DNA from: a bacterium
Lineage (GTDB): Bacteria; Patescibacteriota; Patescibacteriia; JAGPKW01
Assembly: GCA_021780535.1 (NCBI GenBank)
Contig: JAJXYN010000007.1
Coordinates: 1-50,054 of the forward strand
DNA length: 50,054 bases
Direction of reading: 5' to 3'
Shown here: positions 1 to 50,054 of the stretch, one piece after another
Layout of the letters: the number at the start of each line of letters is the position of its first letter
Numbering within the stretch: the first letter of the stretch is position 1
The notes under the pieces: model-generated
Databases searched by the model: none
The model's input: the letters and a program-made list of their open reading frames with translations, nothing else
What the model was told of the DNA's origin: nothing
Translations under genes and position numbers: made by a program

Positions 1-159
1 CATCTATCGCCAATAGTAGCAAAAGAATAATTAAAAGAAACCAGAAAGAAGAAAGAAGAAAGAAAAAAACTAAAAACTAAAAATATTTTTAAATAAACTT
101 TTTTGCATAATTTAATATATGAGAATATTTATATATTAATTATATCATAAAAATAAAAT

Positions 160-192
160 AACCCCCTATACACAATTAAGTATGAGGGGGTT
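160..192 (-). terminator. Terminator of the secreted-protein gene
   Basis: The stem AACCCCC/GGGGGTT, extended by a TATAC/GTATG pairing, is followed on the minus strand by a T-rich tract (TTATTTTATTTTT). It lies 8 bp past the stop codon of the gene ending at 201. Confidence 0.85.
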
Positions 193-200
193 AAAGCAGT

Positions 201-1052
201 TTAGGGTTGCCAATCCCAGAGAAAATCCTCCGACACAAGAATAAGAAAATCGGAAGAAGTTCTGTAGAGTGAATAAAGTTCTTTTTTCTTATCCCCAAAA
301 ACGAAAGCAATACCAAGAGGATAAAGATAATCATTTTTGAATGCTTTCGTGATTTTTACCGTAATATCCATAGTCTTATCAAGTGTGGCAAGCAAAACCT
401 TCTCCAACTTCTGTCCACTGTGAGACTCCATGAAGTCACCAACGGGATGGCCGATCTTAAAGATCTTGACGATCATCTTCGGTGTTGCAACGAGGTTGTT
501 CTGGTTGTTCTGACCATATCGGATGATCGGAATACCAGTGTCGTAGCTTCCGGGATCTTGGTTATTGGCGACCTCAAAGTCAGCTTGGCTAACTTTACGA
601 AAAGGCTGATCAAATTCATCCTTGCTATCGGGTCTACCTTTGTTGTTTTCAAGGATTCTATTGTCATAGATAATCCCAATGTAAGTGCCCTTGGTGTCAT
701 ATTTTGCATCAAGAGAGAAAATAACTCCCTTCACGGTCGGAGCAGATTTGTCAAAGTTGAGTTTATAAAAATCCGAATCAAACTCAACCATTCCATTGCT
801 CTGACTGCTCAAGGAAAATTCTTCGACTCTCGAAGCAATCGGAGCCTTGATAACGGGAACGCCGTTATCATAGACATTCATCTCCGACATGTCCACGGGG
901 TAGAGCTGCCAGACGTTTTTGTTGAATTCAGCCTTATTTGGCCAGAATTTTTGAAGTTCCGTCTGCAAGTCTCTCGGCGTGCTCTGGGCAAAGATGGTCA
1001 AGGATGTGACCATCAACATCACTATGATCGTAAAAAGACGTCCAACCTTCAT
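201..1052 (-). CDS. Secreted protein of unknown function (283 aa)
   Basis: I do not recognise the family. The N-terminus is a clear signal peptide: MKVGR, a hydrophobic stretch, then a probable cleavage near IFAQS. The rest is soluble and rich in beta-type alternation, with no cysteines and no catalytic motif I can name. I chose the ATG at 1052 because a perfect GGAGG lies 8 nt before it; an in-frame TTG five codons upstream sits inside that SD and is unlikely. A TTGACA/TATTTT promoter precedes the gene and a strong hairpin terminator follows, so it is monocistronic. Base composition is clearly richer in G+C than the flanking housekeeping genes, which suggests acquisition or a distinct expression class. 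It is probably exported to the cell surface or medium. Confidence 0.8.
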   Translation of the reverse strand: MKVGRLFTIIVMLMVTSLTIFAQSTPRDLQTELQKFWPNKAEFNKNVWQLYPVDMSEMNVYDNGVPVIKAPIASRVEEFSLSSQSNGMVEFDSDFYKLNFDKSAPTVKGVIFSLDAKYDTKGTYIGIIYDNRILENNKGRPDSKDEFDQPFRKVSQADFEVANNQDPGSYDTGIPIIRYGQNNQNNLVATPKMIVKIFKIGHPVGDFMESHSGQKLEKVLLATLDKTMDITVKITKAFKNDYLYPLGIAFVFGDKKKELYSLYRTSSDFLILVSEDFLWDWQP

Positions 1053-1084
1053 GTGTCTTACCTCCAAAAAGAATTTGTATTTTT

Positions 1085-1113
1085 AAAATACACTTTTTTA
1101 GTAGGAATGTCAA
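1085..1113 (-). promoter_or_regulatory. Sigma-70-type promoter of the 201-1052 gene
   Basis: TTGACA (1113-1108) and TATTTT (1090-1085) are separated by 17 nt. The -10 region and its upstream flank (14 nt, aaaatacacttttt on plus) are identical to those of the promoter of the neighbouring gene at 1454, so the two genes may be co-regulated. Confidence 0.8.
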
Positions 1114-1130
1114 TAATATTTAGTACAAAT

Positions 1131-1157
1131 AAAAAACCGAGCGAATAATCCACTCGG
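1131..1157 (-). terminator. Terminator of the coiled-coil gene
   Basis: CCGAGTG and CGCTCGG form a 7-bp stem with a 7-nt loop. It is followed on minus by TTTTTT, and sits just past the stop codon at 1164. Confidence 0.9.
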
Positions 1158-1163
1158 TACAGA

Positions 1164-1454
1164 TCAAAGATCCACCCCAGTTTGTTTCTTAGCAAGATCT
1201 ATAATATCTTGATCAGAAAGATCTGGGTTTTTCGCCCTAAGACTAAGAAGATCCTTAGCAGAAATAGACTTTTTTCCATTGAGTTGTTCAATTTCGTTTG
1301 ACAACTTAGCAATTTCATCTTGCAATGCTTGATTTGAATCTTGCAATGCTTGATTCGAGTCCTTAAAACCTTGTAAGGTTTTATCGAAAGAATCTTGAAC
1401 AGGTTTCATTCTTTTATCAACAATACCCATTACAAGATCATCAAGTTCACTCAT
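1164..1454 (-). CDS. Small coiled-coil protein (96 aa)
   Basis: This unrecognised protein begins MSELDD. The middle is a predicted coiled coil that includes a short tandem repeat (DSNQALQ twice) and a Leu/Ile heptad run (IAKLSNEIEQL). It ends in a basic-acidic tail with a possible small helical domain (residues ~70-96). The ATG at 1454 is chosen because GGAGG lies 7 nt upstream; further in-frame starts up to 1562 overlap the promoter -10 and cannot be used if that promoter is real. The 5' leader begins with a perfect 10-bp hairpin (1501-1527). The gene has its own promoter and terminator. The tail resembles general oligomerising regions, so function cannot be inferred. Confidence 0.75.
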   Translation of the reverse strand: MSELDDLVMGIVDKRMKPVQDSFDKTLQGFKDSNQALQDSNQALQDEIAKLSNEIEQLNGKKSISAKDLLSLRAKNPDLSDQDIIDLAKKQTGVDL

Positions 1455-1500
1455 TCTCATTCCTCCATTTATAAGATTAGAAAGCTCTATATCTTTCTCT

Positions 1501-1527
1501 GGAAACTTTTGTTTTAAAAAAGTTTCC
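1501..1527 (-). promoter_or_regulatory. 5'-UTR hairpin at the transcript start
   Basis: GGAAACTTTT and AAAAGTTTCC pair perfectly (10 bp, 7-nt loop). The hairpin starts about 7 nt after the -10 box, so it should form the very 5' end of the mRNA. That is the usual position of a stabilising 5' stem. Confidence 0.6.
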
Positions 1528-1533
1528 ATTTTC

Positions 1534-1562
1534 AAAATACACTTTTTGTGTTCAAATATCAA
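1534..1562 (-). promoter_or_regulatory. Promoter of the coiled-coil gene
   Basis: TTGATA (1562-1557), a 17-nt spacer, then TATTTT (1539-1534). The downstream half matches the promoter at 1085-1113. Confidence 0.75.
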
Positions 1563-1569
1563 TGATAAC

Positions 1570-1597
1570 TTGCTTTTTTTTTAAAATGTGTTATTAT
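1570..1597 (+). promoter_or_regulatory. Promoter of the candidate small RNA
   Basis: TTGCTT (1570-1575), a 16-nt spacer, then TATTAT (1592-1597) on the plus strand. It is followed within 10 nt by the structured RNA. It is divergent from the coiled-coil gene promoter. Confidence 0.5.
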
Positions 1598-1603
1598 AGT
1601 ATT

Positions 1604-1722
1604 AAGGCTTGGTGGCGAAAAGCGGACCTCCTTGAAGCGCCTGATGTCCTCCTTTCCAAAGTTCAAACCACCAAGTCGGGTTGCGGTGTCGTACGTCGTA
1701 CACATCGCAACCCTCTTTTTTT
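1604..1722 (+). ncRNA. Candidate small RNA with two anti-Shine-Dalgarno motifs
   Basis: This plus-strand unit of ~118 nt lies between two minus-strand genes and has a promoter and a strong terminator of its own. A closing stem (GGCUUGGUGG at 1606 with CCACCAAGUC at 1668) encloses ~50 nt. Within it, CCUCCUU occurs twice, at 1627-1633 and 1648-1654; the second sits in GAUGUCCUCCUUUCCAAAG, which resembles the 3' end of 16S rRNA. It is much richer in G+C than its surroundings. It does not match the SRP, 6S, tmRNA or RNase P signatures I know. Function as an SD-directed antisense RNA is inference. Confidence 0.5.
1678..1722 (+). terminator. Terminator of the candidate small RNA
   Basis: GGGTTGCG..TGT (1678) pairs with ACA..CGCAACCC (ending 1713) as a long GC-rich stem, followed by CTCTTTTTTT. 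The T-run exists only on the plus strand, so the terminated transcript runs left to right. Confidence 0.85.
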
Positions 1723-3214
1723 ATTTTCTTGATTTAGGAGTAACCCAAAACCCCATATATTTACCTATCATAAGTCTCATATAAGCATCAATAGCTGGGA
1801 TAGATCCTAGTAATATAGTAATAAAAGGTAATAAAACCCATTCACCAAACAATAATATATATTTATAAAATTTAACTTTTTCTTTTGTTTTAGGTAATAA
1901 AAGAAAAGAAATAAAAGCATTTATAATCATACCAAGCATACCAATTCTCATAACCGTTTGTAATATAAAAGGAGCATTTCTAACTATTATAGATTGAGAT
2001 AAATTAGTAATATTAACAACAATCAAGGGAATAAAACCAAAGAAAAACATAACAATAGGAGCAGTAGCCCAAGTTATACCACCTTCCAATTGATTAAAAA
2101 TATAATAAAATTTAATATTAAAAGGTATTTTTTTATTTTTAAGCCACTCAGTCATAAGATAAGGAAAATTTTCCATACCATAAGCCCACCTTCTTTGTTG
2201 TTTGTATTGGTTTATAACGCTCTTAATAAAATTCTTTTCATCAACAACGTCAAGAGATACTGGTATATAAACAGGTAATACTTTATAATCTCCGTTATAA
2301 TAATTAACACATTGAAGACCAATCCTAGAATCTTCCGACACAACATCATTATTCCAAAAACCAACATCAACAAGAGCTTTAAAATTCATAGAATGAGATG
2401 AAAAAGTAAATAGTTTATCCTTTTTCATAAAATCAGAAAGCAACCAAAAAGTAGTACCACGAGCAACAAGTCTGTTTGTTGATGTGGCTTCCCAAAAATT
2501 ATTATTAAATATAGCAATAGGCTGATAACTAGTTCTGGTAGGATTATTAATAGTTAAGTGTAAATAAGACAAATGAGCAAAATATTGTTCATGAACAATA
2601 GTATCAATATCAAAATTAGAAACTATAATATTCTCATAAGGGATCTCAGGAAATTCAGCATCTAAAACCTTTTTAATATATTTACCAGCATAATTACAAT
2701 TAGATCCCTTACCTTGTACTTCGCCTTCTTGTAGATAATGAACCGTATAAATAAATTTTAAAAATTTACTTCCATATTTTTTTTCTATAATTTTTGCTTT
2801 TAAAATAAAAGCTTCTCCCTCTACACCTTCTCCAGCAAGAACAATAATCATCTTACTTAGATCATAAAAAGTATTAGACAATTTCAAAAGAGATGCTTCT
2901 ATAACCTCAATAGGTTCTCTCAGTGTAGGCAATAAAATCAAATGATAAACATTTTTCCAACTATCATTTTTTTCAGTTTTTAATTTAAAGAACCAATCTA
3001 TTGCAACTGTTTTTTTAAATTTATTCCAAGAAGCAACCAAATGTATTTCCATATAAATGACTTTGAAAAGCCACAATATATCATAAATTATAATAAAATA
3101 GATAACAAAAATAGGACTTATAAAAGTGAAAGCAAACAAAAACAAAAAAATAAATATAACAAGAGCGCCAGGTATAATTTCAAAAATTCTATATTTAAAA
3201 TCTCTTTCTATCAT
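1721..3214 (-). CDS. Membrane glycosyltransferase, family 2
   Basis: The protein has 497 aa with two membrane segments at the N-terminus (residues ~12-50), a cytoplasmic GT-A domain, and three to four hydrophobic segments at the C-terminus (~380-475). Family signatures are visible: a DxD-type metal site in SNFDIDT, the acidic SEDSR, and QQRRW near residue ~340, which matches the Q(Q/R)xRW signature of cellulose-synthase-like processive enzymes. It probably adds sugars from an activated donor to a lipid or a growing surface polysaccharide at the inner membrane. The gene follows a PspC-domain gene by 9 bp on the same strand. The substrate is not readable from sequence. Confidence 0.85.
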   Translation of the reverse strand: MIERDFKYRIFEIIPGALVIFIFLFLFAFTFISPIFVIYFIIIYDILWLFKVIYMEIHLVASWNKFKKTVAIDWFFKLKTEKNDSWKNVYHLILLPTLREPIEVIEASLLKLSNTFYDLSKMIIVLAGEGVEGEAFILKAKIIEKKYGSKFLKFIYTVHYLQEGEVQGKGSNCNYAGKYIKKVLDAEFPEIPYENIIVSNFDIDTIVHEQYFAHLSYLHLTINNPTRTSYQPIAIFNNNFWEATSTNRLVARGTTFWLLSDFMKKDKLFTFSSHSMNFKALVDVGFWNNDVVSEDSRIGLQCVNYYNGDYKVLPVYIPVSLDVVDEKNFIKSVINQYKQQRRWAYGMENFPYLMTEWLKNKKIPFNIKFYYIFNQLEGGITWATAPIVMFFFGFIPLIVVNITNLSQSIIVRNAPFILQTVMRIGMLGMIINAFISFLLLPKTKEKVKFYKYILLFGEWVLLPFITILLGSIPAIDAYMRLMIGKYMGFWVTPKSRK

Positions 3215-3223
3215 ATAAAACTA

Positions 3224-3655
3224 TTACTTATTTTTTTTAAATATTAAAATAAGACCAACAACAATCAATATAACCGGCCATATTCTAGAAAGATTTAAAT
3301 AATAAAATATATGAAAAAAATTATTCAATAAAAATAAAACTCCAACAACAATAATAATAACAGCAAATAAACTAGAATTATTTTTTTTAGTTATAATTTT
3401 AAAAATATCACCTTCTTTATCCATATCAAAAATCCTAGAGCCATCATTATTATTTTCTCTTTTAATGTTTTGTGAATCAGAATAAGGCAAAAATGCCCAC
3501 AAAAAAATATATACAATTACACCTATTCCAAAAATACTGAATATAACAAAAACAAGTCTAACTATATTTGAATCTACATTAAAATATTCACCAATACCAC
3601 CACAAACACCAGCAATTAGTGCATCATTTTTTGATCTACAAAATTTTTTATCCAT
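3224..3655 (-). CDS. PspC-domain membrane protein
   Basis: 143 aa. The N-terminal ~60 residues are a PspC domain (LIAGVCGGIGEYFNVD, then the hydrophobic segment ending FLWAFLPYSD). A charged linker and two further hydrophobic segments follow (~93-115 and ~122-140, ending SRIWPVILIVVGL), as in LiaF/DUF5668-type membrane modules. PspC domains act in envelope-stress sensing in other bacteria; the role here is inferred only from the domain. It lies 2 bp downstream of the small membrane protein gene at 3658-3903 and 9 bp upstream of the glycosyltransferase, so the three probably form one transcript. Confidence 0.85.
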   Translation of the reverse strand: MDKKFCRSKNDALIAGVCGGIGEYFNVDSNIVRLVFVIFSIFGIGVIVYIFLWAFLPYSDSQNIKRENNNDGSRIFDMDKEGDIFKIITKKNNSSLFAVIIIVVGVLFLLNNFFHIFYYLNLSRIWPVILIVVGLILIFKKNK

Positions 3656-3657
3656 AT

Positions 3658-3903
3658 TTATTTATTGTTTGACTTATAAAATTCAACAACATCTACAAAC
3701 TTACCATTTATCTTACATTGTTTCAACTTTTTTCCATCAGAATCAGAGGTTTCTCTATATTCATTACCATTTTCTGTACAATATTGAATAGCACGCTTCT
3801 CAACATTTTCTGGTTTATTGTAATCTATAGAAATAAAAATATTAATAATAAAAATCAAAACAATAGATGAAATTAAAAATAATAATAAATTTCTTTTAGA
3901 CAT
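3658..3903 (-). CDS. Small single-pass membrane protein
   Basis: 81 aa, not recognised. It has one N-terminal membrane segment (residues ~6-27) followed by a short polar domain with two cysteines (IQYCTENG and LKQCKI) that could pair outside the membrane. No SD precedes its ATG, as for most genes here. It begins the short PspC/glycosyltransferase operon. Confidence 0.65.
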   Translation of the reverse strand: MSKRNLLLFLISSIVLIFIINIFISIDYNKPENVEKRAIQYCTENGNEYRETSDSDGKKLKQCKINGKFVDVVEFYKSNNK

Positions 3904-3935
3904 AAAAAGATTTTAATCTTTAGTTATTATACATT

Positions 3936-3966
3936 AAAAAAGACTACCAGCCAAAGGCTAGTAGTC
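3936..3966 (-). terminator. Terminator of the Pro-rich secreted protein gene
   Basis: GACTACTAGCC and GGCTGGTAGTC (11-bp stem, 3-nt loop) are followed on minus by TTTTTT. It lies 17 bp beyond the stop at 3983. Confidence 0.92.
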
Positions 3967-3982
3967 AAGGAAGAAAGAGAAA

Positions 3983-4261
3983 TTACTTTTGTCCTCTTTC
4001 TTCCTTCTCGCGAGAATCACAGTCGCGGCCATTTCCTCGAAGATCGTGGTGTTTGCCACGATTCTCAAGACCATAGCCATGGCCAACTTTCTCCTTGTGT
4101 TCGCCATAGCCATTGCCATTGCCATTATCATGGCAAACAACAACAGGTGACGGAGTAGGAGTCGGGGGCGGCGGAGTGATTGTCGGAGACGGAGGGGTGA
4201 TTGCAAACGAACCCACAGAAAGTGCAAGTCCGATCGCAACAAAGATAACAACCCTCTTCAT
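3983..4261 (-). CDS. Secreted Pro-rich / Gly-His-Lys-rich small protein
   Basis: 92 aa. A signal peptide (MKRVVIFVAIGLALSVGSFA) is followed by a Pro/Thr-rich segment (PPSPTITPPPPTPTPSP). The tail is highly charged and rich in Gly, Asn, His and Lys, with two cysteines. I do not recognise a family; the composition suggests an extended surface or cell-wall-associated polypeptide, possibly metal binding through the histidines. AGGAGG precedes the ATG by 7 nt. A promoter and terminator frame it as one gene. G+C is well above that of neighbouring genes. An overlapping ORF in another frame is its shadow. Confidence 0.7.
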   Translation of the reverse strand: MKRVVIFVAIGLALSVGSFAITPPSPTITPPPPTPTPSPVVVCHDNGNGNGYGEHKEKVGHGYGLENRGKHHDLRGNGRDCDSREKEERGQK

Positions 4262-4283
4262 CCAAACCTCCTAATATGAATTT

Positions 4284-4299
4284 ACATTCTTACGAATGT
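4284..4299 (-). promoter_or_regulatory. Small leader hairpin with GTAA tetraloop
   Basis: On minus, ACATTC-GTAA-GAATGT forms a 6-bp stem capped by a GNRA-type loop between the promoter and the SD of the 4261 gene. Confidence 0.4.
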
Positions 4300-4308
4300 A
4301 TGAAACAT

Positions 4309-4337
4309 ATTATAACACATTTTTTTATTGCACAAAA
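4309..4337 (-). promoter_or_regulatory. Promoter of the Pro-rich secreted protein gene
   Basis: The -10 is TATAAT (4314-4309). TTTTGT (4337-4332) lies at 17-nt spacing, or alternatively TTGTGC at 15-nt spacing. Confidence 0.65.
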
Positions 4338-4414
4338 TAATTACAAAACAAATAACACAATAACTAGAATAGTTCTACAAATACCAAAAAAACAAAATTA
4401 TATTTTTAATATAA

Positions 4415-5005
4415 TTAAAGTCCAATTTCAGTTGCAATTCCTTGCATAGAAATTAAACAAATTTCGATAAATTTCTCTAATGATAAGTCTAAACCATCTG
4501 AATTTGCACACAAAGCAATTTCGTCACGTCTAGTACCAGCGGCAAATTTAGGTTCTTTTAAAAATCTTTTCAAAACGGAGGATACTTTAACTTCTGATAA
4601 TTTTTTTGATGGATAAACATATGCCACTGCACTAATCAAACCCATCAAACTATCTGCACAAAAAATAGACCACTCCGCTTTATTGTGTGGCTGTTTACCA
4701 GTTAAACTTGGGGCGTGAGATTTTATTATATCATGCACTGTTTCAGAAAGTTCTAATCCATATTTATCAAAAACAATTTTTGTCATATTCGGGTGAAATT
4801 CTTTATATTCGCCAGAATAATCAATATCATGAGTTAATCCAGCAATTTTCCATTCTTCAAGCAAAGGTTCGTCTATATTCAATTTATTTTCTGTTTTAAA
4901 ATAATTATAAAGTCCTTCCATGCAAGCCTCAAGCGCAAGTGAATGCGTAAATATTTTTGGTTCTACTTGCATCTTTACAGCTTCAAGGTATTTTATTCGT
5001 TCCAT
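4415..5005 (-). CDS. HD-domain phosphohydrolase
   Basis: 196 aa. The metal-binding pattern of the HD superfamily is present in order: His in FTHSLAL (~21), the HD pair in LTHDIDY (~58), His in IKSHAPS (~92), and Asp in FCADSL (~114). This layout is typical of HDIG-type hydrolases that cleave nucleotide or other phosphate esters. The substrate cannot be assigned. It is a stand-alone gene between the Pro-rich protein and the kinase gene, with 67 bp separating it from the kinase stop codon. Confidence 0.8.
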   Translation of the reverse strand: MERIKYLEAVKMQVEPKIFTHSLALEACMEGLYNYFKTENKLNIDEPLLEEWKIAGLTHDIDYSGEYKEFHPNMTKIVFDKYGLELSETVHDIIKSHAPSLTGKQPHNKAEWSIFCADSLMGLISAVAYVYPSKKLSEVKVSSVLKRFLKEPKFAAGTRRDEIALCANSDGLDLSLEKFIEICLISMQGIATEIGL

Positions 5006-5072
5006 ACTAATTTATTATTTACTATTTTATTATTATCATAATACTATAAATCATAAATTATATAAAATAAAA

Positions 5073-6374
5073 TTAAAAAAATATTTTTATTTCTGTTCCA
5101 AATTTTTTCTTAGTATAAACATCTGCATTAATTTTATTCTCTATCAAAAAAGATTTAACAAATTCCATTCCATAGCCAAGACCTTCGTTTTTAGTAGTAT
5201 TACCAATTTTGAAAAAATCACAATCAATCAAAGATTTAGAAAAAAGTTCATCTTCTTTAACAAAAGCAATCCCCGTACCATTATCTTTTATAGAAACATA
5301 TTTACTATCACCAGTATTACAAATTTCTATATCTATTCTCTTATTTTGATCTAAATTCTTTAAATTATCATAAGAATTTTTAATAATATTTTCAATAACA
5401 AAACAAAAATTCATAGGGCTACCTTTAAAATAAATATCTGCACCGTATTGTTTAATTGTTAAATTAATATTTTTTTTAAATTCTAAATTAGATTTAAAAA
5501 ACTCAACAATAGATTTAATGGTTTTATTAATATTAATAGTTTCAAAATCTTCTTTATGTCTGTTTTTTGTAGAATACATAAGCTTATCAAGTAACCCAGA
5601 TAAACCATCAACAGATTTAATCTGAGTTTTGCAAAAATCTCTTGTTTCTTCATCTATTCTTTCATCATTAGAAAATTCTTCAAGAAGAAGATAAACAGGA
5701 GTAAGTTTATTCTTAATATTATGAATAACACCAAGAACATTTCTGCCATACCAGGCATCACCTTCACTTTTATAGAGAGCAATTTGGAGTTTATCAGATT
5801 TTTCTAAATAAATTCTCACTTCATCAATTAAGGCAAGCCACAAAATTGACATAAATAAAAATAAAAACAACAAAGCAGGAACCAAATGGAATATTAGTCT
5901 AATAGATAAATTTATTATATGAGGAGAATAATTTGAAAAATTAATATATTTATACAAATATGCATCAAGAAAATTTATGGATAAAATTCTAATAAAAAAT
6001 AAAATAATAACAGTAAGTGTTAATACAAAAAATGTTCTAGATGGTTTTAATTTATTCTTATAATAAAACCATATTAATAAAATAGAATATCCCAGCAAAA
6101 TCAAAGAGCTAACATCTTCTGGATTTTTATTTACTATAGAAGTATACAAAGCACAAAGAAGCAATCCTATAATTTGCAATATTTTAGAAAAATTATAAGG
6201 AATAAAAAAAGCTAACAAAAAAACAATAGAAACAAAAAAAGAAAAAATAACATTAAACAATGTTGAATTGTAGAAATTTCCTAAATTATAAAAAATTAAT
6301 AAAATCAAATTCAAAAAACACAAAGCCAACATTGGCAAAGATAAAATCAAAGCAATTTTCTTATACTTTAACAT
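5073..6374 (-). CDS. Six-pass membrane sensor histidine kinase
   Basis: 433 aa. Six membrane segments (about 7-30, 39-60, 65-82, 90-105, 113-135, 160-183) with almost no extracytoplasmic domain lead into a kinase core. The core has the phospho-accepting His218 in GVIHNIKNKLTP, an N-box (VIENIIKNSYDN, ~326-337), G1 DNGTGI (364-369) and G2 GLGYG (398-402). Such polytopic input domains are common in kinases that sense peptides or the membrane (AgrC- and ComP-like). It is the last gene of the locus regulator - 203-aa protein - tiny peptide - kinase. A hairpin separates it from the peptide ORF and may tune its expression. The ligand assignment is inference. Confidence 0.88.
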   Translation of the reverse strand: MLKYKKIALILSLPMLALCFLNLILLIFYNLGNFYNSTLFNVIFSFFVSIVFLLAFFIPYNFSKILQIIGLLLCALYTSIVNKNPEDVSSLILLGYSILLIWFYYKNKLKPSRTFFVLTLTVIILFFIRILSINFLDAYLYKYINFSNYSPHIINLSIRLIFHLVPALLFLFLFMSILWLALIDEVRIYLEKSDKLQIALYKSEGDAWYGRNVLGVIHNIKNKLTPVYLLLEEFSNDERIDEETRDFCKTQIKSVDGLSGLLDKLMYSTKNRHKEDFETININKTIKSIVEFFKSNLEFKKNINLTIKQYGADIYFKGSPMNFCFVIENIIKNSYDNLKNLDQNKRIDIEICNTGDSKYVSIKDNGTGIAFVKEDELFSKSLIDCDFFKIGNTTKNEGLGYGMEFVKSFLIENKINADVYTKKKFGTEIKIFF

Positions 6375-6393
6375 AAATAAAACATATAAACTT

Positions 6394-6426
6394 AACCAAT
6401 AAAATTAATAAATAATTTTATTGGTT
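6394..6426 (-). promoter_or_regulatory. Hairpin between the peptide ORF and the kinase gene
   Basis: AACCAATAAAATTA and TAATTTTATTGGTT pair over 14 bp with a 5-nt loop. There is no T-run, so it is more likely an mRNA stability or processing element, or a weak attenuator. Confidence 0.5.
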
Positions 6427-6437
6427 AAATAAGTTAG

Positions 6438-6500
6438 TTAATTAAACCACCAACCTTGCACTACAAGAATATCATTCAATTTTTTAATTTTTTTAGACAT
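6438..6500 (-). CDS. Possible signal peptide ORF with C-terminal Trp-Trp (20 aa)
   Basis: The ORF reads MSKKIKKLNDILVVQGWWFN. It begins 3 bp after the stop codon of the 203-aa gene; an in-frame ATG at 6506 overlaps that stop (ATGA), giving 22 aa. AAAGG lies 9 nt before the ATG at 6500. The peptide is basic at the N-terminus and ends in a hydrophobic, aromatic tail (VVQGWWFN). It lies between an uncharacterised gene and a six-pass histidine kinase, with a response regulator upstream. That order recalls comQ-comX-comP-comA and agr-type loci. The ORF is short enough to arise by chance, and whether it is expressed is unknown. Confidence 0.35.
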   Translation of the reverse strand: MSKKIKKLNDILVVQGWWFN

Positions 6501-6502
6501 AC

Positions 6503-7114
6503 TCATAAACCTTTTTCTATTATATCAACCAATCCTTTTTTATATTCTAAAAACATAGATTCATTTATTTCTTCAGTTAAAAATGGGTTATTAAATTTAC
6601 ATTTTATTTTATCTTCTTCTTGATCCTCATAATGATCTTGAAGTGATGTTAGCGCAATTTTAGCCATACAATTTAAAAAAACATCTTTTTCATAAATATT
6701 AAACCTAAAAAGATATTGTAGTCTATCCATAAGACCATAACCAATTCTATGACCACAAATATCCTTACCCAATGCAGTTCCAATATATGTAATCATATTA
6801 GTATAAGATATCATACGAGCAACTTCCAAAGTTGGTGCACCACCAAAATATTGAGCAAAAACTATAATTCTAGAAGCATTTACCTTATTAATAAAATCCT
6901 CTACAATATCACTTTTATTTTTATAAGCATCAAATAAATTAAACACTTTTCTAATAATTTCTTGATATTCTTTTTCTACAAATATTTCATCGTCTGTAGT
7001 AAAATAATTTTTAGAGATATTATCATTCTCAAGTTCCCATCTATTAATAACCATATTCATACAGTCTTTAATAAATTGTTCTTTATTCCATTTCCATTTT
7101 GGATTTACTGACAT
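6503..7114 (-). CDS. Uncharacterised 203-aa protein of a two-component locus
   Basis: I do not recognise the family. The protein appears soluble and helical; its middle (residues ~85-135, SRIIVFAQYFGGAP to LMDRLQYLF) is moderately hydrophobic, and a late acidic stretch reads LQDHYEDQEED. No DDxxD isoprenyl-synthase motif, cysteine-protease dyad or radical-SAM motif is visible, so it is not an evident ComQ or AgrB. It lies between a response regulator (70 bp upstream) and a tiny peptide ORF plus kinase gene downstream. A role in that signalling locus (peptide processing, export or immunity) is possible but unproven. Confidence 0.7.
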   Translation of the reverse strand: MSVNPKWKWNKEQFIKDCMNMVINRWELENDNISKNYFTTDDEIFVEKEYQEIIRKVFNLFDAYKNKSDIVEDFINKVNASRIIVFAQYFGGAPTLEVARMISYTNMITYIGTALGKDICGHRIGYGLMDRLQYLFRFNIYEKDVFLNCMAKIALTSLQDHYEDQEEDKIKCKFNNPFLTEEINESMFLEYKKGLVDIIEKGL

Positions 7115-7183
7115 AATGTTATATTGTTAATTATTTTATAGCGACCTTTCAATAATTATGATTATAACAAAATCAAAATGAAT

Positions 7184-7897
7184 TTATCGTGAACATTTAT
7201 AATTCTTTAAATAATTAAGTCTTGGCCTATCCCCTACGTAATAACCAAGACCTTTAATATTGTGAATAAATTCATCGCCGTTAGTAATTTCTTTAATTTT
7301 TTTTCTAATTTTTTTAATAAATGCCTCCACGATATTAGAAAATGGATTTGCGTTTATATCCCAAACACTTTCCAAAATATCATTTCTAGTAATTATTTTA
7401 TCATTATTTATCATCAAAAATTCAATAAGAGCAAATTCTTTCTTAGTAAAATTAATAAACAAATCTTCATAATATAATCTCTTTGTATTTCTATCAAGCA
7501 AAAAATTTTTAACTTCAATTCGGCTATTAGACATAATAGCAGGCCTTCTAAGAACAGCCTCAATTCTGACCAAAAGCTCATTAAAATTAAAAGGCTTTCT
7601 CAAATAATCATCTGCACCACTTCTAAAAGCTTTAATCAAAGAATCGTCTTCCCTATTACTAGTAATAAAAACAATAGGAGTAGTAACACCATCTTCTCGT
7701 ATCTTTTTACAAATATCAATTCCATTAGAATCACAGAGATTCAAATCCAATAAGATTACATCATATTTATTCACAAGAGCATTAACAAGACCCTTTCTTC
7801 CATTAGTTTCAATATCAACAATATAACCATTTTTAAATAAAAATTTTTTAACTAAAAAAAGTATAGCTTCTTCATCATCAACAAACAATATTTTCAT
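7184..7897 (-). CDS. OmpR-family response regulator
   Basis: 237 aa. The receiver domain (1-120) has the acidic pair D7-D8, phospho-acceptor D51 in VILLDLNL, T79, and K101 in DDYLRKPF. A winged-helix DNA-binding domain follows (~125-225; FTKKEFALIEFLM, HNIKGLGYYVG), typical of OmpR/PhoB proteins. It is presumably the partner of the histidine kinase encoded two genes downstream. The start has no SD. A doubled 10-bp AT repeat lies 24-43 bp upstream. Confidence 0.92.
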   Translation of the reverse strand: MKILFVDDEEAILFLVKKFLFKNGYIVDIETNGRKGLVNALVNKYDVILLDLNLCDSNGIDICKKIREDGVTTPIVFITSNREDDSLIKAFRSGADDYLRKPFNFNELLVRIEAVLRRPAIMSNSRIEVKNFLLDRNTKRLYYEDLFINFTKKEFALIEFLMINNDKIITRNDILESVWDINANPFSNIVEAFIKKIRKKIKEITNGDEFIHNIKGLGYYVGDRPRLNYLKNYKCSR

Positions 7898-7920
7898 AGA
7901 ACTAGAGTTAAGACAAACAT

Positions 7921-7944
7921 TATTATATAATATTATATAATATT
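7921..7944 (-). promoter_or_regulatory. Doubled TATTATATAA repeat upstream of the response regulator
   Basis: TATTATATAA occurs twice in tandem (7921-7940), followed by TATT. On minus it offers two overlapping TATAAT -10 boxes 10 bp apart. The 10-bp helical spacing would also suit an autoregulatory operator, but AT-richness makes chance repeats likely. Confidence 0.3.
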
Positions 7945-8061
7945 TTAATAAAAAAATAACCCGTATAAAATATATAGCATAAGTAATTAAAAAATGAGTT
8001 AAAATATGAAATATTAATAATTTTTACTAAAAACAAAATAAAACCATAAACAAGGCAGATA

Positions 8062-8090
8062 TTGATTTATTAAAAAAATTAGTTTATACT
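8062..8090 (+). promoter_or_regulatory. Promoter of tRNA-Ile
   Basis: TTGATT (8062-8067), a 17-nt spacer, then TATACT (8085-8090), 17 bp before the mature 5' end. Confidence 0.75.
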
Positions 8091-8107
8091 TGTTTTATAT
8101 TAAATTC

Positions 8108-8184
8108 GGACATATAGCTCAGTTGGTTAGAGCGCAGCACTGATAATGCTGAGGTCCCAAGTTCAACTCTTGGTATGTCCACCA
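8108..8184 (+). tRNA. tRNA-Ile (anticodon GAT)
   Basis: The full cloverleaf reads: acceptor GGACATA/TATGTCC; D arm GCTC/GAGC; anticodon stem CAGCA/TGCTG with loop CTGATAA (GAT); T arm CCAAG-TTCAACT-CTTGG. The 3' CCA is encoded. It has its own promoter and terminator. Confidence 0.97.
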
Positions 8185-8186
8185 TC

Positions 8187-8219
8187 GTCCGCCGTAGCTT
8201 TTAGCGAAGGTGGACTTTT
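8187..8219 (+). terminator. Terminator of tRNA-Ile
   Basis: GTCCGCC (8187) pairs with GGTGGAC (8209), with an inner GCT/AGC, followed by TTTTATTTT. Confidence 0.85.
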
Positions 8220-8267
8220 ATTTTAAGTATTGCTTAGCTAGTTTTAGCTTATTTTTTTATACTACAA

Positions 8268-8296
8268 TTGACTTTTATAATAAAATAATGTATAAT
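8268..8296 (+). promoter_or_regulatory. Promoter of the 8326 gene
   Basis: TTGACT (8268-8273), a 17-nt spacer, then TATAAT (8291-8296). An AGGAGG SD follows at 8313-8318. Confidence 0.85.
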
Positions 8297-8325
8297 TTAT
8301 ACATCAAATTTTAGGAGGTACTCTT

Positions 8326-8664
8326 ATGAGCTACAAGATTGTAAGAAAAAAAGAAACTCCTAATATTTGGGAGTTCTTTGAAGATGGAAAGTTGCTTATT
8401 ACCATTGATGAAGAAAAAGAAACATCAACCGGTAAGGGTTTACTAACTATTCATAAGACATTTAATAGAAGACCTGAAGAGATTGATGTTGCTTTTGAAA
8501 TTGTTGCCAAAAAAGAAGTAAGGCGAAAAACAATAGAAGAAAGACAATTTCTTAGAAGTCAGTTTAAGGCAAAGGATATGCATTTTGTTGATAGTTTTAA
8601 AATTATTGATGCAATGCATATGTATTTTTGCATGAGAAAGCCAAATTGGTTTCCTAGGGAGTAA
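8326..8664 (+). CDS. Uncharacterised 112-aa protein
   Basis: Not recognised. It is a charged, soluble protein with no signal peptide or membrane segment. The N-terminal half (IWEFFEDGKLLITIDEEKE) looks like beta strands, and the C-terminus (residues ~65-112, rich in Lys, Phe, Met and His) looks helical. A near-consensus promoter and AGGAGG eight bases before the ATG mark it as a well-expressed, SD-class monocistronic gene. Its stop codon lies inside the terminator stem. Confidence 0.75.
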   Translation: MSYKIVRKKETPNIWEFFEDGKLLITIDEEKETSTGKGLLTIHKTFNRRPEEIDVAFEIVAKKEVRRKTIEERQFLRSQFKAKDMHFVDSFKIIDAMHMYFCMRKPNWFPRE

Positions 8665-8693
8665 AACAATTGTTTTACTCCTATTTTATTTTA
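8658..8693 (+). terminator. Terminator overlapping the stop of the 8326 gene
   Basis: GGAGTAAAAC-AATT-GTTTTACTCC (10-bp stem) is followed by TATTTTATTTT. The TAA stop (8662-8664) is part of the stem. Confidence 0.88.
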
Positions 8694-9371
8694 TGCAGAA
8701 AGTAAACCAACAGCCTTTTCATAAGAATTTATAATATCTACATATTGTCTTAAAACCTGTATTTTATAAGTTTTATCGATATCGCTATCTTTAGTTTCTT
8801 GATAATCTTTTTCTAGTTTTATAATAGAAGCTTCAAAAATAGATTTTTTCTCAGTTCTAAATCTTCCATCATCTAAATTCTTAAAAAATTCAACTCCATA
8901 AACATAAGAACTTAAAGATTTGAATCCAAAATCCATAATAATATTTATCTTTTGGTCTAAATCATCTATAGTATCCTCAATATTTGCAACAATATCAAGA
9001 TTATCAGATTTCTCAATTCTTTTTTGGAGTTTAGAAATTGTTTGATTAAATTTATCTACATAAGCATCTTTTAATAAAGAAGAACCCAATTCTATTATTC
9101 TAGAGGTAACTTCTTCGTTTATAACTTTTCTAAAATGTTCTGGGTTATGAATACCGGCAATTTCTTTTTGTCTATCAGATATTAAAGTAGTTAACTCAGC
9201 TATGTCTTTATTTTTATCAGTAGTTACTGATAAATCTTTGCTTTCTTCTAAAAAACTACCTATAGTAGAAAAATATGAATTTATTTCAATTTTAAGTTCT
9301 CTTGTGTCTCTATCCTCTTCATCTTGTTTTTCATATTTTGGATTATAAACATTTGAATTATCTAAAGACAT
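8691..9371 (-). CDS. Uncharacterised coiled-coil protein (226 aa)
   Basis: Not recognised. It is an all-helical, highly charged soluble protein with several likely coiled-coil stretches (e.g. LSKLQKRIEKSDNLDIVANI and TIDDLDQKINIIMDF). It has no signal peptide, membrane segment or catalytic motif. It is convergent with the gene at 8326 and has no SD. It may be a structural or scaffold protein, but nothing in the context supports a specific role. Confidence 0.65.
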   Translation of the reverse strand: MSLDNSNVYNPKYEKQDEEDRDTRELKIEINSYFSTIGSFLEESKDLSVTTDKNKDIAELTTLISDRQKEIAGIHNPEHFRKVINEEVTSRIIELGSSLLKDAYVDKFNQTISKLQKRIEKSDNLDIVANIEDTIDDLDQKINIIMDFGFKSLSSYVYGVEFFKNLDDGRFRTEKKSIFEASIIKLEKDYQETKDSDIDKTYKIQVLRQYVDIINSYEKAVGLLSA

Positions 9372-9505
9372 AATAGTTTTATTTATTATTTAACTTTAAT
9401 ATTATATTCATTATTATATTATAGTTCAATGCAACAGTTAGTATATATATTAAAATACATAACCAACCTACGGTCATAAAATCACAAAGTTAGTTCAATA
9501 AATAT

Positions 9506-9534
9506 TTGCAAAAATACACATAAAGTGTTATGGT
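9506..9534 (+). promoter_or_regulatory. Promoter of the zinc-ribbon gene pair
   Basis: TTGCAA (9506-9511), a 17-nt spacer, then TATGGT (9529-9534). A small leader hairpin, ATATTC-TTTAAAA-GAATAT, follows before the SD. Confidence 0.65.
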
Positions 9535-9584
9535 AAAAATATTCTTTAAAAGAATATACACCACAAAATATATTGGAGGAAACA

Positions 9585-10049
9585 ATGAAATATTCCACAT
9601 TAACATTAGTAAATGCAATAAATATAATAATATCAAAACATTTAAAAAGAAGAAACAGAAAAAAAGTATTTACTGTAAAATGTAAACAATGCAATAAATC
9701 GGAAACAGAATTTATCTCAGGGTTACCAGGAGAATATAAAAATGTTGATACAGATTATACGCACAACGGTAAAGGACTCGCGGTTTGTCCATCTTGCATT
9801 GGAACATCAAGAATATTAATCTCTGGGGATATTTTAATTCCATGGGAAAAAATGTCTGAGCAAGTATTGTTAATAAGAGCTAGCAATTTTAGAATACAAT
9901 TCATTAATACAAATCATTTAGAAAACAACCGCCTTGTTAATGAAAACAATGAAAAATTAAAAATATTAATGAGAAAAGCCATGGAACTTGTTAATTACAA
10001 AGTACCAGAAAATTGCCTAGCTAGAATCATTTTAGATAAAGACAAGTAA
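9585..10049 (+). CDS. Four-cysteine (zinc-ribbon-like) protein of unknown function
   Basis: 154 aa. Two CxxC knuckles, CKQCN (~residue 31) and CPSC (~67), separated by a hydrophilic loop, suggest a structural zinc site. The flanking regions are basic (KHLKRRNRKK) at the N-terminus and helical at the C-terminus. The ATG at 9585 is chosen because GGAGG lies 5 nt upstream; a TTG at 9573 sits in the SD itself. It forms a two-gene plus-strand operon with the 49-aa zinc-ribbon gene (15 bp downstream), with its own promoter and terminator. The role is unknown; the basic N-terminus would allow nucleic-acid binding. Confidence 0.7.
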   Translation: MKYSTLTLVNAINIIISKHLKRRNRKKVFTVKCKQCNKSETEFISGLPGEYKNVDTDYTHNGKGLAVCPSCIGTSRILISGDILIPWEKMSEQVLLIRASNFRIQFINTNHLENNRLVNENNEKLKILMRKAMELVNYKVPENCLARIILDKDK

Positions 10050-10064
10050 CACAGGAGGAATCAC

Positions 10065-10214
10065 ATGGAAGAAAGTGAGAAAAAATTCATTTGCCCACTA
10101 TGTGGCGATGAAACAATAGACATTGATGTAGCAGTAATATCCGCAAACGGAGACGAAATTCCATCTCATTATTGTGGTGCGTGCGACAAACACATAATAG
10201 ATCCTCCACAATGA
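10065..10214 (+). CDS. Small zinc-ribbon protein (49 aa)
   Basis: The product begins MEESEKKFICPLCGDE and ends CGACDKHIIDPPQ. Two CxxC pairs 26 residues apart form a canonical zinc ribbon that makes up nearly the whole protein. AGGAGG lies 6 nt before the ATG. It is the second gene of the operon starting at 9585 and ends just before a strong terminator. Small stand-alone ribbons commonly act as protein or nucleic-acid adaptors, but no partner can be named beyond the neighbouring CxxC protein. Confidence 0.75.
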   Translation: MEESEKKFICPLCGDETIDIDVAVISANGDEIPSHYCGACDKHIIDPPQ

Positions 10215-10221
10215 AACAAAT

Positions 10222-10265
10222 GCGTCATAAACGACTATTGTCGAAAAATGACGCTTTTTTATTTT
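10222..10265 (+). terminator. Terminator of the zinc-ribbon operon
   Basis: GCGTCAT (10222) pairs with ATGACGC (10248-10254) and encloses an inner CGAC-TATT-GTCG hairpin. TTTTTTATTTTT follows. Confidence 0.92.
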
Positions 10266-10314
10266 TATAAATTTATATATAATACTCACAAATAATATTT
10301 TTAAATTTAGACAA

Positions 10315-10947
10315 ATGAGAAAAGAAGATTTTTCAGAATTAATTAAAAAAGATTATGAAGAAAAAAATTTAAACAATTTCAATGTAAGACCAGAAATAAA
10401 AAATAATACAATAGAAGAATTAAAAAAAATATCAAAAAAAGATAGATCTAATTTTGACTTAATGTTATTAAATATCACTGGAGATTTAAATTTTGGGATA
10501 ATAATCAGAACAAGTCACCTACTTGGGGCAAACAAAGTCATAGTATTCGGAAGAAGAAGATTAGACAAGAGAGCAACAGTTGGGGCAGAAAATTATCAAA
10601 AAGTAGAAAGATATGAGGGATTAAATCCAGACCTAACAATAAATAAAGAAGAATTTTTCAAAGTATTAGATAAAAACAAATTATATTTTCCTATATTTGT
10701 TGAAATTGGAGGAAAAAATTTGAAAGAAATAAAATGGAAAAATGAAATACCAAAAAATGTAACTCCAATATTCATATTTGGGAATGAGAATAGAGGAATA
10801 AGCGAGGAAATAATGGATGAAGCAAAAAAAAGAAATCTTGGCATAATAGTTTCAATACCACAAAAAGGAGTATTAAAATCTCTAAATGTATCAACAGCAG
10901 CAAGTATAATACTTTGGGATTATGTGAAAGAGATGGGCCTAATATAA
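10315..10947 (+). CDS. SpoU/TrmH-family RNA 2'-O-methyltransferase
   Basis: 210 aa. The SPOUT fold is recognisable from its three motifs: motif 1 in GDLNFGIIIRTSHLLGANK, motif 2 in IFIFGNENRGISEE, and motif 3 in LKSLNVSTAASIILWDY. These form the knotted SAM-binding site and carry the conserved Asn, Arg, Glu, Ser and Asn. It should methylate a ribose 2'-OH of tRNA or rRNA. The N-terminal ~45 residues are charged and could bind RNA. The target position cannot be assigned. No SD precedes the ATG. It shares a bidirectional terminator with the convergent gene at 10971. Confidence 0.88.
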   Translation: MRKEDFSELIKKDYEEKNLNNFNVRPEIKNNTIEELKKISKKDRSNFDLMLLNITGDLNFGIIIRTSHLLGANKVIVFGRRRLDKRATVGAENYQKVERYEGLNPDLTINKEEFFKVLDKNKLYFPIFVEIGGKNLKEIKWKNEIPKNVTPIFIFGNENRGISEEIMDEAKKRNLGIIVSIPQKGVLKSLNVSTAASIILWDYVKEMGLI

Positions 10948-10956
10948 AAAATAAAA

Positions 10957-10985
10957 CTGAGATTAATTTCTCAGCTTTGTTTTTT
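10957..10985. terminator. Bidirectional terminator between convergent genes
   Basis: CTGAGA/TCTCAG forms a short stem with T-rich tracts on both sides (CTTTGTTTTTTG on plus, TTTTATTTTTTA on minus). It serves the SpoU gene and the 10971 gene. Confidence 0.65.
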
Positions 10986-11312
10986 GTAAGCATTTATTTT
11001 ACTTTCTTGACCTAAAGTTTCAACAACAGAACCAGACATTGAGAGATTTGTAAGATAATTCATAGTTCCTGGATCCATACCAACACTATCAGTGCTGGTT
11101 GGTTTCGTTATCACCGTAGCTTCCTCTTGTTGTTTTCTAACAGCATCATCAAAAATTTCACCAAAAAGTTTACCAGTTATAGGTGGCTGTTTTAGTTTCC
11201 CAAAAACCTTATCTTTAGGATTTTTATCAAAACTACCACCAAAAGACTTTTCCGTACTTTTGATAGGAGTAATTCTTGATCTATTATTATCTAAATTCAT
11301 AAACATTCTCAT
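10971..11312 (-). CDS. Uncharacterised polar protein (113 aa)
   Basis: Not recognised. It is a low-complexity-leaning, charged protein rich in Lys, Ser, Thr and Gly, likely partly disordered, with no membrane or signal segment. Two internal ATGs near the start (MRMFMNL) leave the exact start open; the third, at 11300, has GAGAA about 8 nt upstream. It is a single gene convergent with the SpoU methylase. Coding potential rests on length and amino-acid composition only. Confidence 0.5.
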   Translation of the reverse strand: MRMFMNLDNNRSRITPIKSTEKSFGGSFDKNPKDKVFGKLKQPPITGKLFGEIFDDAVRKQQEEATVITKPTSTDSVGMDPGTMNYLTNLSMSGSVVETLGQESKINAYKKQS

Positions 11313-11417
11313 TTAAATATTAATTTATTATAAGATATCACAAAAAAATCAAAAAATCTAACAAATATTAATTATCTAAAATAATTTTTTATCTTTTAAT
11401 AAATCACAAATCAATAA

Positions 11418-12518
<1,101 letters not shown>

Positions 12519-12530
12519 TTATAACATCAA

Positions 12531-14450
12531 TTATTTAACAACTTTATTAATACTCATAATAGGATTCAAATCAACAGAAAAATCTTTATTTAATGTAGTA
12601 TCTCTATATATAACATTAGTGTTTAAAGTCAATCCAATAGTTTTCCCGATAAATTTACTATTAGGAGTAACATTTACATAAAATTTACCAACAACATCCT
12701 TTTCAAACGCGGCAATATCTCCTATAACCCAACTAATTTTTTTAGAAATCGGATCGTAATCAAGTTTAGTAGATTTTGAAAGAATAGAGTCAGAAGAATA
12801 ACTAACACCATCAGGCAAAGTAAAATAAACAGCAACGCCGGAAAGATTATTATAATTATTATACAAATTAAAATCCAATTCTAAAGGAGAAGATACAACC
12901 CCACTCTTCAAATTAACTTTAGCAGATGATGTTTTTATAGACAAATCACTATCCAAAATTAATTTAAATATTTTATTATCAACCAAAGTCATTTCATCAT
13001 TGGAACCATTTTTGCCAAACAAAGTTATCTTAACATTAGAATAATATCCACCATCTTTAAATTTTGTTAATAAATCTTTCTTAAAAGATAATGTCATATC
13101 CAACTCTTTTTCAACATCAGAAACATCTTTAAACCCAGCATTATTATCTTTATTCCATTCTACTATCAAATCAGATGATCCATTATTAACAGTATTGGTA
13201 AATTTTGGGGCAGAGCTAAAATTTATTTTCGGGTTAATAATATCATCTCCCAAAAATTCAACAACCAGTCTCAAATCTTTAAAAGATAAGTCTTTATTCG
13301 TTTTACTATACTTAAATGATATTTTATAAGGGTTATTAACATTAGCAGAAGCAATTCTATTAACGCCATCATCAACAATATCTGAAGACGTATTAATAGA
13401 AAAATTCAACCCAGAAATTGATGTCCTTATAGTATCATCTTTAGAAAACATCGAATCTACATTATCTAAGTTGCTCATATCAACAACAATACCTGCAGAT
13501 ATATTCAAGTTAACTTCACTAATATTATCAGAACTTACAACCCCAGTTAAAGTAATAACTTTTTCATAATAATCATCAACAGAGGGGTCGGTTTTGTTTT
13601 CTTGTTTTTTATTTAGATCAAAAATCCAATAAACCTGTTCCCCTTTATATACTTTTGTCGGATCTTCACTGTATTTATTAATTTGAAAATAATCAGGATA
13701 TTTAAAAGTTAATTTAACATTTTTTAAAGCTTTAGGGCTATTATTTTTAATTTTAATTTTATAAGATATTTCTTTATCTTTATAAAAAATATCACTTCTT
13801 TCAATAACAATATCAAAAACAGGCTTAGTAATAGTAACTTTATAAGAATTATTACTAGAAAAAGAAGAAGAAATAGATTCAAAATTATAATTCATAGTTG
13901 CAGATAAAATACTATCAACACCAACAGACCCAAATAAAGAACCTCTCAAAGTAACTTTCTTTTCTTCTCCAGGATTCAAAATATCAAATTTCCATTTAGC
14001 ATATTCATCATTTACAAGATATGGTTCTGTATCTGATGAAATATATGAAAATTCAGAAGGGAATCTAGCGGAAAGTTCTATATTTTTCATCTTATAGTTT
14101 TCAGTATTTTTAAAGGACAAAGAATACTCAATTTGACCATCACTACCAACACCAAGAGGGCTATTTATGTTTATAACAATTCTATTTGAATAATCAGCAG
14201 AAACAACATTAGTATCAACGGTTTTATTAAATTTAACAAAGCCAATAAATAAAACAACAATAGACACTAACAAAATAATAATAAGAGATAAAAGCACTTT
14301 TTTAAACAAACTAGATTTTTTTAAATCCAAAGTTTTATCTTTATCAGAATCAAAAATATTCTCGACAACCTTCCTGTGCTCAGTCTTAAGAATATCATTT
14401 AAAGCTTCTTCATTATTTCCATCTTTTTTTTCTTCATTATTTTCAAACAT
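12531..14450 (-). CDS. Large membrane-anchored surface protein with repeated beta domains
   Basis: 639 aa. An acidic cytoplasmic N-terminus (~1-50) is followed by one membrane segment (~51-70) and a long extracellular part. The latter is made of several Ig-like/DUF11-like beta modules; recurrent phrases such as EYSLSFKNTENYKMKNIELSARFP and SYKIKIKNNSPKALKNVKLTFKYP share the pattern of a polar strand followed by N-V-x-L-x-F-x-Y-P. This resembles the DUF11/CARDB class of adhesin-like stalks. It probably forms a cell-surface fibre. No enzymatic motif is seen. An AT-rich inverted repeat lies just upstream. The C-terminus lacks an LPxTG motif. Confidence 0.75.
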   Translation of the reverse strand: MFENNEEKKDGNNEEALNDILKTEHRKVVENIFDSDKDKTLDLKKSSLFKKVLLSLIIILLVSIVVLFIGFVKFNKTVDTNVVSADYSNRIVININSPLGVGSDGQIEYSLSFKNTENYKMKNIELSARFPSEFSYISSDTEPYLVNDEYAKWKFDILNPGEEKKVTLRGSLFGSVGVDSILSATMNYNFESISSSFSSNNSYKVTITKPVFDIVIERSDIFYKDKEISYKIKIKNNSPKALKNVKLTFKYPDYFQINKYSEDPTKVYKGEQVYWIFDLNKKQENKTDPSVDDYYEKVITLTGVVSSDNISEVNLNISAGIVVDMSNLDNVDSMFSKDDTIRTSISGLNFSINTSSDIVDDGVNRIASANVNNPYKISFKYSKTNKDLSFKDLRLVVEFLGDDIINPKINFSSAPKFTNTVNNGSSDLIVEWNKDNNAGFKDVSDVEKELDMTLSFKKDLLTKFKDGGYYSNVKITLFGKNGSNDEMTLVDNKIFKLILDSDLSIKTSSAKVNLKSGVVSSPLELDFNLYNNYNNLSGVAVYFTLPDGVSYSSDSILSKSTKLDYDPISKKISWVIGDIAAFEKDVVGKFYVNVTPNSKFIGKTIGLTLNTNVIYRDTTLNKDFSVDLNPIMSINKVVK

Positions 14451-14470
14451 TTGTAGATATTAAAATATTA

Positions 14471-14527
14471 AAATATATAAATATATAAAAATTCCTTACT
14501 TTTCCATATTTATATATTTATATATTT
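14471..14527 (-). repeat. AT-only inverted repeat upstream of the surface-protein gene
   Basis: A perfect 19-bp inverted repeat (14471-14489 with 14509-14527) of A/T only surrounds a 19-nt loop (attccttacttttccatat on plus); a further half-copy follows to ~14543. A looser similar structure lies upstream of the solute-binding protein gene at 45435-45508. Confidence 0.55.
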
Positions 14528-14543
14528 CCATATTTATATATTT

Positions 14544-15134
14544 CTAATTAAAAAAATTTTCAATCTCCAAATCTCTCTCTATATTATCATAAATAAATTT
14601 AAAAAAAACATTTTTATTAAGCACTTTCCCATTTATAGGAATAATTCCAATACCATTTATTTTAAAAAAATTAACAAAAAACCCATATAATATCTTTATC
14701 AAGTCCTTATCTCTAATAAAATCAATAGAATTAATAATTAAGTCATCTTTTAATTTCATGTTATTAATAAAATCAAAATATCCTATACATAAATTATAGA
14801 CCCTTTTATCAGAAAAATGAAAATCCATCTGTTTGCCAACAATTTCAGAAATAAAAATATAAGCAATATTTTTTCTCAAATCAGCAAACATATTCTGATA
14901 AACATATTCTACACTAGCATTGCATATTTTATCAAAACTCTTACCAATAACAATATCACAATCAATAATAGAAAATAACTGAACATTAGAATTTAATTTA
15001 GATAAAAATTTATAAGAACTCTTAAGTTTAATAATTCTTTTACCAAAATCAGAAGTAAAAACAGTAATAACCCTATCAAGATCACCAGAATCCTGTTGCT
15101 TTAAAATAAATAAATTAGTCCTAATGTCCAACAT
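14544..15134 (-). CDS. recO: DNA repair protein RecO, short form
   Basis: 196 aa against ~240 for typical RecO. The N-terminal OB fold is recognisable (ILKQQDSGDLDRVITVFTSDFGK, then LKSSYKFLSKLNSNVQLFSIID), followed by the helical domain (VYQNMFADLRKNIAYIFISEIVGK). No zinc-finger cysteines are seen and the C-terminus is short. RecO loads RecA with RecR during gap repair. One copy of the repeated intergenic element (15169-15254) lies 35 bp upstream, between ileS and recO. It has no SD. Confidence 0.75.
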   Translation of the reverse strand: MLDIRTNLFILKQQDSGDLDRVITVFTSDFGKRIIKLKSSYKFLSKLNSNVQLFSIIDCDIVIGKSFDKICNASVEYVYQNMFADLRKNIAYIFISEIVGKQMDFHFSDKRVYNLCIGYFDFINNMKLKDDLIINSIDFIRDKDLIKILYGFFVNFFKINGIGIIPINGKVLNKNVFFKFIYDNIERDLEIENFFN

Positions 15135-15168
15135 TCATTAATAAATACAAATAATAAAAACCCTTAGA

Positions 15169-15254
15169 TATAATAGCGATGTTTTTTGAACGTTGTGTAG
15201 CTCTTATGATATCTTAATTGAGCGAAACACAGAGAAGAAAATATCACTATTATA
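15169..15254 (-). repeat. Repeated structured element, copy 1 (upstream of recO), subtype without mini-ORF
   Basis: Arms TATAATAGTGAT and ATCGCTATTATA (minus strand) pair, with one G-U wobble. The conserved core reads TCTGTGTTTCGCTCAATTAA, a loop, then GAGCTACACAACGTTC. The inner pairings TGTG/CACA and GCTC/GAGC match the other four copies. No SD-ATG is present. Confidence 0.8.
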
Positions 15255-15281
15255 TTTTTATACGAATAATTATAATTTAAA

Positions 15282-18200
15282 TCATTCAATTTCAATAAAT
15301 AACTTATTACCATCTATTTCAATTTCTTTTCCATTATTAGAAACAAATAGAATCTCATTAGCAACAACATTATTTAAAATAAATTTTTCATTATTTTCAA
15401 CAGCTTTTTTAATATTATTTTCTTCAGAAAAATATTTAATATTTATTTTATCAGAAAGTGTTAAGTTTTTTTCAGATCTCAAATCATTAATAATAGAAAT
15501 AAATTCACGAGCCAATCCTTCAAGTTTCAAACTTTCAGTTATTTCAGTATTTAAAGCTATAACAATACCATGGTCAGAAGCAACATCAATTCCGTCTTTA
15601 CCAATATAAGCAACTTCACAATCAGATAATTCTATTCTCCATTTAGAATCAACAACAACTATATCACCTTCTAACTCAAAATTTCCAGATTTTGCCTCAT
15701 TTATAATATTTTGTACATCTTTACCAAACTCAGGACCAAGAACTCTAGCATTAGGTTTTAATTGCATTTTAGAAATATCTTCAGTTTTAGAAACAAATTC
15801 AATTTCTTTAATATTAAGTTCAGAGCAAATAATGTTTTTATTATTTAAAACAATACTTTTTTGAACATCATTAGCAACAATAGTAATATTATTCAAAGGT
15901 TGACGAGTAACAATATTTTTTTGTTTTCTAATAGAAAGACCAAGACTTATCACATCACGAGCAAAAGAAATTTCTGATAGCAATTCTTTATTAATTAATT
16001 TTGTATTAGCAATAGGAAAATTTTCCAAATGAACAGATTCTAAGCTATTATCTATTTCTTTGTATAAATACTCAGATATAAAAGGTGTAACGGGAGCCAT
16101 TATCTTAGATAAATTAGATAAGACGTACCTTAAAACAGATAAAGCTAAAGCTTTATCATTTCCCATTTTTAATCTAGACCTATTAATTCTCACATACCAA
16201 TTAGATAAATCATCAATAAAACCATCTATTAAACGAGTTCCTTCAGCTAAATAATATCCATCCCAATTTTCAGATACTCCTTTTATAAATTCATTCAATC
16301 TAGCAATAATCCACTTATCAGAATTATTTTCCAATATATCAAAATTTTGTATTGATGCGATATTTTTTGCTCCTCCGGCCATTTTATAAAAATCTAAAAC
16401 ATTAATTATTTTCAAAATAATTTTTCTAACGACTTCTTCAACGCCTTTTTCATAAAAATTCAAATCTTGCAAAGATACAACTGGAGAAGATAAAAGATAA
16501 TATCTTAAAGCATCAGCTCCATATTTTTGCAATACAATATTTGGATCAGGATAATTTTTAAGCTTCTTGCTCATTTTTTGACCATCTTCAGCAAGTACAA
16601 TGCCGTTAACTACAACATTCTTAAATGCTGGTTTATCAAACAATGCCGTACCTAAAACAACTAAAGTATAAAACCAACCCCTCGTCTGATCCTGCCCTTC
16701 AGCAATAAATTCAGCGGGGAAAGTATTCTCAAATTTTTCTTTATTTGAAAAAGGATAACCTAATTGAGCATAAGGCATAGAACCACTTTCAAACCAACAA
16801 TCAAAAACTTCAGGTATTCTTTTCATATCACCACCACATTCAGGACAACTAAAACTTATTTCATCAACAATATGTTTATGGAGATCAAACTCTTTTTTTG
16901 TTGTATTATCAATAAAAACAGTAGAATAACCAAAACTATTCCCATCAACCATATATAAATATTTTTCAATATTCCAACCTCTTAAAACACTGTCTATCAT
17001 GTTTTTTAACCCATCATGAGTAACAATTAAAATTTTTTTTCCTTTATATTGATCCAAAGAATTAATAAATTTTCTAACTCTGATTTCAAGATCTGCAAAA
17101 GATTCTCCACTATCACCTTTCTTATAACTATATCTATCACTGCCAGATAATTTTTTATATTTCTTAATTTCCTCTTTAATTTCAATAGAAATATCTTCAC
17201 CTTCCCAACAACCTTTATTCATTTCTCTTAATTCTTCAACGATAATCAATTCTTTTTTTGCTTTTTTGTTCAAAATTTCTGCTGTCTGTCTTGCTCTTAG
17301 CACAGGTGAACACAAAACAATATCAAAATCATCACCTATTTCATTAGATATTTTTCCTACATTATTTTCTCCATTTAAAGTTAATGGGTATCCATCATTT
17401 CCAGACCATTCTATTCCTTTAATATTTTTTTCGCTTTCACCATGTCTTGCAACTATTATTTTTGTAATTCTGTCATTTCCATCTCTATTCAACTCTTTTT
17501 GCAAATCTTCAACGCCACCAATAACTTTTATGTTTTTGCAGTTATCCCCATGACATCTCCAAATAGGAAGTGGCGAACCCCAAAATCTAGAACGAGAAAC
17601 AGCCCAATCAATACTATTTTCAAGCCATTTACCAAATCTACCATCTTTAACATTTTCCGGCACCCAATGAATCTTCTGGTTGTTTGCTATTAATTTTGTT
17701 TTAATTTCTTCAACTTTAACAAACCAAGAACTTGTAGCATAATTAAGTAATGGTGTATCACATCTCCAACAATGAGGATAAGAATGTTTATGTTTTTCTT
17801 TAGAAAACAACTTATCATTATCCATAAGCCACTTAACAATTTTTACATCCATCAAACTAGAATCTTCTTTTGGTTTTACTTGTCCATCTCCAAAATCTTT
17901 TGCAACAGTAGAAATAAAAGAACCACTCATTTTAACATGTTGTATAAATGGCAATTTAAATTGCTTACCAAGATTCATATCATCAAGACCAAAAGCAGGT
18001 GCAATGTGTACTATACCAGTACCTTCCTCGGTTGTAACAAAGTCAGCAGAATAAATTTTCCAACCATTTTCTTTATTTTTTATATTTTCATCATTCACAA
18101 AATAAGAAAACACGGGTTTATAAGACAATCCTATTAATTCTTTACCAAAAAAAACTTTTATCCGGAAAGTAACATGACCAGAATCAATCATAGATATTCC

Positions 18201-19055
18201 AGCATCTGCCCAATCATCAATACCAATTCCAGTGTTTTCTGCATAACCCATACCTTTTAATTTTTCTTCAAAAAAGTCATTAGATGCTATATAAGTACAT
18301 CCAGCTTTAAATTCTTTATAATCATTATTAAATTTAATCTTTTTATAAAGAATATCATTACCGATAGCCAATGCCACATTCCCTGGTAATGTCCATGGAG
18401 TAGTAGTCCAAGCTAATATAAAAGTATTAGGTTCATCAACCAATTCAAATTTCACCGTAGCAGTCAAATCCGTAATATCTTTATAACCTTGAGTAACTTC
18501 AAAATTAGATAAAGTCGTTTCACATCTTGGACAAATTTGCATAGCCTTATAACCCTCATAGATTAAATCTTTATCCCAAAGAGATTTAAAGACCCACCAA
18601 GTTGATTGCATAAATTCTGGGTTCATAGTTCTGTAATCATTGTCCATATCAACCCATCTACCAATTTTTGGAATGAATTCTTTCCAATCATCAGCATATC
18701 TCAAAACAGAATTACGACAAGCCTCATTAAATTTACCAACACCAAAATCTTCAATATCTTTTTTCGTATTAAAACCTAACTCTTTTTCAATTAAATTCTC
18801 AACTGGAAGGCCATGACAATCCCAACCCCAACGTCTTTCAACTTTATAACCTTTCATAGTCATATATCTTGGAACCATATCTTTAATAGCAGAAGCCACG
18901 ATATGTCCATAATGAGGCAAACCAGTAGCAAAAGGAGGACCATCATAAAAAGAATAATCCCCTTTTGGAGCATCTTTCTTTATAGATTTTTTAAAAATAT
19001 TATTTTCATTCCAAAAATCTAGAATATTTTTTTCATTTTCAGCAATATTAAACAT
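15282..19055 (-). CDS. ileS: Isoleucyl-tRNA synthetase with inserted histidine-phosphatase domain
   Basis: 1257 aa, about 200 longer than usual. Class I signatures are present: HIGH as PHYGH (47-51), KMSKK (~826-830), editing-domain phrases (WTTTPWTLPGN, GTGIVHIAPAFG) and a C-terminal anticodon-binding domain. Between GGVEDLQKEL (~525) and DLHKHIVDEISF (~724), where normal IleRS has only a short connection, lies a complete histidine-phosphatase domain. It has RHGES at 537-541, CSPVLRARQTAEIL, ELREMNKGCWEGE, GESFADLEIRVRKF and the second catalytic His in VTHDG (~680). The phosphatase residues look intact; its substrate is unknown. The gene charges tRNA-Ile, whose GAT isoacceptor is also in the window. 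It has no SD. A repeat element separates it from recO. Confidence 0.95.
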   Translation of the reverse strand: MFNIAENEKNILDFWNENNIFKKSIKKDAPKGDYSFYDGPPFATGLPHYGHIVASAIKDMVPRYMTMKGYKVERRWGWDCHGLPVENLIEKELGFNTKKDIEDFGVGKFNEACRNSVLRYADDWKEFIPKIGRWVDMDNDYRTMNPEFMQSTWWVFKSLWDKDLIYEGYKAMQICPRCETTLSNFEVTQGYKDITDLTATVKFELVDEPNTFILAWTTTPWTLPGNVALAIGNDILYKKIKFNNDYKEFKAGCTYIASNDFFEEKLKGMGYAENTGIGIDDWADAGISMIDSGHVTFRIKVFFGKELIGLSYKPVFSYFVNDENIKNKENGWKIYSADFVTTEEGTGIVHIAPAFGLDDMNLGKQFKLPFIQHVKMSGSFISTVAKDFGDGQVKPKEDSSLMDVKIVKWLMDNDKLFSKEKHKHSYPHCWRCDTPLLNYATSSWFVKVEEIKTKLIANNQKIHWVPENVKDGRFGKWLENSIDWAVSRSRFWGSPLPIWRCHGDNCKNIKVIGGVEDLQKELNRDGNDRITKIIVARHGESEKNIKGIEWSGNDGYPLTLNGENNVGKISNEIGDDFDIVLCSPVLRARQTAEILNKKAKKELIIVEELREMNKGCWEGEDISIEIKEEIKKYKKLSGSDRYSYKKGDSGESFADLEIRVRKFINSLDQYKGKKILIVTHDGLKNMIDSVLRGWNIEKYLYMVDGNSFGYSTVFIDNTTKKEFDLHKHIVDEISFSCPECGGDMKRIPEVFDCWFESGSMPYAQLGYPFSNKEKFENTFPAEFIAEGQDQTRGWFYTLVVLGTALFDKPAFKNVVVNGIVLAEDGQKMSKKLKNYPDPNIVLQKYGADALRYYLLSSPVVSLQDLNFYEKGVEEVVRKIILKIINVLDFYKMAGGAKNIASIQNFDILENNSDKWIIARLNEFIKGVSENWDGYYLAEGTRLIDGFIDDLSNWYVRINRSRLKMGNDKALALSVLRYVLSNLSKIMAPVTPFISEYLYKEIDNSLESVHLENFPIANTKLINKELLSEISFARDVISLGLSIRKQKNIVTRQPLNNITIVANDVQKSIVLNNKNIICSELNIKEIEFVSKTEDISKMQLKPNARVLGPEFGKDVQNIINEAKSGNFELEGDIVVVDSKWRIELSDCEVAYIGKDGIDVASDHGIVIALNTEITESLKLEGLAREFISIINDLRSEKNLTLSDKINIKYFSEENNIKKAVENNEKFILNNVVANEILFVSNNGKEIEIDGNKLFIEIE

Positions 19056-19121
19056 AATTTCAGAATTTAATTATTATAAGATTACATCTAATTTAACATT
19101 TATACTTTATTTTTTCAATAT

Positions 19122-19149
19122 AAAAAAGACAATTTTGATTGTCTTTTTT
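19122..19149 (-). terminator. Terminator of the frameshifted surface gene
   Basis: AAAAAAGACAAT-CAAA-ATTGTCTTTTTT on minus forms a 12-bp stem ending in a T-run, 13 bp after the stop. Confidence 0.85.
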
Positions 19150-19161
19150 ATATTATAAATT

Positions 19162-19952
19162 TTAGAATACAAGACCAGGAGGAGGAAGAGAGCAGGCATT
19201 ATTAGCTTCAAAAATACTAGAATAACATCCACCACAACTAGCCCAAAAATATCCAGCAGCAACACAAGAATCATAACTAATAAAAGAGCTAGCACTAGCA
19301 GTAGTAGAATTTCCAATTATACTCATAGTCATATTTATAGAATAATCTCCAGATGGAACCATAGCAGGAATGGTTTGAGAAATTTTAATACCATTAATAA
19401 CATAATCGGCAATTTTATCAATAGAAGCATTAGCTTGCACTAATGTTATAGAATCAACAACACCATTATTAAAGCTACTAGGAGAACCTAAAGACACTCC
19501 AGATGTAGTACAAAAAGAACTAGAACATAAACCATTAGAAACAAAAGCAATAGATGGATCAACATACATACGACCACCATAAGTAGTATAACCCTTTCCA
19601 ACAAAACCATTGGCAGCAGCATCAGGATTTTGAATATAAATATTACCACCAGTTTCAACGGCAGGATATCTAAGATAAGTTGGATTAGAACCTAAAATCA
19701 TACTAGGAGCACTAAATCCAGATTGACAATCAATAGAAACAGGAATTTGACTAAATTTATAAATAGGAGAAGATATTGGAGTATAGTTTTACTAGCATCA
19801 ACAATATCAACAGTAAGAGCACCAGGATTTATAGATAAATGCAAATTTACATTATTATCAGCAAAAACAATAAAAGAAGAAATAACTCCAACAAATAACA
19901 AGGAGATCCCAAAAATATTTTTCAAATTGTTTTTTCTAAATAAAGAGTTCAT
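19162..19952 (-). pseudogene. Frameshifted WxL-like secreted surface protein
   Basis: The N-terminal part (from 19952: signal peptide, then FADNNVNLHLSINPGALTVDIVDASK) stays in frame to GTAAAACT at ~19790. The second part, from there to 19162, continues in the -1 frame. One extra A in the A4 run restores DASKNYTPISSPIYKFSQIP and joins both parts into one protein of ~263 aa. The sequence PAMVPSGDYSINMTMSI near the C-terminal half resembles WxL-type surface domains, and Cys residues cluster at the C-terminus (SCGGC). A sequencing error in a homopolymer, a true mutation, or slippage on the A-run all remain possible. Confidence 0.7.
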
Positions 19953-20043
19953 AATAAATTAAAAAATAATATTCAATTACATTAATTATATCATTTTTAA
20001 AAACAAGACAATAAGTGGAAAAGTATTATTTTATTAATCAAAA

Positions 20044-20072
20044 TTGACATCATGTAAAATATAATATATAAT
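20044..20072 (+). promoter_or_regulatory. Promoter of initiator tRNA
   Basis: Perfect consensus TTGACA (20044-20049), a 17-nt spacer, then TATAAT (20067-20072). This is the strongest promoter in the window. Confidence 0.92.
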
Positions 20073-20090
20073 AGCATTTATTATAAATAT

Positions 20091-20166
20091 CGCAGGATAG
20101 AGCAGTTGGCAGCTCGTCGGGCCCATAACCCGGAGGTCGTTGGTTCGAATCCAACTCCTGCTACCA
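20091..20166 (+). tRNA. Initiator tRNA-fMet (anticodon CAT)
   Basis: Anticodon loop CCCATAA gives CAT. Two initiator hallmarks are visible: three consecutive G-C pairs in the anticodon stem (TCGGG/CCCGG) and no pair at position 1-72 (C against T). The T arm is GTTGG-TTCGAAT-CCAAC. CCA is encoded. Confidence 0.95.
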
Positions 20167-20210
20167 AATAATAAAACATATCACGTAAGTGATATGTTTT
20201 ATTATTTTAA
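20167..20210. terminator. Bidirectional terminator between tRNA-fMet and the HtrA-like gene
   Basis: An 18-bp perfect stem with a GTAA loop (20167-20184 with 20189-20206) is followed by TTAATT on plus. The minus-strand gene converges on it. Confidence 0.85.
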
Positions 20211-21262
20211 TTCAACGTAACATCATTAGTTATTTCTTTACCGCTTCTTATCAAAATAAATCTCACCTTATCACCTATTTTATAATTCTGAAGAATAAAA
20301 TCTAATCCATCATTAACAAGATTATTATTCACCTCTGTTATCAAATCTCCAACAACAAATCCATAATTATTTTTAGGATCAACGGATTTAACATAAACAC
20401 CTTTTTCTATTTTCTCACCAGAACCAAGAACGTCTCCAAATCCAGAGAACGTTAATCCGACAAGCGTTGGTCTCATTATATAATCACTCTTAGTATCTAT
20501 AGAATAAATAACATTTTTTAAATATTCTGGAGAATATACAAAACTAGTTTTTACAGATTCTGATTTTCCAAATTTATTTTTTGGGCCATCTTTATATACA
20601 GAGCCATAAACACCTATTATTTTACCAGATAAATCAAATATACAAATATTATTAATATGATTATTTAAAAGCTCTATAATGCCATTAGATTTATTTTTAA
20701 CATAATCTATACTGATACCTTTATATCCATCATTAGAAAAAACCAATGAACCAATATTTGTATCATCATAAGAACCAAAAGAAGAGACTAACATTTTTTG
20801 ATTATTTATTTTTAACAAAACAAAATCATATTTATCAAAAATAATATTTTGAACATCATAATATTCTCCATTAGAAAGTAAAACAACATATTTTTTATTT
20901 TTATCAAAAAGTGACTGATTATTAGTAAATATCCACCCATCAGATGTAAAAACAAATCCAGAATTGATAATATCTCCTTTAGAATAAATATTTGTAGAAT
21001 TTTTTACAGCCAAATAAACCATACTATCATTGGTATTTTTATAAACATCCTGTAATCTTTTATCATTATCAACATAAACTTGTTCTGTTTTTTCAATAAT
21101 AACATTTTTTTGTGGAATCATTTTTTCAATATCAAAAGAACTCATAAAAGGAAGATTGATTTTTTTTGAGGTCAAAAAAATTACACTGCCAGAAAAACCA
21201 GCAACAAAAGCAATCATTATAATTAACACAAACAATAATAAAAATCTAAACAATTTATTCAT
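20207..21262 (-). CDS. HtrA/DegP-like membrane protein lacking catalytic His and Ser
   Basis: 351 aa: an N-terminal membrane anchor (~7-33), a trypsin-like fold, and a C-terminal PDZ domain (~255-345; GVYVKSVDPKNNYGFVVGDLITEVNNN). Alignment by eye to HtrA: the TNNHVV His position reads TNNQSL; the Asp is kept (YDFVLLKI); the GNSGGPL serine loop reads HINNICIFDLSGKIIGVYG, with no GxSGG. It is therefore probably a proteolytically dead HtrA paralogue that could bind or scaffold unfolded envelope proteins through the PDZ domain. The next gene upstream, a membrane protein, is 10 bp away and likely co-transcribed. Confidence 0.82.
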   Translation of the reverse strand: MNKLFRFLLLFVLIIMIAFVAGFSGSVIFLTSKKINLPFMSSFDIEKMIPQKNVIIEKTEQVYVDNDKRLQDVYKNTNDSMVYLAVKNSTNIYSKGDIINSGFVFTSDGWIFTNNQSLFDKNKKYVVLLSNGEYYDVQNIIFDKYDFVLLKINNQKMLVSSFGSYDDTNIGSLVFSNDGYKGISIDYVKNKSNGIIELLNNHINNICIFDLSGKIIGVYGSVYKDGPKNKFGKSESVKTSFVYSPEYLKNVIYSIDTKSDYIMRPTLVGLTFSGFGDVLGSGEKIEKGVYVKSVDPKNNYGFVVGDLITEVNNNLVNDGLDFILQNYKIGDKVRFILIRSGKEITNDVTLN

Positions 21263-21272
21263 AATTAATTTA

Positions 21273-22025
21273 TTACACTCTTTTAGCGGTTATTAAAATA
21301 GCAACAAGTAATAAGATTGAGATAATTAGCATTCTCTTTAAATAACTAGAGTTAAACTTATTGAATAAGTAATCTTTCATAACAGACGATAACACAAAAT
21401 TAAACAATAATACAATAATAGCATTTACATAAAAGCTATAAGGCAAAAACGAAACAACAACAAATACTTCTGAAGATACTAAAGATGATGCAAAAATATA
21501 TTTATAAACATCTTTTATATTTTTTGTGTTATAATAATAAACACAAAAATAAAATATAAAAAAGTAAATAAAGACGATAATGGTTAATAAAAATTTATTT
21601 AAGCCTAAAAATATATTAAAAGCGAACAAAGAAGATGTTGCTAAAAAAGAAGAAAAAAGAAATATATAAAAATCAACATCATTCAAAAAATAATTTTCTC
21701 TATTATGAACAATTAAATATCGTATATGTTTTAAACTTAAAAAACTCATTAAAAAGCCAATGAAATAAATAGCTATTTTTAAAAAATCATCCTTTATAAA
21801 TATAAAACACACAACAAGAGAAATAATAAATAAAAAATAAGAAAATAAATTAGTTAAAGATTTTGGGTTTGGTTTAAAAAACAATAAAGAAAGAATAAGA
21901 AATAATAAATTTAAAACAACAAACAAAATGGTAAACAAATTAAATCTACTAGGATCTAAATTTATATAATATAAATATAAAACATTACAAATAGGAAGTA
22001 ATAAATTTAATAATTTCAAAAACAT
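21273..22025 (-). CDS. Polytopic membrane protein (250 aa)
   Basis: Not recognised. Almost the whole sequence is hydrophobic, with about eight predicted membrane segments, short loops and few charged residues. There are no transporter, transferase or protease motifs I can identify. It lies between the DUF218 and small membrane protein genes and the HtrA-like gene on one strand with short gaps, suggesting a shared envelope-related transcript. Confidence 0.65.
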   Translation of the reverse strand: MFLKLLNLLLPICNVLYLYYINLDPSRFNLFTILFVVLNLLFLILSLLFFKPNPKSLTNLFSYFLFIISLVVCFIFIKDDFLKIAIYFIGFLMSFLSLKHIRYLIVHNRENYFLNDVDFYIFLFSSFLATSSLFAFNIFLGLNKFLLTIIVFIYFFIFYFCVYYYNTKNIKDVYKYIFASSLVSSEVFVVVSFLPYSFYVNAIIVLLFNFVLSSVMKDYLFNKFNSSYLKRMLIISILLLVAILITAKRV

Positions 22026-22086
22026 TTTAAAAGATTAATTTATTTTATCTAATAGTAACCGATAAACAACAAACAGTAAAGACATA

Positions 22087-22209
22087 TTACAAACTATTGT
22101 TGATCAAAACAAAAACAAAATACAAGGCCCACAAAGACAATATAAAAAGCCCAAAAAGTATTAAAAAAAACTTTTTTTTATTTAAACCTCTTTTTTTTCT
22201 TCTAGACAT
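22087..22209 (-). CDS. Small basic single-pass membrane protein (40 aa)
   Basis: The product begins MSRRKKRGLNKKK and continues with one hydrophobic helix of ~22 residues (FFLILFGLFILSLWALYFVF) and a short tail (VLINNSL). Its ATG overlaps the stop codon of the DUF218 gene by a few bases, which favours translational coupling. The positive-inside N-terminus predicts a cytoplasmic N-terminus. It fills an otherwise unexplained 175-bp gap. No SD is visible, as for most genes here. Function is unknown. Confidence 0.5.
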   Translation of the reverse strand: MSRRKKRGLNKKKFFLILFGLFILSLWALYFVFVLINNSL

Positions 22210-22825
22210 TATTTTTTATTTTATATAAGACTAATTTAACCCAATTTGTAAAAAATGCTGGGATTTCTCTCATCTTAAATTTTACTATATCTTGGTAATT
22301 ATTTAAATCCGACGACAAACCAATACTATCAACACCAACAGAAATACAATCATACAAAGCCCTATTCATGTGATAATTTTGAGTAACCAATATTGCTGAA
22401 TTAATATTAAAAAACTTACGAGCCCTAAAACAAGTATTATAAGTATTTATACCATATATATCAGTTTCTATATCTTCCTCATGGAAACCAAGCTTTAAAG
22501 CATAGCTTTTCATGGTTTTTACCTCGTTATAATATTTTTCAGTCCCATATCCAGACAACAAAACTTTACTAATCTTTTCAGATTTATAAAGTTCGTATGC
22601 CATCCTCATTCTATCAGCCAAGATATCACTCGGCATATCATCACTCTTAACACTTGCTCCAAAAACTATAGCATATTCCTGTTTCGGGATAAGATTTACA
22701 TCGGAAAAAATATAACCAGAAACAGATTTCCATTCAATAAATAAATAAAAAATAAAATAAGACACTAAGAAAAATAGTATTATCAAAACATACCTAAATT
22801 TTGTAAAAATATTTTTATCCATCAA
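22202..22825 (-). CDS. DUF218/SanA-YdcF-type membrane protein
   Basis: 207 aa: an N-terminal membrane segment (~9-28) and then a DUF218 domain (YAIVFGASVKSDDMPSDILADRMRMAYELYKSEKISKVLLSGYG, followed by the INTYNTCFRARKFF and VTQNYHMNRAL motifs). SanA-family proteins act at the cell envelope and affect peptidoglycan or barrier function; the reaction is not established. Downstream on the same strand come a 40-aa membrane protein, a polytopic membrane protein and the HtrA-like protein, so this looks like an envelope cluster. Confidence 0.82.
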   Translation of the reverse strand: MMDKNIFTKFRYVLIILFFLVSYFIFYLFIEWKSVSGYIFSDVNLIPKQEYAIVFGASVKSDDMPSDILADRMRMAYELYKSEKISKVLLSGYGTEKYYNEVKTMKSYALKLGFHEEDIETDIYGINTYNTCFRARKFFNINSAILVTQNYHMNRALYDCISVGVDSIGLSSDLNNYQDIVKFKMREIPAFFTNWVKLVLYKIKNNV

Positions 22826-22884
22826 ATAAGAAATTTAATAATTTTAAATTTCCAAATTAATTCTATTAACTCACTCTATCAAAA

Positions 22885-23610
22885 TCAGTTCTGTCCCGCA
22901 ATAGCAACACCTATAATCATATTTGTAAAACCATTTTCCCTTAAAACTTTAGCGCAAGTATCAAAAGTATTACCAGTAGTAACAACATCATCAAACAAAA
23001 TAATATTAAAATTTTTATATTCCAAAAAATCAATTTTATTATTTAAAACAAAAGCATTTTTAAGATTATTATCTCTATCTTTCCCAGAAAGACTAGCTTG
23101 ATGTCCAGTGTTTTTAATTCTTTCTAATAAATTAACAATTCTCATTTCATCCATTCCCACATCTTCACACTTATTTTTATTTATTCTTTTTAGTACTAAT
23201 TCACTCTGATTAAACCCTCTTTCATTAAATCTCTTATTATTCAAAGGAATTGGAACAAAAATAAATTTACCAAATTGCTCTTTTAAATAAAAAATAAACT
23301 TAAAAAAATCTTTATAAGTAATTTCAGCCAAAAATCTAGCAATATCATAAGCATATTTATATTTCAAAATATGAATTAATTCAGAAATAATCTTATTATC
23401 AAAATCAAAAAAATAAAAAATATCATCAATATAAGTAAGATTATCTATATTTTTCTTTTTAATAACATTAATTTCCATATCATTTTCATACTGGCATAAT
23501 AATTTTGTTTTATTAAAACAATCTTTACAAGCCCATTCACCTTCCTCTTTACAACCGACACAATAAATAGGAAAAATAATATCTAAAATAAATTTAAAAA
23601 GTTTGTTCAT
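22885..23610 (-). CDS. comFC: ComFC-type phosphoribosyltransferase (competence protein)
   Basis: 241 aa. An N-terminal zinc finger (YCVGCKEEGEWACKDC) is followed by the ComF signature FVPIPLNNKRFNERGFNQSELV and the PRPP-binding loop ILFDDVVTTGNTFDTCA. ComFC takes part in uptake of single-stranded DNA during transformation. CPR genomes commonly keep it with ComEC and type IV pili. The start codon overlaps the stop of a 15-codon mini-ORF within copy 2 of the repeated element (ATGA junction), so translation may be coupled to it. Confidence 0.92.
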   Translation of the reverse strand: MNKLFKFILDIIFPIYCVGCKEEGEWACKDCFNKTKLLCQYENDMEINVIKKKNIDNLTYIDDIFYFFDFDNKIISELIHILKYKYAYDIARFLAEITYKDFFKFIFYLKEQFGKFIFVPIPLNNKRFNERGFNQSELVLKRINKNKCEDVGMDEMRIVNLLERIKNTGHQASLSGKDRDNNLKNAFVLNNKIDFLEYKNFNIILFDDVVTTGNTFDTCAKVLRENGFTNMIIGVAIAGQN

Positions 23611-23654
23611 AAAAAATGGTTGTTTAATAATTCAATAATAATGTTTTCGTTCAT
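23607..23654 (-). CDS. Mini-ORF in repeat copy 2, coupled to comFC
   Basis: MNENIIIELLNNHFL, 15 codons. AGGAG lies 8-9 nt upstream of the ATG, and the TGA overlaps the comFC ATG. The first residues (MNEN) recur in copies 3 and 5. It could be a coupling leader rather than a functional peptide. Confidence 0.35.
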   Translation of the reverse strand: MNENIIIELLNNHFL

Positions 23655-23723
23655 TTATGAAGCTCCTACAATATCTTAATTGAGCGGAATACCATGAAAA
23701 GAAAACATTATTATTGAATTATT
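23626..23723 (-). repeat. Repeated structured element, copy 2 (upstream of comFC), mini-ORF subtype
   Basis: A perfect 23-bp inverted repeat forms the arms (23626-23648 with 23701-23723). The minus-strand core reads TTTTCATGGTATTCCGCTC, a loop beginning AATTA, then GGAGC and CATAAATGAACG. SD and ATG lie within the predicted inner stem (TTCAT/ATGAA, GCTC/GAGC). Confidence 0.88.
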
Positions 23724-23776
23724 TTAAACTTAATTAATTCTAAATTAACAAATAAAAAATAATGCTATTTCTAGCA

Positions 23777-26308
23777 TTATTTTATCTTCAAAGAAATTTT
23801 TTTATTAAAATCAATACTCACATTTTTAATATTTTCAAAATTACCATTATCAACAAAAGAATCTATAAGTTTATTCTCTATTTCATCAAAAATTGCAGTA
23901 TCAACACCCCTTGCACCATTACCCCTTTTAAAAGCCACTTCTGCTATATAATTTAAAGCTTTATCGGATATTTCAATTTTACAATCACTTGGTAGATATC
24001 TAGATAACGCGTCAACTTTAATTCTAGCTATATCTTTTAAATTAACCTTTGTTAAATCATTGAAGACTAAAACTTTATCAATTTTTGCAGTGAATTCAGA
24101 AGTAAAAAAATCTCTAGTCAAATCATTTAAATTCTCTTTTTCATTTTTATTTTTTACACTTTCTTTATCTTTCTCATCTAAAGAATTAAATCCTAAATCA
24201 TTTTCAGAAATATCATCACTTCCTAAATTTGTAGAAATTATAACAACAGTATTTTTAAAACTAATTCTTTTACCAGTAGCATCAGTAACAAAACCAGAAT
24301 CCAATATTTCTAAAATAAGACTCAAAACCCTAGGATGTGCTTTATCAGCATCATCAAAAAGAACAACACTATACGGTTTTCTTTTAACAGCATCTGTTAA
24401 AACACCGCCCTCTCTGTATCCAACATAACCAGCAGGGGCTCCTATAAGTGAAGTAATCCCTATATTTTCAGAATATTCACTCATATCAAATCTTATAAAA
24501 TTTTCTTCATTATCAAAAAAATTCTTAGCTATATTCTTTGCAATTTCAGTTTTTCCTGTTCCAGATTTACCGACAAATAAAAAACTAGCAAGCGGTTTAT
24601 CTTTAAAATTAGATTCAAAAACCCCTCTTTTAATATAAGAAATTATAGAAGATATAATATCATCTTGGCCAATAATGCCATTTCTCAAGCCATTATCAAG
24701 ATTTTTTAATTTTAAAGAAATATTATTATGTAAAATATTATCAACAGGGACAGATGAAACATCAGAAACTATATTAGCAACATCAGAAATAGTCACAATC
24801 CCAAGTTTCTTTTTAGATCTAGTTTCACTCAAAGCTTTAAGGTTTTCCAATTTTTCAACCAAAACAGATTGTTTGTTTTTTATTTCTATAACAATTTCAA
24901 AATTTTCTTTTTCAATAAAAGAATCTTTCTCAATCTCAAGTTTATCAATAGATCTTTCTAATTTTATAATATCCTTCAATAAAACATTGTTTGTATTTTT
25001 AACTTTAATACGAGCACAAGCTTCATCTATCAAATCTATAGCCTTATCTGGCAAAAATTTGTCAGTAATATATCTTTTAGAAAACTTAGCCGCGCCAATA
25101 ATGGCATCGTCCTCTATTTTTACATTATGGAATTTTTCATAATTATTTTTAATACCCATGAGTAATTCTATAGTTTCATCAACAGAAGGCTCATTAACAT
25201 AAACTGGCTGAAACCTTCTCTCAAGAGCTGGATCTTTTTCAATATATTGCTTATATTCTTCAAAGGTAGTTGCACCAATAACTTTCACTTTTGATTTAGC
25301 TAATGCTGGCTTTAAAATATTAGCAGCATCACCATTACCAGTATTAGAACCAGCACCAACTATCGAATGAATCTCATCTATAAAAAGTATAATATTAGAA
25401 TCAGCATTAACTTCTTCTATAATATCTTTTAATCTAATTTCAAATTCACCTCTATAAGAAGCTCCCGCAATAATAGAATTCAAATCCAAATTAAATATTC
25501 TTTTACCAATCAAAACATCAGGGACTTCATTATTTAAAATCCTTTTTGCTAAACCTTCAACAATAGCAGTTTTACCAACACCAGCATTACCCAATAATAT
25601 AGGGTTATTCTTATATCTCCTAGAAAGAATATAAATCAATCTATCAATTTCTTTTTCCCTTAAAATAACCGGATCAATATTTTTTTGATTTTCAATATTA
25701 GTTAATTCTGTAGAAAAATAATCTAATGCTGGCGTTCTTTTATTATAACCACCAACATTAAAACCCATATAATCAGTAATATCAGAAAAGTTAGAAATAC
25801 TTTTCAATATTCCAAGAACAGATGCTGAAACCTCAGACACATTCAATCCACTTGTAACTAATATAAGTTTTAATCCATCATCATTGCTTTTTAATAAAGA
25901 ATAAAGCAAGTGTTCAGTTCCAATATAAAAATGATCATAAGATGCCGCAACCATCAAAGCATTATCAACAATTTTTCTAGCATTAGTATCAAATTTTACT
26001 TTTATTAAAGAAAAATCATTATTAAACAATCTCAAAGAATCATTAATTCTTGCATCAAGATTCGCATCAAAAATTTTATTTATTTTTTTAAACTTAGAAA
26101 GAATAGAAAAAGCTAGACTATCTGGATATATAGATAATGCCAAAAATAAATGTTTAGGAGCAACAAAAATAGAAGATAAAATATTTTTATCAACATTTTC
26201 AATTAATAAATTATTATTTTGCAAATATTCATCTTTAGCTATCTCATAGGCCAAAACACATATTTTAAGAAAATTTAAGCTAAATTTACCTTCAAAAACC
26301 TTAATCAT
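23777..26308 (-). CDS. clpC: ClpC-type AAA+ unfoldase
   Basis: 843 aa. The N-terminal double helical repeat (1-160) is followed by two AAA+ modules: Walker A NAGVGKT (~241-247) with Walker B ILFIDEIHS, and a second module with GKSGTGKTE (~576-584) and VVLFDDADKAHP. The linker coiled coil is short. A ClpP-binding tripeptide LGF appears at ~703 in SENDLGFNSL, so it should pair with ClpP for regulated proteolysis. The first AAA+ module is followed by a typical arginine-finger region (ERRFQP). The promoter overlaps a CIRCE operator, making it a heat-shock gene under HrcA. The Clp N-domain motifs are loosely conserved. Confidence 0.93.
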   Translation of the reverse strand: MIKVFEGKFSLNFLKICVLAYEIAKDEYLQNNNLLIENVDKNILSSIFVAPKHLFLALSIYPDSLAFSILSKFKKINKIFDANLDARINDSLRLFNNDFSLIKVKFDTNARKIVDNALMVAASYDHFYIGTEHLLYSLLKSNDDGLKLILVTSGLNVSEVSASVLGILKSISNFSDITDYMGFNVGGYNKRTPALDYFSTELTNIENQKNIDPVILREKEIDRLIYILSRRYKNNPILLGNAGVGKTAIVEGLAKRILNNEVPDVLIGKRIFNLDLNSIIAGASYRGEFEIRLKDIIEEVNADSNIILFIDEIHSIVGAGSNTGNGDAANILKPALAKSKVKVIGATTFEEYKQYIEKDPALERRFQPVYVNEPSVDETIELLMGIKNNYEKFHNVKIEDDAIIGAAKFSKRYITDKFLPDKAIDLIDEACARIKVKNTNNVLLKDIIKLERSIDKLEIEKDSFIEKENFEIVIEIKNKQSVLVEKLENLKALSETRSKKKLGIVTISDVANIVSDVSSVPVDNILHNNISLKLKNLDNGLRNGIIGQDDIISSIISYIKRGVFESNFKDKPLASFLFVGKSGTGKTEIAKNIAKNFFDNEENFIRFDMSEYSENIGITSLIGAPAGYVGYREGGVLTDAVKRKPYSVVLFDDADKAHPRVLSLILEILDSGFVTDATGKRISFKNTVVIISTNLGSDDISENDLGFNSLDEKDKESVKNKNEKENLNDLTRDFFTSEFTAKIDKVLVFNDLTKVNLKDIARIKVDALSRYLPSDCKIEISDKALNYIAEVAFKRGNGARGVDTAIFDEIENKLIDSFVDNGNFENIKNVSIDFNKKISLKIK

Positions 26309-26435
26309 TTTATTTTAAACTTAGATAATTAATTAGCATAAGCAATATTAAAACATTATACAGATTTTCACAAATAATAATATTTTAATTTTATCTAAAA
26401 AAATTAAACAACTTACAACTATAATACGTTACAAA

Positions 26436-26464
26436 ATTATAAATTATTAGCAGTCAAAAATCAA
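26436..26464 (-). promoter_or_regulatory. Heat-shock promoter of clpC
   Basis: TTGATT (26464-26459), a 17-nt spacer, then TATAAT (26441-26436). The -35 lies in the spacer of the CIRCE operator and the operator's second half-site covers the -35/-10 gap, so HrcA binding would block polymerase. Confidence 0.85.
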
Positions 26465-26473
26465 GAGTGCTAA
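26447..26473 (-). promoter_or_regulatory. CIRCE operator (HrcA site)
   Basis: TTAGCACTC-N9-GACTGCTAA against the consensus TTAGCACTC-N9-GAGTGCTAA: one mismatch in 18 positions with the exact 9-nt spacer. It overlaps the clpC promoter and the last bases of rnhA. Confidence 0.93.
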
Positions 26474-26886
26474 ATTTCTCTATCCAATGCCTCATTAACC
26501 AATTTGTCAGCTTCTTTATTAAATTCACGTCTAACATGAATAAATTTACATTTATCAAAAAAATCCTTCATAATAAAAATTTTAGCAGCAATTTTAGATA
26601 AACCAAGATCTTTAATCTTATATTCTTTATTTAATTGTTTTACAACAAGTTCCGAATCAAGATAACACTCAATATCTTTAAATTTCTTAGTTTTACAATA
26701 ATTTAAAGCCCACAAAATAGCCATATATTCCGCTTGATTATTGGTGTTAATACCAATAGGCTCATTATATTTTTTAATATTAACGATATCACCATTTGTC
26801 ATTTTCTCGTCAATAACAACACCAATAGCAGCTGGGCCAGGATTACCACGAGAACCACCATCAGTGTGGATAATATAAGAAGACAT
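26470..26886 (-). CDS. rnhA: Ribonuclease HI
   Basis: 138 aa. The RNase H fold shows the four catalytic acidic residues in the expected order: D9 (HTDGGSRGNPG), E53 (NQAEYMA), D77 (YLDSEL) and D127 (KEAD). It degrades RNA in RNA-DNA hybrids, removing primers and R-loops. It lies between recJ and clpC, separated from each by regulatory sequence: repeat copy 3 upstream, and the CIRCE site overlapping its stop codon. It has no SD. Confidence 0.93.
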   Translation of the reverse strand: MSSYIIHTDGGSRGNPGPAAIGVVIDEKMTNGDIVNIKKYNEPIGINTNNQAEYMAILWALNYCKTKKFKDIECYLDSELVVKQLNKEYKIKDLGLSKIAAKIFIMKDFFDKCKFIHVRREFNKEADKLVNEALDREI

Positions 26887-26924
26887 AAGTTTAAATAATT
26901 AATAGTTACTTAATTGATAGTTAA

Positions 26925-26960
26925 TTAAAGTAAAAACACAATAATAATATTTTCGTTCAT
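26925..26960 (-). CDS. Mini-ORF in repeat copy 3
   Basis: MNENIIIVFLL, 11 codons and a TAA stop, preceded by AAGGAG at 7-8 nt. It ends 38 nt before the rnhA start, so it is not directly coupled. Recurrence of MNEN in three copies may reflect conserved RNA rather than peptide. Confidence 0.28.
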   Translation of the reverse strand: MNENIIIVFLL

Positions 26961-27020
26961 TTGTGAGCTCCTTAAACATACTAATTGAGCGGAACACCAT
27001 GAAAAGAAAATATTATTATG
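26939..27020 (-). repeat. Repeated structured element, copy 3 (upstream of rnhA), mini-ORF subtype
   Basis: CATAATAATATTTTC pairs with GAAAATATTATTATTG with one bulged base. The core TTTTCATGGTGTTCCGCTC ... AAGGAGCTCACAAATGAACG is near-identical to copies 2 and 5. Confidence 0.85.
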
Positions 27021-27045
27021 ATTTTTATTTATTAAAATTAGCAAA

Positions 27046-28758
27046 TCATAGATTAACACTTCTATAATCCATAAAATTTAATCTAAGTTCCCTACTTCCA
27101 TTCCATTCGTTTAAATTAATTTTATAAACTAAATCTATTCTATCACCAACCTTAAATTTTGAAAAAAGTTCAGAAGCTAAAGAAAACGCAAAACAAGAAA
27201 ATATAGATCCATTTTGTTTTAAGCTCATTTTAAAATGTTCAGAATTTCTACCAAAAACAGAAAAATCAACAATTTCAAGACTCAATGAAACAAAAACTGG
27301 TTCATCATTTCCCTTTCCATAAGGTTCAAGTTTTAATAAATCATTATAAAATTCAAAATTAATATTATCAAAAGAAATAATCATATCAATATTCAAATCA
27401 TTTACAAAAACAAAATTTTCTAATTTTTCTTTTGCATATTCTTTAATAGTTTTAACAAATTCATTATATTTATCAGGAGCAACACTACAACCACAAGCAA
27501 GTTCATGTCCTCCAAATTTTATAAACAAATCAGCATTATCTTGCATAGCTTTCGTAATATCAAAACCATTAAGACTTCTACCAGAACCAACCATACAATT
27601 ATTTTCTGTAGTCATAGCAAACGCTGGCAAATTAAAGTAATCTCTAATTTTAGTTGCGATAAGACCAACAACTCCGACAGGCCATCTATCATGATGAGCA
27701 ATAACAACTCTATCTTCAGAAACGTTTCCATTTTCTTTTATAAAATTTTTAACAGAAGTAGAAACAATATTTTGTCTTTCTGTATTTTTCAAATCAAGCT
27801 CCAAAGCAATTCTTCTAGCAGAAATAACATCAGTAGTAATAAGTAAATCAAAAGCAATCATAGCGTGATCCATACGACCAGCGGCATTAATCCTTGGACC
27901 AATCCTAAAACCAATATCAGAAACAGTAATTTCATCATGTGGTTTGTTATCAAAACAAATTTTAAACAATTCTTGTAGTCCAATATTTTTAGTCTTACTC
28001 AAAACTATTAAACCATATTTAACCATAATTCTATTTTCAGAAACAAGAGAAACCATATCGGCGATAGTAGCAATAGCAACAAGATCTAGATTCCATTTTA
28101 AAAAATTCAAAAATTCATCTTTACTTGAATGATGCAACGCTAAAGCTACACAAAACTTAAAAGCAACACCAACCCCAGCAAGATCATTAAAAAAATAACC
28201 AGACTCATCAAGTTTTGGGTTAATAACAGCTAGGGCGTCAGGAATTCTCCCAGGAATAGGATCATGATGATCAGTAATAATAATATCCACATCAAGACTA
28301 TTAGCTTTTATAACCTCATCAAATGCAACAATCCCAGTATCAACAGATATAATTAAATTAACTCCCTGTTGCTTAATATTTTCAATAGCAGGAATATTTA
28401 ATCCATTTCCTTCGCTTTTCCTATCAGGAATATAACAAAAAACATCTGCTCCCATTTTTTTCAAAAATAAAAACATTAAAGCAGAAGAACAAACACCATC
28501 AGCATCATAATCTCCATAAATACATATCTTTTGATTATTTTTTATAGCAAAATAAACCCTTTCAACCGCCTTATCCATATCTTTAAAAAGAAAAGGATCA
28601 TAAAGCTCATTATAATCAGGATCAAGAAAAGAATTAATTTCAAAATCAGAAATTCCCCTATTTGCAAGTAATTGCAAAATATTTTTGTTCAATTTCAAAT
28701 CAAGATTAACACCAAAATCCTCACCGATTTTCTCAGCAACTTTCCAATTAAATTTCAT
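27046..28758 (-). CDS. recJ: Single-strand-specific exonuclease RecJ
   Basis: 570 aa, normal length. The DHH phosphoesterase motifs are present: IYGDYDADGVCSSALM (~81-96), ISVDTGI, DHHDP (~165) and the DHHA1 motif FGGHELACGCSV, followed by the C-terminal OB domain. RecJ degrades 5' single-stranded ends in recombination and mismatch repair and is one of the few repair exonucleases kept in CPR genomes. Repeat copies 4 and 3 flank it upstream and downstream. It has no SD. Confidence 0.96.
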   Translation of the reverse strand: MKFNWKVAEKIGEDFGVNLDLKLNKNILQLLANRGISDFEINSFLDPDYNELYDPFLFKDMDKAVERVYFAIKNNQKICIYGDYDADGVCSSALMFLFLKKMGADVFCYIPDRKSEGNGLNIPAIENIKQQGVNLIISVDTGIVAFDEVIKANSLDVDIIITDHHDPIPGRIPDALAVINPKLDESGYFFNDLAGVGVAFKFCVALALHHSSKDEFLNFLKWNLDLVAIATIADMVSLVSENRIMVKYGLIVLSKTKNIGLQELFKICFDNKPHDEITVSDIGFRIGPRINAAGRMDHAMIAFDLLITTDVISARRIALELDLKNTERQNIVSTSVKNFIKENGNVSEDRVVIAHHDRWPVGVVGLIATKIRDYFNLPAFAMTTENNCMVGSGRSLNGFDITKAMQDNADLFIKFGGHELACGCSVAPDKYNEFVKTIKEYAKEKLENFVFVNDLNIDMIISFDNINFEFYNDLLKLEPYGKGNDEPVFVSLSLEIVDFSVFGRNSEHFKMSLKQNGSIFSCFAFSLASELFSKFKVGDRIDLVYKINLNEWNGSRELRLNFMDYRSVNL

Positions 28759-28854
28759 TAAAAATTAGTTAATATTTAAAAAAAATTAGCAAAACATTGT
28801 AAACAAATTTTAAATATCAACTACATTTATTGTGTTTCTCTATGTTTTATTTTT

Positions 28855-28952
28855 AAATAAATTCAATAATACTATTTTCTGAACGTTGTGGAGCTCATTT
28901 GATATTTTAATTAAGCGGAACACCGAGAAGAAAACAGTATTGTTGAATTTAT
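28855..28952 (-). repeat. Repeated structured element, copy 4 (upstream of recJ), subtype without mini-ORF
   Basis: 24-nt arms (AATAAATTCAACAATACTG at 28952 downward with its partner ending at 28855) pair except for one G-U and one C-A. The core reads TCGGTGTTCCGCTTAATTAA, a loop, then TGAGCTCCACAACGTTCAG. GCTTA/TGAGC replaces GCTC/GAGC, with a G-U wobble that keeps the stem. Confidence 0.85.
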
Positions 28953-29004
28953 TGATTATTGTTGCAAATAATAAATTATAAAAATCTTATTTTTAATTAT
29001 ATAA

Positions 29005-29037
29005 AAAAAATTGCGTGTCAGCAACACACAATTTTTT
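29005..29037 (-). terminator. Terminator of the PGK-like gene
   Basis: A 14-bp stem AAAAAATTG.GTGT with ACACGCAATTTTTT on minus ends in a run of eight T. It overlaps the stop codon. Confidence 0.85.
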
Positions 29038-30214
29038 ATATTTTAATCTTAGTCTCCTCTTCATTAAACAATCTATAAAAAGTATCCTTTTCATAAAATA
29101 AGAAATCAACATCTTCACCGTATTTAGTAGCATTAATAAAATCACAAGTCCTATTCCCAACAACAATTCCAAAAGCTGGTCCTCTAGATCTATTACAGAA
29201 TAATTGAGATATAAGGCTACTTCCATGAGAAAATTTCTTATCTTCCACAAAACCAAGAACACCACTCCAAATAAGACATTTAGCTCTTTTAATATATGGA
29301 ACGTAAGACTTAATAGTTTCTGGCCCAACATCATAAACATTATCATATTTACTAAGTTCAGATATATTTTTTCTATGAATAGAAACATTTTTATCTTTAT
29401 TTTCAGAAACCATAAAATCAATAGGGAGAACAATATTGTTTTTATATTTTTTAATCAAACTTAAAATCTTATCACTAGATTTTTTATTAACATTTTTAAT
29501 TTTATTTATTAATCTATTTCTATATACAGAAATAAATATAGATGAAACTTCACCGCCAAGCAAAACATAAAATCCTTTAGATAAAAGGTTTTCTATAAAT
29601 GCAAACTTAGCATTATCATATTCTCCACCAACAACTGCAACAGAATTATTTTTTTCTATTTGCATACGGCTATAATTATCAAGTTTATTCAAAAATGAAT
29701 AACCAAAAAAAGTTTTGATTTTCTTTGAAAAATTAACAACAAAATAATCATCTATATATAATTTATTAAAATTCTCAAAAACAAAATAATCACATTTAGA
29801 AACAATTCGTTTCAAAACATCATGTGAAGATTTTATAATATTCAATCTATCAATATAATGATCAAAACTATTCACAGCAACAATATCACCAAAATTAACA
29901 AGCTTTAAAACATCTTCTAATTTATTTATTTCAGAATTATTGTAATAAACTATTTTATTTTTAAAATCATAATTTAATTTTAAAAATTTATTTAAAATAT
30001 TTAAAATTATTTCTATTTTTTTTGTATTACTTTCATCAGAAAATAATAACACCTTAGCACCGGCAAAAGATAAATATTCTAAACTATCTATAATTTCTCT
30101 AATTTTTCTATCATCAATAACTTTTTCATTATCAATAGCAATATCAAAATCACAATAAAACAAAACTGTTTTATTTTTCAAATTTTTTAAATCAGAAATA
30201 GATCTAAATTTCAT
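29036..30214 (-). CDS. Phosphoglycerate kinase-like protein, degenerate active site
   Basis: 392 aa, the length and order of PGK. The scaffold is readable: CDFDIAIDNEKVIDDRKI for the usual RVDFNVP start, FENFNKLYID for LLENxRF, VAVVGGEYDNAKF for the GGAKVxxK loop, YDVGPETI, LIWSGVLGFVE for WNGPxGxFE, and VVGNRT for the GGGDT nucleotide loop. Key residues are missing: the substrate Arg of RVDFN, the HxGRP loop (reads SDESN), the Lys of GGAKV, and the GGDT glycine-aspartate. It is therefore probably not a functional glycolytic kinase but a repurposed or decaying paralogue. It sits alone between recJ and the divergent cytidylyltransferase gene. The sequence is unusually rich in Ile, Lys and Asn. 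Confidence 0.75.
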   Translation of the reverse strand: MKFRSISDLKNLKNKTVLFYCDFDIAIDNEKVIDDRKIREIIDSLEYLSFAGAKVLLFSDESNTKKIEIILNILNKFLKLNYDFKNKIVYYNNSEINKLEDVLKLVNFGDIVAVNSFDHYIDRLNIIKSSHDVLKRIVSKCDYFVFENFNKLYIDDYFVVNFSKKIKTFFGYSFLNKLDNYSRMQIEKNNSVAVVGGEYDNAKFAFIENLLSKGFYVLLGGEVSSIFISVYRNRLINKIKNVNKKSSDKILSLIKKYKNNIVLPIDFMVSENKDKNVSIHRKNISELSKYDNVYDVGPETIKSYVPYIKRAKCLIWSGVLGFVEDKKFSHGSSLISQLFCNRSRGPAFGIVVGNRTCDFINATKYGEDVDFLFYEKDTFYRLFNEEETKIKI

Positions 30215-30361
30215 ATTTATTTTAACCCTTTATTAAAACATATTTAATAATTATATTATACAATAAAAATACACCATTGAATAGTTGAAAAAATGGTATT
30301 TACTTAATTATTTTTTTACTATAACATACAAAACAAGAAATCTAATATGGAGGTTTACACT

Positions 30362-30976
30362 ATGGAATACGCAAACAATGAGCCGAGAATCATAAGGGAT
30401 TTTAAAGAATTGGAAATTATAATTAAAGTCATGAGGGATAGCAACAAAAAAATTGCACTAACAAGTGGAACTTTTGATATACTGCACGTAGGACATTGCA
30501 GATACCTAAAAGAAGCTAGGTATTTCCTAAAAGACCCAGAAAATACAATACTAATAGTTGGTGTTGATAGTGACAAAAAAGTAAAAAAACAAAAAGGTCC
30601 CGATAGGCCAATAGTTCCAGAAGATGAAAGAATGGAAATGCTATCACACATACGATATGTTGATGTAGTATTTTTAAAACAACCAGAAGAAGAAAAATGG
30701 AAATTAATCAAGGCAGTAAAGCCAGATGTTTTAATAATTTCCTCAAGAACAGGATATAATCAATCAGAGCAAAAAGAACTAGAAACATATTGTGGGCAAA
30801 TAGCAGAACTTGAATCTCAAGCAGAAACATCAACGACCGCAAAAATTAGATTAATAGCAATAGACAGCGCTCAAGAAATGAAAAAAGTATTTGAAAGTTT
30901 TTATTCTTCTATGTCAGAAATATTGTTCAAGTTCAGACACGAACTTGAAAATAAAATGGACGGAATGAAAAAATGA
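30362..30976 (+). CDS. Cytidylyltransferase-like nucleotidyltransferase
   Basis: 204 aa. The HxGH-type signature is clear in TSGTFDILHVGHCRYLKEAR (~37-56), with a following DRPIVPEDERMEML helix as in RfaE2, glycerol-3-phosphate cytidylyltransferase and archaeal FAD synthetase relatives. It should transfer a nucleotidyl group from CTP or ATP to a phosphorylated substrate; which one is unknown. The ATG at 30362 is chosen because GGAGG lies 8 nt upstream; the ATG at 30347 is part of that SD. The stop overlaps the deaminase start (ATGA), so the two are coupled and probably act together. Confidence 0.85.
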   Translation: MEYANNEPRIIRDFKELEIIIKVMRDSNKKIALTSGTFDILHVGHCRYLKEARYFLKDPENTILIVGVDSDKKVKKQKGPDRPIVPEDERMEMLSHIRYVDVVFLKQPEEEKWKLIKAVKPDVLIISSRTGYNQSEQKELETYCGQIAELESQAETSTTAKIRLIAIDSAQEMKKVFESFYSSMSEILFKFRHELENKMDGMKK

Positions 30977-31791
30977 AAATAGCAATATTATACATTCCGG
31001 TAATACACAAGGGGTATATAGATTTTTTCAATAAACACAAAGATTGTGAACGTTTTTTCATAATAGGAAATGAATTTCTAAAATACTGTGACTATATAAA
31101 AAAAGAAATTAGAGCGATAACATCAAATGAAGCTTTAATTTCAATAAATTCCCTAGGTTTTCATAACGTTTCAATATTAACTCTAAAAAATATAAATAGT
31201 CTCAATATTGAAAGTAATATAATAATAATACCGGACGAAGATTTTATAGACACAATAGTGGAAAAATTTTTATTCAACTGCAAAAGAGAAAAAGACACAA
31301 TTTTTTTAAGATGGAATAAAAATAACATTAACAAACAAGATCAAGAATATTTTGATAAAGAAATAGAAAAATCTGATTTAATGAATAAGGCTCAACAAAT
31401 AGCAAAAAAAAGTTCAGACTGGTGGAGACAAATAGGGGCAATACTATTGCTAAAAAACAATACAGAAATTATTGCTCACAATATCCACCTACCAACACAA
31501 CACACCCCATATATAAATGGAGACCCAAGAAACGCTTCATCAAAAGGAAAAGATTTAGACATATATTCATCCATTCATGCAGAAGCTGCAACAATAGCTC
31601 TAGCCGCAAAAAACGGGCTAGAAACAGATGGTGCAGAAATATATGCAACAACATTTCCCTGTCCATCTTGTTTAAGAATTATAATTTTTAGTGGCATAAA
31701 AACCATATATTATTCCGAAGGATATTCAATACTAGACGGAATTGCGTTACTTAAACAATATGGAGTAACTATTGTTAAAGTAAAAAACTAA
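30973..31791 (+). CDS. dCMP/cytidine deaminase-family protein with extra N-terminal domain
   Basis: 272 aa. The C-terminal ~130 residues are a zinc-dependent deaminase: HAEAATIAL with the zinc His and catalytic Glu, and TTFPCPSCLRIII with two zinc Cys, as in dCMP deaminase. Residues 1-105 form an additional domain of unknown type. dCMP deamination gives dUMP, the substrate of ThyA, which is encoded just across the terminators on the opposite strand. It is coupled to the nucleotidyltransferase by a 4-bp overlap. A role in dTMP supply is likely, but RibD-like or base-modification roles are not excluded. Confidence 0.82.
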   Translation: MKIAILYIPVIHKGYIDFFNKHKDCERFFIIGNEFLKYCDYIKKEIRAITSNEALISINSLGFHNVSILTLKNINSLNIESNIIIIPDEDFIDTIVEKFLFNCKREKDTIFLRWNKNNINKQDQEYFDKEIEKSDLMNKAQQIAKKSSDWWRQIGAILLLKNNTEIIAHNIHLPTQHTPYINGDPRNASSKGKDLDIYSSIHAEAATIALAAKNGLETDGAEIYATTFPCPSCLRIIIFSGIKTIYYSEGYSILDGIALLKQYGVTIVKVKN

Positions 31792-31805
31792 AAGATAGTA
31801 CAACC

Positions 31806-31842
31806 TCCATCAGCTTTTTTGGCTGGTGGATTTTTATTTTTA
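31806..31842 (+). terminator. Terminator of the nucleotidyltransferase-deaminase operon
   Basis: TCCATCAGC-TTTTTTG-GCTGGTGGA (9-bp stem with wobble) is followed by TTTTTATTTTT. Confidence 0.9.
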
Positions 31843-31860
31843 TCTACTATTTTTTTATAA

Positions 31861-31886
31861 TAAAAAACACCGAGACTAGCTCGGTG
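31861..31886 (-). terminator. Terminator of the thyA operon
   Basis: CACCGAG-CTAGT-CTCGGTG on minus is followed by a T-run (31867-31861). It is convergent with the deaminase operon terminator. Confidence 0.92.
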
Positions 31887-31893
31887 CAAATTT

Positions 31894-32853
31894 CTACTTT
31901 TTTTTCGCAGAAACTCTAAATTTGATGTCAACAAAACCTTCATCTCCAGGTTTTTTTGGAACTATTATATGTATATGAATATGATTTACTGTACCTCCAT
32001 TGAATTTGGGATTACCAAACCTCATACACAAAGACCCACTTTCAATATCAAGCTTCTTTTCAATTTCACAAATAATATTTTCCAAAGCACAAAACTCCTC
32101 ATGAGTTATATCACTTATTTTTTCTCTGTGCTGCTTTGGAATCAATAAAATATGATAATTTGTTCCATTGTAAGGCCACTGATTTTTTGTAACAATCCAA
32201 TGTTTATCATCAAGAATAACTGGATTTTTATGCTCTTTGAAAAAGTTTTCAACACAGAAAGGACATTCCGATCTATTATTAATCCTGGTCATAGCTTCAA
32301 ACTGAGAAGCTTCTCTGGCATTATCCAATACAGTAAATGTTTTTTTTATTAATACTTTAAAAACATAATCAAATTCATCTTTTTCGCTTTTAGCAAAATA
32401 TTCACTAGTTTCAACATTCCAAACATTCCAATCTACAACAGGAAAAAATGAATCAGCACCATCAATTTCCGTATTAATTTCAGAAAGATATATTTTATCA
32501 ACACGAGACAGTGCTTGTTTATAAACACTTGCCCCACCAATTATAAAAACATTCTTTTGAAATACATAAGCTTTCTTAATTGCTTCATTCAAACTTCTAC
32601 AAACAATTACATCTTCCATAATATCAGATTTAAACGTTCTACTAATAACAATATTTATCCTATTAGGAAGTGGCCTGTATTTTGTTGGTAAAGATTCATA
32701 AGTTTTTCTTCCCATTATAACAACAGAATCATCCGTTATTTCTTTAAATCTAGCAATATCAGTCTTAAGTTTCCAAGGTATAATATTTCCCTTTCCTATT
32801 GCCAAATTTCTATCAACAGCAACTATTATAGAAAGTTCACGCTTATTATTCAT
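31894..32853 (-). CDS. Dihydrofolate reductase-HIT hydrolase fusion
   Basis: 319 aa. Residues 1-170 are DHFR: AVDRNLAIGKGNIIPWKLK, VIMGRKTYESLP, NIVISR, IIGGASVYKQAL. After a linker, residues ~190-315 are a HIT domain with CPFC (197-200), HILLIPKQH and the catalytic triad HIHIHIIVP (His291, 293, 295). DHFR regenerates tetrahydrofolate used up by ThyA; the HIT half would hydrolyse a nucleotide phosphoramidate, dinucleoside polyphosphate or adenylated end. Both parts look intact. GGAGG lies 7 nt before the ATG. It is 20 bp downstream of thyA in one operon. Confidence 0.93.
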   Translation of the reverse strand: MNNKRELSIIVAVDRNLAIGKGNIIPWKLKTDIARFKEITDDSVVIMGRKTYESLPTKYRPLPNRINIVISRTFKSDIMEDVIVCRSLNEAIKKAYVFQKNVFIIGGASVYKQALSRVDKIYLSEINTEIDGADSFFPVVDWNVWNVETSEYFAKSEKDEFDYVFKVLIKKTFTVLDNAREASQFEAMTRINNRSECPFCVENFFKEHKNPVILDDKHWIVTKNQWPYNGTNYHILLIPKQHREKISDITHEEFCALENIICEIEKKLDIESGSLCMRFGNPKFNGGTVNHIHIHIIVPKKPGDEGFVDIKFRVSAKKK

Positions 32854-32872
32854 ATCTACCTCCGCACTAAGC

Positions 32873-33808
32873 CTATATTGGTGTTTTTATTACAAACCTA
32901 CCAGACTGAGGAAAATAATCCTTCACTTCAAAATCATTAGGTCTAAAATCTTGAATATGTTTAATATCGGGATTTATAATAACAGTAGGAAATCTTTCAG
33001 GTTTTACATCTAGTAAACCTTTTACAGCTTCATCTTGCGTAGGAGTATAATAATGAGCATCATCAATAAAATAAATCAATTTTCCAGGCATATAGCCAGT
33101 AACCTGGGCTAGCATAAAAGTTAACGCTGCATATTGAATAATATTAGCAGGAAGACCAACCGGATAATCAGCACTTCTTTGTATATGTACCAAGTCCAAA
33201 AATCCAGTATCAGTATTAATATGAATATCAAAATCACCATGGCAAGGCACAACAACAACTTTTTGAATCATACCAGAAATACGAGGTGTATAATAAGGTA
33301 TCCAATTAGAAACTCGGTGTGTTTTAAGTTTTGGGTTTTCTCTAATTTGTTGTAGAACAACGTCTATTTGATTGAAAAATTCACCATTAGACATAGGAAA
33401 ATTAGTCCACGCTGGACCATAAGATCCTGGGCCAAGATCTCCTTCTTCTAGTTCTCTTTTATTGCATTTTTCTTTTGTTACCCATTTTTTCCACCAGAAA
33501 CACCCAAAAGACTCAAGCTCTGCTTGGGTTCTAGCACCATTCAAAAAACCACAAAGTTCACCCAAACATTGAGAAAAAATAGATCGATTAACACCATTTT
33601 TAATATTTGGTGTAGCTATATCTCTTTCAGTAATTACAGGAAAACCATTCCTAAGATCAAATTTATACATGATACCAAAAATATGTTTTTCATATTCCTC
33701 CATTTGGGTATAAACAATATCTCCATTATCAACAATTTCTTTCAAACCATTACGATATTGAAAATCAATTTTTCTTTCTGCAAAAGGCACATAATATTTA
33801 TCGTTCAT
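32873..33808 (-). CDS. thyA: Thymidylate synthase ThyA
   Basis: 311 aa. It converts dUMP to dTMP with methylene-tetrahydrofolate. The catalytic Cys189 lies in VVVPCHGDF, and the substrate-binding motif HIQRSADYPVGLPANIIQYA (~209-227) keeps Arg, Ser, Asp and the specificity Asn222. FWWKKW and GPGSYGPAW mark the family. The sequence is shorter and more divergent than the E. coli type but complete. It has an SD (AAGGGGG), a plausible promoter and a DHFR-HIT partner directly downstream, so the two form the dTMP cycle. Confidence 0.93.
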   Translation of the reverse strand: MNDKYYVPFAERKIDFQYRNGLKEIVDNGDIVYTQMEEYEKHIFGIMYKFDLRNGFPVITERDIATPNIKNGVNRSIFSQCLGELCGFLNGARTQAELESFGCFWWKKWVTKEKCNKRELEEGDLGPGSYGPAWTNFPMSNGEFFNQIDVVLQQIRENPKLKTHRVSNWIPYYTPRISGMIQKVVVVPCHGDFDIHINTDTGFLDLVHIQRSADYPVGLPANIIQYAALTFMLAQVTGYMPGKLIYFIDDAHYYTPTQDEAVKGLLDVKPERFPTVIINPDIKHIQDFRPNDFEVKDYFPQSGRFVIKTPI

Positions 33809-33839
33809 ATAAAATCCCCCTTATTGGATTGTAATATAA

Positions 33840-33868
33840 ATCCTACACACAAAACAATTTAAAGTAAA
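33840..33868 (-). promoter_or_regulatory. Probable promoter of thyA
   Basis: TTTACT (33868-33863), a 17-nt spacer, then TAGGAT (33845-33840). It follows the tsf terminator. Confidence 0.5.
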
Positions 33869-33870
33869 TA

Positions 33871-33896
33871 CAATAAAAGACGCTAATAATAGCGCC
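33871..33896 (-). terminator. Terminator of tsf
   Basis: GGCGCTA-TTAT-TAGCGTC on minus (7-bp stem with one G-U) is followed by TTTTATTG. Confidence 0.8.
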
Positions 33897-33933
33897 TTTT
33901 ATTAATCATTAAACCTTTTTATATAATTTTAAT

Positions 33934-34782
33934 TTAACAAGTAGAAGCAGAAGTTAGTTCATACAAAACAAATTCTTTAATTTCAGAACCATTACCAAGA
34001 GAAGCAGCCACTTGTTTTACAGTCTTACTGTCGTCCTTAACAAATAATTGTTCAACAAAACAATTTTCAGAATAAAATTTGTTAACACGTCCAGCTACAA
34101 TCTTTTCAGCAATTTCAGCTGGTTTAGATTGCATATCAGGTTGTGCCATAAGAATTTCTTTTTCTTTAGTAACAACTTCCATTGGGATATCTGTAACATT
34201 TAAATATTGAGGTCTTAAAGCAACAGCATGCATTCCAAGATCTTTAATAGCAGATATAGCTTTATTAACATCAACCACATTAGAAACGGACATCATAGCT
34301 CCACTTTTTCCATCAAAATGTACATAAGCAGAAACCACGCCAGACTCAGAAGTCATTTTAGTAAATCTCTTAATTTCTATTTTTTCTTTAACTTTAGAAA
34401 TAACTTCATCTTGTATTTCTTTAATGGTTTTACCATTTACAGAAAAATCCATAAGAGAAGCTACATTCCCTGCATCGCTTACAACAGCAGCGGCAACTAC
34501 AGATTTTGTATAATTAACAAAATCTTCATTTCTCGCAACAAAGTCAGTTTCACATGCTATTTCCATGATAACACCCGTTTTATTATCATCGGAAGCAGCA
34601 AAAGCTACAACACCTTCATTAGCAACTCTAGTAGCGGTTTTGTTTGCTATTTGTTGACCTCTTTTTCTAATTAATTCAACAGCTTTATCAAAATCATCAC
34701 CAGCTTCTTTTAGAGCCTTTTGACAATCAACAATACCAATACCAGACATATCTCTAAGTTTCTTTACAAGTTCCAAAGACAT
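33934..34782 (-). CDS. tsf: Elongation factor Ts
   Basis: 282 aa. It recycles EF-Tu by GDP/GTP exchange. The N-terminal UBA-like domain (LVKKLRDMSGIGIVDCQKALKEAGGD-type region, here KEAGDDFDKAVELIRKRG) and the core signature (GVIMEIACETDFVARNEDF) are present, along with the two-subdomain core and C-terminal module. The start has no SD. It lies 172 bp downstream of rpsB, with a hairpin between them, in the classic rpsB-tsf order. Confidence 0.97.
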   Translation of the reverse strand: MSLELVKKLRDMSGIGIVDCQKALKEAGDDFDKAVELIRKRGQQIANKTATRVANEGVVAFAASDDNKTGVIMEIACETDFVARNEDFVNYTKSVVAAAVVSDAGNVASLMDFSVNGKTIKEIQDEVISKVKEKIEIKRFTKMTSESGVVSAYVHFDGKSGAMMSVSNVVDVNKAISAIKDLGMHAVALRPQYLNVTDIPMEVVTKEKEILMAQPDMQSKPAEIAEKIVAGRVNKFYSENCFVEQLFVKDDSKTVKQVAASLGNGSEIKEFVLYELTSASTC

Positions 34783-34874
34783 AACTTTTTTTTATTAAAA
34801 ATTAGATATTACCTTTTTTATTTTTTTGTATCTTAAACATTTATCAAAATCAGAATTTTACAAGGAAATAATTT

Positions 34875-34917
34875 AAATATTTATGAGACGTATATTTTAT
34901 ACGGCAAATAAATATTT
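34875..34917 (-). promoter_or_regulatory. Hairpin between rpsB and tsf
   Basis: Perfect 10-bp arms AAATATTTAT/ATAAATATTT surround an inner perfect CGTATA-AAA-TATACG hairpin. No T-run follows, so partial attenuation or mRNA processing between the two genes is more likely than full termination. Confidence 0.55.
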
Positions 34918-34954
34918 AATGAAATTGACACCGTAAAAACTGATTTTCATAAAT

Positions 34955-35659
34955 TTACACAGTTTTTTTAATCTTACTCTTTCCATCTAACACTGCATCA
35001 GCAACAAGATTAACAATCATATCAAGAGATTTTACAGCATCATCATTTGCTGGAATAACATAATCAACTAATTCTGGATTAACATTTGTATCACAAATTC
35101 CAATTATTGGAATTTTTTTCACTTTTGCTTCTAAAATAGTTGTTTCTTGCATTTTTAAATCTGTAATAAAAACCATTGCTGGTAATCTTTTCATATTTTT
35201 AATACCACTCAAATTTCTATTTAATTTTTCAATAAGTCTAGATAAAACAACAACTTCTTTTTTTGTGTATTTAGCGAATTCTCCACTCTCTTTATCCGCT
35301 TCTAATTTATTTAATTTTTTTATAGATTTAATTAATGTGCCAAAATTTGTAAAAGTACCGCCAAGCCATCTTTCTGTAACATATGGCATAGTGCATCTTT
35401 CAGCAGCTTTCTTAGTAATTTCTTTAGCTTGTTTTTTAGTACTAACAAACATAATTTCTTCACCCATAGCAACAACATCAGAAACTCTCTTCAAAATTTT
35501 CTCCAAAGCTTCTGTAGTTTTAGTTAAATTAATTATATGAACACCATTTTTAGCAGTATAAATATAAGGTTCTGCTTTAGGGTGCCATTTAGAAACCGGG
35601 TGACCAAAATGTACTCCAGCTTCAAGCATTTCTTCCGCAGAAGGAATTTTATAAGACAT
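34955..35659 (-). CDS. rpsB: Small-subunit ribosomal protein S2
   Basis: 234 aa, complete. S2 signatures are clear: MLEAGVHFGHPVSKWHPK, YIYTAKNGVHIINL, FVSTKKQAKEI, RWLGGTFTNF and the C-terminal PIIGICDTNVNPELVDYVIPANDDA. It binds late in 30S assembly on the head-body junction and is needed for S1 and mRNA recruitment. It is preceded by a consensus promoter and a ~130-nt structured leader without SD, which suggests autogenous control of the leader. Confidence 0.98.
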   Translation of the reverse strand: MSYKIPSAEEMLEAGVHFGHPVSKWHPKAEPYIYTAKNGVHIINLTKTTEALEKILKRVSDVVAMGEEIMFVSTKKQAKEITKKAAERCTMPYVTERWLGGTFTNFGTLIKSIKKLNKLEADKESGEFAKYTKKEVVVLSRLIEKLNRNLSGIKNMKRLPAMVFITDLKMQETTILEAKVKKIPIIGICDTNVNPELVDYVIPANDDAVKSLDMIVNLVADAVLDGKSKIKKTV

Positions 35660-35685
35660 ATATAAGTTCTTAATTTATTAGATTT

Positions 35686-35733
35686 TTTATGCTTTGTCTC
35701 GCTAAAAGCGGACTAATTTTTTAAAAGCATAAA
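35686..35733 (-). promoter_or_regulatory. Structured rpsB leader hairpin (candidate S2 autoregulatory site)
   Basis: On minus, a perfect 10-bp stem TTTATGCTTT/AAAGCATAAA encloses an inner hairpin GTC-CGCT-TTT-AGCG-A-GAC. It lies 27 nt upstream of the rpsB ATG within the transcript from the 35798 promoter. Ribosomal protein leaders of this kind often mimic the protein's rRNA site; binding by S2 is inference. Confidence 0.55.
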
Positions 35734-35797
35734 TGTTCTTTTAACACTTTTTATTTTAGATAAAAAATAAAAAGATGCATAAATTGACATCCAGATA

Positions 35798-35826
35798 ATC
35801 TTATCAAAAGATAAGCAAAATGTCAA
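35798..35826 (-). promoter_or_regulatory. Promoter of rpsB-tsf
   Basis: TTGACA (35826-35821), a 17-nt spacer, then TAAGAT (35803-35798). Confidence 0.85.
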
Positions 35827-35846
35827 TTTCCACAATAAATATAATT

Positions 35847-36707
35847 TTAACTTTTAGCTTTTAATTTCACAATTCTATCATCAAAAAATTCTTCAATATT
35901 AAAATAATCACCAAATTCTTCTTTTATTCTATCAGATTGTCCTTTTTCTACTTCTAAAAATATACAGCCCTCATTATTTAACAATTTTTTATTAATAATT
36001 TTTTTAAGAAGTTTTTTAATCAAATAAAAACCATTATCTTTTTCAAATAAAGCCACTTTTGGTTCAAATTGCAAATCTTTTTGATTATCTTTATTAAAAT
36101 CTACAGAATCAAAATCAACATAGGGCAAATTAGCAATAATAAAATCAAATTTTTTATTTGCAGGAAATTTTAAATTACCTCTATAAAATTTTATTTTATT
36201 TTCAACACAAAAATATTTAGAATTCTCACGAGCAACTTTCAATGCCCTAAATGATATATCTGAAGCAAAAAAATTAAATTTAAAATCTACAAAAGAATTT
36301 AAAATTTTTTTTATAATAGAAATAATAACACACCCCGAACCAGTACCTATTTCAATAATATTTTTGATATTCCCATCAATTCTAATAGAATCAACAACCA
36401 TATCAACAATTTCTTCTGTAATAAATCTTGGAATTAAAACATTTTTATTAACCTTAAAATCAAGCCCACAAAAATTCTTATGACCCAATATATAAGCCAC
36501 TGGTTCATGTTTTAATCTTCTTGAGAATAGTTTTTCAAATTTTTTCAAATTTTTTTTATCAACTTCTTCTTCAGATTTAGAAATCAAATCTACCCTACTT
36601 AAACCAGAAACAAAAGAAAATAAAAGCTCCACATCAAGATATGGAGACTCAAATCCATTTTTCAATAAAATATTAGAATAATTATTTAATAAATCTTTAT
36701 TTTTCAT
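35847..36707 (-). CDS. prmC: Peptide chain release factor glutamine methyltransferase
   Basis: 286 aa. It methylates the Gln of the GGQ motif in RF1/RF2. The N-terminal helical domain is followed by a Rossmann SAM domain with IEIGTGSGCVIISI and the substrate motif IIANLPYVD (NLPY in place of the usual NPPY). The ATG at 36707 (MKNKDLL) overlaps the def stop by 11 bp and is preferred over an ATG five codons upstream. It forms an operon with def, a common translation-related pairing. Confidence 0.9.
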   Translation of the reverse strand: MKNKDLLNNYSNILLKNGFESPYLDVELLFSFVSGLSRVDLISKSEEEVDKKNLKKFEKLFSRRLKHEPVAYILGHKNFCGLDFKVNKNVLIPRFITEEIVDMVVDSIRIDGNIKNIIEIGTGSGCVIISIIKKILNSFVDFKFNFFASDISFRALKVARENSKYFCVENKIKFYRGNLKFPANKKFDFIIANLPYVDFDSVDFNKDNQKDLQFEPKVALFEKDNGFYLIKKLLKKIINKKLLNNEGCIFLEVEKGQSDRIKEEFGDYFNIEEFFDDRIVKLKAKS

Positions 36708-37140
36708 TATTTTTATCAACAATCAAAATTCCATTCAAATGATCAATTTCATGTTGAATAATTCTAGCAAAAAAATTATTAGCAGTAACTTTATATAGAT
36801 CACCATCTTCTCCAATAAATTCAATATCAATATGTTTATATCTCTTAACATTAATCCATTTATTAGGGACAGAAAGACAACCCTCGGTATCACAAGCCAT
36901 TTCAACACCTTTATTAATAATAACGGGATTAATAAATACATAAACTTCTTTTTCTGGTTTAACTAAAATTAATCTTTTATTAACACCAACTTGAGGAGCA
37001 GCAAGCCCAACACCTTTAGATTTTTTAAAAGTATCTTTCATATTTTTAATCAACTTCAAAACAGATTCATCAATACTATGAATTTCTTCAGAAACCTTTC
37101 TAAGCCTTTCATCACCAATTTTAATAATATCAAGTAACAT
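36697..37140 (-). CDS. def: Peptide deformylase
   Basis: 147 aa. All three family motifs are present: GVGLAAPQVGV, EGCLSVP (metal Cys) and QHEIDHLNGIL (two metal His, catalytic Glu). It removes the formyl group from new polypeptides, consistent with initiator tRNA-fMet elsewhere in the window. It lies 10 bp downstream of repeat copy 5, whose mini-ORF runs out of frame into the start of def. It has no SD of its own. Confidence 0.96.
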   Translation of the reverse strand: MLLDIIKIGDERLRKVSEEIHSIDESVLKLIKNMKDTFKKSKGVGLAAPQVGVNKRLILVKPEKEVYVFINPVIINKGVEMACDTEGCLSVPNKWINVKRYKHIDIEFIGEDGDLYKVTANNFFARIIQHEIDHLNGILIVDKNNEK

Positions 37141-37149
37141 AACTTTGTC

Positions 37150-37245
37150 ATAAATCTAATAATAGTATTTTCGTTCATTTGTGAGCTCCTTTAAAAAATA
37201 ACTGAACGGAACACCATGAAAAGAAAATATTATTATTAGATTTAT
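37150..37245 (-). repeat. Repeated structured element, copy 5 (upstream of def), mini-ORF subtype
   Basis: ~22-nt arms (ATAAATCTAATAATA side with TATTATTAGATTTAT side) pair with one mismatch. The core TTTTCATGGTGTTCCGTTCAG ... AAAGGAGCTCACAAATGAACG keeps the inner stem by a G-U wobble (GTTC/GAGC). The mini-ORF (start 37178, MNENTIIRFMTK) continues ~40 codons to 37056, overlapping the def start in another frame. Confidence 0.88.
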
Positions 37246-37259
37246 TTTTATTAAGTATT

Positions 37260-37880
37260 TTATTTACTATATCTTCTAATAGTGATTTTACCAATTTGTC
37301 TTTCTTCTTGCAATTTCAAATTTTTAAAAGTAAACCCATGAGAAACAATAACAACCGAATCCTTACATTCATTTAAAATTTTATCCTCTAATTTATCCAT
37401 AGCATGTGGTAATAAGTATGTAAATAAAACATCAGCGTCAGATATATTTTCTTTATACATATCTCCTTGCTTAACAATAGCTTTGCTTTTTTTAAAAAAG
37501 TTTCTAATCTTAGCAGTTAAAACAACGTCAGCTTTCCATTCAACACCAATACATTTAGTATTTGGAATATAAGAGGCTTCGGTAACTAACCTTCCATCAC
37601 CACAACCCATATCATAAACATTATCACCCTCTTTAACACCTGCCATTTTTATCATTTCATAAACAACTTTCATAGGAGTAGGCACATAAGGAACAAAACT
37701 TTTATTTTCTTTTATTAAAGAATAAATAAAATAAAAAATATAAATAAATAAAATTACAGTGATAATAGCCATAACTCCAAAAATCACAACAAAAGTTGTT
37801 ATATTAAATCCAAAAACCAAACCCAATAAAACAAGAAAAATTAAAAGAATATTAACATACAAAAAAACAACAAGATTCAT
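37260..37880 (-). CDS. Membrane-anchored SAM-dependent methyltransferase-like protein
   Basis: 206 aa. Two N-terminal membrane segments (~3-27 and ~32-56) are followed by a class I methyltransferase core with motif I VYDMGCGDGRLVTEA (~88), an acidic end of strand 2 (CIGVEWK), and motif IV-like DADVLFTYLLP. It should bind SAM at the cytoplasmic face of the membrane. The target is unknown. It is the last gene before repeat copy 5 on the strand and 10 bp downstream of ackA, so it is probably co-transcribed with ackA. Confidence 0.82.
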   Translation of the reverse strand: MNLVVFLYVNILLIFLVLLGLVFGFNITTFVVIFGVMAIITVILFIYIFYFIYSLIKENKSFVPYVPTPMKVVYEMIKMAGVKEGDNVYDMGCGDGRLVTEASYIPNTKCIGVEWKADVVLTAKIRNFFKKSKAIVKQGDMYKENISDADVLFTYLLPHAMDKLEDKILNECKDSVVIVSHGFTFKNLKLQEERQIGKITIRRYSK

Positions 37881-37889
37881 AATAAAATA

Positions 37890-39059
37890 TTATTTAATAA
37901 ATTTAAGAGCTTCTTCGGCTATCATTTTCTCTTCATTGGTTTTTATAACTTCAATATTTACGTTATCAGTAAAAGGCAAATCCTTCATTATCAAACTTCT
38001 TATAATTTCACTTCTTTCACCAATCCCGGCAGTAAAAATTATGGCATCAACTCTTCCTAGTATAGCATAATAAGAACCAATATACTTTTTAACTCTATAA
38101 ACAAAAACATCAACAGCTAGCTTACACCTCTTTTTCAATAAAGTTAATTCATCAAAATTATATTTTTCATTTAAATAAGACCCATCAAAATTAGAAACAG
38201 GATAATCAGCCAAATATAAAACTTCTCTCATATCAATATTAGTCATGCCAGTCATACCAACCAAACCAGACTTTTTATTTAATAAATTATCAACTTGATC
38301 CAATGTTAAATTTTCTTTTCTAGCTATAAATAAAGGGACAGAAGCATCAAGATCTCCAACTCTAGTACCCATTAACAACCCTTCAAGTGGAGTAAATCCC
38401 ATTGAATTATCAACAGATTTCCCATTTTTTATAGCACAAACACTACATCCTGAGCCAAGATGACATGTTATTAAATTTAATTCACTCTCATTTTTATTTG
38501 CTGTTTTTGCATACTCTTCCAATATATATTCATGTGACAAACCATGGAAACCATATCTTCTAATCAAATATTTTTCAGCTAGTTCAACAGGAAGTCCATA
38601 AGTATAAGCATAATCAGGAAGAGAATGATGGAAAGCAGTATCAAAACTCAAAGAATTTTTAATATTAGGAAATAATTCTATACAAGCATTCACAACAGAC
38701 ATTTGGACAGGATTATGTAATGGTGCTAATTCGTTAACCAATTCCATTTGTTTTAAAACAACATCATCAACAAGCAAATTATTGCTATTATTTCCACCAT
38801 GCACAATTCTATGACCTATTATCTCAATATCATCAACATTTATATTATACATTTTAAATTTTTCAAACAAAAAAATCAAAGCATCTTTATGTGTTTTATA
38901 ATCTTGTTCATACTTATCATCATTTCCATTTATTTTAAATTCAGAAAAAGAATTAGATACACCAATTCTTTCAAAAATACCTTTAACAACCTCGTTTAAT
39001 TTATTATCAAACAAAGCAAATTTTAAAGAAGACGAACCACAATTGACAACTAAAATCAT
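37890..39059 (-). CDS. ackA: Acetate kinase
   Basis: 389 aa, full length. It converts acetyl phosphate and ADP to acetate and ATP. Signatures: VVNCGSSSLKFALF, IGHRIVHGG, FDTAFHHSLP, RRYGFHGLSH and HLGSGCSVCAIKNG. With the PduL-type phosphotransacetylase two genes upstream it completes the acetyl-CoA to acetate route, a main ATP source in fermentative CPR bacteria. The RmuC gene lies between them. It has no SD. Confidence 0.97.
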   Translation of the reverse strand: MILVVNCGSSSLKFALFDNKLNEVVKGIFERIGVSNSFSEFKINGNDDKYEQDYKTHKDALIFLFEKFKMYNINVDDIEIIGHRIVHGGNNSNNLLVDDVVLKQMELVNELAPLHNPVQMSVVNACIELFPNIKNSLSFDTAFHHSLPDYAYTYGLPVELAEKYLIRRYGFHGLSHEYILEEYAKTANKNESELNLITCHLGSGCSVCAIKNGKSVDNSMGFTPLEGLLMGTRVGDLDASVPLFIARKENLTLDQVDNLLNKKSGLVGMTGMTNIDMREVLYLADYPVSNFDGSYLNEKYNFDELTLLKKRCKLAVDVFVYRVKKYIGSYYAILGRVDAIIFTAGIGERSEIIRSLIMKDLPFTDNVNIEVIKTNEEKMIAEEALKFIK

Positions 39060-39113
39060 AAAATAAGTTAAATTAAATAGTTAAATAGTTTATAGCTAAA
39101 TACCGTAAGAAAA

Positions 39114-40247
39114 TTATTCTTCTGCACTAGTTTTATCAATTTCCAAAACCTCAACCTCACCCCCACTACCAGTAATCTTTAATACATCCTTATCAACCTT
39201 CTTAAACTCTTTATAAGCAGTATTATAACCATTTACAGTAGTATTAAGATTATTGCCCAATTTTTTTAAATATTCGTCATAAGAAATTATGTGCTTACCA
39301 AGTTGCTCAACATTTTTAATAACCTTACTAACACTCTCTTCCATTTTCATGGCACGAAGGCCTTGTAAAACGGTTTGTAAATAAGCAAAAAATGATGTTG
39401 GAGAAACAATCATAACATGCTTTTTAAAAGCATACTCAATTAAATTTATAGAATTTACATTAAGTACCCCAACTTTATTAATTAATAAATCATGATAAAT
39501 ACCCTCTGCAGAAATAAACATAAAAGCAAAATCTGTAGTATTTAGATCTGGCCTAATATATTTACTAGTTTCATCAATCCTAAGCTGTAAATCGTTTTTT
39601 AACTTCTTTTCCAATTCCGTTATAGTAATAGGGTCTTTAGCCTCTATTAATTTATTATAATTTTCAAGAGAAAATTTAGAATCAACCGGAATAATTAATT
39701 TACCTAGAAAAATAGCCGCATCAACAATTAAATCTTGATCAGTTTTTTCATCACGACCAATTTTATATTGCATTTTATATTGATCAGGAGAAAATAAATT
39801 TTTAAGCAAACTTTCAAGAAAATATTCTCCTAAAATACCACGCTGTTTAGGGTTTTTAAGAATATCTTCTAATCCTTTTATTTGCCCAGACAAATCCAAA
39901 ATTTGCTTATTCGTTCCTTTTAAACTTTCAAGTTGAGTAGAAATTTCTTTAATCGTAGAAATAGATTTTTCAAGATGACCATGAACAGTTTTATTGGAAC
40001 CTTCAAGTTTTTCATCAAAAGTTTTACGAAGAAGTTCCACTTGTTCCCTATTCATCTTAGAAGAGTTATCAATTTGATCTCTAGTTAATTTTAATGAATC
40101 ATTAAGTTGATTTTGTAACATTAGAAAAACATCATTATTTTTATCGTCAGGCTTCTTAAGTTCATCCAGTTTTTTAGAAAAAACAAAAAATATAGCAACA
40201 ATAATTGCAATTAATAAAACTATTAAAATAATTAAAAATATTTCCAT
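39114..40247 (-). CDS. rmuC: RmuC-family protein
   Basis: 377 aa. An N-terminal membrane segment (~3-24), a long coiled coil (~35-130), and then the RmuC nuclease-like core (RGILGEYFLESLLKNLF, DLIVDAAIFLGKLIIPVDSKFSLENY) and C-terminal helices. RmuC limits recombination between inverted repeats in E. coli, and its core is related to restriction-endonuclease folds. It is 3 bp downstream of pduL and upstream of ackA, an odd place for a recombination protein, and is likely co-transcribed. Confidence 0.9.
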   Translation of the reverse strand: MEIFLIILIVLLIAIIVAIFFVFSKKLDELKKPDDKNNDVFLMLQNQLNDSLKLTRDQIDNSSKMNREQVELLRKTFDEKLEGSNKTVHGHLEKSISTIKEISTQLESLKGTNKQILDLSGQIKGLEDILKNPKQRGILGEYFLESLLKNLFSPDQYKMQYKIGRDEKTDQDLIVDAAIFLGKLIIPVDSKFSLENYNKLIEAKDPITITELEKKLKNDLQLRIDETSKYIRPDLNTTDFAFMFISAEGIYHDLLINKVGVLNVNSINLIEYAFKKHVMIVSPTSFFAYLQTVLQGLRAMKMEESVSKVIKNVEQLGKHIISYDEYLKKLGNNLNTTVNGYNTAYKEFKKVDKDVLKITGSGGEVEVLEIDKTSAEE

Positions 40248-40250
40248 ATA

Positions 40251-40832
40251 TTAATTTATAATCTCCCCCATCATACAAACACCCCCCATACTAAACGCAT
40301 TCCCCTCATCAGTATCAACATGAACAGCATCACTAAATTCATCAGAAATTCTAACTTCAATATTGTCAAAAATTAAACCACGAGCACCAAATTCTCCTGT
40401 TTTTACCTTAACAATACTTTTATCAACTAAATTTAATTCCTTAGCAGTTTTTGTAGTACAGTGGAAATGTCTTTTAGCAATAATAACACCTTCCTTTAAA
40501 ATAATTTCACCTTTAGGTCCAACAAGTTTAATAGAAGCAGATCCTTCCAAATCGCCAGACAATCTCAAAGGAGCATCCACTTTCAAACGTCTTGCATCTG
40601 TTTGAGAAATTTCAACTTGAGATTTTAATCTAATTGGTCCTAGTATTCTAACATTATCAAGCCTTCCATCCGCAGAAATTAAATCAACTTTTTCAAGAGA
40701 AGCAAATTGACCGGGTTGAGAAAGTTCTTTAAAAAAAGTTAATTCATAATTAACACCAAACAAAACATCAAGATCCTCACGAGAAATGTGGACATGATGA
40801 GCAGAAACTTCAACTTTAACTCGTTTTAACAT
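40251..40832 (-). CDS. pduL: PduL-type phosphate acyltransferase
   Basis: 193 aa. The duplicated beta-barrel PduL domains show the zinc-binding and catalytic phrases VEVSAHHVHISREDLD, AKRHFHCTTKTA and VHVDTDEGNA. It interconverts acetyl-CoA (or propanoyl-CoA) and the acyl phosphate. There is no microcompartment gene nearby; the partner is acetate kinase two genes downstream, so it serves as the phosphotransacetylase. It has no encapsulation peptide at the N-terminus. Confidence 0.93.
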   Translation of the reverse strand: MLKRVKVEVSAHHVHISREDLDVLFGVNYELTFFKELSQPGQFASLEKVDLISADGRLDNVRILGPIRLKSQVEISQTDARRLKVDAPLRLSGDLEGSASIKLVGPKGEIILKEGVIIAKRHFHCTTKTAKELNLVDKSIVKVKTGEFGARGLIFDNIEVRISDEFSDAVHVDTDEGNAFSMGGVCMMGEIIN

Positions 40833-40930
40833 AGAAAAAATAAATTATACTTATTAAAATACTTAATATATAATAGAATAAAAGAAATATAATGGCAATA
40901 AATATAATTTAAAAATTCAAATTAATTATT

Positions 40931-41416
40931 ATGATTATTCTTGGTGTTGATCCAGGTTATGCAATAACAGGTTATGGCGTAATAGAAAAACTTGGCAATA
41001 AATATAAATATTTAGCACACGGGGTCATAACAACTGATTCTAGTTTAAATTTTCAAGAAAGGTTAAAAATAAACCATGAAGAATTAAATAAGATAATAAA
41101 ACAATACAAACCAGAATTATTTTCTATAGAAGAATTATTTTTTGCAAAAAATACAAAAACAGCAATTAATGTAGCACAAGCAAGAGGGGTAATAATATTA
41201 ACAGCATTACAAAATAATTTAAAAATATATGAATACACTCCGCTACAAATAAAACAAGCATTAACAGGTTATGGTAGAGCAGATAAAAATCAAATACAAC
41301 AAATGGTAAAAATATTATTAAACTTAAAAGCAATACCAAAACCAGATGATGCGGCAGATGCTCTCGCCATAGCAATCACTTGTGGAAATTCATATAAATC
41401 ATTATTAAATAAATAA
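40931..41416 (+). CDS. ruvC: Holliday junction resolvase RuvC
   Basis: 161 aa. The catalytic acidic residues are in place: D7 in ILGVDPGYAITGYG, E in FSIEELFF, and D-D in PDDAADALAIAI. It nicks Holliday junctions bound by RuvAB; ruvA is 6 kb away in the window. It is transcribed opposite to its neighbours, divergent from pduL with ~98 bp between starts, and ends in a 40-bp palindromic terminator shared with the pilin cluster. Confidence 0.96.
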   Translation: MIILGVDPGYAITGYGVIEKLGNKYKYLAHGVITTDSSLNFQERLKINHEELNKIIKQYKPELFSIEELFFAKNTKTAINVAQARGVIILTALQNNLKIYEYTPLQIKQALTGYGRADKNQIQQMVKILLNLKAIPKPDDAADALAIAITCGNSYKSLLNK

Positions 41417-41454
41417 AATAATAGGTTCCAGATATATCTGGAACCTATTATTTT
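41415..41454. terminator. Bidirectional terminator between ruvC and pilin cluster
   Basis: A perfect 40-nt palindrome with AAAATAATAGG ends flanks TTCCAGATATATCTGGAA. T-rich ends on both strands fit convergent termination. Confidence 0.88.
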
Positions 41455-41824
41455 ATTTAGCTATGAATTTAATATTATTAATAATAAACTGAGACAAAGA
41501 ATAAGCAGTAACAATTATTATAATTCCAATAGATGCACTCTTTATTAAGTCCCAAGCCTTTTTAGTTTTTCCAGAATCTCCTTTGGAGGTAAGATAAACA
41601 AAGCCCGCATATAATATAACAACAAGCATAACAGTAGCAGATAACCCCATTATAATCTGTATAACATTAGAAATAATAGTAGGAATATCGGCTTGACCAA
41701 ATAAACTTTTAGCTCCAAGATTTGTATTACTTAATCCATAATTATAAAAATCTTCAGCCAAAACAGAGTTATAAATAAACAAACTAAAAAATGATGATAA
41801 AACAAAAAATATTTTTTTTAACAT
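41453..41824 (-). CDS. TrbC/VirB2-like pilin, paralogue 1
   Basis: 123 aa. A signal peptide (~1-23, ending VLAEDF) and two hydrophobic helices (~50-75 and ~92-117) are separated by a short basic loop (SKGDSGKTKKAWDLIKSA). That hairpin plan is the TrbC/VirB2 pilin or integral-membrane pilin-like fold. In CPR genomes such genes come in tandem arrays and may form conjugative-type filaments or secretion components. It is the last gene of the four-gene array. Confidence 0.85.
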   Translation of the reverse strand: MLKKIFFVLSSFFSLFIYNSVLAEDFYNYGLSNTNLGAKSLFGQADIPTIISNVIQIIMGLSATVMLVVILYAGFVYLTSKGDSGKTKKAWDLIKSASIGIIIIVTAYSLSQFIINNIKFIAK

Positions 41825-41890
41825 AACAAAAACTTAAATTTAAGAATTTAAAAACAAATGCTAATTAATTTTAACATATTTTCCCAAATA

Positions 41891-41913
41891 TAAAAACATG
41901 AGAGTATCTCACG
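41891..41913 (-). terminator. Weak terminator after pilin paralogue 2
   Basis: CGTGAGA-TAC-TCTCATG (7 bp, one G-U) is followed by TTTTTAT on minus. Confidence 0.65.
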
Positions 41914-41931
41914 TCTTTATTAATAAACATA

Positions 41932-42393
41932 TTATGCTCCAACAGTCTTCAATAAACCACTTATCAAGAAAGCAGTAATAGCATATCCTGATACAATAAG
42001 AACCATGCCAACCGCACCAGCTATCATAATCTTTTTAGCAGAATCAATTTTTTGAGTATCTCCTTGAGAAAGCATCCACTTAACACCACCAGTAACAATA
42101 ATAACAGTAGCAACTATACCAAATAAACCAAGAATAACTTTAACAATATTACCTATTATTTGTGGCAAACTAGTGCCAGATAAACCAATATTATCACCAA
42201 CAGATTGAACATCATCACCACCAAACATATTTATACAAGTACATTTGTTAGTAGTAGTATCAGTTTGAGCATTATAACCCTTTGGACATTTACCATCAGA
42301 GCCACAATCTAAAGCATAAGTATTTGCTGTAAAAGACAAAGCCCCAAATACGATTACCAAAGAAAAAATTATGGAAGAAATAACCTTTTTCAT
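41932..42393 (-). CDS. TrbC/VirB2-like pilin, paralogue 2
   Basis: 153 aa. The signal peptide ends near ANTYALDC, a short Cys-rich extracytoplasmic segment follows (CGSDGKCPKGY, CTCINMFGG), and then come two helices (~80-105, ~122-147) joined by SQGDTQKIDSAKKIM. The loop motif (S-x-G-D-x-x-K) is shared with paralogues 1, 3 and 4. The two-helix core with basic loop is the TrbC/VirB2 plan. It is separated from paralogue 1 by a weak terminator. Confidence 0.85.
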   Translation of the reverse strand: MKKVISSIIFSLVIVFGALSFTANTYALDCGSDGKCPKGYNAQTDTTTNKCTCINMFGGDDVQSVGDNIGLSGTSLPQIIGNIVKVILGLFGIVATVIIVTGGVKWMLSQGDTQKIDSAKKIMIAGAVGMVLIVSGYAITAFLISGLLKTVGA

Positions 42394-42461
42394 ATTTATA
42401 AATTATTTTAATTATTTGTTTATTATATTATAACAGATATTTTTATTTTAAAAAATGTTTA

Positions 42462-43427
42462 TTATTTTATAAGAGGATAAGTAGCACTATTAATACAAAT
42501 CAAAGTAGTATCACCACTTGTTCCACTACAAGTACTGCTAGATAAAGTATTAGATACAACAGGGCTAGAAGCAAGACTAGATGTTAAAACATAAATGCAT
42601 CTTCCAGCACAAGAACTAGAAGAAACAGTACCACCACTACAAGAACAAAGATCACCATTACTTACGCCAGACTTAAATGAAGTACCCAAAATACTAGTTG
42701 GAGTAGTTGTAGTATTAGTGCTAGTTGTTGTATCTGTTTTATAACAATTCCATCCAGCTATATCTTTACAAAAACCATCTCCCGTTGGTATTTTTCCTGT
42801 TATATCAGCAAGATCCGTGGTTCTATAACAACTGCCACCAGATTTTCCACAATCATCTCCAGATTTAATAATATTACAAGTCTTATCAATACAATTACTA
42901 AAATTAGCAGAATACAAACAACAGAAAGAATCAGCAATATTATTACAGTCAGCCTGCGATGTACATGCAACATCTGTAGAGATATTAGGGGTTGGATTAC
43001 CGGTAACATTAGGGATAGTGGTAGTAAGAAAACTCACAATCGCATAACTAAATATAATTATTAAAATTCCACCAAAAGTATATTTAATAATTCCCATGCC
43101 TTTTTGATAAGCTTTTGGATCACCGTTAGAAATTAATATCATAACACCAGCATAAACAAAAGCTATAAGTCCAATGGTAGCAGAAAAACCAAGAATAATT
43201 TTTACAATAGTGTTTACTTTAGAAGCAACAGTATCTGCTAAAATTTTTTTATTATCAGTAGTTGATGTAAGGTCTGGGCAACTTCTCCCAGTTGGGTCAG
43301 ACAACAGATCTATTCCCACGGTTGTTATACCAACGCCACTTTTACTACAATCCGCAGCAAAAGAAACAGTACTAGAAATAATAAATAAAGAAAATAATAT
43401 TAAAAATAAACTTATATATCTTTTCAT
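42462..43427 (-). CDS. TrbC/VirB2-like pilin with long Cys-rich C-terminal domain, paralogue 3
   Basis: 321 aa. A signal peptide is followed by the two-helix pilin core (~72-97 and ~112-135; SNGDPKAYQKGMGIIKYTFGG loop) and a ~180-residue extension rich in Cys, Ser and Thr (e.g. CTSQADCNNIADSFCCLY, CSCSGGTVSSSSCAG). The extension would lie outside the cell or in the periplasm and probably contains several disulphides. Such domain-tipped pilins may be adhesive or tip subunits. Confidence 0.8.
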   Translation of the reverse strand: MKRYISLFLILFSLFIISSTVSFAADCSKSGVGITTVGIDLLSDPTGRSCPDLTSTTDNKKILADTVASKVNTIVKIILGFSATIGLIAFVYAGVMILISNGDPKAYQKGMGIIKYTFGGILIIIFSYAIVSFLTTTIPNVTGNPTPNISTDVACTSQADCNNIADSFCCLYSANFSNCIDKTCNIIKSGDDCGKSGGSCYRTTDLADITGKIPTGDGFCKDIAGWNCYKTDTTTSTNTTTTPTSILGTSFKSGVSNGDLCSCSGGTVSSSSCAGRCIYVLTSSLASSPVVSNTLSSSTCSGTSGDTTLICINSATYPLIK

Positions 43428-43444
43428 TTTAATTTTTTAAAAAA

Positions 43445-44056
43445 TTATTGACCACCAAAGAATAATTGCCACTTATTATCAACTAATGCTATAACAATAA
43501 ATTTAACAAGGGTATAAGCAAAAATAACTATCAACAACCCTATTACACTATTTTTCATAATATCTTGAGCCTTTTTGATTTTATCCTTATCACCACGAGA
43601 AATAATAATCATTATACCTCCATAAACAAACATTAATAATATAAAAATACCAGAAATACCAAGTGCTGTTCTTATAAGTGATGTCCATATAGGCGGAGCA
43701 TTTGCATAATCTAAAGGATTCCCAAATAAATCTTCTGCATTACAATCATTAACACATGGAACAAGACCGCCAGTTCCTCTAGGTATGCAAGTGCAACTAC
43801 CACTAACATTCATTACAGTACTAAGAGTATCATTAGTACCTGCACTCTTAACTGTACAAGTAGTTGTACTAACAGTAAAATTAAGAGGACAAGTAGATGT
43901 AGCAATACTACCAGAAACGCCACAAACACAATTAGCATTAGTATTTGCCGCAAAAACAAAATTAGAAGAAACATTAAAAACAAAAATTATAGCAACAACA
44001 CAAAAAAGACTTCCTATTTTTTTAAATTTTAAATTTTTAAATTTTAAATTTCCCAT
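43445..44056 (-). CDS. TrbC/VirB2-like pilin, paralogue 4
   Basis: 203 aa. The N-terminal region repeats NLKFK twice, then a signal-type helix (~17-38) precedes a Cys/Thr-rich segment (CVCGVSGSIATSTCPLNF) and the two-helix core (~120-145, ~165-190; SRGDKDKIKKAQDIMKNSV loop). Only 1 bp separates it from the solute-binding lipoprotein gene upstream, so it is translated from the same message. Confidence 0.82.
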   Translation of the reverse strand: MGNLKFKNLKFKKIGSLFCVVAIIFVFNVSSNFVFAANTNANCVCGVSGSIATSTCPLNFTVSTTTCTVKSAGTNDTLSTVMNVSGSCTCIPRGTGGLVPCVNDCNAEDLFGNPLDYANAPPIWTSLIRTALGISGIFILLMFVYGGIMIIISRGDKDKIKKAQDIMKNSVIGLLIVIFAYTLVKFIVIALVDNKWQLFFGGQ

Positions 44057-44057
44057 A

Positions 44058-45422
44058 TTACCATGTCATATTAAGTTGAGCATTAGCACCTTGTTCTAAA
44101 GTTTTTAAACTTTGATCTTCTGATTTATTCAAAACATCTAAAGCTAGCTTATTTAAAACAGATTCTGCTGTTGCATAATCCTTACCATGATACCAATCTT
44201 TCGCAGTAAATGCCTGTTTAGCAAACACTCCAATATCAGGATCATCTTGTTGTTTTCCAAGAATATTTCTAATAGCTGAAGGATTTTTAGCTGCATTTAA
44301 ATATTTAGTAACATTTGCTTCATCTGTAATATATTTAAGAAAATCCCATGCTTCATTTTGATGTAAGCTTTTTTTAGGAACAACTTCTACAAAATAATTT
44401 GCATAATTAACATTTTTAGTAGAGCCATCAATTTGAGGGACTGGGCTAACATAATAATTCAAACCAGGATTTTTAGCTTTAATTTGTGCATTATTGTATG
44501 AATAACCAAATGTATAAGCTACTTTTCCATCAGCAAAAGCATCTAAAGAATTTGGCATTGAAGCATTCCAAGAATAAACATCTTTATTTGGATTAGCAAA
44601 ATCAGTATAAAAAGAAACTGCTTCCATTCCTGGATTATAACCATTAGTTTCACCACCTACACAAAAAGACTCACCACAAGACATAGGAGAACCATTTTGC
44701 ATCATAAGAAGAGAAACTATATCAAAAGATCTATTCACATTATCAACCAAACCCAAAGAAGTCCCCGCCTGTATTATATTACCCTTTTTATCAACCAAAG
44801 TAAGTTGCTTTACGTCTTGTTTAAACTGAGACCACGTTAAAGCAGGTTCTGATATTCTTGCATTATCAAGTAAATCTCTATTATAAAATAAAGACAAGGT
44901 ATCAACAGCAAGTGGTAAACCATAAATAGCATTGTTTTTTACAACATCATCATAAACAACAGAAACAAATTTAGTTTTAATATCATTCAAAGTAGGAGAT
45001 ATGTTGGTTTTTTTAACATAATCCTTTGTGCCCTTTTTAGCATCAGTCACAATTTCATAAGTCATGTTTGTAGAGGCTGGCATTGTAGATAATCTATCAT
45101 TTGATATATATTCGCCAACCCATGTAGCTGGAATAGAAAAAATATCTGGGCCTTTATCTTCAGACCAAGCATTTATAAGTTCCTGTTTATATTCATCAAG
45201 TCTTAGTTTTTTATAATTTATAGTTACATAAGGATGATCTTTATTGTATTGATTTATCAAATCAGAAAAATCAGCACCATCATCTGTAATTCTCCAATAG
45301 TTCAAAGTAATTTGAGGTAAAGAAGCTTTAATTTGTGCCGTTTTATTATCATTTTTACATCCAAAACCAGAAAAAAATGTAAAAGATAAACATATAAAAA
45401 ATATAGCAAAAACCTTTTTCAT
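44058..45422 (-). CDS. Extracellular solute-binding lipoprotein (MalE/UgpB-like)
   Basis: 454 aa. A lipoprotein signal ends FFSGFGCKN, with the lipidated Cys at ~22. The mature part is a type 1 substrate-binding protein: YNKDHPYVTINYKKL, GPDIFSIPATWVGEY, AVDTLSLFYNRDLL and the second-lobe KVAYTFGYSYN. The fold usually delivers carbohydrate-type ligands to an ABC permease. No permease or ATPase is in the window; instead the gene opens the pilin array, so it may act with surface filaments or with a distant transporter. It has no SD. Confidence 0.88.
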   Translation of the reverse strand: MKKVFAIFFICLSFTFFSGFGCKNDNKTAQIKASLPQITLNYWRITDDGADFSDLINQYNKDHPYVTINYKKLRLDEYKQELINAWSEDKGPDIFSIPATWVGEYISNDRLSTMPASTNMTYEIVTDAKKGTKDYVKKTNISPTLNDIKTKFVSVVYDDVVKNNAIYGLPLAVDTLSLFYNRDLLDNARISEPALTWSQFKQDVKQLTLVDKKGNIIQAGTSLGLVDNVNRSFDIVSLLMMQNGSPMSCGESFCVGGETNGYNPGMEAVSFYTDFANPNKDVYSWNASMPNSLDAFADGKVAYTFGYSYNNAQIKAKNPGLNYYVSPVPQIDGSTKNVNYANYFVEVVPKKSLHQNEAWDFLKYITDEANVTKYLNAAKNPSAIRNILGKQQDDPDIGVFAKQAFTAKDWYHGKDYATAESVLNKLALDVLNKSEDQSLKTLEQGANAQLNMTW

Positions 45423-45434
45423 GAAAACAAATTT

Positions 45435-45508
45435 AAATATATAAAAATGTAAATATAGAAAAATAAAAACCTTTATATGTTTCTATGTTTTCATATTTCT
45501 ATATATTT
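45435..45508 (-). repeat. Imperfect AT-rich hairpin upstream of the solute-binding gene
   Basis: AAATATATA (45435) pairs with TATATATTT (45500), and the interior TTTCTATA and TATAGAAA blocks also match imperfectly. It resembles the inverted repeat at 14471-14527 in composition and position, upstream of a surface-protein gene. Confidence 0.35.
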
Positions 45509-45587
45509 ATTATAGCATAAAAAAAATAAAACAAAAATTAATTTGCTCTATTTTATATTTTATAATTTTGTATTTTTTCTCTTTTTT

Positions 45588-47057
45588 TTATTTTTTATTA
45601 TTAATTGCATTGCTCAATTCTTCAACTTCATCCCATGGTAAAATTTCACCATTTTTTACAGCTATTCCTTTTTCTGCTCCTTTACCAGTACAAACAATAA
45701 CATCTCCAGGATTTGCCAAACTAACAGCTTTAATAATAGCTTCTTTTCTATCTAATATTTTAAATGCATTAATATTTTCTTCTTTCTTATTATTTAAATT
45801 TCTTACAATTTTATCAACAACTCTGTCACTATTTTTATCTTCAACATCATTAATAACTCCAACAAAAACATCCTCAATTATTTTCATAGGATCATCATCA
45901 TACGGATCTTCATTAGTTACAACAACATAGTTGCAGAAAGAACCAGCGGCATTACCTTTATCAAAACGAACAACTTTATCTCTCCCACCACCACAAGAAC
46001 CAATAACAGCTATTAATTTATTTTCTGGCTTTATTATTTTCAACAAATTATTATAAACACCAGCAACACTATTAGGGTCATGTGCATAATCAACAAATCC
46101 AAATATTCCATTATTCCCTTTTATAAGCTGCATCCTACCATTAACTTGTTCAATTTTACTTAAAGCATTTTTTATATTTTCTAAATCAAAACCGAGAGAT
46201 AAGGCAACAGAAGCTGCAGCTAAAGAATTATAAACATTAAATAAACCAGTTAATTTTAATTCAAATTTAGAATTTAAAATTTGCGACTTAAAATCATTCT
46301 TCGTTTTAATTTCAACTTCAAAATCAGTTTCTCCTAATTCTAATTTTATATTATTGGCTATCAAAAATTTATATTTTGGATCATTAATAAAATTTTGTAT
46401 TGGAAAATTATTATTCACCTCAGTATTAACAATATTAAATCCAAAAATTTCATCAACATTAAAATTAATAAAATCCAAAACATATTTATCATCAAAATTT
46501 GCAACAATAGATTTACTAATCTTTTTACCATTAATAACTTTTTCTTTTCTAGATTCTAATTGTTTAAATAATTTTAATTTAGCTTTCTTATAATTATCAA
46601 AACCACCATGAGCTTCAATATGTTCAGGTGTTATATTGGTAAAAACGCAAATATCATAATCTATACCAAAAGATCTAAATTGTTCAATACCTTGGGAAGT
46701 AGATTCAACAATCACATATTCACATTTAACATCCAACATTCTTCTCAAATATTTCTGCAATTTAAAACGACCCTGCATACCTTGTTTGGTAGTATTAACC
46801 CATTCTTCTCCCCCAATTTTAAAATTAATAGTTGTCATCATACCAACTTCTTTACCATTTTCTTCTAAAATTTTAGCAATCATATTACAAGTAGTAGTTT
46901 TACCATTAGTACCCGTAACACCAATAACGATCATTTTATGAGAAGGAAAACCATAAATAACATTAGCAAACATAGCCAAAGAAAAATGATAGAACCTAAA
47001 TAAAAACTTAGGGGTAAAAGATTTTATAGTTTTTTTTATGTTGTAAATTAGAGACAT
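45588..47057 (-). CDS. murE: MurE-type UDP-MurNAc-dipeptide ligase, short N-terminus
   Basis: 489 aa. The central ATPase domain is canonical (VTGTNGKTTTCNMIAKIL, TNITPEHIEAHGGFDNY with the carbamylated-Lys region), followed by the C-terminal domain (DYAHDPNSVAGVYN, GSCGGGRDKVVRFD, TNEDPYDDDPMKIIEDV). The P-loop is at ~46 rather than ~110, so most of domain 1, which normally holds the UDP-MurNAc part, is missing or replaced by a hydrophobic stretch. It would add the third stem residue. The DNPR motif of diaminopimelate ligases reads EDPYDDDP, so the amino acid added is uncertain. Confidence 0.85.
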   Translation of the reverse strand: MSLIYNIKKTIKSFTPKFLFRFYHFSLAMFANVIYGFPSHKMIVIGVTGTNGKTTTCNMIAKILEENGKEVGMMTTINFKIGGEEWVNTTKQGMQGRFKLQKYLRRMLDVKCEYVIVESTSQGIEQFRSFGIDYDICVFTNITPEHIEAHGGFDNYKKAKLKLFKQLESRKEKVINGKKISKSIVANFDDKYVLDFINFNVDEIFGFNIVNTEVNNNFPIQNFINDPKYKFLIANNIKLELGETDFEVEIKTKNDFKSQILNSKFELKLTGLFNVYNSLAAASVALSLGFDLENIKNALSKIEQVNGRMQLIKGNNGIFGFVDYAHDPNSVAGVYNNLLKIIKPENKLIAVIGSCGGGRDKVVRFDKGNAAGSFCNYVVVTNEDPYDDDPMKIIEDVFVGVINDVEDKNSDRVVDKIVRNLNNKKEENINAFKILDRKEAIIKAVSLANPGDVIVCTGKGAEKGIAVKNGEILPWDEVEELSNAINNKK

Positions 47058-47081
47058 AGTATTTAATTTAAAATTTTTTTA

Positions 47082-47645
47082 TTATTTTCTTTTCAATGCA
47101 GCTTTCAATCTATCTTGTAAATCCAATCCATTATCCACATTTTTCAACATAATTTTAGCATCTTTTTCAGAATATCCAAGAGAAACAAGAGCAGAAACAG
47201 CCTCATCAGAACCACTAACATAGGAATTCTCAGCTATTATATCATCAATATTTAGTTTACCAGCAAGTTCCAATATAACCCTTTCAGCAGTTTTTTTACC
47301 AACACCTTTAACTTTAGAAACAAAAGCAACATCACCAGATAAGATTCCTTGCTTTAACATATTTACATCACTAGCAGAAGAAAGAATATTAATAGCAGTT
47401 TTAGGCCCAATACCTTTCACGGAAATTAATTTTTCAAAAAATTCTAATTCATTTGCATCCACAAAACCAAACAAATCATCAGCATCTTCACGTAAATTAT
47501 GATAAGTGAAAACCTCTAATTCAGACCCAATGTTTTTGGCAAGCAAAGAATAACCAGCATAAACCTTATACCCAACATCATGAACATCAAGAATAATGTA
47601 ATCTTTAAAAATATATTTAATTGTACCTTTTAAATATGCAATCAT
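47082..47645 (-). CDS. ruvA: Holliday junction DNA helicase subunit RuvA
   Basis: 187 aa. The N-terminal OB domain (MIAYLKGTIKYIFKDYIILDVHDVGYKVY), tandem helix-hairpin-helix motifs (LISVKGIGPKTAINIL and VSKVKGVGKKTAERVILEL) and C-terminal UBA-like domain III (DEAVSALVSLGYSEKDA) are all in order. It tetramerises on four-way junctions and loads RuvB. It lies between metG and murE with 20-25 bp gaps; ruvC is 6 kb away on the other strand. Confidence 0.97.
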   Translation of the reverse strand: MIAYLKGTIKYIFKDYIILDVHDVGYKVYAGYSLLAKNIGSELEVFTYHNLREDADDLFGFVDANELEFFEKLISVKGIGPKTAINILSSASDVNMLKQGILSGDVAFVSKVKGVGKKTAERVILELAGKLNIDDIIAENSYVSGSDEAVSALVSLGYSEKDAKIMLKNVDNGLDLQDRLKAALKRK

Positions 47646-47664
47646 AATAAATAAATTTGAATTT

Positions 47665-49101
47665 TTAAATTATTTTCTTAAACAATATAATTTTTTCTCT
47701 ATTTTTCAAAGCTTCTTTAGCTTTCTTTGCAGATTCAGGAATAATTGCTTCGTATAAATCAGAAACTGAATAAAGCAAATAACTCAAATTATTTAAAACC
47801 TTCTGCACATCTTCTTTTGCTTTATCTTTTTCCCACGGTTTATTTTCTTGAATATATACATTACCAAAGGTAGCAAGTTCATTAATTAATTTAACGGCTT
47901 CCATTATTCTAAAATTTTCAAAATGAACTCCAGCATCAATAAAAACCTCATCTACTTTAATCTTAAAATTATCTTCAACATTATCAAAATCATTAATGTT
48001 CACTTCTTTAGCGTTAGACAAATGGATAACTCTATTTAATAAATTACCAAAATTATCAGCAAGCAATGAATTATATATATTAACAAGATCATCTTCTTTA
48101 TAAGGAGAATCCATGAAACCAAAACTAGAAGCAATATAAAATCTTATAGCCTCATAGCCATATTTATCTAATTGTTCAAATGGAGAAACCACATTACCAA
48201 GAGTCTTAGACATTTTTACGCCATCAGGTCCTAAAATCATACCATGAACTACTATACTTTTTGAATTTTTAAAACCAGCAGACATAAGCATTCCTTGCCA
48301 TATACCTCCCTGAAATCTTAAATTATCTGGACCACAAATTTGGTACATATTATCAGCATATTCATAATTCAAATCATCAGGGAACCCTATAGCTCCTATA
48401 TAATTAGATAATGCATCAAACCAAACATAAACAACTTGAGAAGGATCATTTAAAACATCAACCCCCCATGGTAAATTAATTTTTAATCTGGATATAGAAA
48501 TATCATCCATATCTTTAACAAAATTTTTAAGTTCTAACTCCTTAGCGGATGGGATTATAAAACTTTTATTATTATCAATATACTTCAAAAGTTTTTCTCT
48601 ATATTTAGAAAGTTTAAAAAAATAATTTTCTTCAGAATAAAAAATTGGCTCTTTATCATGATCCGGACATTTACCGTTTACTAAATCTTTTTCTATTTTA
48701 AAACTCTCGCAACCAACACAATATAAGCCTTCATATTTTTTTTTATATATATCTCCATTATTTAAACTTCTCTTCCAAAATTCTTGCACAACTTTAATAT
48801 GAGATTCATTACTAGTTCTATAAAAATTATCATAAGAAATATTAAAATAAGAACAAAACTCTTTTAATTTATTAGAATAAATATCAACAAAATCTTGAGG
48901 AGTCTTATTAATTTCAATAGCCTTATTATAAATTTTAGAACCATTCTCATCAGCACCAACATTAAAAAAAACATTTTCATTGCCAAGTTTCTTTCTCATA
49001 TAACGAACAATAATATCCGCCTGAATAAATTCAAGAGTATGCCCCATGTGAGGCTCAGCGTTAACATAAGGCAATGTTGTGGTAAGATAAAATTTTTCCA
49101 T
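47665..49101 (-). CDS. metG: Methionyl-tRNA synthetase
   Basis: 478 aa. Class I signatures: HIGH as PHMGH (~17-21), the zinc-binding knob (YCVGCESFKIEKDLVNGKCPDHD), and KMSKTLGN (~295). The C-terminal anticodon-binding helical domain is present; the EMAP/Trbp111-type C-terminal extension is absent. It charges both initiator and elongator tRNA-Met. It has no SD. It starts a metG-ruvA-murE run. Confidence 0.97.
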   Translation of the reverse strand: MEKFYLTTTLPYVNAEPHMGHTLEFIQADIIVRYMRKKLGNENVFFNVGADENGSKIYNKAIEINKTPQDFVDIYSNKLKEFCSYFNISYDNFYRTSNESHIKVVQEFWKRSLNNGDIYKKKYEGLYCVGCESFKIEKDLVNGKCPDHDKEPIFYSEENYFFKLSKYREKLLKYIDNNKSFIIPSAKELELKNFVKDMDDISISRLKINLPWGVDVLNDPSQVVYVWFDALSNYIGAIGFPDDLNYEYADNMYQICGPDNLRFQGGIWQGMLMSAGFKNSKSIVVHGMILGPDGVKMSKTLGNVVSPFEQLDKYGYEAIRFYIASSFGFMDSPYKEDDLVNIYNSLLADNFGNLLNRVIHLSNAKEVNINDFDNVEDNFKIKVDEVFIDAGVHFENFRIMEAVKLINELATFGNVYIQENKPWEKDKAKEDVQKVLNNLSYLLYSVSDLYEAIIPESAKKAKEALKNREKIILFKKII

Positions 49102-49242
49102 GAAAAAAAGTTAAATATAAAAATATGGAAATACAAAAAAGTTAAATAGTGTTTTTAATACTTTGTCCCAAAATAAATTTAATAATTATTTCAGCAAATC
49201 ATATATTAACACTACCACTTTATCATTTCCACAAATTTCTTT

Positions 49243-49277
49243 CAATACAAAAAGACGAGCAATCATCTCGTCTTTTT
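49243..49277 (-). terminator. Terminator of the DsbA-like gene
   Basis: AAAAAGACGAG-ATGATTG-CTCGTCTTTTT on minus is followed by GTATTG. An 11-bp stem. Confidence 0.88.
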
Positions 49278-49287
49278 TTAATTTCTA

Positions 49288-50054
49288 TTATTTAGTAGCA
49301 TTAGCTGTACCACATCCAGCACCAGCGCTAGCAGCAGTAGAGGCTTGAGAATCAGATGTTAATGTTTTTTCACATCCAGGAGTACCTACGTTATATTTAC
49401 AGAACAAAGTCTTTATAGATTCAGGATCAAGAGCAGAACCTTGGTATTTATTATTTACAAGCCAAGTAGGACTAGCGCCAATACCTAAATCATCAGCAAT
49501 CTTAATATTTTGTTCAAGCAAATAAGAACCTTCTTTTCCAGTAGAACATGTAGCTATAGAATTTGTAAGTCTTGTAGATATACCAACTTGTGCTGCACAA
49601 TCTTGCCATTTAGTAGTTTTAACACCTTTATCATCCATACAAGTCACAAAGTCAAAATTTTTAAGCGGAGCATATCTATTTACACAAACTTCAACAAGAT
49701 CTTCTTTAGCTTCATAATCGCCATGTAATGATGTAAATGTTCCATCAGTGTTTTTAGAAGCTATATAATTAATATGAAAATCCATATTCTTTCCAAAATT
49801 AGCAACCACTTCTTTCATAGCCTCTTCAGCTTGATTACCATAAGGACAATCTGACATTACAAACACATCTAATCTTTTTGCAATTTCAGCTCTAGGTTTT
49901 GGTGGATTTAAAGGATCAAATTTACTTCCAACAGCAAGAAGTTGATAATCACCTTGTTGTGTTAAATATGATTTAACATTTGCATATCCTTCTCCATCTT
50001 TAACATTAGCACCAAATAAATAAGCCGGCAATTTAATACTAGGAACAGAAGAAG
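49288..50054 (-). CDS. DsbA/thioredoxin-fold protein, 5' end outside the window
   Basis: The reading frame is open to the right edge, so the N-terminus (probably with a signal peptide or membrane anchor) is missing. The visible part contains a thioredoxin-type active site CPYG in DVFVMSDCPYGNQAEE, a cis-Pro-like region (GASPTWLVNN), and extra cysteines (CVNRYAP, FVTCMDD, WQDCAAQ, CKYNVGTPGC, GAGCGT). The pattern fits a periplasmic or extracytoplasmic disulphide oxidoreductase of the DsbA/GILT type. The Cys-rich pilins upstream in the window would be plausible substrates. Ala- and Ser-rich C-terminal tail. Confidence 0.82.
   Translation of the reverse strand, partial: SSVPSIKLPAYLFGANVKDGEGYANVKSYLTQQGDYQLLAVGSKFDPLNPPKPRAEIAKRLDVFVMSDCPYGNQAEEAMKEVVANFGKNMDFHINYIASKNTDGTFTSLHGDYEAKEDLVEVCVNRYAPLKNFDFVTCMDDKGVKTTKWQDCAAQVGISTRLTNSIATCSTGKEGSYLLEQNIKIADDLGIGASPTWLVNNKYQGSALDPESIKTLFCKYNVGTPGCEKTLTSDSQASTAASAGAGCGTANATK

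Follow-up and report, generated by a model that had tools for sequence, protein, structure and literature searches.

A histidine phosphatase nested in isoleucyl-tRNA synthetase of Patescibacteria

Essential enzymes under tight constraint seldom carry inserted domains. Why does the isoleucyl-tRNA synthetase (IleRS) of a patescibacterium carry a histidine phosphatase (HP) in its interior, and does the inserted enzyme work together with the one that carries it? The gene in question, ileS, lies at positions 15282-19055 on the minus strand of the window, as we call the whole 50,054-nucleotide stretch of DNA analysed, which belongs to an 860 kb genome that is 91% complete and has its named-collection relatives among the Patescibacteria. 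It encodes a type-2, eukaryote-like IleRS of 1257 residues with the HP nested in it. All features located below are on the same strand and numbered along the window.

The synthetase body and the nested domain

An earlier note, made from the letters of the window alone, had proposed a histidine phosphatase inside an IleRS, and profile searches bear this out. The Pfam family His_Phos_1 (PF00300) matches residues 533-699 with 106 bits against a cut-off of 21.7, far above chance, within an open reading frame that scores 460 bits on tRNA-synt_1, and the NCBIfam model TIGR00392 (ileS) gives 840 bits against a cut-off of 621, which places the protein in the IleRS family. The three synthetase motifs described there as intact are found at residues 47-51 (PHYGH, the HIGH-type motif, 18903-18917, nearly invariant in the IleRS alignment), 216-226 (WTTTPWTLPGN of the CP1 region, 18378-18410, identified by sequence and alignment) and 827-831 (KMSKK, the KMSKS-type motif, 16563-16577, likewise). 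The class I core that carries the HIGH and KMSKS motifs aligns with yeast IleRS at a model Z of 46, the EVFDCWFESG signature is present, and the anticodon-binding domain (PF08264, residues 913-1055, 15891-16319) is followed by a C-terminal DUF5915 domain (PF19302, residues 1074-1257, 15285-15836). Judged by its sequence, the window protein is as an IleRS an ordinary type-2-like enzyme and is predicted to charge tRNA-Ile.

Alignment with insert-free IleRS delimits the whole insert to residues 525-721 approximately (16893-17483), between VIGGVEDL and DLHKHIVDE, a position that we call site A. The insert also lies between two cysteine pairs and splits their knuckle: C501/C506 (17538-17555) precedes it, with cysteine in column 506 in 62 of 88 sequences, and C737/C740 (16836-16847) follows it, with cysteine in 64 and 69 of 88. 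Such knuckles of IleRS bind zinc, and this one is a putative zinc site. The HP domain proper, of branch 1, spans residues 532-700 or so (16956-17462) and possesses the full catalytic set: R537-H538 of the RHG motif with the phospho-accepting histidine (17442-17447), the phosphate-pocket arginine R587 (17295-17297), the acid E611 (17223-17225) and the second histidine H680 (17016-17018). RHGES (537-541), the SPxxRAxQTA motif (583-592) and the second histidine in THDG, which is H680, are thus where the earlier note had seen them. Its acidic site, EGEDISIE, is a misassignment; the conserved acid is E611 in EELREM, which is Glu in 86 and Asp in two of the 88 insert-bearing IleRS. R537, H538, R587, E651, R659 and H680 are invariant in all 88.

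Loss of catalytic residues in homologous inserts had been named as an observation that would speak against a working enzyme, and the residues are retained. All catalytic residues are kept in 89 of the 91 IleRS copies assigned to site A (the first HP of locus L115, counted among them, sits at another site, B, on closer reading), in all seven copies labelled other IleRS sites and in 12 of 13 HP copies of valyl-tRNA synthetase (ValRS); a catalytic residue is absent in two IleRS copies (L123 and L129) and one ValRS copy (L126). In close pairs with unsaturated synonymous sites the dN/dS of the HP is about 0.03-0.15, comparable with that of the IleRS body. Divergence of the HP outpaces that of the body yet correlates with it (r = 0.65 over 3403 pairs). 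One relative in the window's own family shares 60% identity in the HP and 66% in the body; another shares 64% in the body but 26% in the HP, which suggests either faster change or replacement of the domain. Two contigs of one Nomurabacteria MAG (L040 and L041), which share little body sequence, show an HP pS of 0.69 against a body pS of 0.19, a pattern that would fit an exchange of the HP segment. A degenerate or purely structural insert is unlikely, given the catalytic set and the low dN/dS, and the insert is very likely to have HP activity, as far as its residues can predict it.

An AlphaFold2 model of residues 1-1075, built from 61 sequences, has a mean pLDDT of 90.4 and a pTM of 0.88, with low confidence in the link past the HP (residues 704-707). 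Modelled alone, the insert adopts the standard histidine phosphatase fold (pLDDT 93.9) and aligns with the solved HPs 4ij6, 4ij5, 1h2e and 6e4b at Z of about 21-22 (4ij6: Z 22.4, rmsd 2.5 over 187 residues). The closest structures are PSP1, PhoE and CobC. The window HP scores 88.5 bits on the CobC alpha-ribazole phosphatase model TIGR03162 (equivalog cut-off 162.9), 70.8 bits on dPGM_arch NF038349 (equivalog cut-off 225) and 44.2 and 43.1 bits on the phosphoserine phosphatase 1 models NF009994 and NF045917 (cut-offs 277 and 350). Its sequence is that of an ordinary branch-1 phosphatase that falls below the cut-off of every single functional subfamily tested.

These scores bear on two proposals for what the domain does. 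Were the HP to dephosphorylate the synthetase itself or a partner protein, at phospho-His, -Ser or -Thr, and so control charging, tethering it to its target would be sensible, and protein phosphatases, SixA for one, do belong to the HP superfamily. The best sequence and structure matches, however, are the small-molecule enzymes PSP1, PhoE and CobC rather than SixA, and we consider such regulation improbable. A supply of phosphoglycerate mutase activity missing from the cell is suggested by the membership of dPGM in the HP superfamily and by a PGK gene within the window. The CobC phosphatase model nevertheless outscores the dPGM models on the window HP, and an iPGM-sized PF01676 metalloenzyme occurs in G000 and in most of the tested genomes whose only HP is the nested one; a role as mutase substitute is accordingly very hard to credit.

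Occurrence, insertion sites and gene neighbourhood

The architecture is not peculiar to the window. It is shared with two genomes of the same family and with more than 80 other loci, and both insert junctions recur on many independent contigs and genomes, which rules out the assembly chimera that had been raised as a possible artefact. It extends beyond what the earlier note described: of 379 Patescibacteria genomes drawn evenly, at least 57 (counted by hand among the rows listed) gave full-length matches in long open reading frames to a profile of the insert plus its flanks, and so have the HP at site A. Among 145 evenly sampled genomes, IleRS reading frames were located 133 times; 25 of them are at least 1100 aa long and 21 of these 25 carry an HP, which is by far the commonest large IleRS insert in that sample. 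None of 58 Bdellovibrionota genomes, taken as a negative control, has a nested HP in IleRS, the matches there being to the flanks only and the HP matches being separate reading frames. In a scan of 84,980 species genomes no full-length relative among the best 80 matches is clearly of another phylum, all of them coming from records of Patescibacteria type or ones titled just 'bacterium'. One genome (G025) appears to hold two IleRS genes, on C53 and C35: an insert-free one of 1002 aa and one of 1127 aa at a contig edge.

From the flanks of each HP we read at least four insertion sites in IleRS, with up to three HPs per enzyme. In addition to site A, the site of the window, HPs are found just past DLHKHxVDEI (site B, in a lineage where A occurs as well), between the catalytic core and the anticodon-binding domain (site C) and past DCWFESG...HYPF (site D); the IleRS of L115 has three, at B, D and C. 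HPs are nested in ValRS too. They lie between WYGHRIPVWY and QDxDTLDTWFSS, in L120 as two in tandem; L116 and L117 have theirs at the D position. Among the matches listed, IleRS and ValRS are the only proteins with nested HPs. In the HP tree nested and standalone HPs are mixed, with moderate support and no single nested clade. The tree leaves the number of captures unfixed; the different positions alone already call for separate insertions. On the tree of the IleRS body the state of site A requires 12 changes, at least nine of them forced by well-supported branches, and these changes may be gains or losses. Since many relatives have an IleRS with no HP and the state has changed at least nine times, the HP is dispensable for aminoacylation as such. 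The stretch past the second histidine varies among nested HPs, and this variation, together with the want of a single nested clade, makes one shared substrate doubtful.

HPs also occur as genes in the surroundings of ileS. Four standalone HPs stand out by their similarity to the insert (over 140 bits), and three of the four sit just upstream of ileS: L135 and L136 have argS-HP-ileS-recO with overlapping reading frames, and L138 has argS-HP-HD-ileS, with a small HD-domain gene at L138:7042-7548. The fourth, L137, lies away from ileS. Similarity and gene order together suggest that a neighbouring HP gene may have been either a source of the insert or a product of its release. Of the 66 insert-bearing loci whose sequence reaches far enough, 34 have argS upstream of ileS; recO comes next after ileS in many, the window included, where a recO-like gene (PF11967, 14544-15134, in the same order in relatives) is directly downstream. 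Between it and the tgt gene, at 12531-14450, the window encodes a DUF11-containing protein of 639 aa.

Replacement of a lost free HP by the nested one finds no support in the gene counts: by hand count, standalone HPs are present in about 35 of the 57 HP-IleRS genomes versus roughly two thirds of the others. As standalone HPs are about equally frequent in the two groups and most of the tested genomes have an iPGM-type enzyme, neither relocation alone nor substitution for a mutase accounts for the nested HP.

Carrier or partner

The strong rival to any functional pairing is that an unrelated phosphatase has lodged in permissive loops. IleRS and ValRS would then have class Ia loops that tolerate captured small enzymes, mostly HPs, and the HP would be an independent housekeeping phosphatase whose position has a bearing only on expression or gene packing. 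Other enzymes are indeed occasionally nested in these synthetases. The ValRS of L118 (G261:C13, reading frame 827-4657) contains a HAD-like domain (residues 229-342) and a serine hydrolase (PF06821, 631-772) as well as an HP (819-1002), and the IleRS of L119 (G082:C25, reading frame 2138-6490), from the same genome as the tandem-HP ValRS of L120, contains a GNAT domain (666-764) ahead of KMSKS and an HP ahead of the anticodon domain. Site A itself also receives other inserts, of unassigned type, in L156-L158 and L161. Presence of the HP is patchy, different sites hold differing HP lineages, and Patescibacteria also have HPs fused end to end (L175, L176, L177, L130, L131, L179 and L133) to unrelated proteins: PGDH-like dehydrogenase, Nudix, a VTT/DedA-type membrane protein and an MFS transporter. 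Against this, other nested domains are rare beside the HP share of long IleRS given above, nesting is confined to two synthetases among the matches listed, standalone HPs adjoin ileS, and the similar frequency of standalone HPs in genomes with and without a nested one argues against simple replacement of a free gene. We regard a permissive carrier as a serious possibility, if somewhat short of an even chance.

In L156-L158, all of family f52, the site-A insert is conserved and about 136 aa long; it matched no Pfam family and its profile has no similarity to HP. The idea that it is a divergent HP finds no support (hhalign probability 0.1%, although from a profile of just three rows).

The reading we prefer, with a probability of roughly one half, is that synthetase and phosphatase form one bifunctional enzyme, the HP acting on small phosphates at the side of IleRS. 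The HP would fold autonomously in an exposed loop of the CxxC-type knuckle, with the editing region on one side and the KMSKS loop on the other. By the chemistry of its family, H538 would take the phosphoryl group while R537, R587 and H680 hold the phosphate and E611 donates a proton, and water would then free phosphate from a small phosphomonoester. Because HPs have been recruited repeatedly to IleRS and ValRS and in some lineages a separate HP gene stands beside ileS instead, we infer that the phosphatase is of use to the cell through a connection with the synthetase; the recurrent pairing and the neighbouring genes favour such a functional link. The likeliest local substrate class would be a small phosphomonoester made by aminoacylation or disturbing it, with AMP as the first candidate. 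The two options of the earlier note, removal of a by-product or signal at the synthetase and carriage by a permissive loop, both survive; residue conservation and recurrent junctions uphold its observation.

A broader form of the bifunctional reading holds that branched-chain aminoacylation requires a phosphatase step, hence the repeated IleRS- and ValRS-phosphatases of Patescibacteria; it might, for example, clear nucleotide or inhibitory phosphate around these heavily editing synthetases. We put this forward tentatively and think it less likely than not. If true, it would add to synthetase biology a layer that has not been described before, one arrived at by convergence, through insertion at several sites as well as through operon pairing.

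Comparison with known systems

A search of the open-access literature yielded no description of a histidine phosphatase carried by IleRS or ValRS, and we found no NCBIfam model for one. Each part is ordinary of its kind, and what is new is their combination; the HPs of ValRS, the four or more IleRS sites and the standalone HPs upstream of ileS are additions to the earlier note. The same fold is nested at several sites of two sister synthetases within one phylum, under strong purifying selection. Were the HP coupled to aminoacylation, it would reveal a missing translation reaction in a large, hardly cultivated branch of bacteria; were it uncoupled, IleRS and ValRS would supply a natural list of permissive sites at which fusion enzymes could be built.

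The closest known systems resemble the window protein in part. Over about 800-830 residues the whole body of the window IleRS aligns with solved IleRS2 enzymes (P. megaterium 8c8v, yeast 8wnd/7d5c and T. thermophilus 1ile) at Z 41-46 and 40-43% identity, with the same motifs, but these have no HP, whereas between the cysteine pairs of the window protein there are about 190 additional residues. PSP1, PhoE and CobC have the fold and the full catalytic set in common with the window HP at 21-27% identity, but they are standalone enzymes and the window HP is nested in an aminoacyl-tRNA synthetase. The NCBIfam family ileS_w_GNAT (NF040702) is, like the window protein, an IleRS plus an extra small enzyme domain, but the enzyme it carries is a different one, and the window protein scores 283 bits on its model against a cut-off of 1999. 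In the RNase H-acid phosphatase PRK07238 and in Nudix-HP proteins an HP is physically joined to another enzyme, as it is here, but those are end-to-end fusions, whereas the HP of the window is a nested insertion.
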